A stretch of 64,000 bases of DNA from Malus domestica (lineage: Eukaryota; Streptophyta; Magnoliopsida; Rosales; Rosaceae). Both the position numbers and the translations under genes were made by a program. Below the pieces are notes generated by a model. The model searched no databases and was not told where the DNA came from. It saw nothing but the letters and a program-made list of their open reading frames with translations. Below, in pieces: positions 1 through 64,000 of this stretch; position 1 is the stretch's first letter, and the number at the start of each line of letters is the position of its first letter. Location of the stretch: NCBI RefSeq assembly GCF_042453785.1, contig NC_091665.1, positions 5,219,501-5,283,500 of the forward strand. Direction: 5' to 3'.

Positions 1-324
1 GAAAGTCCCTGAGGAAGGTTGGACAATGCAGGACGGGACTCCATGGCCTGGAAATAATGTCAGGGATCATCCTGGGATGATTCAGGTGAGGGGCAGTTCA
101 TTAATACATTCATGTTCAAGTGCAAATCCAAGTGTTTTTCCTTATATGCATTATACATTATTGAGTATTCCTAAGATTTATCATTTTTTTCAGGTTTTCC
201 TTGGTCAAAATGGTGTTCGTGATGTAGAAGGAAATGAATTACCACGTCTGGTTTATGTGTCTCGTGAAAAGAGACCGGGTTTTGATCATCACAAGAAAGC
301 TGGAGCTATGAATTCTCTGGTAGT

Positions 325-355
<31 letters not shown>

Positions 356-2594
356 ACATATATATATATATACCTCCTATATAATATAAGAACCATTATG
401 TTTTGATTTGTCTAATTGTTATTGATGTGTTGGCTATATCAAGGTGCGGGTATCAGCAATCATATCAAATGCTCCTTACATACTGAATGTTGACTGTGAT
501 CACTACATAAACAACAGCAAAGCTCTTCGTGAAGCAATGTGCTTCATGATGGACCCCCAGTCAGGAAAGAAGATCTGTTACGTACAGTTTCCTCAAAGAT
601 TTGATGGGATTGATCTTCACGATAGATACTCAAATCGCAACGTTGTATTCTTTGATGTAAGGACCTTGTTTGTTTGTTTGTTTATTCTATTCTAAAAGTA
701 GGGTGTGCCAGAGCAGTTTCAAAAACATTTTTTTTTTTTTTGGTAATAGAAGCTAATCTATTTCATAATTTGAATGCAGATCAATATGAAAGGTTTAGAT
801 GGGATCCAAGGACCCATTTACGTTGGAACTGGGTGTGTCTTCCGAAGGCAGGCACTATATGGATTTGATGCTCCTACCAAGAAAAAACCACCAGGGAAGA
901 CCTGTAATTGTTGGCCAAAATGGTGCTGCATGTGTTGTGGATCTAGAAAGAAAAACAAGAAATCCAAGTCAAACGATAAAAAGAAGAAGACCAAGGATAC
1001 CTCAAAGCAGATACACGCACTAGAAAATATTCAGGAGGGGATTGAAGGTAAGGAGTTGTTTCCATGGCTACCGTAGTTTTTATCTTGTTACAGATTAATC
1101 TTGAATTTCATTTGCTCAATATACTTGTGAATGTGGATTATTACTTTGATTTTTGTATGCTGTTGGTTGTCTTAAACTCAGATAATTACTTTGCTACTGA
1201 AACCTTTTGCAGGAATAGATAATGAAAAGGCATCCCTGATTCCCCAAATAAAATTTGAGAAAAAGTTTGGACAGTCCCCAGTTTTCATTGCTTCGACACT
1301 TATGGAAGACGGTGGAGTTCCAAAGGGAACAAGTTCTGCATCACTCTTGAAAGAAGCCATCCACGTCATTAGTTGTGGCTACGAAGATAAATCAGAATGG
1401 GGGAAAGAGGTATGCGGAACTATTTCTGAAATTTTACTAGTGATTGACTTGGGTGATTAAAATTCGATGTTTGGCATTTTTCTGTTTTCTAAATCTTAAT
1501 TACGTTCCAGGTTGGTTGGATCTATGGCTCTGTTACAGAGGATATCCTAACGGGATTCAAGATGCATTGTCATGGCTGGCGATCTGTGTATTGCATGCCC
1601 AAGAGGCCTGCATTCAAGGGTTCTGCTCCTATTAACTTGTCAGATCGGCTTCACCAGGTGCTTCGGTGGGCTTTGGGATCCGTTGAAATTTTGTTGAGCA
1701 GGCATTGCCCGATTTGGTATGGATATGGGTGTGGTTTGAAATGGTTGGAGCGCTTTTCTTATATAAACTCGGTTGTTTATCCTTTAACATCCATCCCCTT
1801 GCTTGCGTACTGTTCCTTGCCGGCCGTCTGTCTCCTTACTGGGAAATTTATTGTCCCTGAGGTAATTTTCCCTTTCTATTTATATACATATGTAACAAAA
1901 CTTTTTAAGTTTCAGGGATCATATATTTTTTTAAAGGCCAAACCTGAATGCTGTGCTTGCTGGATTTCTGTCGCAATGCTTTCAGCTAATTTTGGCTTTC
2001 ACTGATTAACAGATTAGCAACTATGCCAGCATCCTTTTTATGGCTCTCTTTTTGTCCATCGCTGCAACGAGCATACTTGAGATGCAGTGGGGACATGTTG
2101 GCATCCACGACTGGTGGAGGAATGAACAGTTCTGGGTGATTGGTGGTGCGTCATCACACTTCTTCGCACTCATCCAGGGTCTGCTCAAGGTTTTGGGTGG
2201 TGTGAACACAAACTTCACTGTCACATCAAAAGCAGCAGATGATGGAGAGTTTTCCGACCTATACCTCTTCAAGTGGACGTCACTTTTGATCCCGCCCATG
2301 ACCTTATTGATCATAAACATAATTGGAGTCGTAGTTGGAATTTCAGATGCCATCAACAATGGTTACGAAACATGGGGTCCTCTCTTTGGTAGGCTGTTCT
2401 TTGCCATTTGGGTCATCGTCCATCTTTACCCGTTCCTAAAAGGTTTGGTGGGAAGACAAGAGAGACTGCCGACCATCATTGTGGTGTGGTCAATTCTTCT
2501 GGCATCCATATTCTCCCTGCTGTGGGTGCGAATCAATCCATTTGTGAATAAGGGTGGCATTGTACTAGAAGTTTGCGGGCTGGATTGTAACTGA
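1..2594 (+). CDS. Cellulose synthase catalytic subunit, CESA6-like, 3' part
   Basis: Plasma-membrane family-2 glycosyltransferase that makes beta-1,4-glucan from UDP-glucose as part of the rosette complex. The 5' half lies outside the window. Seven exons are visible: 1-85, 194-319, 444-656, 780-1047, 1213-1409, 1511-1861 and 2013-2594, about 606 residues, all with GT-AG introns and consistent phases. Seen: the second catalytic motif NVDCDHY, the TED motif in [13 protein letters not shown] (the QxxRW motif), a Cys- and Lys-rich class-specific region ([20 protein letters not shown]), then several hydrophobic C-terminal membrane segments. The first catalytic Asp is upstream. The C-terminus, [15 protein letters not shown], resembles the CESA2/5/6/9 primary-wall clade and not the secondary-wall CESA4/7/8 types. 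Family identity is certain; the clade is inferred from the tail only. Confidence 0.97.
327..373. repeat. (TC)n(TA)n microsatellite in a CesA intron
   Basis: A run of TC dinucleotides followed directly by AT dinucleotides, within the intron at 320-443. No coding role; likely length-polymorphic. Confidence 0.9.
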
Positions 2595-3610
2595 GATACG
2601 CTATAGAGAAGAAGGCTTAGACAGTGTGAGTTCTGTAGAAAAGCTGTTTGGACAGAAAACAAAGAAAGGATCCAAGTTCCAAGTGCGCGACCGAAGGAAG
2701 GTAAAGTTGTTTCAAACAGTTTGTATTCGTAAAAGGATAAATCTTCGCGGTTAGAGCAAATCGTGGCCGGTTGGTGGCGTGTAGATACAAAGGGACTGGA
2801 TCTGACACATGAATTTGTTTTGCAAAGTGTTCATTAATTCTTTGATACATGGATATTGGAAGGGGGATTGTATTTGAGGTCTGTCTGTAATCCAATGAGA
2901 AGATAAACGAGTTTAGTATTGATTTCATAAATTTATGTTCACTTTCCGAATAAGGGGTTTCATATTTTAAAACGACGTCGTCGTTGTCGTCGTCTTGTGC
3001 AGTAATTATTGAGAATAGCTGCTGCTATCGCAGGTCGTATGTATTTTTCAGAGATGTCCAGAATGTTTTTGCCAAACAAGGCAATTCTTCTTGTATGTGT
3101 GCTTGTTTAGAACAACTCAAACTCTCAATAAATGTTTGATTTCATGTCCTACTGTCTGTCGGATCCTCCTAGGTTTCACTTGTGCTTCAATTCAATCTTT
3201 GTTTCTTCATGTACGATTCTGAATCTGCACTTCAAGCATGTGTAAACTCATGTCTTTCTTTCTTGGGTACAACTGCTTGCCACCACCATTACTATCACAT
3301 CATATCACTTTCACTACCGTTGTTGCCGCTACCAGCGTTGTTTCAATCTAAATTATTCCGAATAATTTAGATTGAAATTGGAATGTATTTAACTATTACG
3401 AGAAATCTGAGTTTTTGGTCTGAATTTTTCTAGTAAGTTTCAATTTTATTCCACTAAAAAATACATACAAACAAGGCAATTCCAAATTTAGAAACTGTGA
3501 TTCGGTCCAAATCAGTCCAATCATCTTTTAAAGTTGCATCATAACAAATCCATTACAATACCATACTAAATAGCTGTTGCATAAAAAAAAGCAAGACATT
3601 TAGCAGGCGC
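2595..3610. other. Convergent intergenic region: CesA 3' UTR and downstream gene 3' UTR
   Basis: A gene-free stretch between two convergent stop codons. It should hold the CesA 3' UTR, then the 3' UTR of the minus-strand gene. A GTC/GTT-rich short repeat lies near 2970-2990 and a near-perfect hairpin at 3341-3377. No other gene is visible. Confidence 0.6.
3341..3377. repeat. Near-perfect 18-bp inverted repeat (hairpin)
   Basis: TTTCAATCTAAATTATTC at 3341-3358 is followed, after one base, by its exact reverse complement at 3360-3377. It sits between convergent genes and could form a strong hairpin in either transcript. It may also be a very short foldback transposon remnant. Confidence 0.8.
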
Positions 3611-6600
3611 CTACTTCTTCCCGAGATCCTCCAATGCCCTCCGAGGTTTCAGAGTTTCCGCTGCCGACTTGGTAAATCGATCAACCTTTGTGCTTCTGAA
3701 ATTTTCCTTCATATACAAAGTATTCACCACACTCATGGGGGTACTAGGGATCAAATTCTCTTTCTTCTCCAACCTTGCGGCACAAGAAACAATTTTACTG
3801 TCCTTCATATCTTGCTTCCAACATTCTTTCTTAGGTGATCCCGACTTATCTGAGAAACACGAGCATGGAGCTTGAACAATTAGCTTTCTTTTTTCATGTA
3901 AATTAGAGTTCGAATAAACGCATAGAGGGTAAGGACGATGAGAGATGATGAAAAATATGCTTACCTTGTTTCGAAACAAAATATGGAGATGCGAGACATT
4001 GATCCACACTATCATCAACAACAGGGTTTGGATCACTTGCTGCAAGGATATCAAAAGGACCATAACTGATGCCGCTCATCTTAGCATCAATATCACCAGT
4101 CTCATCACCTTCCTCCTTTAGTCCACCTACAAAGGTGATCTCATCTGACATAGGAGAAAGAGTGGATCCCCGAACTTCCTCTGCCATTCTTTCCCTACCA
4201 TCTCCACGTTGCTCTGCAGAAACTTGTGCAGTTCCCTGGACATTTTCTATTTTTTCTTTCACATCCTCACCAGCTTCATTGGCATTGATAAGCCCTAGTA
4301 CAACTGAAAATACAGAAAAAATAATTATTTCGAGCATAGATTACTAGAAATCTATGCTCACATCCAATAACTGTAGCTTTCCAATCTATAGACTTCCAAT
4401 TAACAATGAATTCCGGCTATTGAAGTAAAGGATGGTTGTCTCATATGATTATATCTAATATCTTAAAGTCTTGGGATCGTAGTTAATATTTAATAGTGAA
4501 GTTTAAAACTCAACACTTACCACAGCTTGAAAAATCAGTAATAGGAGAATCGGCATGGCAATTACTATCCATTTTCTGGGCGGACCTTAGCTCCTTAACT
4601 TCCTCTAAATTACGCACAGGATCACCATGTTGACCTGCAGCAACTGGTGCAGTACCAACATCACTTTCTTTCCCTTTCTTCACATCCTTGTGATCTTCAA
4701 TCATTGAATTGACATTTGACATCTCTGGATCTGATTTCAAAATGATATCTATGTTGTCATCTTGGAAAAACTCCATCTCAAAACTGGTGAATAAAGGCGC
4801 GGCAACATTCAACTTCGAGGCTTCATTTTCTGATTAACATTAAATATAAACAAACCATTAGAGAATGAAACATTTTAACGATTGCAGCTGAATGAAGATT
4901 ACTTGTTTTAAAAGAAAACAACCCATAGATATATAGATAATAGTTGGATTCTAACCAACGTACTGTTTTCACCCCACTCCCCACCCCATCATTTGCCACC
5001 AGGCATAAAAAGTGATAACAAAAATATAACGATAAAAGGTAATAGAAATTGAAAACAACAATTAATTCGCAGTAACTTATTCACCCTTATGCAGTGAGCA
5101 CTAACCATGACTAGAAGCAATAGCTGGAGAATCAGCAGAGACTCTTTCTGCAATTCCAAATTTGTCACCTTGCATAGGCAGATTCCTCCTTTCGGGATCA
5201 TTTCCTGTAAAGAGGAAAAGGAAATCTGTCAATAAACATAATAGAGTGCAGAAAATCAGTTAAAAAGATAATAAACCGTTATACACTCTACATAATGATA
5301 AGAGGTATAGTTAGCTACTAGTAGTAATTTATTGTACATAATTCAAAAGAAGATGCAGAATGCAAAGACACAGGTCAGTTAAATGTTGTGCATTGAGAAA
5401 GTAAGGTCACCAGAAGCATCAAAATTAAATTGCTCCTGAGAATCAAAATGGATAACGTTGGAACTTGATTCTGAATCCATCTTCCTGAAGTTTTCTATTC
5501 TTTCTGTAGTTTTGTCATCCGCAGATATGGAATCACCTGAAGCAGCAGAACAACATGAATCTGTATCAGAAAGGATTGCTATGCAATTTGATGAAGTGAA
5601 TAAATGCTTAATTAGTGCCAACAAAATGAAAATAAAAAGCAAAATATGTTTACCTTCTCTCAAAGCTGAACTTGCATATGTGGGTTCTTGATCCACAGTA
5701 CCTTCAACGTCAGGGTTCAGATCACTTCTTGGTGCAGGCACATCAAAAGGACAAGAATTGATGCCACTGATCTTAGAATCAGTTGATATTTTGCCTGTAC
5801 TTCTGTGGACTCTAGAGTATTCAATACTACCAGTCTCATCATCTTTCTCCTTTGGTATTTCATTTACAGAGGCGTTCTCATCTGAAACAGGAGTGTATGT
5901 GGATTTTGGAACTTCCTCTCCCATTTTTTGACCAAGATTGTCACGTTGCTCTACAAACACTAGAGGAATTTCCAGAACTTTTTCTTCTTCTTCCTTCACA
6001 TCCTCACTACCCTTATTGTCTTTTATAAGCACCGCATCGAGGTCCTGACATTCATCTCTTGTGCCATCTCCTAAAAATATTTTCATCTCAAAATTGGTCA
6101 GTCCAACAGATTCAACATTTAACACCAAGGCCCTATATAACCGAAAACACAGAAAAATAATTATTGCAACAAATCCTCTTAACTTTCAATTTTACAACCA
6201 GGCTTAGCTAAAAAGATTAACTGGAAATATAAGTTCACGTGCAATAAATGTAACTTCCCAAACTATAGACTTCCAAATGTTGGGCTCTTCATTAAAATTG
6301 AAATAGCTTAGACTCTTGGAATCATAATTAATTAAAAATATTATAGTGAAGTTTAAAATTTAACACTTACCACAACTTGAAAAATCGCTAATAGGAGAAT
6401 CGGCATGGCACTGAGTATCCTTTTTTCGAGCGGGCTTTAGCTCCTCAATTTCCTCAAAAATACGCTTAGGATTATCATGTTGACCTGCAACAACTTGTGC
6501 AGTACCAACATCACTTTCTTTCCTTTTCTTCACATCACTACCATCTTCAATCATTGAATTGACATTTGGCATTTCTGGATCTGATTTCACGGTGCCATCT

Positions 6601-9600
6601 ATTTTATCACCGTGGAAAATCTCTTTGATCTCAAGACTGGTGAACATAGGTGAGCCAACATTTAACTCCAAGTCTGTATCTTCTGTTCAACCCAAAATTA
6701 CAAAAACAATTAGAAATGAAACTTTTTAATAACCAGAACATATATAGATGAACTCCTTGGATACAAACTTAGGCACTACCTTCACCACACTTCCCACCCC
6801 CACAACCCCCAACTCCCAACTCTATCCTACCTGGCTTAGGAAATGAAGATAAGAATAATAAAATACAATTCTTGAGAATACGAAAACAACTATTAACTCG
6901 CAGCCACTTATTCACTCTTGTGCAATAAGGACTGACCATGACTAGCAGTAACGGGAGAATCAACTGAGACTCTTTCTTCCATTCCAAAATTTTCACCTTG
7001 CTTTTCAGGACCATTGTCTGTGGACAGTAAAATATTTTTCTCTTATTAAGCATCATGCGGTTTAGATATTAAAATGTTTGCATTATCAGTACAGAAAAAG
7101 ATAAAGAAAATACTAATACAAATAGATAATTGACTGCAATACACTCTAAATAATGACAAGAGGAGTAGAATAGCTACAATAAATAATTTAAATGTACATA
7201 ATTCGAAACAACTATTATCATATAGTGTTCATTAGATGATAATTCATCAGTAGATAAGGTTCAACAGAATGTCAGAAGCACAAAGCAAAGACCACTCACA
7301 GGGCAGTGAAACATGGTGTGTTCAGAAAGTACGCTTACCTGGCCCAAAACTATCCATGCTAGACGAAATGACAGAAAATGAATTGACATCTAATGAGTTT
7401 CTTTCTTCTGATAAATTGCCACCATCCGACATAAGTTCTACTAACTTAGTAGCATCATCAACATTCTGAATACCAATTATTTCTCTCACGGTTCTAATAT
7501 CAACTTCATTTGAACCAACTTCACCATTTCTATGGCCATACAAGAATTCAGTACCATCAGCTTCACTATTGTCAGTCCTGAAAGGACACTCCTTGCAGCT
7601 AGATTTAACCTCCATCTTCCCGACATTTGCTATTCTTTCTGCAGTTTCGTCATCTGTGGATATCGAATCACCTGAAGCAACAGAAGCACGTTTATCCAGC
7701 TCTCCAACGCTTCCAAAATTGAATTCATCTAATTGCAATGGAGTTTCTGAAACCTCATTTGATCTCCCATTTGCAACATCAATGCAAACACCCAAAGCAG
7801 GGACATTCTTGTAAAACTCGACCATCCGTTCAGTAAACGCCATATCGGAACCTTCTGAACCACTGGTCATTACACAAGCTCCCTCTTCAACTCCTGAATT
7901 TCTGCATTTATCTAAACCAGCATAAACAGAGTCGCCAGTCCTAGAAGCTTCAGTGAATATTGCTTTGCAGGTGGAATCGATAGAACTCTTGACCTCAAAA
8001 TATTCATCCATAGCTTTCTCACGATCAATATACTCTTGGATAATAGCAGATGCAGTATCTTGCTCCCTACATCTTTCATTAACTTCCAAAATACGCTCTT
8101 CTGTGAGTGGAGCATTAGCAAGTTGCTTTTCATCTGGTTTTTTAGCTTCATCTTGTTCTGCATTCCCAAATACTGTATTCATCTCCCAGCGAGTGAAAAT
8201 TTCAGACTCAACAGCATGCATTAAAGCCCTATTATCTGCAAATCCAAGATCTACATGTTTATACTTAGAAATCAAGCTAAAATGATATCCAGTTCATTCA
8301 AGATCATCAAGCAGCGTGTCATTCTAACATTTCAACATCAAGGCAATTTAAATAAGAAACTGGTAAAACACCAGAATAACAAATGTTCGGAATTGGTTAC
8401 AATGGATAAAAAAGAGGCATTTTCTAAAATATATTCAGGTTTATTTCAACTTCAAGGCAATTTAAATAAGAAACTGGTAAAAAACCGGAGTATCAAATGT
8501 TTGGAATTGGTTACAATGGATAAAGAAGAGGCATTTTCTAAAATATATTCAGGTTTTAAAGCTCATCACTTCTCATAATCGGCATCATAACATTTTAACA
8601 TGTTAGGTAGAACATTAGTCTGCTATTATCAGATAAATGATGGTTCTGAGTCTTCTGACTATGCAATAATGATATGTGTCAAATTAGCAAGTCTTACAAT
8701 ACCTTTCTGGAAATCAGGTAGCCCTTCAGCATTTTCTCTGAAAGTTGCATTTATATCCACATTCGTGCTATTCATGGTATCCAAGTAAGCTTTCTCCACT
8801 ATACCGGTCTCTGCTTTACTCTCTAACACAGCATTGTCTTCTTGAAAGGTTGTACCCTCATCTAGACTGTCATTTCCTACAAATGATAAGAATAAACAAA
8901 AAGCATTACAGACAAAATTTCAGCTTCATTTGTTCCCAACCAAAATCGGCATGTCATATTATCACCTAACTTCATATTTATGTACAAAGTGCTAGACCAT
9001 GTCCATTAAAATCAAACTTGAAAAAAAAATTACTAAAAGATGAAGAATCATTAAACAATAAACACTGAGACAATGGCCCCACCTGAACGCATTTGAGGTT
9101 TGGCACAATAGTTATCGGCAGATAGTTTGACTTTTCTAATACTGTAAGTATCAGCTATCTCATTGGTTCCAGCCAAGCCAGCTTCGATTTGTGGCACTCT
9201 GTCACTTTCAATGTCGTTGCTCAAAATAATGCCATGACCCCAGCTACTACGATGAATCAGTTCACCTCCAACCAAGCAATCACCAACATTATCTAAATTA
9301 GACTCAGTTTTTGAATTCGCACTTCCATAATTTACAGCACTATCCAGTATTCCAGCATTACCATCCATATTGGTATTGTCATCCATGTGGATACAGTCAT
9401 TTGAAGAAAAGGATGTACATCTCTTCATCTCCAAAGAAGCATCCTTTTTTAGAACTTCACTATCTACAGACAACAACATTTTTGAAGGACCTTGAGACTT
9501 GTTGTCATTCACATCTTGCATTTTTGCCAGATCAAAATTAGAAATAGACCCTGACTGTCTCTCATCCACCTTTGAATCCGTAGAACTTTCATGATTTGAA

Positions 9601-12600
9601 CAACCCCTCACACTTGCTGCCACTGCATGCTCTTCAAGAACACCACTAGAATCCTTATTAGCATTGTCATTTGTGTACATAGAGTCTTCTGAAGCCAAAG
9701 AAGGACGTCTCTTCTTTACTTCAGAAGCTTTCTTGTGTATGTCAGGATTACCACAAGTCACTTGATCCAGTTGGAGAACAGATTGTAGAACTTCACTGTC
9801 TACAGACACCGCTGTACTTGAAGGAACTTCATATTCGTTCTCATTTACATCTTGCATTTTTGCAAAGTCAGAACTAGAAATAGACCCCGACTCTGTTTCG
9901 CCAATCATGGCAACCATAGAACTTTCAGGATTTGAAAAAACTTTCGTACGAGCTTGCAATGTGTGCTCTTCCAGAACACCAACCAAATTAAAGGATAAAT
10001 TTTGGTCTCCATGCACCAATGCCTCATCTCTTTCATGTAGATTTATGCCTTCAACTGGTAATTTGAATTTATCTTGAAGTTGATCCCCTACTGCAGATTA
10101 AATAATAATTAGTATCGCATAACTTTTTCGATAACTATCACTAAATTGACACTAATTTTTAGGAAATGAGAAAGAATATCAGTCTCGTCTGTCCGTTCTA
10201 ACGATCGACCAATATATAACATCAAAAATAGAGTTTCTAACTTAGTTGACATGATTGTCCATAATGCCCTAAAGATTAGGAAATGAGAAAGAATGTCCAT
10301 CTGCTTCTCCTCTATCTGTTCTAAGGATGAACCAATAAGTCAAAGATAGAGTTTCCAACTTAGTTAACGAATTTGTAACATATGATCATAAAAGAGGGGA
10401 AAAAAAGTAAAAGCACAAGTCTTGGTAATCAAGGCCACAGAGAAAATTTAACTGAACCTTAGTTGTGGAAGTTTAAGGTCAAGAACATTTATATCATGTA
10501 TTGGAGAAAAATTCATGTACTGACCCTTGCTCATTACATGAGGGAGCTCGAAGGAAGAAAAGTTTTGAACAAGTTCACCAGCAGCTGAAACAAAGAAAAC
10601 ATACGTACATAAATTATGACAGACATTTTCCTTGACACAAAGAAAAAGTATAACAAGGGGGAGTTTGTTGAAGGCCTTACTATCTTCAGTTTTTGAGTCG
10701 CTTCCAACTTTATCCATAATACTTTCTTCTAAGGCGATTGGACTGGTTCTGTCACCACCAGAGAGGTCATGCCCATGTTTCTCTTTAATGTTTCCAGAAA
10801 CATTTTCATTGCTTTCCACAAAGACCTCCTGCTTATCCTCAGCAACCTGACAATCTGTCTTGTCAAGTACACCATCATCCAACTTGGAGTTTCTTTCAAT
10901 GCCCTCACTAGCATACTCTTCAACAACAATTTGTTCAAAATCTAATGCTTTAAAAGATTCATTATCTTCCCGCACAAAAGCATTAGCCCTCTCATGAGCA
11001 CATGGGAGCATCACCTTCTTGGAAGAAGTTACTTCATCAGGGTGTTCATTCGCATAACTAGGAAAGTCTTCCCTTCCAATACAATTTATATTGCTTTCTC
11101 CTACAGTAGTAACTCGAGCTTCAAACTGATTCCCATCTACACATCCAGCTGAAAACAACGCAGCATAAAAGGGGTTTGGTTAACACAACCAACTACAACT
11201 GAAAACTATTTAATCGAGCTGTACAACTTTTGGAGCAAGTATAAGTCCAGTAAATAATGCTTCTATTACCAATAGCATAAAAGTGATATAGAGAAATTAT
11301 GCTCAAATGTTGTGATTCATTAATAACCATTTAACAACAGAAGCATCGCATACGCATGAAAATGAATTAAGAAATTATAAAATGAAACATGGAATACCTT
11401 TCTTTACTAATAAAAATGCTGGTAAAGTTACTGCAGTATCACTGGCCACGATTCCATCCTGATAGAATTCTCTAATTGTCTCTGCACTAGCTTCCGCAGT
11501 ATTGCCGTCTGAATCCGTACAGACTGGCTCGCCATCGCTTATAGGTTTTTCATTTTCTTCAAAGCTTTTAGAGAATGACTCAAATTTGCTTATGGGTTTT
11601 TCATCCACTCCATCATTTCTTTGGTTTATCGTCTCAACAGTCAACGACTCGTCTGTTTCCAAGTCCAATAGCTTGGAACATTCACCTACAAATTAGACGA
11701 ACTCATTAAGCGCCAAAATTAATTATAACATCCATTCAACAAAAGCATCATTAATACCCTTACCTTCACAATCTGGTTTAGATGTAGGTGATTGACCATC
11801 ACCAAGACAGGTAAATTTGGAAGAACCCCCATTGATGGGCTTATATGGACAGTCTACTGGGTTTTGTTTAACGAAGTTATCATGACCAGTATCACCTCTG
11901 TTCAATGATGGACAAGAACGATCATCCAAATAACCTGCAGCAGTGTTATCATTGATGACATCATCCACCATAACACTGTCCACTGTATTAATTGCTACAT
12001 CCTGTGCCATTTGGACTTGAGATATACCTTGAAATCTTGCAGATTCTGAGGGATGATTTTCCTTCATATGCGCTAAGATTTCCAGTGCTTTATCCTTGTC
12101 AGGATATAGAGAAGACACTTCAAAACAGGAAGGCTGCCCCTTTGCAAACGATTCCCTCCTCTTGGTTGATTCATTCCTCTTCTTGCTTGAATTTTGTACA
12201 ATTTCTTTGCTGGAGCTAGAAGAACCAACATCATTCTCAAATCCTGCAGATTCCGGAATATACAACCCAGCATCTATATCTTTTTCAACTTTTTCTTCAA
12301 GGGGTGAATTGAGATTAGTAGACAAAACCTCCTCCGCTATAATTGGAACCCTAGATTCAGTTTTTGTATTATTTCCAGCAGCTATACCAATGACTTCTGT
12401 AACTGCAACAAAGTCACGTTTGGATGCATTACGTGAGGATTGACTTTGGGGCCCTTTACTTGAAGGGTCATTTACAATATATGAACTTCCGTTTTCCAAT
12501 GTTGGCTCTTGAATTTTCTTCACAAACCCATCATTTTTAACACCACCAGAAATTTCACCCTTGTCATCAAAGGCTTCTGTTATAAACTTTTCACTACCAT

Positions 12601-14523
12601 TCCTACTGGACCGCCTTACAGGCTTAGTAACATTAGAATATTTTACAGCAACTAATTCTGTTGATTGCTTCACTGTTCCAACGGCTTCATGATTTCTCAG
12701 CTTCATATCATCAGAATCAGTAGAGGGAAACAATGTAGTCTTGCGTCTGGACCTCCTTAAAGGACCATTGGGTAGGAGAACAACACCTTGTTCTATTGTT
12801 TCTACACTTTGCTCAACTTTGGAAGCTCTTTCCAAATCTGTATTCCTTGGCCGTTTTCTGGTATCACCTTTTGCCAATTCCTTGCCCTTCTGGACCACAG
12901 AAAATCTCCGCCTCGACGTTGTACTTGGGCCCTTTGATGGTTCTTCAAGTTGAGGAACCACTTTGCATTCTTCTTGGCCTGACAATTTTCCCACAAACTC
13001 CATTTTAGGCATCTTTCTCCTACCAACAAATTTAGTTTCTATCAATTGCCCACATACAGAGTCTCCATCCCTAGCTAAGTTCCGTTTGGACCTCCTTATG
13101 TTCTGAAAAGATCCAATAGATTCGCCAGCATTGTTATCACTGTCCACACTCTTCTTCAGAAGTGCAGCAGACTTCCGCCTCAGTGACTTCTGATTTTTGC
13201 CCTGAAAGGTTTCTTCAAGTTGAAGAACTTCTTGACCCACTTCCTGAACCTTGAGACTATCTGTTTTACTTTCAACTCCTGAACTCTTCCCTTCCACCTG
13301 AGTCCACGAGCGTGTGATCCTACCACCAAGATCAATTTTTACTGGTTCCTCATTCAAAACACTTGAGACTTTGACCTTAGTCGCATTTCCTTTTCTTGCA
13401 GGAACAGTGTCTTCTGAAGTCTCATTTGGTAAAAGAACCCCATGACTGCCTTCATTTTCCTTGGTTTTCTTCAAACCCTTTGGCGCTAGACTCTTCCTCA
13501 AAGCCTTCAAATTTCCACCATCTTCACTCACCACCACCCTGCTTCTCAACTGTCTTCGAATCAACCCATGACTCAAATTTGCACTTTCTGTATTACCATC
13601 AAGTCTTTCATTTACCTCAACTTCCAGAGGTGGTTTATCACAAATATCAACCTTCTCCACCCCAGTTTTTGTTTTCTTCTTTCTGTGAAGAGGTGAAAAA
13701 ACTGCTTCTGCACCTCCTTCAACCGATTTTTGCACCCTAGACCTTGTAGCTCTACCTCGTTTTTCAACAATATTTATATCAACCGATAATTCAAGTCCTT
13801 CAGAATCTTCGAAAACCTCAACATGCTTATTCTTCTCTGACACCTGCTTGACAGTCATTGTCTTCCTCTTTCGCGGCTGTTTCTTCTTTGGATTGTAATT
13901 GCAATCCGAATCCGAGTCTTTATCCGTACCCACAAAGTAAAAAGTTTCATTTTCTGGACTGAAGGTCACTGTCTTCACCTTCTTTGCCCGAAGGTCAGAA
14001 TCAATTTCCCCTTCATTTTCTTCTATATCTTTACAGACTGGCTCAATGGATTCTTCATCTTCCTGTTTATACAAAAAAAAAAAAATTCGAAAAACGAAAA
14101 ATGTTACCGAATTAAACAAAAAACCACATCATAAAGTACATAAAAAGGAGAGAAATCACCTCCAAATAACAAATTGAAAAATTATATTCATAATTTGAAA
14201 CCCAATAAACCACCCCCATACACACACACGCATTTTCCCCAATTGAGTTGAGGGCTTCTTGAAAATATAACATGAAACCCTGAATTTTCTTCTCAATAAT
14301 TCTCTCGGCATCCAAGCAGAAAACAGGACTAAAGAAAATAATCAGAAAGATGAAAACATACGATATGGATATAATAAAGATGGAATTTTTCTCTTTAGGA
14401 CGGGATTACCTTGAGAAGCAAAGTGAGCCTGCTGGCCATTTCAGTGTTCTTCAAATTTGCAGGAATCCCGTGCTGTTTACAAAGTGATTGAAGTTGCTTC
14501 CTCTTCATCGCATGGAAATCCAT
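3611..14523 (-). CDS. Very large repetitive, probably nuclear protein with SAP-like N-terminus
   Basis: I do not recognise a named gene. Sixteen exons (minus strand, 5' to 3'): 14523-14410, 14062-11764, 11685-11398, 11148-10681, 10584-10525, 10090-9083, 8876-8703, 8235-7339, 7017-6937, 6682-6371, 6070-5654, 5536-5411, 5204-5106, 4829-4521, 4303-3965, 3870-3611. They join in frame into 2416 residues with no internal stop; every intron after exon 2 is phase 1. The N-terminus (MDFHAMKRKQLQSLCKQHGI..) looks like a SAP-type helix-loop-helix, known for DNA binding. Exon 2 carries many short basic repeats of the RRSxR or RxTRSR kind between acidic stretches (RGRATRSR, RRSKRN, RRSRRK, RRSSRN), which suggests chromatin or DNA contact. 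The rest is Asp/Glu/Ser-rich and low in hydrophobics, hence probably disordered. The acceptors of exons 11 and 16 are my least certain choices; the start is the first ATG of the SAP-like motif. Confidence 0.8.
3965..5204 (-). repeat. Intragenic duplication, copy B (exons 13-15)
   Basis: Partner of the block at 5654-7017, offset by roughly 1.7-1.85 kb. The last exon of copy B lacks the LNVESVGLTNFEMKIF-coding stretch present in copy A. Exon 12 (5411-5536), lying between the copies, echoes GDSIS.DD.TAERI inside exon 8, so duplication happened more than once. Confidence 0.85.
5654..7017 (-). repeat. Intragenic duplication, copy A (exons 9-11)
   Basis: Exons 9, 10 and 11 of the large gene match exons 13, 14 and 15 in order. 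Exon 9 (..EERVSVDSPVTASH) matches exon 13 (..AERVSADSPAIASSH). Exon 10 shares NVNSMIED, KESDVGTA and CHADSPI.DFSSCG with exon 14. Exon 11 shares GEDVKE-like, PVSDE, DDETG-like, SKISGI.S.PFD and DLNPDVEGTVDQ-like blocks with exon 15. The intervening introns also look alike, so a genomic block was copied, not just exons. Confidence 0.85.
8329..8556. repeat. 114-bp tandem duplication in intron 7 of the large gene
   Basis: Two adjacent copies begin with ATTTCAAC at 8329 and 8443 and both contain CAAGGCAATTTAAATAAGAA and the block ending TATTCAGG. They differ at only a few positions, so the event is recent relative to the exon duplications. Confidence 0.9.
9345..9980 (-). repeat. Protein-level tandem repeat within exon 6 of the large gene
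   Basis: Two units of about 100-112 residues, starting GVLEEHTLQ (near 9980) and GVLEEHAVA (near 9644). Each contains the blocks SNPESS or SNHESS, SGSIS..D.AKMQDVN, SVDSEVL and a DDN/NDNAN stretch. A third unit seems to start at GILDS near 9358. The period is close to 336 bp. Confidence 0.85.
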
Positions 14524-15083
14524 CTCTCTCTAATCACAAATTCAAAATTCAGGATTCAAAATTGGAAAAACAAATTGAAACCCACATCATAGAAAGCACA
14601 AAATTAAAATATGAAATAACAATGGGGAAAAGTTACTGGTACCGGTTCTTGTTCGCCAATGCGAAATTGGCCTCCCATAAACGTCAGAAGCTTTCGGAGG
14701 AAAAGAAAGAAAGAAAGAAAGACCGAGATAAATGTAATTAATCAATCAAAGACGGAGGATTTAAAAGGGTCTGCGTGTTTTGGTTGTCAAGAAAATTGAA
14801 TCCGCCTTTTGGATTTCGACGTTTTCATTTTCCGAATAAAATAAAAAGGAATCGGTTTGAATTCCGGTTTTAGCTTTTTCTGCTGTTTTGAATTCAAATG
14901 GGACGAGTTTCCCGCTTTCCAACATGAAGAGGAAAACGATCGTAATTTTGACAAGTAGGCGTAAGTGCATATTACAGGTGTCATGTGATTATAGGATGCT
15001 TTGAATTTGAGTTTTTACTTTTTCCTTTTTTCTTTTTTTTTATTGGGAAGGAAAGCTTTGAATGGGAATTGAATCTTGAGGAA
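14524..15083. other. 5' flank of the large minus-strand gene
   Basis: Upstream of the ATG at 14523. It should hold the 5' UTR and core promoter. A purine-rich AAAGAAAG repeat lies near 14700-14720. I see no gene, and no motif I would call with confidence. Confidence 0.4.
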
Positions 15084-15086
15084 TAA

Positions 15087-15881
15087 GGGGGTGTTTGTTT
15101 GACCTCTTTAGCTTTCACTGGACTGGACTAGACTAAGAGTTAGTCTAGTCCAGTGTTTGTTAGCAGAAGGGACTAACTTTAATGAGATTAGGTGGGATTC
15201 GCATGGACTAAAGAGCGCACTAGGGGGTCTTAGCGAGAGACCCCGAAAAGCATCGGACTACTAAGACCGTTTCTGGGTTTTGCAGCGTCTCGAGAAATCC
15301 AAGCGTTCCCTAAGTCACCTTCGTCTCTCACTCCCCTGACTCCACAATCCCCCACTTCCCGCCAGTTAGCTTACCAGGCCTTGCTGCAAGCCAGTTTCAC
15401 CGCTCCCCAGAAGCTGTTTGAAGATTCGACGACGAATAACCCGATTTCTCAACACATTTTTTGGCCAAAACACAAAGAAGGGGAGAATTTGGGAATTGCA
15501 AAAACCCCCAAATTTGCTGAGAACGCAAGAAGTGGAGGGCAAAGAGGAGAGAGATTTGACTAATTGGGAGAAAAGAGAACGGCAGAGAGATAGGGGTTAG
15601 ATGCAGAGTTTGATAGAAACAATGAAGATAAGAGAAAGGAAAGTAAATTAAAAATAATATTTTATAATATAATCTTTGACTTTTTTTGTTTTTTAAAGTA
15701 AAAGTAAATTAAAAATGATAAAAAAATATTTTGGGCTTTAAAATAATTTTAGTCCATAAATTAGTCCGACACTACACCAAACACTTCATTAAGCTAGTCC
15801 AGCTTAGTCTAGTCTAAGCCAGTCCAGTTTAGTCCATGTAGCTAGTCCAGTCTGAGATAGTCCGGTGCAACAAACGCACCC
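15087..15881. mobile_element. PIF/Harbinger-type non-autonomous element, TSD TAA
   Basis: Begins GGGGGTGTTTGTTTG and ends CAACAAACGCACCC, imperfect terminal inverted repeats, each flanked by TAA (15084-15086 and 15882-15884). A 3-bp TAA target duplication is typical of PIF/Harbinger. Sub-terminal regions are full of CTAGTCCAG-like inverted motifs. There is no transposase; short internal reading frames (for example 15381-15600) look non-coding. Confidence 0.75.
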
Positions 15882-16151
15882 TAAGGGTTTCAAATGACTC
15901 TGGCTTATTCTGGGTTTGGGTAAGAAATTTAAATAACAATAGCAACTAAATTTTATTTCACTAAGTGTGGTTTGTTATATAAATTCTAAAATGTCATTGT
16001 GCTTGATTTTGCTCCAAGTATTCCAATTTTTTTTTCTTATAGTCTTTTTCAAGGTCTTCATAGGTCTTCATCTACCCATTTTGCTATGAGCTTTAGTCTT
16101 ATAATCGCATCTTCTAAATAGATAAGAGAATTTTTTAAAAGATAGAAATTA

Positions 16152-17515
16152 GGGTAAAGTGCAAAAAATTGCCTCAACTATTGGTGTCACGACACTTTCA
16201 TACCTCATCTTTTAAAATTGGCAATGTCATACCTCATCTTACGAATTTGTGACAATGTCATACCTCCGTCAATTTTTCTGTTAATTTCTCAGTTAATTGC
16301 TGACTTGGCTTGATTCGGGACCCACTTTCTATTAAAAAATTATTAAAAACTAAAAAAAAATCATTTAATATTTTTTAAATATTAAAATAATTAAGAAGGT
16401 TATTAAAAAAAAAAAAAACCAAACAAAACTTCCCCCATGCGCCCTCTCTCTTCTCCCTCATCTTCATCTCCCTTCATCTTCTTCCAACCTACTGCAACCC
16501 AGAAAAAAGAAAAGAAAAAAAAACAAAAAAAACAAAACAAAAAAAAATTTGTCCCTTACCCCCCCCCCCCAAGCGCCCTCTCTCTTCTCCCCCATCTTCA
16601 TCTTCTTTCCTCTTCTTCCCCCTATTTGTTGCAACCCAGACAGAAAATTAAAAAATTAAAAAAACAAACAAACAAACAAAAATCCCTCCCCCCCCCGGCA
16701 CCCTCTCTCTTCTCCCCCAGAAAAAGAAAAAAAAAACAAACAAAACTTCTCCCCCCCCCCCCCCCGCTCAACTTGCAGAAGAAGATGAGAGAGAAGGAAA
16801 AAAAAAGTCCCTCCCCCCCAACCTGCAGAAGAAGAAGAGAGAAGGAAAAGAAAAAAAAAGGTCCCTGCCCCCCCCCCACCCAACCTGCAGAAGAAGAAGA
16901 AAAAGAGAGAGAAGGAAAAAAAAAAAAAAGGACGGATACCCAGTTCGTCCATCCCCCTGCGTGCCCACCCTTTTCCCTCCACATACATTCCCCCCATTTT
17001 CTCTGCGCCCAAGTTCTCAACGAGATCTGGATTTTTTTATTTTTTATTTTTTGGGTTGCAGGTATTGGGTGCGAGGTTGGGTGCAGAGGGTGGGTGGGAA
17101 GGTGGGTAGGTTGGGTGCGGGGAGAAGAGGGGGTGGGGAGCGAGGAAGACAAATTTATTTATTTTTTTTTTTTTCGGGTTGAAGTTGCAGGAAGGTTGAA
17201 GAAGAGGAAGATGGGGAGAAGAGAGAGAAGGGGGGAAGGGGACGAATTGATGTTGGGTTTTTTTTTTTTTTTTTTAACTTTTCTTTATTATTTTAATATT
17301 TAAAAAATATTAAATGATTTTTTAATAATTTTTTAATAGAAAATGGGTCTCGATCAAGCCACGTTAGCAATTAACTGAGAAATTAACAGAAAAACTGACG
17401 GAGGTATGACATTGGCACAAATTCGTAAGATGAGGTATGACATTGTCAGTTTTAAAAGATGAGATATGAAAGTGTCGTGACACCAATAGTTGAGGTAGTT
17501 TTTTGTACTTTACCC
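16152..17515. mobile_element. Mutator-like foldback element with ~240-280-bp inverted repeats
   Basis: Both ends start GGGTAAAGT and the inverted arms run about 240-280 bp (16152 to ~16430 and ~17270 to 17515). It is flanked by a perfect 9-bp TSD, TAGAAATTA (16143-16151 and 17516-17524), the Mutator hallmark. The interior is not a transposase. It is a C-homopolymer and GAAGAA-rich minisatellite in which a CTGCAGAAGAAG unit recurs. Open frames across it encode only low-complexity sequence. Confidence 0.9.
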
Positions 17516-17569
17516 TAGAAATTATTATTATAGAATTTGTTGCCGAAATTTAGTTGTGCCTTGAGGGGA

Positions 17570-17710
17570 GGGGATGGTAGGGTGGTGTGGTGGCGATAAT
17601 GGTGATGGTGCCGTCAAAGGGGGGGGGGGTGGTGGTGGGACAACCATGGAAATATGGTGGTAATATGGGGGAGGGGGATGGTAGGGGTGGTGCGATAGTG
17701 ATGATGGCAA
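17570..17710. repeat. GGT/GAT-rich low-complexity tract
   Basis: Degenerate GGTGGTG, GATGGTG and a G-run around 17620. Simple repeat with no gene. Confidence 0.7.
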
Positions 17711-17880
17711 TGGTAAGTGAAACATTTTTGGCTGAATAAAGTAAAAAAGTTTCACATCGATCATCTTACATAACAAAACACAATTTATATTAAATGGTCT
17801 CACTTCTAATTTTCCTGTAGCCTTTGTGATAAAACCACACATGAATCTATCGATTGCAAAAATGGCTTAAGTTTTATTAA

Positions 17881-18100
17881 ATAAGTGAGACTAGTAGACC
17901 ACTGGTCCATCAATAGTGGTAGAGCCAGACATCAAGGTTAGCAAGGTTATCATATACTACACTAAAGGGATGGTGAATATTTGAATTCGAGACACAGTAG
18001 GTTGAAGATGAAGGGGCCCTATATATTGAGTAATTTGAGTTTACCATTAGTTGTTTGTTAAAACTCAACCTAGTCCGAATATGTATAATGTTAATGTTAC
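17881..18100. other. Spacer with no recognised content
   Basis: AT-rich spacer. I see no gene, long repeat or clear element border. Confidence 0.4.
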
Positions 18101-18112
18101 AATGGAAGTTCT

Positions 18113-18280
18113 TTTATGAACAAACGATATCATCTACATTCAGAGGGTAGGGTAATGGGCTAAGCCTCACAATGGCTAGCAATAAGGTGGTTCAACTTCG
18201 CATTTGGTGAGAATCGAAACTAAACCTCTCACTTACAAGTGAAGATGAATATCACTAGACCGTATTAAGTCGTTTCGATG
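18113..18280 (-). mobile_element. tRNA-derived SINE, old copy
   Basis: On the minus strand it has a tRNA-like head with an A-box-like GGTCTAGTGATA and a B-box-like GTTTCGATTCTCACC, then a body ending in a TTTGTTC-like tail. A similar sequence recurs at 51571-51705, in part at 48752-48830, and as a head at 44752-44835. Flanks share GAAGTTCT/GAAAGTTCT, a decayed TSD. Confidence 0.65.
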
Positions 18281-18290
18281 AAAGTTCTAA

Positions 18291-19085
18291 TAACTTGTAA
18301 TAAGTTTCCAAATTCTTCCGCAAATTCCGAATTATACACTTGACTATATTTATCGATAAGCTAGTATGGCGGCATATGGGTGTGCTTCTTTAGGTCATAA
18401 CTACGATCATTCTTCTATATGGTTTCATAATTTTCCAAAATAATATTACCGAAGTATAAAGTTTGATTTGTATGGTTTTAGAATCTGTCTAGGATCCTCT
18501 TTGTAATGTTATTTCAGTTTCTCAAAAAAAAATTAAGTCTAACAACTTGTTCTGACAAAAAAATTTCTAACAACTTGACTCATAATTCGGCAATTGACAA
18601 AGAAAAAAAGACTCAAAATTAGTTTCTTCCAGCTAATTAGTAACATGATATATTTTGTGTAGTTTCAAATTTTGTTCTTGGTTTCTGAATAAGTTGAAAA
18701 TAAAAAAAAAAATCACTTGATTATGAACAAGAAATCTATGTACCCTTTCGATTAACCCAAAATGAAGTAAATTGAGCTTCTTATCAAGGATTGTGTCATA
18801 GAGAGGTTAAATCCATATTAGGTTCCTTTTTATGCCTTGGCAACAAGAACTTTACATTTTCTTTATATCGATGTAAAGAGAGAACCACAAACTGATTAGA
18901 AGTAGTCCAAGTCAGTTTGCAAGCCCCATTGAAAATGTAAAGACAGAAAGTAGAGAATAAGTAAATGATTGAAAGTAAAGAAATCGAAAATACTTGTCAA
19001 ATGTTAATCAAAAGCACAATAAACTGTAGAAAAGAGATAACAACTTGAAAATAAATGACAAATAAAAGTAAATAAACAAAGTTTA
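18291..19085. other. Spacer with no recognised content
   Basis: AT-rich intergenic sequence with short A-runs. No supported gene or RNA. Confidence 0.4.
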
Positions 19086-19540
19086 TGTTGAATCCCACAT
19101 CGGCCAGAGGGAAAGAAAAATAAGAGTTTAAATAGGATTAACTCACTCTAACTTATATTGAGGTCTTTTGTAATAAAATCACACACCTAACATTGGGCAT
19201 GTGGTAATAATCAAGTTGGAGACAGTATCGATGTTGTTAGAGTGGGGCTCTCGGCCCATCGACCTAAAAAATTCAACATGGTATCACAGTCAGGGGACAT
19301 GCTTGTACTACCACGTGATTGGGTGGGTCACCTTTGGCCTCTCGCGATAGGTGAATCCTGACTTGGCTCCACATAGGCCCGTATTGCCACGTGATTGGGT
19401 GGATCCCCTTTGGCCCCAAGTGTTGGGTGGGTCTCGACTTGGCTCCACGTGATTGCTGATGTGTGGTAATAATTAAGTTGATGATAGTATTGGTGTTGTT
19501 GGAGTGGGGCTCTCGGCCCGTCGACCTGAAAAATTCAATA
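19086..19540 (+). mobile_element. TRIM-like LTR fossil
   Basis: A 193-bp 5' LTR at 19086-19278 begins TGTTGAATCCCACATC and ends ATTCAACA. It is followed at once by TGGTATCACAG, close to the tRNA-Met primer-binding site of plant LTR elements. A shorter related 3' repeat ends at 19540. The flanks carry an exact 5-bp TSD, GTTTA (19081-19085 and 19541-19545). At 455 bp with no coding part it is a miniature, and its 3' LTR is incomplete, so it is a dead copy. Divergence between the repeats suggests an old insertion. Confidence 0.75.
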
Positions 19541-20068
19541 GTTTAAACATATATGGGCAAGTTTAACCTGCAATGGGGCAAGGTTGTAAGTGCACAAAGT
19601 GTTTATGAAATGAAGTTTATACAAGAAATCATACTACATGCAATGTGATAGAGCTATAACAATGAAAGTGAAAGGGTGCTTGAGCTACAAAAGGAATTTA
19701 TAAAACGCAGGCTTGCAGATCTTTGAAGTCTTTTTATATATTGAGAGTACTTTTCTTCTTTTTTCTGCTACCTTTTAGAGAACCACCTCTTTCTTCTAGA
19801 GTAGACCTTTCTTTCTCATTTCATTCCCTTTTATATAAGTTGTTGATGTTATTACTTGTTAGATGATGGGTTTCCACTCGGTACCTCGAGCTTTTATCCC
19901 CTTAAAACTGCGAATCTGCCACTAGAAAATCGACTGAGCAGCTTTCTTTTAGTGTGAAAAAGGATTTTTGTCACCCACAGTGCTACGTCATAAAGTTCTT
20001 TAAATCTTGAGATGTGCATTGCTCACTTGCTGCCAAAATAAATAGCAATAAGCTTTCCACACTAATTA

Positions 20069-20926
20069 CTAGTTTGGTACTGATGTGCTTTTATAAAAGT
20101 GGGTATAAAAAAAAAGTTGAGCTCAAAAAGGTGTTTGGAAGACGCTTATTTTCACAATTTTAGTGAAAAAAGCTGAAAACATGAAACAGCAAAAATGAGC
20201 TTATTCTCAGAGCACAACAGAAGCAGTTTTTTTTCAAAGCACACTAAGTACTAGTTTGGTACTGAAGTGCTTTTATAAAAGTGGGTATAAAAAAAAGTTG
20301 AGCTCAAAAAGGTGTTTGACAAACACTTATTTTCATAGTTTTAGGTGAAAAAAAAAGCTGAAAACATGAAGCAGCAAAAATGAGCTTAGTATCACAGCAC
20401 AGCAGAAACAGTTTTTTTTTCAAAGCACAACAATACCAAACCAGCTCTTAGTACTGGTTTGGTACTTAGGTGCTTTTATAAAAAGTGGGTATAAAAAAAA
20501 GCTGAGCTCAAAAAGGTGTTTGGTAAACACTTAAAAACAGTTTATTTTCACAGTTTTTGGTGAAAAAAAGCTAAAAACATGAAGTAGCAAAAATGAGCTT
20601 ATTCTCACAGCACACCAGAAGCAGTTTTTTTTCAAAGCATAACAATACCAAACCAGCCCTTAGTACTGGTTTGGTACTTAGGTGCTTTTATAAAAAGTGG
20701 GTATAAAAAAAAGCTGAGCTCAACAAAGTGTTTGGTAAACACTTAAAAACAGCTTATTTTCACAGTTTTGGGTAAAAAAAGCTGAAAACGTGAAGCAGCA
20801 AAAATAAGCTTATTCTCACAAGAAAAAAAAAAAAAAACAAAGTCTCAAAACCATAAAAAAGTCTTTGCAAATTCCTGCAGCACAGCAGAAGCAGTTTTTT
20901 TTCAAAGCACAGCAATACCAAACCAG
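20069..20926. repeat. Head-to-tail array of four related MITE copies
   Basis: Copies begin at 20069, 20251, 20454 and 20666, each with C-T-A/G-GTTTGGTACT at its head, a shared GTGGGTATAAAAAAAA block, an AAAAAGGTGTTTG block, AACATGAA.CAGCAAAAAT.AGCTTA and a tail that mirrors the head (CAATACCAAACCAG). The first two tails are less complete. The fourth carries an extra A-rich stretch near 20820-20880. Copy lengths are about 180-260 bp. Confidence 0.85.
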
Positions 20927-21062
20927 CTCTAAATCCGGCTTGTTGGGCCTTGAACATGCCCAATATCTTATTTCAGTCCAAGCAAAGCTTATTTGTGATT
21001 GGTTGAGGACCGTAAAGAATGCAAGCAACACTAGTTACCGGAGGTACGTATTTCAATTGTAA

Positions 21063-23437
21063 GAGCAACTCCAACGTGACAAAGGCCTCCTAGGCAACTT
21101 ACTATTCAATCCCCTCCAATGAACAATAACTGCCTTTTGCATCTCCACCCCTAAACTGAATAGTCATGGCAATAGGCAATAAAATATTGGTATTTTTATT
21201 TTATAAAATAATACAAAATAATTTTATTTGTAATTTCGGATAAGATTTGTAATCGTTCTCGTTGCGTCACGTGTCATTGTCCGAAAAGACAATTTTTGGT
21301 GATAGATTTCTATAAGATTTTTATCCAATGTCGTCGTGCCACGTGTTGTTACCTTTTCAGAATCATTGATAATCGATTTCCAATAAGATTTTTAACCAAT
21401 CACATCGCGTTAGGTGTCACAATCTGTTTACAATCTTTAAGGATAGATTTCAATCATATTTTTAACAAATGACGGCATGCCATGTGGCATTATCTACAAC
21501 CTAATCCTTTCTTTTTCCTCCTTATAACCTACCATCCATCCTAAGAAATCACACACCAAAATCAAAATCTCTATCATTATTCATAGTTTCTGCTTCCTTC
21601 TTACAATGTCTTCTTCAAGGATGTTGTGGGAAATCGATGATGTTGTGGGAAATCGATGAGCAAGAGAAAGAATTGTTTTAAGCAAGGGGAAGAAATGTTT
21701 AATCTCCAGGTGGGTGAAAATGAGATGGAAGAGGATGAGGATGAAGAGCATAGAAGGAGAGATGACAAAGTAAGAAGCCAAAAAGCCTCACATTCCCGTC
21801 GAGTCATCCAAGTTATGGCTCAAATCTTTAGGCCCAACCGTTATGCAAACATTGATAGAAGCAGGCAACGATGAGGTACAAATCTCTTGGACGATTATTT
21901 TGTCCGTAACAGTGCATTCCTTGATACGTAATTTAGACGTCGTTTTAGAATGGAACGACATTTGTTCAACAAAATCATGATTGCTATTTGCAACCATGAT
22001 TCTTACTTTGTGCAAAAGAATGATGCTTTTGGTGTTATGGGTCTCATTCCTGAGTAAAAAATTACTGCTGCCTTGTAGATGCTTGCATATGTAGTCATAT
22101 GCAGACCAAGTGCATGAGATAGCGATGATGGGGAAATCAACCATACTTTAGTCCCTGATGAGGTTTTGCTCCGCAATCGAATCCATCTACACCACATAGT
22201 ACATCTGGAGAACTTGCAAAGGCTTCTGAAGAAGGGCGAGATGCGAGGTTTTTCTGGGATAATTGGAAGCATCGATTGTATGCACTGGACCTAGAAAAAT
22301 TGTCTAAGTGCATGGCAAGGAGCTTATGGGGATAGAAAATGAGCAAAAAGTATCATTTTGGAGGCGGTGGCAACATTTAATACATGGATTTGGCACGCTT
22401 TTTTCGGTGTTCCGGGAGCTCAAAATGACCTTAATGTCTTTGCCCAATTCCTAGTGTTCAACGATGTCCTGCAAGGAAAAGCACCAAGAGTCACGTACTG
22501 GGTCAACGGACATAAGTACCACGGGTCATACTACCTAGCAGATGACATTTACCCAAGGTGGTCATCGTTTGTCAAAACAGTGCCACGTCCGCGAAGTGCA
22601 AAGGACAAACACTTTGCAAGCTATCAAGAGGGGTGTAGGAAGGATGTCGAGTGTTGTTTTGGTATCCTCCAAGCTCGTTGGGCGATTGTCAGGGGTGTTA
22701 CCATAATATTTGATTTAGAATCGCTTCGATCCATCATGATAACGTACATCATTCTTCACAACATGATTGTGGAAGATGAGGACGATTATGATGCTGTTGA
22801 TGAATATGAGTCAGACACAATAAATAATTCCAGAACACAAATATATTGTGCACATGACGCCATTGAAGAACCCGTGCAACACGAGCCATTACAAAGGGAT
22901 GGACGTTACAATGAAAGGCTCATTCAACGATATACTTCACTTCAGGACCCATATATGCACAATGCATGGCAAACTGACTTGACAGAGTACCAGTGGGAAT
23001 TGAAACAAGCTCAAGAAACTTAAGTTCATTTAGTGTGTTTGTTTTTATTTGGTGTGTTTATTTAATTTTTTTTGGTGTGTTTTTAAGTTCATTTAGTGAA
23101 TTTTTTTTTATTTGGGGTGTTTGTAATTTTATTTGGTATGTTTATGCAATTTTATTTGGTGTGTTTATGTCCTTTGAATAAAGATTCTCTCGCGGGCCCC
23201 ACTGACTGAAAAGCTGTCGGTGACACACCCCCTAGCGCCTGACGCAAATTTTTTTATAACGTGGTTGACGTTATCCTGACGTCATTTGGCCTCAGGCTCT
23301 CGGACCATCAATTCGAGTTGGGCCACTCACTCAGGCCCCCTAGCCCACATGCCCGCATGGGCTGGAGCAAGGAGCTAGGGCTATTGGGTCAAAAAAATCG
23401 CTGGTGCATCAAACTATTGGTCCCGGTGGAGTTGCTT
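21063..23437 (+). mobile_element. PIF/Harbinger DNA transposon, decayed
   Basis: A 2375-bp element bounded by GAGCAACTCCA on the left and TGGAGTTGCTT on the right (10 of 11 inverted), with TAA target duplications at 21060-21062 and 23438-23440. It contains a degenerate DDE transposase gene. No separate MYB-like second ORF was seen. It cannot be autonomous. Confidence 0.9.
21656..23023 (+). pseudogene. Harbinger transposase (DDE_Tnp_4) pseudogene
   Basis: DDE-type transposase of the HARBI1/ALP1 relatives. The N-terminal half (21656-22340) is readable only with several in-frame stops. The last 221 codons from 22358 are open to the stop at 23023. Conserved blocks: GSIDCMHW around 22262 (first Asp; the following WKNC-like block is interrupted by a stop), PGAQNDLNVF around 22410 (second Asp), and DVECCFGILQARWAIVRG around 22645 (catalytic Glu). 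It sits inside inverted repeats and TSDs, so it is a transposon gene and not a domesticated host gene. Confidence 0.88.
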
Positions 23438-23879
23438 TAAAACACTAGTATATGCTCACACACACTTTTTTTTTTTAAATGGAAGGAGAGAGGAAGAGAG
23501 AGAGAGAATGTGGAGGTGGAGAGAGAAGTTTATTTTTTACTTTTTTCATAATTAGAAATGTGAGAATCACCTGTAGGTGAGGCTTAAACAAAAATAAAAA
23601 ATTTTGTTTTATAAAATTACGTTATTGTCCTTAACTTTTTTATTGTCATAGAAGACTAAATGGTATTTTCACCATCTTTTGGCCGATAAAGAGGGTTCTA
23701 TTAGCATGTAATTTAGATAATAGCAACGAAGAAACGTATAAAACAAAACACCAACTTTCCTTCAAATAGCAACACTTTAGTTTACGTTTACAATTCAACC
23801 AACCTAACATTTACTTTAAGATTAAATTTACATTTGAAAGTGGTGGGTTTTCGTGGTAAATAGGGTCTTGATTGACGTC

Positions 23880-24125
23880 ATCTGGATTGGATGAGGATCC
23901 TATCCGGATCCTCTTTGTGGGGATTCTAGGAATTCTCACATCATGGTTGTTTATCGTACATCGTGGGATCATTTTTTGTTAGGTACTATTTATGTTTAAT
24001 TTTAAATAATAAAATTCAAAATAAATTTTGACCGCACGATATACGATAAACGGCTAGGACGTGATGATCTCTAGGATCCCCACAATTTGAATTCGGATGG
24101 GATCCGAATCCATCTGGATCCACAC
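23880..24125. mobile_element. Foldback MITE
   Basis: Two arms of roughly 100 bp are imperfect reverse complements. Both contain GTGGGGAT.CTAG, CATCA or CGTCC and GTTTATCGTA.ATCGTG, around an AT-rich centre near 23970-24020. Exact borders and TSD were not fixed. Confidence 0.6.
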
Positions 24126-24960
24126 CTTTATTCTCCTTAGTCTAGCTTGAAGTACTAATACCACTGTAATAACACAAAACCAAAAAAAAAAATCATATCA
24201 CAACATATGGCATTGCAAATCTAGTAGTACATTCTTTGCCCTTGTGAGTTCGATATCTTATTATGTAATTTAGCCTAAATGCCCCACCCCAAATGGCCAA
24301 CCAATTGTGTGACAAACAATGTGTATAACGAATAACATTCACAGAGATAAAATCATTAATTTTGACAGATATGTTCATATCCAATTTATATATTCAATAT
24401 CTTAAATAAAAATAAAATACATTAATTTACTTTCCTAACGAGTCCATTTATTATCAACTTGACCCTTTAAGGCTCGACGTAAATGCTGAATTTTCTCATG
24501 TGTTCGTGTCATGTTTTTGGATAGTGCATGATTTTGCCAAGTCTAATTTTGTTAGTTGCACTTAAATATAACTAGATGTAGTATGGCAAATGGAAATGCA
24601 AGTGTTATGAGATCGTGCCAATTACCACAAATGTTCGGGAGTTCATAAGAAAAACAGTGTAGGTAAAAATAAAAGTGCGGTAAGTGGCTCTTTACCACAG
24701 TGATGTAAAGAAGTTGAGTTCTTACGTGACGGTATGAGTTCGAACTCCGTTGATAACTAATCTAACAAAATCAATCGTTTAACAAAAAAAAATCGATTGT
24801 TTAACCAAAAAAAAAAAAAAAAGTGCAGAAATCACTCCCTAACACTGCATTGGATCGGCACTTCATCAATTTGGTCAATAGCCCAATGAGGTAAGCTGAA
24901 AATACCGGGCTTTAGGTCCGATCCAGAGAAAAGAACATTACATTAAATCTCATCTGATTC
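24126..24960. other. Spacer with no supported gene
   Basis: AT-rich. A tRNA-like box (GAGTTCGAACTCC) near 24740 may be a SINE fragment, but no body or TSD could be fixed. Upstream flank of the L6 gene. Confidence 0.4.
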
Positions 24961-25119
24961 TCCTTCGTCTCAAAGCAGTCCTCCACTCCTCTGAACCCAG
25001 ACAAACTTTAGCCTTCCGACGACGCCGACGCCGACTACGACTGCTGTAATCTAAGGGGTTCAGCAGCTAATAGGTATGCCTAAGACTTCTTACTGGTTGC
25101 GATAGTCTTCAGTTGCTTA

Positions 25120-25175
25120 CTCTTTCTCTCTCTCTCTCTCTCTCTATAAATATATATATACACACATATATATTA
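25120..25175. repeat. (TC)n(TA)n microsatellite in the L6 5' UTR intron
   Basis: CT dinucleotide run followed by TA and CA dinucleotides. Confidence 0.85.
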
Positions 25176-25495
25176 TCAGTACATGTAAAACAGATGTTTA
25201 CATACAGAAGGAAACAAACATGCATATCCTTGGATTTTTAGTGCTCAGTGAGATTGAATAAAATTTGGGTCCATCAAAATTTTAAAATTTTATAATATTT
25301 TCTGGGTTTTTGATTTCGTTTTCCAATTTTTTGTATTGGAATGTGGATGTTGCTTGGATATGGTTTGAAATGTGAATTTAATAATTGAAGATTGTAGACT
25401 AAAGCAACGAGAATCAGGATTAAAATTAGCTTAATTCGATAACATTAAGAAGAAATGATTAGTGGGTTTGGGTGTTTTCAGGAGCAGATATTCAA

Positions 25496-25804
25496 ATGGA
25501 AGCCAAATTTTTTCGATTTCTTAAGATTGTGGGTGTGGGATACAAGGCCCGAGCGGAAGCCGAAGGACGCATGTTGTATCTGAAATTGGGTTACAGTCAT
25601 GAGGTAGAATTGACCGTTCCTCCTGCGGTTCGTGTTTTCTGCTTCAAGAACAACGTAGTGTGCTGCACCGGAATTGATAAAGATAGGGTGCACCAGTTTG
25701 CTGCTGCTGTTCGTAGTTGTAAGCCACCTGAAGTCTACAAGGGCAAGGGTATAATGTACGTCGATGAAGTTATCAAGAAAAAGCAAGGAAAGAAATCTAA
25801 GTGA
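25496..25804 (+). CDS. Ribosomal protein L6, mitochondrial type
   Basis: Large-subunit protein uL6 of the mitochondrial ribosome, encoded in the nucleus. The 102-residue product (MEAKFFRFLKIVGVGYKARA.. ending KKKQGKKSK) is highly characteristic, with the bacterial-type GVGYKA motif and a C-terminal YKGKGI.Y..E motif. It matches my memory of the short Arabidopsis nuclear L6 family. A non-coding first exon ends at about 25073 (GT at 25074) and the coding exon starts at 25482, so the CDS lies in one exon behind a 5' UTR intron. The ATG at 25496 is chosen because the family starts MEAKFF; an in-frame upstream ATG at 25472 lies within the intron. There is no classical cleavable presequence. Confidence 0.93.
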   Translation: MEAKFFRFLKIVGVGYKARAEAEGRMLYLKLGYSHEVELTVPPAVRVFCFKNNVVCCTGIDKDRVHQFAAAVRSCKPPEVYKGKGIMYVDEVIKKKQGKKSK

Positions 25805-26533
25805 TTGGATGTCTCAAAGCTTATCTGTGGCTGGAAATTGGTAATCTTCTTTTTTTCTTGTTGGTTGTAATCAGAAGATTCTAATAGGTTGGTAATCTTC
25901 TTTTTTGAGCTGGGATTTACATTTGAGGATTATATTGTGTTTATCCTTGCAGCTTTTTTTAGTGATCGAAAACAAGTGTTATGATTCTTGCTTTAGCGTT
26001 TTATTTTACGGGCTCACATACATTGAATGTTTCATTTTCTTATCAAATGGATAAGTAGAACTTATTACATTGAACTGGCTATGGATTTTAGGCTCCGGTT
26101 GATACCTGTACCGGTATCAAACGCTAAACGCAGTGCAAACTTTTGGTGTTTGTTGCTTTGTGATTATTTGTTAACATGGTGTTGCTAGGATTGAGTCTTT
26201 GGTATGCCAGACGTAGTGTGTTGGGCTGCAATAGAAAAATCATGGAACCGACTGTTGTGCAGTGGATCCCATCGAATTGCTATTACAGTTCGCGATATTA
26301 CATTGCTGGTGCTGAAGGGTTATTCTGCTGCTAGGGAGTTTAGCAAGGCCGTCAGTAGTCGTGAGCCCCAGTGACTGTCATCCAAGTCGCTAGTGATTTG
26401 CACTGCTAAGGCTGGAGCCTGAATACCCTATATCTCACCCCTCCTCCCCACTCCCACTACATTTTGTTTACATGGTGGAAAAAGCCTAGCCCCTTCATTC
26501 ATGTCTTGTTTTGTAGGGAATGGATTTACCGGA
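25805..26533. other. L6 3' UTR and spacer
   Basis: Contains the L6 3' UTR. I see no further gene. Confidence 0.4.
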
Positions 26534-26723
26534 TGCCCTCCCAGTTCCCATACACTCCCATCCCCTCCTATCTGTGCGATCACGGTTAAGTCACGTCAAC
26601 ATTTTATCATTATTGCTTTTTGTATTATTATCTCTATAAAAAATTAATATAAAATGTTGACGTGACTTAACCGTGACTGCACAAAATAGAAAATGATGGG
26701 AGTGTATGAGAACTGGGAGGGCA
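26534..26723. mobile_element. 190-bp hairpin MITE
   Basis: The arms start TGCCCTCCCAGTTC on both ends and include an exact inverted block CACGGTTAAGTCACGTCAAC. The two arms are about 80-85 bp each around an AT-rich loop, so the whole element folds back on itself. No TSD could be assigned with confidence. Confidence 0.8.
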
Positions 26724-27553
26724 GAGAAGCCGGGTCCTATGGGATGGTGATGTTTGATTTTTTTTTGTTTTTGGTATGGTTTGTGTTTGTCGTTGGGATT
26801 TTGTGGTTGCCACAAAATGGTAGGAATGAAAGCGATAGAGTGAGAGTTGTAGGGTCCAGTCGAATCCAATCATGAGCACCAAACGTAATAAGGAATGCTA
26901 ATCCAGTTTAAGACTCGTAACAAACCTGCCCAGTGCGTATCCGTCAAGGTGCGTCAGTTGAATACATCAACTAAGTAATTTAACATGACTACATAAAAAT
27001 TACATAAAAGAGATGAACAAGTAAATCATAGTGATCTTGTCTTTGTAAGTAAACATTTGGATTGGGAGGAGTCATTGATGACGTTTGGAGTCAAAGCGTT
27101 TTAAAATCCTATTGACTCCCCTATGATTTTAAAGTCTATTACGATGCTATCAAATCTTAATTTGACTTCCCGAATATGAATCTAGTCTTATTATATTTAT
27201 TGAGAAATAACAACAGCAATTCAAGGCAAAATCCTTTTCAAAACTCTCTGAACTTTACAGATTTCATGCAGGTTAGTTAGCATATAACAATCAGTACTTT
27301 GCTCAAAATGTCAACTATGCAAATCAATCTATCACATACCAAATTTATTTTACCATGTCCACAGTTTATTCTTACAGTACAACAGAATGACGTTTACATG
27401 AGAATGTAAACTGTAAAAGTACCATCCAAAGCAATGGTAAATGGTACCAGCCTGCGTTAATCTATATTGTTACATAAAACAGTAGTTTAGCAGCAAGTAG
27501 AGATTAACAAGAACATTTTAGACCAAAGGCAACAGCACATCACTCAGACAAAG
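26724..27553. other. Spacer and 3' UTR of the cis-prenyltransferase gene
   Basis: No supported gene. The part nearest 27553 should be the 3' UTR of the minus-strand gene. Confidence 0.4.
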
Positions 27554-28426
27554 TTATGACTGTTTCCTTTTGCGTTCAAGATAAAAATAGTTAGACTGAA
27601 ATTTCAAGACCGCCCAAACAACATGACGGAAACCAATCTCAGGCCAGAGCACCGAGGGAGAGTACAAATAACAGAACGCACTCTGCCACAAAAGAAAATT
27701 GCTCAACCGGGTCTCACCTGAAGTACGGATTAAAACATCAGGGTCTGGTGCAACCGCCATATACATATGTTTTTCAATATCTGTCAATTTTACAATCTTC
27801 TCCCTTTCATTCTCTTCATTGCCTCCAAGTTTAGTTAGACCATACCCAGCTTTAATTGCATTCATCGAGCTAATCTCGTCCAGTTTTTCTTCACACGATT
27901 CTTGAACAGCATGCACAATCTCATCAGTGGAAGTGTACGCAATACATATTGACAGCACTCCTCGGGAGTTATTGGCCGTGGCTGCCATAGCCCTCTCCGC
28001 TGCCGACCTGACAGGTTCACTCAAGAGCTTTAGGTTCCCAATAAAATGTACCCTAACTCCATACTGATTCACTATGCTTTCTTCTTTGATTAACCCTTCG
28101 ATCTTCTCCTGCATCAGGTCCATCAAGGATTGAACTTCTTCAGGATTCCTTTTGAAATTCTCAATACTAAACGCATATACCGTTACATATGTCACACCCA
28201 ACTCAAAACAATACTTGAGCATGGACATAAGAGCCAAAAACCCAACCCTGTGTCCATCCCCATCCATCATCTTCCGCTTTTTAGCATATCTTCTGTTTCC
28301 ATCCATGATGAAGGCAATGTGACGTGGTATGGGACGAATAGATATTACAAGAAAGAGACATCTCCTCAAAAAACTAACTATGCTCCAAAACAAGCGGGTT
28401 GCTATATTGCCACTGGTTTTCTCCAT
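27554..28426 (-). CDS. Dehydrodolichyl diphosphate synthase (cis-prenyltransferase)
   Basis: Adds isopentenyl diphosphate units in cis to farnesyl diphosphate to make the dolichol precursor used for protein glycosylation; expected at the ER membrane. The CDS is a single exon of 290 residues, typical for plant members. Seen: a hydrophobic N-terminal stretch (12-30), HIAFIMDGNRR at 36-46 with the Mg-binding Asp42, YAFSIENFKR at 84-93, RTSGE at 234-238, and the C-terminal FLLWQSAF and WPE signatures. All conserved regions of the UPP/DHDDS family appear intact. A 5' UTR intron is likely: an acceptor lies just upstream (exon from about 28455), and a possible donor on the minus strand is near 29760. 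Confidence 0.95.
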   Translation of the reverse strand: MEKTSGNIATRLFWSIVSFLRRCLFLVISIRPIPRHIAFIMDGNRRYAKKRKMMDGDGHRVGFLALMSMLKYCFELGVTYVTVYAFSIENFKRNPEEVQSLMDLMQEKIEGLIKEESIVNQYGVRVHFIGNLKLLSEPVRSAAERAMAATANNSRGVLSICIAYTSTDEIVHAVQESCEEKLDEISSMNAIKAGYGLTKLGGNEENEREKIVKLTDIEKHMYMAVAPDPDVLIRTSGETRLSNFLLWQSAFCYLYSPSVLWPEIGFRHVVWAVLKFQSNYFYLERKRKQS

Positions 28427-28742
28427 CCTAGAGCCCTGTACAACTGTCGAGTTCTCTGATAAAACCGATATGACCTGTTAGTTAATAAACAAAATTTATC
28501 CCAAACTCCTGAATCTACAGCGACATTGCCCAAAAATCATGCTCCCCTCCCCTTCTTATAAAACAAATTTAATGCCCGAAACTTCAAATGTAATTGAGCT
28601 TATTAAACTTCAAAAACGCAAAAGATTCATGAACCATCAGCCATAGAATGCATAATGATCAAGTCTGTATTTTTCCAGCTATTCCCACTGTCAGGCATTT
28701 CATCAAACACATCCAGTGCTTCAAAAGAACGAGAAATTTTCT

Positions 28743-28870
28743 CAGTGCCGGGTAGTTTCAAGTGGGTGCTCCACGTGTCATAATATAAGCGGAGGGACAT
28801 GAAAAAAATTTATCATTTCCGCCACTTTGTATTATGATACGTGAAGTACCACTTGAATACACCGCACTTG
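28743..28870. mobile_element. Small foldback MITE
   Basis: Left arm AGTGCCGGGTAGTTTCAAGT and right arm (reverse complement) AAGTGCGGTGTATTCAAGTG mirror each other. The inner parts CCACGTGTCATAATATAA and its partner also pair. It lies in the putative 5' UTR intron of the cis-prenyltransferase gene. Confidence 0.6.
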
Positions 28871-29227
28871 GAAAAATCTCTCAGAAGGAGAACCTTTTCG
28901 ACAAACCATGAGAAATGAAGCACACAGAACAACACTGTTACTGCATTAGAGGTGTGTTGTACTAAAACCCATTTCCCAGCAGAACTCAAACGAACAGTTG
29001 AGCTCACAAAACGCAACTTGCGCACTGTTTCTTAACGAAATGATAAAAAGGAACAAACTTGGATTCCATGAACAACTAAACAAAATTTGAGGATTAAAAA
29101 CATAAGTAAATATGTATAATTACGGTACGGAAGACGAGAGAAATCAGAAAGTACCTACTGGTGATTAAGCAAATATGTTCATTGTTCTATTTAGATATAT
29201 TTTATTTCTTATTTGTATATTATGTTA

Positions 29228-29389
29228 GAGGTCGCACTTGGTGCGATGACAAGTGCCTTCGCTCATGAGCGGTAGGTCTCGGGTTCGAGACTTGGGAGCA
29301 GCCTCTCCATAAAGGGGGGTAAGGCTAGCCGACATTCACCTCTCCCAGACCCTGCGTAAAGCGGGTGCACAAGACTGGGTACGACCTTT
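29228..29389 (+). mobile_element. tRNA-derived SINE (Au-like) with 19-bp TSD
   Basis: A 162-bp element with a tRNA-like head (B box GGGTTCGAGACTT), a body with GGCTAGCCGACATTCACC and CCAGACCCTGCGTAAAGCGG, and a 3' end GGGTACGACCTTTT like plant Au-type SINEs. An exact 19-bp TSD, TTATTTGTATATTATGTTA, lies at 29209-29227 and 29390-29408. The perfect TSD and clean sequence indicate a young insertion. Confidence 0.9.
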
Positions 29390-29734
29390 TTATTTGTATA
29401 TTATGTTATTGTAGCATGCATTGCACTTCCGCAAATTCGAAGAATAAAAAGAAGCAGCTAATCAAGAATGCAATGCTTAATAATCTGAAAAATCACAAAA
29501 TTAATACTATGACCAAAATGGTGATTAAGCAATCAGATTAACCCCGTTAAATGTGATTAAGCTCTAACTTCTGATTAGAAGCAGCATAAAAGAATCGAAA
29601 ACACGAAATAGGAAGTAACATTGTCAACTTGCGAGAGATAGGAAAATCCCAGAACCTAGAAACACCCACTCCATTGAACCCAAATCATAAACTTTTTCTT
29701 TTCGATTTTCTCGGAAACCAAACAGAAGATTGGA

Positions 29735-29761
29735 AAATCAGAGAGAGAGAGAGAGAGAGTT
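29735..29761. repeat. (GA)n microsatellite
   Basis: GAGAGA run in the likely 5' UTR region of the minus-strand cis-prenyltransferase gene. Confidence 0.8.
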
Positions 29762-29980
29762 ACCGGTGAAGAATCAAATGCAGAGTAGGGCGGAGAAGGG
29801 CGGCGATTCCCCAGTGAAAGGTAAGAGTTCAAAGACAATTTCGCTCCTGCCGTCTCTCTTTGAAGCTGGAATCACATACAAAAATATCTACGTAGTACCT
29901 TCAGTTTTTTACTTTATTTATTAAATGGCCCCTGAAATTTGAGCCAAGTTTAATTTCCGTCCATGTAGTTTCAAATTTCA

Positions 29981-30741
29981 GAGAAATTATTAGATGGTAC
30001 AGTACCACCAAGTGGCACTGACAGTTGATAGTACCCACCAACAAATGCAAGACACGTGGCAAAGCTCACAACTTCGACTTCCAGCTCATTTTCCCGTTCC
30101 TCCTCCTTGAATCGGATCCAGAGGGAGTTCCGATCCGAGTTATGCCGTCCTGGATCTCCTGGAATTGGCTCTGAAGCACATTCGAACGGAACCCATCTTC
30201 TCCAAAAGACCCTTCAATTGCAGCAGGGAACCATCAAACTGATTCATCATCGATTGTTTGAAACCAGAAACCATCTTCGCCATTGTCGAGCAAGTTTGCT
30301 TCTTCTTTTAAAGATTAAAAATTAAATTTAAAAAAAAAAACCCAAAAATTAAGGATCGAAATGTTACGAACGCGATTCCGTGAAACATGGACAAAAAAGA
30401 GAAAACCCCAATGTGCCTAGCGTGTTCGGTGATCAAAGAAGGTGCATTTTTCAATTTCTGAAAAAACAAAACCCTAAAAACAGAGGACATACTGAAAGCG
30501 AAAGAAAGGCTGCCATTGCTGATGAAATGAAGAAATCGCACACCTTTGAGTTGGAATTTCTCAGCTTTGAACTTGAAATCGACGGCTATGGAGGAAGGAG
30601 GGCGCAAAACTTGACGCTTTAGCCGCTGGTTCTTCTTCTGGAAGCCAAAGATGTGAACTTTGTCACGTGTCATGCTTTTGTTGGTAGGTACTACCAGCTG
30701 TCAGTGCCACGCGGCGGTACTGTATTATCTAATAATTTCTC
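29981..30741. mobile_element. Mutator-like (Pack-MULE-like) element
   Basis: 761 bp with ~85-bp terminal inverted repeats beginning GAGAAATTATTAGAT and including CAGTACC, GTGGCACTGACAG and GACACGTG blocks. An exact 9-bp TSD, CAAATTTCA, lies at 29972-29980 and 30742-30750. The interior (about 30065-30655) is more GC-rich and codon-like than the flanks, as in Pack-MULEs that carry host fragments, but I cannot name the source. The open frames at 30056-30325 and 30380-30622 have no recognisable domain. Confidence 0.88.
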
Positions 30742-30750
30742 CAAATTTCA

Positions 30751-31540
30751 ATGTGATTGCTTAGTTACAAATTTCTTTCACAATTTGGTGTGCGACATTT
30801 AGGAAACTCACAATTTTAATTGCTAATTTCATAAATAAATTGACTGAATTAATTATTATCCTTGCGCTGCAATTAAATTTGCAGTACTAAATTTCACTTT
30901 TGGTCTTTTTAGTTACTCTGAGTTTCACATTAGTCCCTAGAGTTTAAATCGTTGCTTCGGATTTTGGTTCGGTTTCCCTCGCTTTTAGTGAACTCAGTTT
31001 TCTTCGGGGGCCCGGGGGGGGGGTGTTTTTTTTGCCTCGGGTTGGTTTTTGGGTTCTTTGGGTTTTTTATTCCGCTCTACTAAAAATGGATACTTTGAAG
31101 ACATAACTATTAAAAATTGCTAAGTTCATGAGAGGTCTTAGATTGAATGTCATGAATGAAAAGTTTGATATGGTTTGTATTAAAAAAACAAAAAAATTGA
31201 GAGTTGAGTATAAAGTCGAAAGAAGATAAGTTCAGATAGCATAGCATCTAAAACCACATCAAGTAACTCAGTGATAAGGGCATGAATTCTAGCTTCCAAA
31301 AATGGTAGATAACTCTGACTTCCCCTTTTTGTTTTGTAAAAAAATAAAAAGGAGCGTAGGATCTAGGTCCGGGCTGCATTTGGGCAGAGGATTTTTAAAG
31401 CCCATCCTCATCTGGGCCCGGGCCAGAAAAACCCGTTTGAGTTATGCCTGAAAAATAAAATAAAAAATAAAATGAAAATTTTATGTTTGGCAGAGAATTC
31501 AAAAATATAAACCCCATAAACCCCGATCATGGAGAACAAG
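30751..31540. other. Spacer upstream of the NAC gene
   Basis: AT-rich. A G-homopolymer lies at about 31007-31022. No supported gene. Confidence 0.4.
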
Positions 31541-32217
31541 TAAATTGAACTCGCCCGGAGCAGCTCTCTTCTTCCAGTTGGCTCTTCCACTTCCGCCCTC
31601 CCATCAGCGCAATCGCCGCCGATTCCCCCCGTCCAATCTGCCTTCGCCAGTTCCCCCATCGCAAGGTACGTTTCTCTCTCTTCGTTCACTGTTTCAGTCG
31701 ACCTCAACATTTTCGTTTTCTTTTTAGGTTTTGATCATCTTTTTTTTTTTTTCCAATCCTCCGGTGAGATCCTAATGATCGCCGCCGTTTGATTTTCTGA
31801 TCACGTTCTCTCGCTCTATACTCTATATAAATGTCTTGCTTTTTCCTCTATTTAGGGTTTTTTTTTCTCTCTGTTCAAATTTCGTTCTTCCTCACTAGAG
31901 TATTTGGTAAATTTTGGATGTGAATGCGGAAATATGATAAAAAGGGATCAACGTACATTGATTTCTATCTAATTGTCTTTATTCGGCGACTAGAATTCTG
32001 TCCGGTTTTAATTATTCTTGTCCGGCTTTTGTGATTGTTTCAATTCAACGATCTGAGTTTTATTTTTTTTTCTTTCGTATTTTTATATAATTTTGTGTCG
32101 AAAATTATTGTCTCTAGTGTGTATTCAGGTTTGTTATTTTGAATGTGAAATATGTTGCTTTGATCTGCTCAATTTGAATAAGTGCATTGCCCTATTTATG
32201 TTTTGCAGATATCAAGT

Positions 32218-32263
<46 letters not shown>

Positions 32264-32551
32264 GGTATTTGCTGCTTAATCTGAGTATGTATGTCTAATA
32301 ATGTTGGATAACAGGAGTGCAGCCAATGTCTTTTGATCTCAACAACGAGCATCCATCAATTATTCGATTGTTTTGTTTTATGAACCGAGGTAGGCTCTGG
32401 TGTTTGCGGAGGATCTTGTTCCGTCATTGGACTTGAGGAGACGTGCTGCTTGGTTTCAAAAAACTATACTTTATTTTCTTCGCATCTTGTGAGGAATTTC
32501 CACATTGGGATTTAAGGTTATTGTTAGATAGTTGAGACGTGTATATTGTAA
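31541..32551 (+). promoter_or_regulatory. NAC gene 5' leader with intron
   Basis: A first non-coding exon probably ends at 31665 (AAG then GTACGT). The acceptor ACAG at 32311-32314 starts the next exon at 32315. The intron holds T-runs and a (TA)n microsatellite at 32221-32250. The second leader exon carries an upstream ORF before the main ATG. Confidence 0.65.
32326..32436 (+). CDS. 36-codon upstream ORF in the NAC leader
   Basis: It starts at the first ATG after the leader intron and ends with TGA at 32434-32436, 115 bases before the main ATG in the same exon. The product is MSFDLNNEHPSIIRL.. followed by FCFMNRGRLWCLRRILFRHWT, with a basic, aromatic C-terminus rich in Arg, Trp and Phe. Some plant NAC genes are known to carry conserved-peptide uORFs; whether this is one is inference. 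Confidence 0.55.
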   Translation: MSFDLNNEHPSIIRLFCFMNRGRLWCLRRILFRHWT

Positions 32552-34733
32552 ATGGGGAAAGGGAAATCATTGTTGCCTCCTGGTTTTCGGTTTTCTCCAA
32601 CTGATGTAGAGCTTGTACAATATTATTTGAAGAGGAAAGTAATGGGGAAAAGACTCCGTTATAACTTCGTTGCAGAGGTTGACATTCATAAGTACGCTCC
32701 TTGGGATCTTCCAGGTAATATGTCATTCTAACTTATTTTCTTTCTTGTCTTTATTTTATATACCTTGTCATTGTAATTAGCCTTGGCTTTCCTGCTTTGT
32801 AATATGTTTCTGAGTGTGTTGTGCTTTTATTTTTCAGACAAATCTAGTTGGCAAAGTGGAGATTTAAAATGGTACTTCTTTTGTCCGACAGAAAGGAAGT
32901 ACCCAACTGGGGCTAGAACGAAACGTACAACTGAATGTGGTTACTGGAAGGCCACAGGAAATGACAGATCTGTTCTTTACAATGGTGAAGTTGCGGGCAA
33001 GATAAAAACATTGGTTTTTCATACAGGTCGAGCTCCAAAAAGAGACCGAACAGACTGGGTTATGCATGAGTATAGGCTTGAATCTAAGGACCTAGCTAAT
33101 CGTGGTGTGCCTCAGGTAGATGATACTCTTCCTCTCATAATTTTGTATTCTTCCTTGTTTTCTGTAAAATTTGTTTGTCAATCTGCACCGAGTTTGTAAT
33201 ATACTTTCCTTTTGTAAAGATTTGTTATTCTTTAATGTTTCAGCTGATTAGAATTTTTTCATGCTTCTGAATCGAACTGTTACTTTGTACAATTTCTTAT
33301 ACTGCTTTGGATGGCTAGCCGGTGTTGATTACTTTTTCTGTCTTTCTCATATTGCAGGAATCGTATGTGCTCTGTACCATTTTTCAAAAAGAAGGGCCAG
33401 GGCCAAGAAATGGTGCACAATATGGTGCGCCCCTTATGGAGGAAGACTGGAGTGATGATGAGGCTGAAAATTGTTCAGAAGCAGTCCCACATGCAAATAT
33501 GCCTGTACCAAACCTTGTTCTGCCGAGTGACTACAATAGTTCCATCACTACTAGCACGTACACCCATGATGGTATACGCATAGGTCCTTCATCTGAATCG
33601 TGTATATCAGATGTTGTACCACTTTCTTGCAATGTTTCCCAACTGGTTTCCAGCAATCATGCTACAGTGGAGGAGCCTCATACTTCTGAGGATGATATCC
33701 TGTCAATGTTGGCTTGCTTCTCAGAAGAAAGCCCTTCATTATTTGAAGAAAACGAAAAAAATAAGGTGTGTAATACGCCCTTCTCTCTTTTCTGCATGTA
33801 GTTTATAGCATTCATGGTTTAATAGTAAGTGGAACCACCAATCATGAAATGAATTTACATTTTCTGAGTGGTGGAATCGTCACTACTATAAAATTGAGAA
33901 AGGTTTATGTTGTGAGACTATGCTCATGCTATAGCTTTCCAATGCATATGTGATAATGTGGCAAGATAGAGTTAGGTTAGATTTTGTTGAATTCAAGGAG
34001 TTAGCGTCTATACTTTCTGTGACTGAAGTTCTATCACTGATGTCGTAGAGGTTGTTGAAAGATACAAATTAGCCTTTGTGTGGAAGTTGGGACTCTATAG
34101 TCGTTGTTAATAATTATAATACCAATGTTATTTCTTGAAGCTAGAATTTAAAATTGGATGGTGTGACTGTCCGAGTTTATAAATAGATGGCGTGCCTTGA
34201 GAAGTTGATGGTTTTGAATGTCGTTTTTGATAATTTCATTATGTACTACAGCATCTTGAATATCTTATGCATCTATATCTGTTTATAGAACAAAATTAAA
34301 TCCGTAAGTACTTGAGTACAAATAAACTATCTTGCAAGTGTTCTTTGAACTTCTAAAGTACGTTAATGTAGAACTTCTTCATTATTTGCAGGAGGTTGGT
34401 AATGCCATTCCTGTTGGAAATGCTAGTGCAACGCCTCATCTCGTTATTAATGATATGTATGACAATTTAGGAGATTTGGGCAAGGCAGCAAGAGTCGGTG
34501 AAGAAGGATGTAGTTTCTCCAGTTTGCCAAATTCTGTTTGTGCTCCGGGTCAAATCCCACTAGGTGACCATGAGCAATATTTGGAGCTGGATGATCTTGG
34601 CGAACCATTGAATTACCGTGATTCTACATACACTCAGCCTCCTTCTATGTTCGGTCAGCCTCATGCTTCGCTGGGAGAGACATCTTTTCAGGGTGAAGAC
34701 CAGTTGAACGTGTTTGATAACGTGAACTTCTGA
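32552..34733 (+). CDS. NAC domain transcription factor, ANAC082-like
   Basis: DNA-binding nuclear transcription factor. Exons 32552-32714, 32838-33115, 33358-33765 and 34392-34733 join to 396 residues with correct phases. All five NAC subdomains are present: A ([20 protein letters not shown]), B (PWDLP), C ([14 protein letters not shown] and [12 protein letters not shown]), D ([20 protein letters not shown]) and E ([28 protein letters not shown]). The C-terminal half is acidic and Ser-rich, fitting an activation domain. No C-terminal membrane helix is visible, so it is not an NTL type. QYGAPxxEEDW after subdomain E recalls the ANAC078/082/103 group; the exact orthologue is uncertain. Substitutions such as LCTIF for the usual LCRIF are mild. 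Confidence 0.93.
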
Positions 34734-35014
34734 AGTTATTATTGCACTCCAGTCTTTCAAACCAAACTTGTTAAAACGGTTTCGCTAACTTTCAGAAGTT
34801 CACCTTCTCAAACACAAACTTTGAGTTAATTCTGCACTTTCTTTTTCGTTGTTACGACAGAGCAGTAGTAAATCCTAATTCACTAGTTGGGTGTTGGATT
34901 TGAATCGCGTCACCATGTTGTACAAAAATTGTGACATGGTATGACCAATGATTGCTTAGTAATTTAACATGTTATAACTAATTCACTTGTGCTATAACAA
35001 TTTTTGTTTCCTAT
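34734..35014. other. NAC 3' UTR and spacer
   Basis: 3' UTR of the NAC gene, then AT-rich sequence up to the hAT element TSD. Confidence 0.4.
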
Positions 35015-35022
35015 ATTATAAT

Positions 35023-36424
35023 TAGGGATGGGCAAAATACTCATGGTATGGGTAATCGCGGTTACCCGTTCATTTAAAGTTGATGATTATAGTTATGGGT
35101 AACCATTTAAACAAATAAACGGTTATGGGTATAACCGTTTATCCATGAAATTTAAATGGACGGTTATGGGTATTATCCGCGGTTATAACGGGTATCCATC
35201 GGTTATGGTTAATATTCATGGTTATAACGGGTATTCATTTACCTATTTAATTTAATATATGTAAAATTAAAAAAAAAAATTAAAAACCCTCAGAGTTACA
35301 ACTCCGTCACTCTCTTTCTCCGCCTTTCGACTTCATCACTCTCTCTCTCCGTCGCTCTCTCTTTGCGCCTCTCTCTCCGTCGCTATCTTTTTGTGACAGA
35401 GCCTCTGCTAATTGAAGTTGACCAAATATACCATCTTGCCTGCCCTGCTTCCCCGATCTTCTACAAGTACAATCCTGTAAAGGTGTGTCTATCAATATTT
35501 TGTGTAAATTTGAGGAAAGTGAATAATCGAACTTTAAGTGTTAACGGGAACTGAAATAATAGTGGAAAGTTACCTTCTTGTGTAACAGACAATAAAGACG
35601 AATGTGATTGGTACATTGAACATGCTGGGACTTGCGAAGCGAGTCGGAGCAAGGTTTGATTATGTAGTTCTGTCTTCTTTGATTTAGCCATCTTTCTATG
35701 TCTTTTTTGTTTCTCACGGTATGAACTTGAATCAGGATTTTGCTTACATCTACTTCCGAGGTGTACGGGGATCCTCTCATTCACCCCCAGACTGAGAGCT
35801 ATTGGGGAAATGTGAATCCTATTGGTACAGTGTTCATTCTGGAAATTTGATTCTCTCTTTTTCTGGATGTTATCTAGTAAATTCCCTCTCTATATTTTGA
35901 CATAATGCGATAATTGGTTAGCGAGAATCGAACTAAGGACCTCGAATATTTCCCCCAATAGCTATATAGAAAAATATCGTTCGTAAACTATTATTTCAAT
36001 TATTGGAATTATACGAGGACTTAAATGATTAAAATAGGGAAATGTATGCTAAAATGTACTTATAATGGTGTTTAATTGTCAGAAAATAAAAATTATGACA
36101 AATTTTTCTTTTGTAATTTTCAAATTGTTAAAAAAATAATGTAGACGAGAGAAAAAAAAAAGGGTAAATGGGTAAAAAAAGGATACACGGGCGAAAAAAT
36201 GGGTAAACGGGTAAATGGTTATGGTTATGGTTAAATGGGTAAATGGTTATGGATAAATGGGTACACAGTTATGGGTATGGATAACCGTTTATAAACGGTT
36301 ATGGTTATGGGTATAACCATTTATGTAATTACCCAACGGGTAAACGGTTATGCGGGTATGAATATAAACGGTTATGGGTAAAATAACCGCGGTTAACCGC
36401 CCGCATAACCATTGCCCATCCCTA
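35023..36424. mobile_element. hAT-type non-autonomous element carrying a host gene fragment
   Basis: 1402 bp. Both ends read TAGGGATGGGCAA inward (13-bp inverted repeats), flanked by an exact 8-bp TSD, ATTATAAT, at 35015-35022 and 36425-36432; this is the hAT signature. The sub-terminal regions are packed with GGTTATGGGTA and AAACGGTTAT motifs, as expected of hAT transposase-binding regions. No transposase is present. The centre carries three exons of a UDP-xylose synthase gene (35400-35824). Confidence 0.93.
35400..35824 (+). pseudogene. Captured UDP-glucuronate decarboxylase (UXS) gene fragment
   Basis: Three exon pieces with intact AG and GT borders: 35400-35482 (..PLLIEVDQIYHLACPASPIF..), 35589-35653 (TIKTNVIGTLNMLGLAKRVG..) and 35736-35824 ([18 protein letters not shown].. 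then YWGNVNPI). The phases (1, 0, 2, 1) join without a stop and give about 79 residues of the Rossmann-fold SDR core, including the TSEVYGDPL segment. The catalytic YxxxK that follows in real UXS proteins, and both termini, are absent. Retained introns mean that genomic DNA and not an mRNA was copied. It is a fragment and cannot make an active enzyme by itself. Confidence 0.93.
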
Positions 36425-36432
36425 ATTATAAT

Positions 36433-38387
36433 GCATGGATTAGTAACATGATGTGTTAGTGTGATTGAAACTCAAAAAGAACGATGATGTGAGGTTAATG
36501 TAATTACAAATTTGACATCAGGTTTAGACTACCTACCACCTCACAAGCTCCAACCGATTCTCTTTAGTCAATCCAAGAGTGACAATTGACGAAACTCAGG
36601 TGTTACACTCTATTATGTCTCGCTTACTCCTTGTACTATTCTTTTGTGTTTCACATTATTTAATCTCATTCTCATCAACTAGGTTGGAGGAGGGAGCTGT
36701 TAGTTTTGCTGACGTACCAAATACTTGGGAGGACATTTGAATCCGCAAAAAAAGAGTGTTGATAAGCTCACCTCATTTGCTTATTTCTTCGGCCATTTTA
36801 TTATCTTACCCCCTTTTAAAAAGTTTAAAATGCAAAAATGCTCTTTTCCCCGCCCTCTTTATCTCCAAAATGACCTCCTTTCCCTATTTTTATTCCGCTT
36901 AGGCTTCAGAATTCGGTCACTTCGTAGATCTCTAACCAATTGCACCTTTCCTTCCATCTCCAACACAACCCTCCCCCCTCCATTTTTCCGAGTCCCACGA
37001 ACAAGGTCACGTTCCCAAAATTTCGTCCTCATAATCCAATCCAAATCCGCAGCAACCCCAATTCCTTCTCATGGTCTTCCATTTCGTTTTTCAATTTTTA
37101 AAATAATTGTTTCATTAATAAAATATTTTGAACAACTGTTATATACGATTAAACTAGAGGAATAGAAAATAAAGAAAATATTTATTTGGAGGAATTTAGA
37201 TACTTGCAGAGAAGTTATTGTTTTTTCTTTTTGCTTTGGTCCTTAGATGTTATTTTACAAGACAGTAGGTGAGTTTATCAGCAATCTGCAAAAATTACCC
37301 TTGTTAAAATTCTCAGATTCTCTAATCTATTCCTATATTTATTGTTTTCTCTAACCCATTCCTATATTTATTGTTGAAAAGACCTCTTTCCTCTTTTTTC
37401 CCTTCCCTTCTCTCATATTCTATTTGAACGGTGACAATTAAACTACGTTAGCATATTGTACTAATTTTATATAGAAAAAGAATGACAAAATAGGAAATGT
37501 GAAAGGAGGGAAGGGAAGAAGATGAAAAGAGAAAGAGAGAGAATCATAATCTACTTCTTTAACCTTGTTACTACATTTCTTTCACGTTTTTCTCGACTCA
37601 GTTCACGAAATAGGTAATAGAACATGGTAGGTGCCAGATTTGCAGCAACATAATAGCAGTGTAAAGGCGATTTTTCTGATGTATCGGGGAGCTGCCACAT
37701 GTCCTCCATCATGTGCTTAAGTCTTATTTTTTTAATTTTCGCAATTTAAATCTGTGTAACGTAAATTTCACTTGTATACAAGAACACATCATTTTCCTGC
37801 AAAGGATAAGACCAAGAGCAAGGCATGGAAAAAGCTAAAGGAGAAAAGTTGGTATTGGACCAACTAGATCGACAGATACTAGTAAGACAACTGGTTCTTA
37901 GCGTAAGAAAATCACATAAAAAGCAGAGAAAACTGAATCCCTCAACCTTGGAATGGAGACACATTCTGAGAGGAGAAAGGGTAAGGAGCTCTCTTAAATT
38001 AAGACTTTTTATGGATTATGTGTTACCTCATAATTTAACATCAATTCTCGTGTCAAAATTATAAAATATTATGTCAAAAATATAAAGTGACAGTTCATAA
38101 AAAGTTCCACTTTTGAGAGAGTCTCTCAATCTATGGGAACAAAAATATGCACATCATTTTATTGATGAAAACAAAATTAACAAATTGTATGCTCTGTTAA
38201 CGAAGAAAAATCAACCAACATTGTATGCCAGTTTTGCTTATTTGTCTTTGAGTATTTGTTTGTAGCCTTGGTGGAGCCTGTCACTTTTTCTTCTTTGCTT
38301 ATGATTTTGCCTTTGAGATCGCTTTACATTCCTTTTTATATAACGATACACATTTAAGAGTTAGGTAATAAATTAATATTGAACTCG
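36433..38387. other. Long spacer with no supported gene
   Basis: AT-rich. It contains a duplicated CTAACC/TCTAATC-TATTCCTATATTTATTG motif near 37320-37370. Open frames at 36725-37165 and 37825-38064 lack recognisable domains. Confidence 0.4.
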
Positions 38388-38392
38388 TCGTC

Positions 38393-39042
38393 TGTAACAT
38401 CCCACATCGATCAACGGAGAGAGGGTGATATGCCTTATATGTACATGCCTACCTCTATATAGCACGAGATCTTTTGAGAACTCACTGGCTTCGGGTTCTA
38501 TCGGAATTATGAAGTTAAGCAAGTTCGAGCGAGAGCAATCTAAGTTGAGCAATCCTAGGATGGGTGACCTACTGGAAAGTTCTCGTCTGAGTCCCTAGAA
38601 ACAAAATCGGGCGAGAGCAATCCTAGGATGGGTGACCCACTGGAAAGTTCTCGTTTGAGTTCCCAGAAACAAAATCGTGAATGCGTGGTTGGGGCCCAAA
38701 AAGGACAATATCATGCTACGGCAGAGTGCGAGTGTGCCGACAAGGACGTCGGGCCGCTAAAAGGGGTGGAGTGTAAAATCCCACATCGACCAACAGAGAG
38801 GGGGTGATGTGCCTTATATGTACATGCCCACCTCTATATAGCATGATGCCTTTTGGGAACTCACTGGCTTCGGGTTCCATAGGAACTCCAAAGTTAAGTG
38901 AGTTCGGGCCATCCCAATCCTAGGATGGGTGACCCCCTGAGAAATTCTCATCTGAATTCCCAGAAACAAAACTGTGAGGGCGTGGCCGGGGCTCAAAGCG
39001 GACAATATTGTGCTACGGTGGAGTCGAGACTGGAATGTAACA
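38393..39042 (+). mobile_element. Cassandra-type TRIM fossil with 5S rRNA-like LTRs
   Basis: A 5' LTR starting TGTAACATCCCACATCG (38393) and a 3' LTR starting TGTAAAATCCCACATCG (38771) share a TATATAG-containing region and a 5S-rRNA-like promoter segment (AAGTTAAG, then CTAGGATGGGTGACC). A purine-rich tract, AAAAGGGGTGGAG, precedes the 3' LTR. An exact 5-bp TSD, TCGTC, lies at 38388-38392 and 39043-39047. There is no coding part, as is normal for this family. The internal region and the 5' LTR end look rearranged, so this copy is not whole. Moderate LTR divergence suggests a moderately old insertion. Confidence 0.9.
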
Positions 39043-39047
39043 TCGTC

Positions 39048-39750
39048 AACAACAAGATTCAAACTAAAATTTTTACTTATAAGTGAAAAAAAAATTTAAA
39101 TCATATGTCAATCCATATTCGTTAAAGTCTAAAACTTTCCACAAATCAATGAAATATGTATTATCTGAAGGGAAAAAAATATATATTTACTCCCATATTA
39201 CATGGTTAGATAATTTGGGGAAAAACAATCAAATTCAAAGATTCTAGCAGATCTTTATATGCATAACAAAATTTAACCGAGAAATGTCATCTTAGGCACA
39301 TTAGTAAATCAAACACAAAAATTGAGAAATTTCATCCTTCAAAATATTAGTAAATCATACACAAAAATGATGTAATTATGTCCCTAAAATAGCTGATTCA
39401 TCTGCCGTCATATTATTTATTTGTAAAATAAGATGGATTGGGATATTTGGAACTTGTCTTGATATTTGCAGCCATATCCCATATTTCAATTTTTTTTTGT
39501 TGAATTGATTCCGTTGAATTTAGAACCCCTTCGTTAGCCTTTTGAAAAATAGTTTTAATTTCGCATATACGAAAAATGAATGAAAATGCGTTTGGCTGAC
39601 TATTTTGTGAAAATAAACTCCGCAAATGAAAAACAAAAAAAAAAAGTATTTAGCCTAAGTTTGGAAGAACCCCCACAAGGGTGCATATGCATGATTTTAC
39701 CTCTATTTTCAATATTTAGCCTAGGTTAGAGTTTTAATAAAAATAAATAA
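39048..39750. other. Spacer with no supported gene
   Basis: AT-rich spacer after the Cassandra copy. Nothing recognised. Confidence 0.4.
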
Positions 39751-39754
39751 AATC

Positions 39755-40230
39755 ATGTATACTACCACCATCGTCACCATCCTTGCCACCACCACAACAA
39801 AAATTTTCTATTGTCTCACCATCATCACCACCACCACCACCACTATCTTTAACATCACCACCATCCACCACCATTGCTGCTACCACCGTATCATCCACCG
39901 TCTCACCATCACCACAACCGACACCGTCTCACCATGGTAACCACCACTTGCACTTCTAGTGCCACCACCGGTCCACCACCACCACCATATTATCGACTGC
40001 CATCACCCTCGTCACCATGACTATCACCACCTCTACCATCTCACTGTTGCAGCCATCACCACCACATTCTCCACCTCATTATCCACACAATGACCACCAC
40101 CACCTCCACCATCTCCACCCCATTATCCTCCCTACTACCACCATTTCAACCATCATTGGTACCAACACCAATTTCGTCTCAACCACTATCTCTACTACCA
40201 CCGCCACCATTACTACCAAACACAAATTTA
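39755..40230. repeat. Degenerate (CCA)n/(ACC)n trinucleotide tract
   Basis: Nearly 480 bp of CAC, CCA and ATC triplets on the + strand. Open frames on both strands here encode only Thr/Ser/His or Val/Met/Trp low-complexity sequence. Confidence 0.85.
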
Positions 40231-41968
40231 TATTGTTACCAGACAGACTTTTAGGCCTTTCACAATGGCTCATCTGAGTATGATATCTATATATAAGAAT
40301 CAGGCATCTTGAGTTTGATTTATATTACACCACTACTATACTAGTGCGAGTTCAATAAATTGGTATCATACTTTTTCGGCTCAATATAAAAGTGTGATTC
40401 TTATATGAGTTCAATATATCGGTATTTTATTCGTTTTTTTCGACCTACTGTGGAAGGTGTTATGGTTTTTTCTTACATGTCATAAATGTGAATCCCACTT
40501 TTGATGATGACTATCCCTGTGAATATAAAACCACTAAAAAATCACAACATGTTGTAAACATTCCTAGAATAAGTATGATTGTGTAAATCCTAGATTAGAT
40601 TTGATTCTCGTTATCCTTTCCTATTACAACTTGTATTACTTGGAGGAGAAGGAATATCTTCTCTCCCTTTACTACTATAAATAAAGGCACAATGTAGGAG
40701 GGATAACAACATACACATTCCCCTACAATTCTACAAACACACATCTCTCTTCTCTCTCCCACTGCCGCCGGCCCCCTCTATTTTGTCAGATAAAAATAGA
40801 CCACAACACAACAAACACCCACATCAAACTCCTGTTAAAAAAATAAAAAAAAATTTATTATTAGCACTTGTAAAAGTCGTGATATACTTTTTTTTTTTAA
40901 ATTACAGAAAATGCATGACGATTTTTTTTTTTGTAGTGAAAATAGCTTGTATAAAAAAAAATATAAAATTACTTTGAACATCAAACTCTCCTCATTTCTC
41001 CCTCCATTACACACAAAACTTGGCTCCCACCCTTTGATTTTCAATGATATTCATTTTTTATAAAGTTTGATCCCTCTCCAACTTGATTGCATATAATTAC
41101 TTGAATGATACAAGGCTCTTGTTTGGACCCAAAATTACACCATCGGTCCGAGTAATCGAGACCGTTAAGTAAGCATACCTTCACACTGTCGATGGAAAAG
41201 TGAAGATAGTTTTAGTAAGGTTAAAAGATAACATTATGGTTTCTTTTATCATGATTATCTTTTAATAATGATTTATCTTGACATTTTCTTATGGAAATCA
41301 TATATCTCCAAGCTGGAAACAGGGGGCACAATTCAAATTGATGTGGATGTGGATATGTGGTTTGGATCAATTTTGGTTGACAGATATGCACGACATCAAA
41401 TAATGAAGCATGCAGGTAATGATATTATCCATTTAAAATATGGTGATAATTGAAAATAAACATCAGCATTCAAGATGCATGCGACATTTTTGGTAAAAGA
41501 TGATGGCTTAGGGTGATGATGAAAGCCTAGGAAAGCTAGGTTTTTTGGTGATGTGATGATGTGGTACGAAACCTAGGTAGGCTAGGCCTTTTTGCATGGT
41601 GATGGATGTTGTCAAATGAGTTTAAAGTGAGAAGAATTGATGATGGAATCATAGTATGCTTGCCATGTGAAAGTGTTTCAACGGGACATCTGTTGCTCAT
41701 CTGGTAAAAGTCTACAGGCATAAGGAGACTAAGAAGATTTTTGCCAAAATATATTAAAGGTAATATCAGTTGTTTTGATATTGTTTTTGGAGTATAGTCG
41801 GGAAAGGGCTTTTTGGATTGGCGATTAAGGAAACTTGGCGAGAAATACAAAGCGGCAAACAACGAAAAGGCTCTCTCCAACTCAACACACAAACTGCCCT
41901 GCACAAACTCTCGCTCTATGCGAAACCTCTCAACAACCTTGAGATTTTTTATTTTCTTTTCCGCCAAC
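40231..41968. other. Spacer with possible LTR remnant near 40550-40790
   Basis: The stretch from about 40552 (TGTTGTAAACATTCC) has a TATA-like ACTATAAATAAAGG near 40675 and a CT-rich end, as in copia LTRs. No second LTR, TSD or coding part was found, so a solo or partial LTR fossil is only possible. The rest shows nothing recognisable. Confidence 0.3.
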
Positions 41969-42094
41969 ACATCTTCAGTTTGGATAAACAGCACTGTGAA
42001 GGCAACCGGCGAACATCTTCAGTTTGGATAAACAACATTGCCGCTGTAGAATCAGCCGACCACAAATCACCTTTAGTTTGGATAAACAGCATTG
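41969..42094 (+). repeat. Three spaced copies of a 22-28-bp motif
   Basis: TTCAGTTTGGATAAACAGCA-like units at 41969, 42013 and 42068, at intervals of 44 and 55 bp. They may be part of an LTR or other transposon remnant spanning about 41.9-42.6 kb. Confidence 0.7.
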
Positions 42095-42648
42095 CGTTGA
42101 GGCCGACTAGTTATCTATCCAAGTCTCGGCCGAGAAGGATTTTCGAATCCTTGTTGGTAGAGGTCATCTCATTAGCCTTCTCGGTAAAGTGAGATGTTAC
42201 AAATTACTGGGCTCGACACATTGAACGCCGAGTTGTTTATGATTGGTTATTCACAAGTAGGGTTTAGAGTTCGGCATTCTGACGGCCAAACCACGTTTAC
42301 CATCAAGATATATATTTCCTTTGAGTATTTATGTCCGTACAGTTTGGAGTCGGTTTGGCGTGCTTGTACTCTCACGAATATAATCACCGTGACTGAAACT
42401 GGTGCCAACAATCCGTGAACTTCGTAGAACTAGCAGCCTTGTCTTCAGGCTCTAGAACCCGAAGGCCGAAATGTGTTCCTTCCTTAGCCGCAGTCACAAG
42501 ATCAAGAAGTCAGCAGTGCACTCAACGCGACATCAACAAATTTACTCCTCAGCCGAACTTGGCCGACGAGTTGGCACGCCACATACAACCGAAGGACGTA
42601 GTTAGCTCATTAGTTGCTCAGCCTGCTCGCCACGTAGGCTTGGTAGTT

Positions 42649-43510
42649 TTAAGGGTCAACAACTCCATAAACTCCGTACTTAAAGTAAAAGGTTGCTCGG
42701 CCGTGATCTTTGCTGACCAACTTCCGTTCGCCGTTGATAAAAATGGTCACTGTCCTTGCAGAAACATTGTGAATCACGTTCAGCCTTACCCACTTGTTGT
42801 AGATATTGACAGCTAGCAAATTGTCACGATAGTACTTCAAATCCCCATTGTAGACAGCTAGTTGCAGAGTTGTAGCTTGTTTGGGTGAACCAAAGATTTG
42901 CATTATTGTAGCCCCCGACGTGCCTTGTGGCACAAGAAAGTTGCCCTCAAATTGCCAAACCCCGGAAGTGTAGTCATACCCCTAGAACAAAATCCATATA
43001 TGAATTATTAAATGAAATCAACTTCCCTAACATATAAGAAAGAAATCCAATGGGACTTGAAAAGTGATTTATGAACAACTAGAAGTGCTTCTAATTAACT
43101 ACATTTAAGAGAAAAACTTAAAAGTATTTTTGGGTGTCATCATACATTAGATCACATTATTGGACATTGATTAATGTTATGTTTATGGGTCAACATGTTT
43201 GTAATAAAAGTGCTTCGAACAAAAACAGTTCCAAACATGCAATGGTCAGTAATAAAAAACCTAGAAATATATCAAAAACAAGAGAGAATATACATACAGA
43301 AACTCTGATTTCGGAGCGCGGCCTAGTTGGATTGTGCTTTTGAAAGGGCTTGTCGTGGCTGTAGATCCAAAACGTTTCAACTCCATCTATATCACTGTAA
43401 CGCTCATGAGGAGCCTTGTCATATGGTTTCTTAATCTGCGATTTTGTGCAGTGAATTGCACAAGTGTGAACCCATAAGTTGGATCAGCAACACAAACGTT
43501 GGGCTTCAAA
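42649..43510 (-). pseudogene. Citrate-binding-protein-like (alginate lyase 2 fold) pseudogene
   Basis: Two exons: about 43510-43298 and 42981-42649, with a GT-AG intron. Exon 1 encodes ..DPTYGFTLVQFTAQN.. and, after a 1-base frame change, QIKKPYDKAPHERYSDIDGV then FWIYS, followed by RPRSEIRV. Exon 2 encodes GYDYTSGVWQFEG, VPQGTSGATIMQIFG, NIYNKWVRLNVIHNV and YFKYGVYG, all blocks of the plant citrate-binding protein family (vacuolar or secreted, beta-jelly-roll). The frame ends early at GVVDP, so the expected C-terminal block (like MESRWK) is missing, and no signal peptide could be joined upstream. The frameshift and truncation make it a probable pseudogene. Confidence 0.82.
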
Positions 43511-43715
43511 GAAGATCAAGATCTGTACGAAAAACACAACTTTTCTGAAGTTCCAACTACTGCTGATGCTTTTCATTTTGTATCATATTATCTATCGATG
43601 TGAATTGTAAGATTTTTATAGTGAAGATATGAGTCAAATGACAAACATCAACGTCCAAGAGTGGAGATCCCTTCACTCTAATTTTTATCGGATATAACCC
43701 TTGAGGATGGGCTAC

Positions 43716-44038
43716 TAGGCCTGGCATTTTAGACCCGACCTGTTAATATTAGTATTTGGGAGGATGCTTAACGGGTCAGGTTGTTAACATGTGAACTCGT
43801 TAACAACCCGTTAAATAACGGGTCACTTTGGGTCAACCCGTTAGACCCGTTAGCACACGTTAACATCCTTTAGTTGAGGATATTTTAATAATTTCAATAA
43901 AGTCTTAACAACAAAATATAAACTCTATGAAAAAAAAATAATAATAATTGTTAACGGGTGAAACGGATGACCCGTTAGCTTAACGGGTCGGGTTGAACCC
44001 GACCCAAACCCAATAAACCCGACCCGTTTACAGGTCTA
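43716..44038. mobile_element. hAT-type MITE
   Basis: 323 bp. Ends TAGGCCTGGCA on the left and TAGACCTGTAA (as reverse complement) on the right. Rich in CCCGTTA/TAACGGG motifs. The flanking 8-mers TGGGCTAC and TGGGCAAC differ at one position, a slightly decayed hAT TSD. Confidence 0.75.
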
Positions 44039-44046
44039 TGGGCAAC

Positions 44047-44751
44047 TGCCTAACTTACATGCATTATTATTATTTTTTTTTAACGCTAAAAAAATTACAA
44101 TGAGTATTCTCGATGGATCCCAATTACAGACAAGCCAAACTTTAGCTTATACAAAATAAAAAAAAAAAGAAAATTATTAAACTAAATACAAGAGTGGTGG
44201 TAATACAAATGTCTAAGGAAGCTAATTCATCGGCAACTATATTTTCTTCGCTGTCAGATAGAGAGTAATGATATTTGATCTATTAAATACATGGATGGAG
44301 ACAACATATGCCCATGGGGCAGCTCCCCCCAACTCCTAGCCTTTTGTGTTAGAAGTTCCTCCAACTAAAAATACAAATTACCCTCTCACGTTCTATAGTT
44401 TTTCTACCCTCTTATCGTTCTAGTCGTAACTTTTTTCATTAGCTAATAGTTTACAATTTTAGCGTTCTAAACATCAGTTACCTAAAATCATATAGTTGGA
44501 CAATACGTTTGACAACATTATTTTGAAATTTCAATTTAATTTTGTCATTCAAAGTTGCCCCCACTTAAAAATATTCCTGACGTCCATGATTAAATACCAT
44601 ATATATTGGACAATTGATTAAATATTCCAAATTTCTAAGGCACATTGATCGCTTTTTAAGAACTTGTATAAAAAATTTAGGGTTCGTTTGATATTCTATT
44701 TAAGAATTGGACTAAAGATATTCATTTTTCTTAAAAACAAGGGTTTTAGCC
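44047..44751. other. Spacer with no supported gene
   Basis: AT-rich. Nothing recognised. Confidence 0.4.
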
Positions 44752-44835
44752 ACTTAATACTACAGTCTAGTAGTATTCATTTTCACTTGTAAGTGAAAAA
44801 TTTTAGGTTCGATTATCGCTAAAGAGAACATTATG
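44752..44835 (+). mobile_element. SINE head fragment
   Basis: Contains CAGTCTAGTAGTATTC, CACTTGTAAGTGAAAA and GGTTCGATTATCGC in the order seen, reverse-complemented, in the SINE copies at 18113-18280 and 51571-51705. Only the tRNA-like head is clear. Confidence 0.55.
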
Positions 44836-46072
44836 AATTAAATTAGATTGTTTCGGTGGATGATGACGATGACATTGACGGGAGGGAGGGAGGAAGAGAA
44901 GGCCACTGAGGGGGAGGAGAAATTTTTCAATCCCACATAAGCATTGATAGCTGGTGTACTCGAGCAATAAGAACTAGACACATGGCTTTTAATTTTTTTT
45001 CTTTAAATACATTTTGAACACATAATCCAAAACCAAGAAAACTTCCGTCAACGTTAAGCATTCACCGCCTCTTTCCTTTCCACCGTAGATTGGCATCATC
45101 AAACCCACCCCAAATCCCGACGACATAACCGAAATATAAAGCCTCGCCGGCTTCCTTCTCTTCAGCTGCATCACCGGACACCCTGGACCCGAACGCGACA
45201 ACCCACTCGGCAGCTCCGGTATCTGAATCAGAGGTTAAACTGCCACCGACAATGAATACCCGTCCATCCTTGCTCCGATGGCTTTCCACTGCCCTTTTAT
45301 GGTGACACCAATCAGTTGAGAAATTAAAGGAAAAAATTGCATTTTCTTAAAAAATCACTGCAATCTGCCGCCATGTATTCCTCTTAAAACCCAAAACATT
45401 CATACTATGCATGGATTCATGAATTTTTTAAATTGTGAAAAACCCAAAAAAGAGAAGAAAAAAAATTAGAATTACTCAAAAGAAATTAAAAAATTCGAGC
45501 AAAAAGCTAAAGGGAATTGAGAAGATCTATGCAGAGGCCATGACGGCCGTTATCTTCTCAGTTATTGAGCCCAGTGTTTTGGAAGTCACAGAAATTGTTT
45601 TAATTGAAAAATAAAGCAGGCCACGTGCCTGCCTGTAATTGGCTCGGTACTCCACATCAGGTTGGGTATCCGGTATCCTGAAAAATTTCGTCACTGAAAG
45701 ATGGTCAGATGGGTCGCTGGCTTTTTATTAAAACTGACTTTTGTGTAACTTCGGCTTTTTGGTAGGCGCATGCATGGGCCTATAGTTTTACGTGCAAAAC
45801 TGATAAAAAGTAATTTAGGGATCGTTTGATAATAATTTCGTTGTTAGTTGTTAAGTTATGTTAAAATTAAATATTATAATGTTTGAATGAAAAATTCATG
45901 TTAAATTTTGTAAGGTTCTATAGTTTGACATGCAAAACTGATGTTGGTTATGCGAATGAAATTTTGTAGTTGAAAGCAAACGGTCATATGCTTCTAATTT
46001 GATTAAGGGTTACAAGTTTAGAAGGCATAACCATTACCTAACTGTTGTCTTAAAGAGTAACTTTTTGGGAGT
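44836..46072. other. Spacer; possible gene scrap at 45062-45289 on the minus strand
   Basis: A short open frame (minus) reads ..RVFIVGGSLTSDSDTG.. with higher GC than its surroundings, but there is no domain I can name and no splice context. Nothing else was found. Confidence 0.3.
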
Positions 46073-46080
46073 GTAAATAT

Positions 46081-46774
46081 CAATGTTCTAAAAATCGGCC
46101 TAAGCGGTGAATGCCCGCCTCGATTTTGGGCAAATCGTTTCGAAAAATCGGTTTGGAGTTAGGCGGCCATCTAGGCGGGCTAGGTGGTCCTAGGTGGAGA
46201 GCTAGGTGGCACCTAAGCGGCCCTAGACGGTCTTAGGCTGTTTTTTATATATATATTTTTTTATTAATTATGTGCTTTTTTCCTTTTTTGATTTCATGGT
46301 TGTAGCCTTATGGAAATGATGTACCTAATTTGCAAATTATGGATTTATTACAAGTTCATTCAATAGTGCAATGAATTGGAGCATTTTGAGGGGATGCATA
46401 CAAAGAAAAGAAATAAGCTAGACACAACAAGGTTAAATAATTTAGTCTATGTCCAATCCAATGCAAGGATCATGATTCATGAACAAGAAGAATTTAGTCT
46501 ATCATCCAAATCCTTCTCATTATGATTATAAGCTTACTGTTTTTTAAATATTGAAATTTTTGGATGTATATAATTTGTGTATTTTTCTACTTCTATTTTT
46601 TCATTTTATCATTCTATCATTCTTTTATTATCTATACAGGTATAGTTTTTTTTTAGGTGTAAATAGACACTTATTTACAAGATATATAATAATTTTACAT
46701 AAATCCGCCTAGCCGTCTAGGCAATAGGCCCCTGCCCCCCGCCCGACTAGAGCCTAGCGATTTTTAGAACATTG
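46081..46774. mobile_element. hAT-type non-autonomous element with exact 8-bp TSD
   Basis: 694 bp. The inverted ends are CAATGTTCTAAAAATCG on both sides, with an exact TSD, GTAAATAT, at 46073-46080 and 46775-46782. The sub-terminal parts are rich in TAGGCGG/CCGCCTAG motifs. No transposase. Confidence 0.9.
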
Positions 46775-46782
46775 GTAAATAT

Positions 46783-47560
46783 ATAAATAGTTCACTAGAA
46801 TATGAAGATTACGGTTGTATTCTAGATACGGCCGCCTACCAATGTGCAAGTACAAGAGTGGAACATTGCATTCATGCAAATCTCACTAGCCAAGTTTGTC
46901 AATTTCTACAACTTCACTCAATATTTTTGTTGTTGATGTTCTATATACATTTGTCGTTATAAAATATTTTCCTTATTTTAATATTTAATTGTTTGATATA
47001 AATTATCTATTTCAAGTTTGTTATAATAAACACAAGTGTTGTTGTTGTTCTTCAATTTATATATTTTTCATGTGTTATAATATCGCTCCAACAATCTAAA
47101 GACTGAATTTTTGGACAATCAGAAAGTATGATTGTAATGTTGATCCTAAGCCCTTTCTTAATGAAAAAGCAAATGCGCATAGAATTGATAAGTGAGGCAT
47201 TAATCCTTCCCATCTTTATGCAAATATTTGGATTTGAGTGTTGAGGTGGATGATGCGTTGTGTGGTGGTGCATATTTAGCATACAATACAAAACAAGTTA
47301 TGGAATCTCATGCCATCTTTTTGTTACAATTTTTTACTAAGAAACAGAATCAATCTAAAAGGTACGAAGCCCTTAAATTGTATGAGAAATGGACAAGTGC
47401 TTAGTGTTATACAGATGCGTGTGCAATTTTTCAAGGCATTTATCTTCCATGGATGCGTCTCGTGGTCTCAGATATGTTTTAGTGTACCGTTCGATTTTGA
47501 AAGTTAAAAATACATTGTTGCCTCATTCACTTTTGGAATTGCACGGTGAGTAAATTAGTC
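46783..47560. other. Spacer with no supported gene
   Basis: AT-rich. Short open frames (for example 47052-47291 minus and 47310-47507 plus) show no domain. Confidence 0.4.
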
Positions 47561-47568
47561 TTTCATAA

Positions 47569-48720
47569 GAGCAACTCCACCCCTCCCAATTACAACGGAG
47601 ATTGGGTGATTCAATCCACCAAAACCAACAAAATGAGCTCCACCCCTGCCCAAATAAGTCATACTACAGTAAAAAGGAGGCCCGACGGCTCACTTGGGCC
47701 AAAATTGTCCAACCCAGCACCTGGGGGACTGTGACGTTAAGGTGACGTCACAGTGAAGTCACCCGCGTTATTATTATTTTTTTGTGCCAGGTGTGTAAGT
47801 GCGAGTGGATCCTTTCGATTTGCATAGGATTTCTACCTAACGGTCCAAATATTTTCAACAAAAAAATGTAAAAAGATGGACATACTTATTATCTGTTGTG
47901 GCCTACGTGGCATAGTATGGGCTGTTGGATTACAAAAAAATATAATCCAACGGTTCATATTAGTTAGGTAAGAAGTAAATATTAAAAATTTATAAAAAAT
48001 TAGAAATTATTATCCAATAGACCGCAGAGTAATTGTCTTAACCTACTCCAACTCTTGGAGTAAAACTCAAAATTTAGATTCTAAACTTACTCCAACTTGC
48101 ACCAACCCTTGGGGCAAATATGAGTTTTAACACAAAACTCATTTCTGAGGTAAATTTAACTCAGAATTCCCCCCAGTTTAGTGGGGCTGGTCCACCATAT
48201 ATTTATGTTTTTTTAGTTTTATATTTATAAGTTCATAAAATCTAATGGCTAAGATTTAATATGATCAAATCCAATAGCAAAAAAAAAAAAAAAGATCCAA
48301 CGGTCCAAATTAAATCTAACGGCTAAAGTAATGAAAAAAAAGTTATTAAAGTAATTAAAACAAATTATTTTATGCGTTTCATATTATTTCATAACGTTCT
48401 ACGAGTTTCATGGTGTCAGTTTAATAACTTTTCTATATTCACTGAAATCTAAATCTTTTTAGGTTAAAATATTTATAAAATTAAATTAGAATAGTCTACA
48501 TAAATTTTGTACATAAAATTAAATTAGGATAGTTTACATAATTTTTTTTAAAAAGTTACTTTAAGAAAAAAAGTTATCCTAAATTCATTCTTTAATAATC
48601 TCGAGCTAAACATTTAACTTAAAAGAGTTGGAGGAGAAAAACTATTTATGGGTTAAAACCTAAATATTTTGAGTTAAAAATTTTAGGTTTTAAGTCAAGA
48701 GTTGGAGATGGTAGGTGAAT
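47569..48720. mobile_element. Probable PIF/Harbinger-related remnants, nested
   Basis: The left border TAA then GAGCAACTCCA at about 47567-47580 equals the end of the Harbinger element at 21063. No matching right end was found. Within it, CCTACTCCAACTCTTGG at about 48047 and its inverted partner near 48690-48713 (CAAGAGTTGGAGATGGTAGG) look like the ends of a second foldback element. Borders are approximate. Confidence 0.45.
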
Positions 48721-48751
48721 TTTTTATAAATATGTGATCGTATATCCATTA

Positions 48752-48830
48752 TTTTTTTTTAACAAACGATATTATCCACACTAAAAAGAAGTGAGCTCAG
48801 TCTCACAATGTGCTAGTAATAATATTGTTC
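48752..48830 (-). mobile_element. SINE tail fragment
   Basis: A T-run followed by AACAAACGATATTATC and TCTCACAATG matches the tail and body of the SINE at 51571-51705. It ends about 50 bp before the start of the next gene, so it likely forms part of that gene's leader or promoter. Confidence 0.6.
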
Positions 48831-48880
48831 CAACTTGCATTAAAAAAAAAAGAAAAAAAAAAGGAAATACTATCCAAATT

Positions 48881-51332
48881 ATGATCTCTCAAGCGAAGAT
48901 ACAGTTGCCAGAAATGATGTTAATGGATTCCTGCCTGCTCCGAAACTCACACCAATTTACATTCGGATCCATATCCATACCCGTAAGGGCCATACCCATA
49001 CTCGACCTCCTCAACCAAACCCAGAAATGCCGCCAATCCCATTCTCTCTCTTCACTCTCTGTCTCCCTCCCAACAAGTTCTCGGAAGCTCCTCTTCGCGC
49101 GGAGAAGTAGCAGTAGCAACGGACCCCAAACCGACGTCGCTTTCGACGAGGCAGCTTACGAGGCCGAGCGGCTCAGCCTCGACGCCAAGGCTCGGGAACA
49201 AATGGCCGAGACTTCGAAGATTGAGACCGAGCAGAGTGGAGTTGCCGAAGACCCGAAAGCTTGGAAATGGGTTATCCGGAAGAGAATTTGGGACATGATG
49301 GAGGCCCGGAACATAGCCCAGAACCCCCGCCCCGTTCACCACCGCATTCCAAACTTCGTCGGCGCTTCTGCGGCTGCCGATAAAGTAAGAGAGCAATTTA
49401 AAAATTAATTCTTTTTGGGTTGTTTGTGTAGAGAAATTTACAGAGAATTTGTATTTTGATTCTGTGGGTTTGGACAGTTGGGTGGGTTGGAAGCGTTCCG
49501 GGTCGGGGATTGCGTGAAGGTAAACCCGGATTCACCACAGAAGCAAGTCAGGTTTCTCACTCTTTCTGGTCAGTTTTTGGTGTTTACGGTACTACTTATT
49601 GATTGTTTATCATCCAATTTGATGTGGTTAATATGATGATTGCATATCATCTCTTTTCAGCATATAAAGTGGTTTAAAGAGCATACTGGGCTCGTTCGTG
49701 TCCCCTTCCCGTAGTTTTGAGTAGATTAAAATACTGCACGAATTAAAAATAATGTATACAATAAAAGAAGGAAACTGGTTTCCTCTCACCTTTTCTCGTA
49801 TTTATGTCCCTTGATTCTCGTTTGACTTGTTTCATCGAGAGGCTAGAAATAGAAAGTGGTGTGCAGGAGGAGAAAAGAGTGCGGCAGTCACTTCCCTAAA
49901 AGAATGTTCTCTTGCGTAAGGGTCACGGACACAGTGAAACATGATGGAAATCGGAAGATTGTATCAATGTGCACCAGGAACCAGTAATGGCTACTGCTCA
50001 CTTCTAAAATCCCATTGTAAGACCCTTCATCTTGTGCAGGTGAGAAGAAGTTGTTAACTCCTCAACCGCGTTTAAGGACTGGGTTTTTCTCTGTGCTTGA
50101 ACCTTATTTGTTAAGTCCTAGTACCATCAAAGAGGCTTGTACGTCTGTCGGAGCTGCCAAGTATGGGAGGCCAATTGGATTAGATGAGAAAATCAAGGTT
50201 GATCTTATTGTCATTGGCTCGGTTGCTGTTGATCCAAGGACAGGTGCTCGACTTGGCAAGGGTGAGGTAATCATTGGGCATTTTTGTTGTCCTTGTCATA
50301 CTAAGAGTATTTTGGTTCAGTGTAACAAACCAAATTTGAGTTCTAGGCAAAAGTTTGGTTAGTATTGAATGCAAGCAACTCCTTTTCTGGAGTATTGATA
50401 GGAGAAGGTTTTATATTTGAAGTTTCAGCCTGGTCAATCTGAATTTGTCTTGGGTAATGCCATGAAATCGAGTCTTTGACATACTGTAGGAGCTGGGAGT
50501 ATTTTTTTGAATTCTTTTGCTTTGATGTATCAGGGGTTTGCTGAACTTGAGTACGGGATGCTGCGATTCATGGGAGCCATTGATGACTCAACACCAGTTG
50601 TGACAACTGGTAAGTGAGTTGTCTTTGCTGCTAACCCTCCCGTTTCTTCTGCATGGTATCGTGCATATTCAAGAAGATTAAATTTGTCTCTGCTTGCATG
50701 CCTATTCCATCGTTCTTTTGATCAAGAGGCATGAAAGGTTTGCATATGAATATGACTGTTGTTTGAACATTTGTGATTCTCGTCTGTCTCTAAGACATTG
50801 CTCGGGTATATTGTTTCCATTCACTGAACAACTGTAAACCAGTTTGCACAACTTTGGTTAACTTTTGTGTTTGCATTAGATGTAACATGTGAAATTTCTT
50901 GCAGTGCACGACAGTCAATTGGTAGATGATATTCCGACTGAAAAGCTATTAATCCACGATGTACCCGTTGACATCATCTGCACTCCAACACAGGTCATTT
51001 TTACAAACACATCAATTCCAAAGCCTCAAGGTTGGTGAACTTGTGCAATATGCTTCACTTCTTTTTTATATTCGTGGGAAATTAATTTCCTGGACATATG
51101 ATGGAATCGGCTTGTTATACTACCATATGCCCATTTTGCAGTACTGTATCATATTTTTTATACCAATATTGCTTGGGTTATAGGGATTTACTGGGACAAA
51201 TTGTCTCCTGAGAAGCTGGGGCAAATTAGAATACTTAGAGAGCTCAAGAGAAGGATCGAACGGGAGACTGGACAAAAGCTTCCGTGTGGCCCATCTGAGA
51301 AGCTGCCTCCCACAGCTCGACGAGGGAGATAA
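48881..51332 (+). CDS. 5-formyltetrahydrofolate cyclo-ligase-like protein (COG0212)
   Basis: Member of the 5-FCL/NagB-RpiA-CoA-transferase-like fold. The plant COG0212 proteins are chloroplast-targeted and have been linked to thiamine or folate metabolism rather than true 5-FCL activity. Exons 48881-49384, 49478-49568, 50040-50266, 50534-50609, 50905-51030 and 51184-51332 join to 390 residues. Seen: a Ser/Arg-rich N-terminal region fitting a transit peptide, [73 protein letters not shown] (the conserved KG.G..D/E.E core) and [11 protein letters not shown]. The exact start is uncertain; ATGs at 48881 and 48914 are both in frame. Confidence 0.9.
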
Positions 51333-51570
51333 ACTTGTGGGATCTATAAAAATATAAAACCGTGTACCAAGAAAGACGGAAGAAACACAAAAAATTGGAA
51401 TTTATAGTGTAATATAAGACGTGGCTAGTAGTCACCTTGTTTTTACTTTTATTTTACCGAAGTTTTTAGGGCCATGTTGTTCGATCTTGCTTGAGTTTTA
51501 ATGTATCGTTGGATGTATAGATGATTTATGTGTATTGTATTAAAATAGGTTCAATTCTCTCGTTTTACAT

Positions 51571-51705
51571 GTTTTTTTTTTTAACAAACGATATTATCTA
51601 TGGATGGAGGGGTGGGTTAAGCCTCACAATGGATTGGCAATAATGTGATACAAATTCGCTTTTGACGAGAATTGAATCTCTTACTTACCGTAGTATTAAG
51701 TGGTT
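51571..51705 (-). mobile_element. tRNA-derived SINE with 9-bp TSD
   Basis: Minus-strand copy with the tail as a T-run at 51571. The head carries a B-box-like GATTCAATTCTCG. An exact TSD, GTTTTACAT, lies at 51562-51570 and 51706-51714. Same family as 18113-18280 and 48752-48830. Confidence 0.8.
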
Positions 51706-51714
51706 GTTTTACAT

Positions 51715-52330
51715 ATTATTTTGAATTCTAAAATATATGACTCTACAAACTCTCTACTTATTTCAACTGCTTGGTATAAATCATAATTTGTCTTTCTTTA
51801 ACATTAAAAATCATTTTCGCTTCTTTCACTTCTTTTCTTTTTGTTGTGTATTGTAATCACACATGAAGTGCTCTTTATATAGAGCCACATCTGTGACAAA
51901 CCAAAAAGTGAAATGATTGTCCCTTTTGAAAACATCACATAACAACAATTACACTACTATTGTGTTCTTTTGAAAGCATCACATTACAACAATTACATCA
52001 CTGTTCTCAAGTCTTCCTCACTTAAAACATGTGGGCATTCATTCTCACAATTTTAAAACATTATATACATATATTGTTATAGAATTCCTTTTGATTGACA
52101 AAAACACAAAAGAAACCCATGTTGTAGGGGGAAGGCAGCATTTTATACCAAAAACTTCCAATTATTTTCTTTCCTGAACAACTTAATAAAAAGTATGCAA
52201 CAAATTAAGTGGTGGCGTTTTACACACTTTCAACTGAGCCATCTTCAACGACATGATCGACCCAAAAAAACAACATAAACATAACTCTGTTTAGCTACAC
52301 AAAAACTAAAAAGATATCAGAGGAAAAGAC
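51715..52330. other. Spacer with no supported gene
   Basis: AT-rich, with a duplicated TTTGAAA.CATCACAT.ACAACAATTACA motif near 51925-52000. No gene. Confidence 0.4.
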
Positions 52331-52335
52331 AAAAA

Positions 52336-52359
52336 CGCTAGAGGAAGGGATTGAACCTT

Positions 52360-52392
<33 letters not shown>

Positions 52393-52409
52393 AGCTGAGC
52401 TACTCCAGC
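52336..52409 (-). tRNA. tRNA-Asn (GUU)
   Basis: A 74-nt cloverleaf on the minus strand: acceptor GCTGGAG/CTCTAGC, D arm with GCTCAGCTGGTTAGAGC, anticodon stem GTGGC-TGTTAAC-CCAC-like with GTT anticodon, and T arm GAAGG-TTCAATC-CCTTC. A run of T follows directly downstream, a Pol III terminator. A and B boxes are intact, so it is probably functional. Confidence 0.96.
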
Positions 52410-52500
52410 TTGTTGGGAACAGCATACAAAATTAAATTTTTTGTAATTTATAAATATATTTCTTTGTATGCATCAAGAGAGATTTTAGGAATTTATAATT

Positions 52501-52646
52501 GGGGTGTGCTATCCACACCTCTTTTTACTTCTCCCACACCCCTTGTTAATTTCTGTCATTTGATCTTCTTCAATTCATCCAAACCGACGACTGAAAATTA
52601 AAAGAGTGTGAAAGAAGTAAAAAATGATGTGTGGATATCACATCCC
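52501..52646. mobile_element. 146-bp MITE with 9-bp TSD
   Basis: Ends GGGGTGTGCTATCCACAC on the left and GGGATGTGATATCCACAC on the right (reverse complement; 16 of 18 match). An exact 9-bp TSD, TTTATAATT, lies at 52492-52500 and 52647-52655, suggesting a Mutator-type MITE. It lies about 90 bp upstream of the tRNA-Asn gene in the direction of transcription. Confidence 0.85.
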
Positions 52647-52655
52647 TTTATAATT

Positions 52656-53582
52656 ACAGATCCTTGTGGAGTTCACGTTTTTATTACAGGTCCTTTACAA
52701 GTTACAAGTTACAACAGCAATGTCATTGTCTGTCCTTCCCATAAGATAGATAATTCAAGGAAAATAATTTTCCACACCAGTTTTACTTTTTATCCTTCTG
52801 CGTAGGCTTGCTCATCAATATTCATTGATTTTCTTTGATTTATTTAATGAAACGGTTAGAAATCATTAGCCTATAAATCTCTTTCGGGATTAAATACTTT
52901 TCTCTATACATGCAAGTATACTACCCCTTACAACAAATCGTAATTCTACGCTTGTATATAATATTTTATTTTACACATCCTAAATTAAAATAATAATAAA
53001 AAATGTTAAAAAAATTATATTTTATGCTTGTCCCGAGTCAATTTTTTTTATATGCGAAATTATGATTTGCAATTACGGAGAAAAGACTACATATCAATGT
53101 GACACCAATTCACAGCGCAAAGACACTGGAAAAGTTAATGCATGTCCGTTGATTCTCTTTTGATTTATTCAATCAAACCGGCTAGGAATAGACAGAGATG
53201 TGCAGCGGGAGAAAGACGGGGGCGTTGAAAATCCTTTCCCCGAAACCATCATACCAGCATTTCTGTATTCCATTTCAACGGCGCAAGGCAAAGTAAAAGC
53301 ATACTGAATTTACATCGTACGAGTGAAAAATACTACGTAACATACAACATCGCGTAACCTACACCTACAACGCATAGGATCGCGAATACGAAATACAAAC
53401 CGAAACCCTAGCCATGAATCCATGAACAAAAAATAAAGCTCCTCGCATGTTTTCTCATGTCTAGCTGTGTTTTGAGAGCAAGCAGAGCAGTTATCTTATC
53501 ACGTACAACACCGGCGGTCCGTATAAGAAACACATCATGTTGCGTACAACTGAACCTGTCCTAAATTACGTATGACTTGATT
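52656..53582. other. Spacer and 3' UTR of the COV-like gene
   Basis: No supported gene. The part closest to 53582 should be the 3' UTR of the minus-strand gene. Confidence 0.4.
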
Positions 53583-56500
53583 CTAAAGGGACACCATTCT
53601 GTTCAGTGGAATCCTGTCGCTTTGACGAGGAATCCTTTCGATTGGAGAAATCACTTGCGGCATCGTCATACCAACTGAGATTATGATCTCTGCATTTCAG
53701 GGGAGAAACAATTGTCAAACCGTTATGCAATAATAGTACTACTCGAACATCTCTGAAAAACTAGGAAAGAAAATTATGCTAATTGTCACAAGATCATCCA
53801 TGGTTGAATTTAAATCCTCCTTCCAAGTCAAACGACTTCTCTTTTCGGACAGAAGTAGTGAGAAGTCAGAAAATGCAAAAGAAGTACACTTAGTCGAATG
53901 AATATAACAATCAAGTTGCGAGAGAAAGCATACCCCAGCATAAAGGGATCAGTGTGAAAAATATCAAATCCTGTTCGAATACAAATCCATCTTTAACATA
54001 GAACAAAAATACTCGAAACTGAATTTTCTCCACTGAATTCAAATCGGATACAGAACCAATAATACAATTAAGATTTGTTTTTGTCTGGCTTAGGATAACT
54101 TTAACTGATTTATTTTTCATTTTACATCTAACTCTTAAAATCCTTGAACAACAAACAAATTGTTTGAGAAAGCCATCAAGGAACCTCGTCTGGCTTTTGA
54201 TGAACAACCCAGTAAAAAATTTGAAACCATTTGGACCAAACTTCTTACGATATGTTGTCAAGCCAAACTATTTTCTCAAGATATTTGCTGCCACAATGGA
54301 AATCTCTCTCACTTATGAGATAGGCAGTAAATCTATATGTGTTTTTCATTAACTTGTAGATCTTTGTTCATATGGTTTTAAACAGTTAGGAGGACAACCC
54401 ATTGTATACATGTTAATCACTCGCTGAATGGTAATATTATCCCCACCAAGATCAAGAATTTAATTTGAACGGGAATTTCAACCAGTTTGTTATTGGAATG
54501 TTTCTGAAATTAAAGCACGTCTGCTAAACCTATAAGACACTGTAAATTACCAATCCATCTTTGTTCCATATCAAACATCGGCTTTCCTGGTTATAATGTA
54601 TGCGTATCCTTTCTTCTATGAATAAGTAACTTTTAGAAAAAACACAAGGCAAAATGCACAGTATGCAGAGCTATCATGTCCATGTATGATATAGACCATA
54701 TGATGCATGACTGCACGTCAACGAAAGAGGAAACAAACCTATGCCTTCCCGAACTGACAAATTTGGTCGTATGATCTCTTCAGAATTGACAAGAAAAATA
54801 TCGCCAATGTATAGATGGTTTGTTGGGACATAAACACTACACAACTCCTCATCTCCATCATCCCTCTGTAATCAACCACAAAACAATCAGATCCTAACTC
54901 ATGGTTTTTATGAGAAAATCCAAAATAAACTACAACCAGATGTAACTAGTAGAATATTAATATCTTCCATAGCAAACCATCACAAAACAACCATTTTGTT
55001 TCTTTCATTTACAGCTTATTTTGCATATAAAAGTTGTAGATGACATTTCAATAGTCTTATTTTTTTCTTGCCTTTTAGAAGGCTGTTGTGATATAGCTGT
55101 GAACATTATTCAAATATATTTCTTCAAAATTTAATGGATTGCTTTGCGGATTGCATGTACAAATTGGTGATATCCATAGTATTTTTGTACTACAAGTGTT
55201 ATAATATTAGAGCTGCCTATAAATATGAACAATTCTTCTTTACATTTAATAAACTTAAGTATCTCTCGCTTGAACTGTGCTTGCAAAAAATAATACTGCC
55301 AGAGAAACCACTTCTGTACTTCCTAGGAGGTGCCAAAACTAGCCCTTTCTTTTTCAACAAAAGAAAAGCAAACAAAAAACCCTTTTTTCTCAGATATAAA
55401 AAACTGCTTTTTGAGGGAATCAAATAGCTGTCAGACAGCTATTCCTCTCCATTGCATTAATAACCAACATAATCCATCACCTGCTTCTAAAAGTAAGCAG
55501 AAAAAAGTTCTGCGGTTGGACCAAAACAATCTTAACATACAACTAAACTTACTTCTTCCAAATACACACCAAACTGTTGACAAATAGAAATTCAAACCAT
55601 GTTGTGGTGGCTGTACACGAAGTTCTAATATCATGTAGAAGGTAGATCTATTAATTGGACAGTCCAACATACCTGAAGTGTTACAGATGATGTGATAAAA
55701 CCAAATGCATATTCACCAACTCGAGGATGACGAATAATTGCAACCTCTTTAAAAGCAGTGGTATTTTGATCTGTCAAATAGAAAGAAAGAAATCATTTAT
55801 GAATATACCAAAGAGGAGAAAAAGAAAAATACGCACTGAATGGATTCCATGTCAGAAATACGCTATTTCTACCATGCACCAAACCACACACTCACAAGGT
55901 AGATGGCATCACAAACTTTTACTAGCTCAGGAGAAATTAATTCAACCTACCAAATAATATGAAATAAAACCATATTTGTTTGGATTAGAAAGACCATTGC
56001 ATGCGTACGCTCACCACTTATTCCTTACGATGGCAACAATGGGGGTCAATTCAACGGTTTATCTTAGATAGGGAACCATATGTGTCTCTCGTGTACCCAA
56101 GCAAGGGAACTTGTATCGCAAATTCACATCATTATTCAACTTAAGTTAAACAGTGTAATGAAAGCCAATAGCAGAGGTGAGAAAAACAATCAAGCAACAG
56201 AATTTACCAAGAGCCTATATGGCATGCTGAATGGCTTTAAAATCATGGCCACTTCAGATAGGTTGGTGAGCCTAATGTGAAACCTACCAATTTTTGGGCT
56301 TGGATCATTATTTCAACAAGCCTGAAGTTAACCTTGGCTTAGTTCATTTGTTGACCAACTCAGCTAACTCAAGTGAGGCCAACATGCTTGCAAGTGGATG
56401 AGCTCCGTTAGAAAAAGGAGAACATAAACCCTAAGGCTTCGTTTGGCACACCGTATAAGAGTATAAGACATTGGATAGTATTATGTAATACGAAACAAGT

Positions 56501-59500
56501 GTTTGGTGAGCTTTTGTACTAAACAAGCACTGGCTTATTAATCTGGCCCCACCTATTTTATCTCCCTTACACCCGCTTGTTTATCCTGTCTAAAACCTTG
56601 GTATTATTTAGTCGGGTTCACACTGACAAAAACGTGCTGGCTTTTCTCCAAGCCATCTCGCCATCTCCTTTGCACATTGCTAACTCTTTCTCAAGGTATT
56701 CTCTCTCCCTCTTTCTCCATCCCCACCTTCGATCAGCATCAAGCAGATTTCAAACGGAAAACCAGAGGTGGCAGATCGAACTCAAATCACATCGTTCCTG
56801 TTCTGGAGAGACATCATGTGGGTTTTTGGCTTAACTGTTCCTTGATTGTGTTGGTGTGTGGTGCTTAAACTCAAAACTGGGCGAGATTTCATCTGGGTTT
56901 TTTTATTTCAATGGATTAATAACTCAAATCTGGGGGAGATTTCATCTGGGTTTTTTTAATTCAATGGATTTGAAACTCAATTGGGTTTTTTATTTCATAT
57001 GGGTTTTTGGCTGCACTGATTCCCCTGGAAAGCATGGAATTGATGATTTTTTTATTTGCATTTCCTCTTTTAATGAAAGAATTTGGAGGTTTGATTCTGG
57101 AAATTTGAAGGTTTTGATTGGTGTAAATTCATGCCACTTTGAGGAGAGTCTGCTTGAAGCTTCCATTAACAAGTGATTGTGAATTTTTATTTTGTTGGAT
57201 TGTGAATTTTGTTTTGGTTGGAATACACATTTGTGTTTTTTTATTTTATTTGAATCATCAATCCAAAATTGTTATTAACTAGTACCAAACACCGTATAAA
57301 TAATACAGTCATTAGTCCGATATTGCACCATACGCCCGATTAATTTAGTCAATACTATCCGATGACTATTTATCCTATCTGACTAAAATAGTTAGTACAG
57401 TCCAAGGTGCCAAACGAGGCCTAAGATAATTAGGACAGCCATGCAAGAGCTTAACAAGAACATTCAAGTATGGACTGAGAAATTGAAATAAAGGCAGTTA
57501 CCTGGAGAGATTGCAGAACTAATCTGCTTAGAGGCCGAGTATATGTGCTTCATAAAGGGCATTCGTTTAATGAACCATTCTCCAATCCAGAAAACTGTTG
57601 CACCCATCCATGATGAGGCAAAAATACCAATCAAGACTATAAAAAGTAGGGATGTAACAAATCCTAGGCCTGCAACAATAAAAAGAAGTACTCAATACTG
57701 CATAAAAGGACATAGATAAAACAATTAACCACCCATGACGAAATTGATGTGACGAGGACATCAATGCTAAGTCATTTAAGATGTATCACCAAAAGAGATG
57801 CAGGAAGAGGCCTTAGAGCTCTACCTTTTTGTGGCTGGATTAGAGTTTTCTTCAGTTTCAAAATTTCAATGGACCTTGGAGTTACTCTCTAAGCCTTTTT
57901 TAGGTAGATTCTAGAAATTAATAAGTTAATGCATCTAGAGTTTTCTGGGAGTCGAAAAGTCTTTCGTCATAAGAGTTAGCTGGACTATAAATATATGTAA
58001 ATGCTTTTAGGCAAAGTAATGAAGTTTATGAATAAAAATCAGCTTTCAGAAAAATATTCTGATCTATCTTTCTGCGAAGGGAATTTGGTGTGAAGCCCTG
58101 GAGCGAATCCAGTTTCTTCTCTTCTTCTAAAGAGCTTCTATTCCCTCTTTCTTACCCTTCTCATCTTCTACCAGCATATAATCACAACTCAAACCAGCCC
58201 TAAACTAGAGGGATCGACACGGACATAGAAAGTTAGAAACTACTTAGTTTCTGAAATTTTCGAAGGAACATACTGTGGGTATCAAAATTTGCTTGTTTCA
58301 TGCTAGTTTCCTACTTTTAATTTCCGGGTGTTGTGGGTGTTTGTAGTTTCTTTTGAGTTTTCATTGTAGAATCAATTTTACTATTAATCTTGGCCCTAAA
58401 TACTATCATGCTGCATCATGACGAACATTTAATCTATTATCCAGCAAAACTTAGCATGAACTTAAGATACGATTCTGTTTAGACCAAAAAGTTAAAGATG
58501 GTCCAAGGTATGGAAATTTTCCGTACATGATGAAGTAATAATCTATGCTTCGCCACCACTAAAAAGTGTTACACCAATACCAAATTTGGATAGTTACTGC
58601 AACTTGAACTATTTGGAAACTTCCACAAAACCTATTCAAGTCAAATCCCTATGGTATTACAGTATTACTAGAATTTTCCCCAATTTTTTTGGTCAAAATT
58701 ATTACTAGTATTTTAAAACATGCAGAAACATATTCAAGTAAGAACTAAGAAGTCACAAAATACTTCAAGTATCCAAACCTCTATAGCATTTATTTTATAA
58801 TTGGGTATTATAATGGTAATATAGCGATTATCATTATTAAGTTTTTCAGAACTATTCACAGAGATTCATACATCAAATTCTACTTGCTTAAGAATTAGTC
58901 ATCGCTGTCCCAAAGTAAACAACAATTTCGTGATCTGGAGTCATACCAAATATGTTAACCCCGAGCCTGGCATATATTGGACTGAAGAAACCATCTACAA
59001 ACTGAACAAACCACCAAGTGATGAAGAATGTAACTGCGACAGGAAAGAGAACCATACTGCAAATTCACAATTCAAAACTAATACGTTATAATCAAACAAC
59101 ATTTTTATAAAAGATTATACAATTGAAAAAAAAAAGAACCTTACCATCCGGTCATGAATTTCTTTGAGACCCAACTCTGAAGCACTGCATAGCATGCCTG
59201 ATCAAATTCAAGGGTCAATGAAATACTGAGTGCACAAGTTGTTTGGTATACTTTATGCATTGAAAAACAACCAACAAAATAAATTTTTTTTTTAAAAAAA
59301 AAAAAATTATCCAGTAAAGATGACTTTAAATAGGACTAGATAGAGGAAAAGGACTAACATAACTTCCTGAAACCAGTTGGTACAAAATCTACTTCGGACC
59401 ACTATCATAGACAATTATGCCCCTTTTGTTAACAGTTTTCTTAACCTTCTGATATAGTCTTTTTAGAGGTTATATAAATGCAAGCTGTTTCTAAGAAGGA

Positions 59501-60223
59501 TAACATTTGCACAACAAATGGTACTTCAAACTTGGAACAAGTATGAAGAAATTAGCAACACTTGTTTATATTTCGAGTTGTTACTGCATATCCATTTCTC
59601 AAGGCTACCCAATTGTAGTTTATTCAAAGGCTCAAAATAAGATTTACCATTTTTTTCTTTACAATTGTATCAAATTCAAACTCGATACTTAGGGTGTAAG
59701 GTTGAATGCTATAAATCAACCGAGCTACAAGCCCCTAGCTTTACCATCAGAACAACCTATGTTTTAACCAGATTCCAGATCCCCTAATACAACATTTCTC
59801 TATCTCGAAAAGCTAATTAGGAAATAGTCGGCATTCAACAACTAAATTAAACCCACAAACAGTAAGGACAATTAAGAGATCATCAGGACCAAATCAAAGC
59901 TTATTAGTAAAGAAAACCGAGTTCCACTACTTCTACTACAAATTATACCTAATAAGCATTCAACTATTAATTATGGTTGTTTCAAATTCAAAATTAGGGT
60001 TTTATGCTCTAATCAAATCCCAAACTGCCACAGGAAAGAAAAGAAACTTGATTAAATTTCCAAATTGGGGAAGAGGTATTCTGAAGTGACCGGGAGAGTG
60101 ACAGACGGACAGACAGACCTTGCGAGTTGAGGAGTTGGGGGAGCTTGGCGGAGACCTGGAAACATCTTCAGGGTCGGTTTGGGTCAGCGGACTCGACGAC
60201 GTAGGCTCTTTAGCTTCCGCCAT
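53583..60223 (-). CDS. COV1-like (LIKE COV, DUF502) membrane protein
   Basis: Integral membrane protein of the COV family. Arabidopsis COV1 affects vascular patterning, and the family is associated with Golgi/TGN function. Seven exons (minus): 60223-60119, 59197-59145, 59056-58947, 57669-57502, 55770-55673, 54865-54739 and 53689-53583, giving 255 residues in frame. Seen: a Ser/Pro-rich cytosolic N-terminus, ACYAVLQSWVSKKFMTG, a first membrane segment (MVLFPVAVTFFITWWFVQFV), FFSPIYARLGVNIFG, a second membrane segment (SLLFIVLIGIFASSW), FWIGEWFIKRMPFMKHIYSA, SKQISSAISPDQNTTAFKEV, VYVPTNHLYIGDIFLV and SVGMTMPQVIS. All family blocks appear intact. The introns are long; one holds a DNA transposon (56435-57421). 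Confidence 0.95.
56435..57421. mobile_element. PIF/Harbinger-type non-autonomous element in a COV intron
   Basis: 987 bp. Ends GGCTTCGTTTGGCACA on the left and GGCCTCGTTTGGCACC-like on the right as reverse complement. TAA target duplications lie at 56432-56434 and 57422-57424. The interior includes repeated TTTCATCTGGGTTTTTTTA blocks near 56890-57000. No transposase. Confidence 0.85.
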
Positions 60224-60640
60224 TTGGCTGCTTCTCCGTCGTTGTGTTACTTAACCAGAGCGGCGGAGACGGAAGACCGAAGAGGAAAAGCAGATGATTT
60301 CAGTTTGCCACGACTCGTAGGATTCCGACTCGGACTCAGACTCAGACTCTCTGCCTCTCTTCTGACTGTTGCTAACCTCTGTTTGGCTGCGCGGATAACT
60401 TTGTTTGGTTTAACTCTAGATCTACCTACCCAACTTCCAACACGACTTCAAATAAACGTCTTAATTATTTGTTTGGAATTGTTTTCATGAAAGACACTTC
60501 ATTATTTATTTGCCTTGTGTGAACTCTATTTTAATGGGAACTTGGTGAGTAACACTGTTAGAATTTTTATCCAGAATAAAGAGTTTACAGGGGTAAAAGA
60601 TCGATAGAAATTCTAACGAAGTTAGTCAAAATAATTATTG
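60224..60640. promoter_or_regulatory. Upstream region of the COV-like gene
   Basis: GC-richer leader or promoter for the minus-strand COV-like gene, with a short GGACTCAGACTCAGACTC repeat at about 60330. The open frame at 60179-60490 on the + strand overlaps the leader and has no recognisable domain. Confidence 0.45.
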
Positions 60641-63005
60641 ATACACATTTCATGGGTTATTAAGGGCATATGGTCGAAATATGATTTCCAAATTAAGTTT
60701 TGAATGTAAATGTTGTAAACGGGAGTGGCAATGCCATACACAAAAAGGACTGATCACCGACTTTGTAAAAAACCCGTCCATCGATAACATGCCACTACAT
60801 TTTCCGAAGGTATTCATCCCAAATAAGCTCATGCATCATCACATGAACCTAACAGGGTAACAGGGACAGCCTGCTAGCAAGGAGAAACCATACAAGAGAA
60901 TGCAACATTGCTATTGTTCTAGGTTGATAGTCCATTAATTCTTCAGGCCAAGCATTACATCGTGCACACAAGGAGAAAAAAAATTGATCACGGAAACCGT
61001 TTAACGAATAGCAATTTATATGCCATGGGCACACAAGGAAGGAGGAGAGTAGTGCAGTACAACTTGGTCGAACCGGGGCAACGTTCACGCTCAGCCTCGG
61101 TCGAGAAAACCCTATCCAAGAATAATTTATGATCAGCCGAGCTTGAACTCATTCAACAGAAATCATGCTATTGCTATTTACTAAAGACGCACAGGTAAAC
61201 GATCACAGCCACACAATTGATGTAAGTTTGAGTAGTTTAGGTGGGGGTCCTTTAACCCCGTCATTAGGTTTTATTGGAGAGTATTAGAACATAAACTTCA
61301 CAGGTGATCAGACTATGCAGTAATGGCAGAAAGAATACGGTAACTAAGCAGTTTGCATCAAAACAGACAGTGCAATAAGATATTCCTGTCCAGCCATCAT
61401 TGATTTGGACATTTTGTACTTGGTAAATAACTGGCAACGGTCATAGAGTACAAGAGCCACTAATGTGGCTAGAACTTAGAACCACCTAAAAGAACCCATG
61501 AAGAGCTACTCGTTTGTAAACTCCTAACTTTATTAACTATCCCTAAGTCCTACATTGAAGATAGGCAAATCCAAATTTAACGTTATTCAAACTGCCCGAA
61601 ATCATTTACTAACACAAGCTCTGTGATTGAACAAAACCACACAGCAAATGTGCTCAGCAGTCTACCTTAGAAAGGTACTGAAGTAAATGTCAATATGCAC
61701 ACTAGCATGTAAACATTAAAGACGGTAAAACTATTTTTCAGGAACGCCGGACGTAACTTACACAATGCAATTGCCAGAAAGCAATGGGAAAGGGAAAAGA
61801 ACAAAGGATGGAGGAACCAATATGCAGGCCAATTTGGTTGAAAGCTTGAAATGACCGGAGCATGGAGTCCTTGTCACCGAGGAACTGCAGCATATGAAGC
61901 AAATAGGAAAATCAGCAGAAGAAGAAATTCTACCGACAAAGAGAAAAACAAATTGATTACTGGCGAGTAGGATATAACATGTTGAAGAAGAGCGTGTCTC
62001 AGAAGAGCCTGAATTTAATAAAGGAAAATGACAACAAACTGCGTCGTATTTCTGGTGCGGTGAAAATCAAAGCCAGTGTGGTTCTTTCATGGAACAAGAC
62101 TTGCATCACCATACAGGTGACAGATGATTTGAGTACAATGAGAAGATGTTCACTTGAAGATGTCTAGCTTGCTTTATTATTTTTCTCTGTCTAAACCAAG
62201 GACTCAAACAGGAATATTTAAGCATATGCAAAGTTGCAAACTCGCAATAGAATATCCCATCTTTTCACGGCTTCTGCTACAAAGGTAAGTGGGTATTGGT
62301 AATGAGCAATAGAATGAACACAAAAAGTTAAGGCTGAAGAACGCTGTCACCTAAAATGGGCTTAAATTTCTCCATCCCTACCGACTCACAACCAGCCGTA
62401 CACATTTATTTACGTATTATTCTCACTTTGATAACCATATATAGTAATGTGATTGCTCAAAATATCAATTATCTAATAAATTGATCATTAAAGAGTGATC
62501 TTGTCGTTTCATATTCACATTACAAAATATACATAATGGGCACTTATGGAAAAAATATAGATTAACACCACAGAGACTTGCAAAGAAAAATCAATGCATC
62601 CATGTGGATCATTTATACCACAATAAGAAACTGCAATTCCATGCACTACTCAAGTACTTTGAAAACAAAAGAGCAGAATAAGAACGATTCTCAAAGGCAC
62701 CGCTGAACAATCTAACGGAAGTATAAGAGCAGCAACTAAATAGCTGAATTAACCAAGCTGGCGTAGCTCATACAGTGTCCAAAATGTCAAGACATGGCTC
62801 AAAAGGGAAACCCTATGCACCGTTTGCGTCACATAGCCAGCAGGCCTTGTCACAACGGTGATGCAAGACCTATACCATGAATCCAAATACAGAAACGAAT
62901 CTAATCACAATAACAAAAGCAGATATTTGTCAAAATTGGGTTTCTTTCTGAAGCCACATAAATTGTCAAAATTGGCAGAGTTGGAGGGATTTGAGAAGAC
63001 TGTAC
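60641..63005 (-). other. Introns and downstream exons of the small minus-strand gene, unresolved
   Basis: A plausible exon is at about 61885-61755 (minus): FLGDKDSMLRSFQAFNQIGL.. after an AG acceptor (TGCTGCAG). Its phase (0) does not fit the phase-2 donor of exon 1, so an intermediate exon or a different isoform is needed. Another candidate is just downstream of exon 1 (about 62872-62754), which would read RSCITVVTRPAGYVTQTVHR.. to a stop. I cannot decide between them from sequence alone. Confidence 0.35.
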
Positions 63006-63133
63006 CTTGTAGCGCAAGGAACTGTTCTGGTGGCGGAAGCAAACGGGGACGCCATGGCTGCGGGGTTTAGGGAGTTAAGGGAGGTTAGGGTGAGGGCTCT
63101 TGCCATTAGAGCTGACCTGTAGAAGGAAGCCAT
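63006..63133 (-). CDS. Small, probably mitochondrial protein, first exon (NFD6/NOXY2-like)
   Basis: Exon 1 encodes MASFYRSALMARALTLTSLN, then ..NPAAMASPFASATRTVPCAT, with a clear GT donor at 63005-63004. Lack of acidic residues, many Ser/Ala and spaced Arg residues fit a mitochondrial presequence. The pattern resembles my memory of the short plant NUCLEAR FUSION DEFECTIVE 6 / NONRESPONDING TO OXYLIPINS 2 family, but the diagnostic second exon was not found, so the name is tentative. The ATG at 63133 is preferred over an in-frame upstream ATG at 63229, since the longer form would bury the presequence behind a basic extension. Confidence 0.6.
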
Positions 63134-63374
63134 TTCTCGTTCGGAGGATAATAACCCTACTCTTTTTTTAAGGCAAGCCACCATTTTCTCCTTTTTTTTA
63201 GTTTCGCAAAATCTCACTGCGCTATCCATTTTGCGCTGCTTATGTGCGCTTCATTTTAGCACCGTTGGATCAAGAGCTAGGCCAAAACCCTAGTCCTATT
63301 TTCTTCTGTTATTTCTCTTTGACTGCTGTTCATCACAAGCAGCGCGTTTTTTTTCCTTTCCATTGATATTAACA

Positions 63375-64000
63375 ATGGCCGATGATCGAACTTCGAGCGA
63401 AAGCAAGCCTGATGCTTCCAATCCATTGTTCATTCATCATTCAGACCACCCAGCTATGGTGCTGGTCTCGAAACCCCTTAATGGGGACAACTATTCCACC
63501 TGGTCTCGAGCCATGAAGATTTCCTTGAGTGCTAAAAACAAGATTGTTTTTGTTGATGGCACTGTTCCACAACCGTCAGCAAAAACCCAGCCGAACGATC
63601 ATGCTGCATGGAAGAGATGCAACGACATGATTGTTGCCTGGATCATCAACTCAATCGATTCAGATATTTCAGACAGCATTCTCTACATGACTAGCGCTCA
63701 TGAGATTTGGGACGAATTGGAAGAGCGCTACTCCCAAAGCAATGCTCCTCGGATTTTTCAATTGCAGCGGGATATTTCGTGTCTTTCTCAAGATCAACTC
63801 TCTATTGCAGCCTATTATACCAAGTTGAAGAGTCTGTGGGACGAGTTGTCTTCTTACAGTGATTCATCTTCATGCACATGCGGTGCTCAAAATGAAAGGA
63901 ACAGGTTGATGCAGTTTCTTATGGGACTCAATGATTCATATAGTGCTATTCGAGGACAAATCCTCTTGATGAATCCCTTGCCTACTGTACGTCAAGCTTA
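63375..64000 (+). mobile_element. Ty1/copia retrotransposon fossil, gag start
   Basis: A gag-like reading frame of at least 208 codons begins at 63375 and runs off the window. Blocks LVSKPLNGDNYSTWSRAMKI, AWKRCNDMIVAWIINSI, ELEERYSQ, IFQLQRDI and YYTKLKSLWDEL are typical of the copia gag (UBN2-type) domain. The visible part looks unbroken. I do not see a 5' LTR in the 240 bp between the preceding host exon and the frame; GGATCAAGAGCTAGG near 63267 is only weakly like a primer-binding site. The rest lies beyond the window, so overall condition and age cannot be judged. Confidence 0.88.

Follow-up and report, generated by a model that had tools for sequence, protein, structure and literature searches.

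Gene fragments borne by transposons are known from Pack-MULE and Pack-CACTA elements and from capture by Helitrons, and in this respect these resemble the element described here; they belong to different superfamilies, which have their own ends, lengths of duplication, and transposases. Capture by hAT elements, which the earlier note on this locus had held to be less well described in dicots, is already published: maize Ds elements carry gene fragments that include exon-intron pieces, with two exons and the intervening intron in Ds2-22 (PMC3260210), and Pack-hATs are described in the texts on maize (PMC8903248) and on animals (PMC8277862). As the text of PMC3260210 presents them, maize Ds2 and Ds-l4 are the systems with which our family shares hAT membership, 8-bp duplications, and intron-containing fragments copied from other chromosomes, as well as AAACGG subterminal repeats, which in our window element are clear only at the right end. 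Unlike them, the apple-like family has other ends, six traced donor-like genes, serial capture with a shared junction, and a second, transposed element copy that carries the piece of UDP-xylose synthase (UXS). The Pack-hATs of maize and rice, as given in the main text of PMC8903248, likewise enclose coding DNA between non-autonomous hAT ends, form clusters of related elements, and include existing elements that acquire more sequence. That Pack-TYPE survey covers maize, rice, and Arabidopsis, whereas the genome studied here is apple-like, and its main text contains neither Malus nor apple. Animal Pack-TIRs, including Pack-hAT-N8_XT, are TIR elements with captured DNA and multicopy cases, and where microhomology is present at their breakpoints it is short (median, 2 bp); unlike the present case, their single-copy examples are mostly explained in that text by gap filling without transposition (PMC8277862). 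The word hAT does not stand alone in the main text of a 2026 review (PMC13317346), nor does "capture" occur in the main text of PMC11197308, on Rosaceae transposons. Among the papers listed in literature searches, judged by title and start of abstract and with most subscription journals outside the searches, none reports that hAT elements have captured genes in Malus. The element is therefore of a known kind, and what we add is an apple-like Pack-hAT family with layered captures. Such layered elements offer a way to study how cut-and-paste transposons pick up genes, and raise the question of whether genes that a genome has since lost can leave a record in captured exons.

The window, by which we mean the whole stretch of 64,000 nucleotides that was analysed (C5:5219501-5283500), contains a non-autonomous hAT element at positions 35023-36424 (1402 bp). 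Its termini are TAGGGATGGGCAA...TTGCCCATCCCTA, a pair of 13-bp inverted repeats (left, 35023..35035, + strand; right, 36412..36424, - strand), and ATTATAAT lies on each flank (35015..35022 and 36425..36432, unstranded), so that the 13-bp inverted ends and the exact 8-bp duplication claimed earlier are both present. Termini of the type TAGGG/CAGGG are usual for hAT. Since ATTATAAT is palindromic, being its own reverse complement, the window copy alone is no proof of a direct duplication; this is shown by a copy on C14, with CCCCTAAC on both flanks, and by other siblings. Among the 31 elements that we read, the window element included, the 8-bp duplication is exact in 23 and has one mismatch in 4, while C10c has two mismatches, C15b has three, and C6b and C16b have no recognisable duplication. 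The left family sequence (35023..35384, + strand) consists of subterminal repeats and a CT-rich leader and is common to siblings without UXS; the right one (35964..36424, + strand) carries AACGG-type subterminal repeats. AACGG is enriched at both ends (6 at the right, a count reached in 2 of 1000 shuffles; 5 at the left, reached in 3 of 1000), and AAACGG clearly at the right end only (5, reached in 0 of 1000, and 2 at the left, reached in 60 of 1000). In the 651 Mb of the genome (19 contigs), the left-end pattern (47 bases) occurs at 96 places and the right-end pattern (48 bases) at 103 when at most 3 mismatches are allowed, and reversed-pattern controls gave 0 places. The window element has no match to the transposase region of its family at an E value of 1e-8. 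We place the family in hAT because a relative with the same ends (C16:39007074-39010802, 3729 bp) carries zf-BED (E 8.8e-7) and Dimer_Tnp_hAT (E 5.8e-34); this copy is incomplete, with a stop between its PF02892 and PF05699 pieces.

Inside the element lies part of a gene of sugar metabolism, UXS, all on the + strand: exon A (35393..35482), which by eye has lost its first 1 or 2 bases and the preceding splice acceptor; retained intron 1 (35483..35588, GT...AG); exon B (35589..35653); retained intron 2 (35654..35735, GT...AG); exon C (35736..35824); and the start of the following intron (35825..35907), which, as read by eye in the alignment, is shorter than its counterpart in the gene on C7 by a small internal deletion. 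All remaining GT/AG borders of exons A to C are kept. The UXS fragment with splice borders reported earlier is thus real, although its extent is 35393-35907 and not 35400-35824, the homology reaching to about 35907 by eye and so beyond 35824. Copying at the DNA level, also proposed in the earlier note, is borne out by introns 1 and 2 and part of the third, retained with their borders. An extension of the UXS exons beyond the inverted ends can be rejected, as the homology stops within the element. Of the 9 matches listed, and leaving aside the elements on C5 and C14, the C7 gene is closest to the piece (C7:27511271-27511777; 466 of 507 bases identical, 92%); second best is a UXS gene on C1 (87%), presumed to be the whole-genome-duplication partner of the C7 gene. 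The spliced reading of 82 residues matches structures of UDP-glucuronic acid decarboxylase 1 (E about 1e-40) and aligns to residues 61-142 of 4lk3 (336 residues in the chain), covering roughly one quarter of the enzyme.

The complete UXS catalytic domain is not present in the 82-residue reading, and presumably the catalytic motif is absent from it. Its open frame had been taken as a possible sign of expression; translation is not implied, however, as the stretch from the upstream stop at 35225 to exon A contains no ATG in frame, and for the same reason a UXS peptide starting from an upstream ATG was rejected. The captured UXS exons are probably non-functional passengers.

The UXS element was mobilised after capture, for a second copy that bears UXS (C14:7928272-7929527) has its own exact duplication. 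The C14 copy lacks element positions 344-486, so that exon A is gone, and TTTG is found on both sides of this deletion. Comparison of the two copies gives 4 differences in 411 sites for the UXS part, 1 in 44 for a remnant of lipase sequence described below, 10 in 457 for the right part, and 17 in 342 for the left part. With two loci bearing distinct duplications, many siblings, and strong homology, chance or an assembly artefact is already refuted as an explanation and its probability is negligible; we found no point in its support. The left flank of the window element matches a locus on C10 at 84-87%, and this locus is probably the duplication partner of the flank upstream of the element. Within its 3149 bases neither an element end (allowing up to 2 mismatches) nor any match to the element was found; except for one 24-base piece, the similarity ends 81 bases short of the insertion point, so that the exact empty site could not be aligned. 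Upstream of the element, the window reads as a NAM (NAC) domain at 32777-33199 (+); more reading frames, which may belong to that NAC gene, follow as far as 34733 (+), 0.3 kb short of the element.

Two exons of a lipase-like gene are found in C16a (C16:5696658-5698034), a close sibling of the window element. The donor-like gene lies at C16:6788532-6789056 and is 94% identical to the C16a piece; the lipase label comes from similarity to solved lipases, with a query that carried a tail from a paralog on C13. In the window element, 55 bases directly to the right of the UXS piece (35909..35963, + strand) are a remnant of an intron of the lipase gene, 94.5% identical to the donor, and this stretch is contiguous with the lipase exons both in C16a and in the donor gene. 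The remnant occurs in five of the eight matched places (C16a, the UXS elements on C5 and C14, the lipase gene, and the C13 paralog), its junction to the transposon end is by eye identical in C16a and the window and C14 elements, and six other relatives that we compared have different sequence at this position. In the lipase gene the remnant and the exons are contiguous, which means that the lipase capture came first and that UXS replaced most of it. The captures in the window element were therefore serial, and the layers of one element give the order of the two, lipase and then UXS. On the left, CTTTTTGTGA (35387..35396, + strand; 10 bp, its end overlapping the start of exon A) may be a further remnant of the lipase capture, on the basis of CTTTTTGTGAGCAGCC, which is common to C16a, C10c, C6c, and the lipase donor.

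We are highly confident that the window element is a Pack-hAT, that is, a non-autonomous hAT element whose interior has been replaced by host-gene DNA. It would have been moved in trans by an hAT transposase of its own family, and a break or gap inside it would have been repaired by copying another locus. The copied DNA would then have been rejoined with almost no homology, donor and acceptor sharing by eye one base at each UXS junction. Lipase DNA was taken in first and UXS DNA later replaced most of it; the mechanism of capture is inferred from end products, and the left lipase remnant has only 10 bp. A model of tandem insertion and fusion has been proposed for Pack-TYPE elements including hAT (PMC8903248, main text), and under such a Pack-CACTA/Pack-TYPE scheme two elements flanking a UXS region would have been mobilised together, without template-switching repair. 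A family left end does lie at C7:27475129, at a distance of about 36 kb from the UXS gene of C7, but with its 3 mismatches it may be a chance occurrence; in the 10 kb surrounding that gene, UXS itself is the only match to the element, and no second set of ends was seen inside the window element. Moreover, the UXS piece sits inside an element that already held a lipase capture, as interior replacement predicts. We therefore consider joint mobilisation improbable and retain interior replacement by repair.

The window element belongs to what is, on sequence similarity, a Pack-hAT family with several captured genes. Among the 31 elements read (the window element included), 14 have a match to one or more of six host genes, namely UXS, lipase, RING-type, F-box/LysM, coiled-coil, and bHLH-MYC_N, with C8b counted through 62-bp and 36-bp matches to the F-box locus only; 10 match the transposase region, 2 of them also host genes, and 9 match neither. 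Elements entered the set through similarity to the window element or through their length (about 1-3.7 kb), and of the end pairs from the pattern search those spaced between about 1 and about 4 kb were read, so 14 of 31 is not a genome-wide rate. The transposase reference was C16e itself, which C9 matches by 28 bases, and the bHLH reference was the piece of C1b itself, backed by a separately found donor-like gene. F-box, LysM, and bHLH-MYC_N are Pfam matches, while the RING-type name is our reading of a CxxC stretch without a Pfam match and the coiled-coil label is likewise a reading. Donor-like genes were found for all six captured genes, the best identities being 94% for lipase, 96% for RING-type, 95% for coiled-coil, 97% over 193 bases for bHLH, and, for F-box, 87% over the whole query with single pieces up to 98%. 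Judged by translations, all six traced genes lie in the sense of the transposase. The earlier claim that an hAT element took three UXS exons stands, and siblings with and without UXS exist. A single isolated capture was rejected, given the 14 elements that match one of the six genes.

The captured UXS and the C7 gene have a Ks of 0.13-0.15 and a Ka of 0.005, compared with a Ks of 0.26-0.27 between C7 and C1. They differ at 16 of 188 sites in introns 1 and 2 (32 of 258 when the third-intron part is included), and the capture is thus not simply young, as had been suggested. With C1 used to polarise the changes, 4 synonymous changes (5 with the junction base) and 0 replacement changes fall on the captured branch, besides one ambiguous synonymous site and 12 noncoding changes in 231 sites (15 in 244 with wider bounds). 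At the four synonymous sites the paralogs on C3, C11, and C4 never share the captured base, by eye. Neutral decay expects about three replacement changes per synonymous change, and the neutral chance that 4 of 4 are synonymous is 0.003-0.007; replacement changes (0 of 182 sites) differ from noncoding ones (12 of 231) with p 0.0016, and from those in introns 1 and 2 only (5 of 185) with p 0.06, the changes being few, the synonymous-only test chosen after the data were seen, and the result weaker in the narrower site set. Other captures served as controls, and on their captured branches the ratios of replacement (with stop) to synonymous changes are 5:4 for lipase, 13:8 for coiled-coil, and 9:4 for RING; all three show replacement changes, and the lipase and coiled-coil captures each carry one stop. 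The 0:4 of UXS differs from the pooled controls with p 0.03, based on the 9:4 obtained for RING with a sister copy as outgroup (a second outgroup gives 5:3), and from lipase alone with p 0.10.

This pattern hints that the UXS donor may have been a working copy, missing from the assembly and sister to the C7 gene: on the reading that we favour, most of the divergence would have arisen in a still-working donor gene, so that this sister copy, and not the C7 gene of today, would be the donor. Whether the split between UXS and C7 is older than the lipase capture receives at most a weak answer, since the difference from the lipase capture (32 of 258 against 10 of 213, p 0.003) shrinks with introns 1 and 2 alone (16 of 188, p 0.15) and on the captured branch (12 of 231 for UXS against 14 of 512 for lipase, p 0.13). 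Selection on the captured exons themselves, for example as a short peptide or by giving rise to small RNA that acts on UXS genes, would also account for four polarised coding changes that are all synonymous (junction base excluded) at the neutral chance given above. We regard it as very unlikely: no in-frame ATG precedes exon A, exon A is lost from the C14 copy, and a donor that evolved as a gene before capture gives the same pattern, in a small number of changes. Returning to a working sister copy as donor, we tentatively raise a broader possibility, which we hold to be rather unlikely as a whole: the element may keep exons of a UXS copy lost from the genome (a lost duplicate, another haplotype, or a related species through hybridisation), within an hAT family that serially swaps captured genes behind one leader, in the sense of the transposase, and so acts as a serial exon-shuffling vehicle.

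Several further observations concern the family. Nine elements (L066, L067, L068, L069, L070, L071, L072, L073, and L078) share pieces of the F-box/LysM locus C12:28465837-28466414, combined differently with other pieces, those of L072 and L078 being at most 62 bp; this suggests exchange among elements or stepwise loss. The interior pieces of C10d and C13a (elements L067 and L068) read as coding antisense to the transposase. C1:25093830-25096756 and C17:30126176-30130711, the latter delimited from end positions and not from a full reading, share a captured first exon of bHLH-MYC_N (99% over 228 bases), which in the C1 element lies upstream of transposase remnants and has donor-like genes on C12 (97%) and C4 (89%). 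Finally, two elements on C17 (C17:9143341-9144935, + strand, and C17:9146393-9148085, - strand) are 94% identical, lie in opposite orientation about 1.5 kb apart, and each have their own exact 8-bp duplication.
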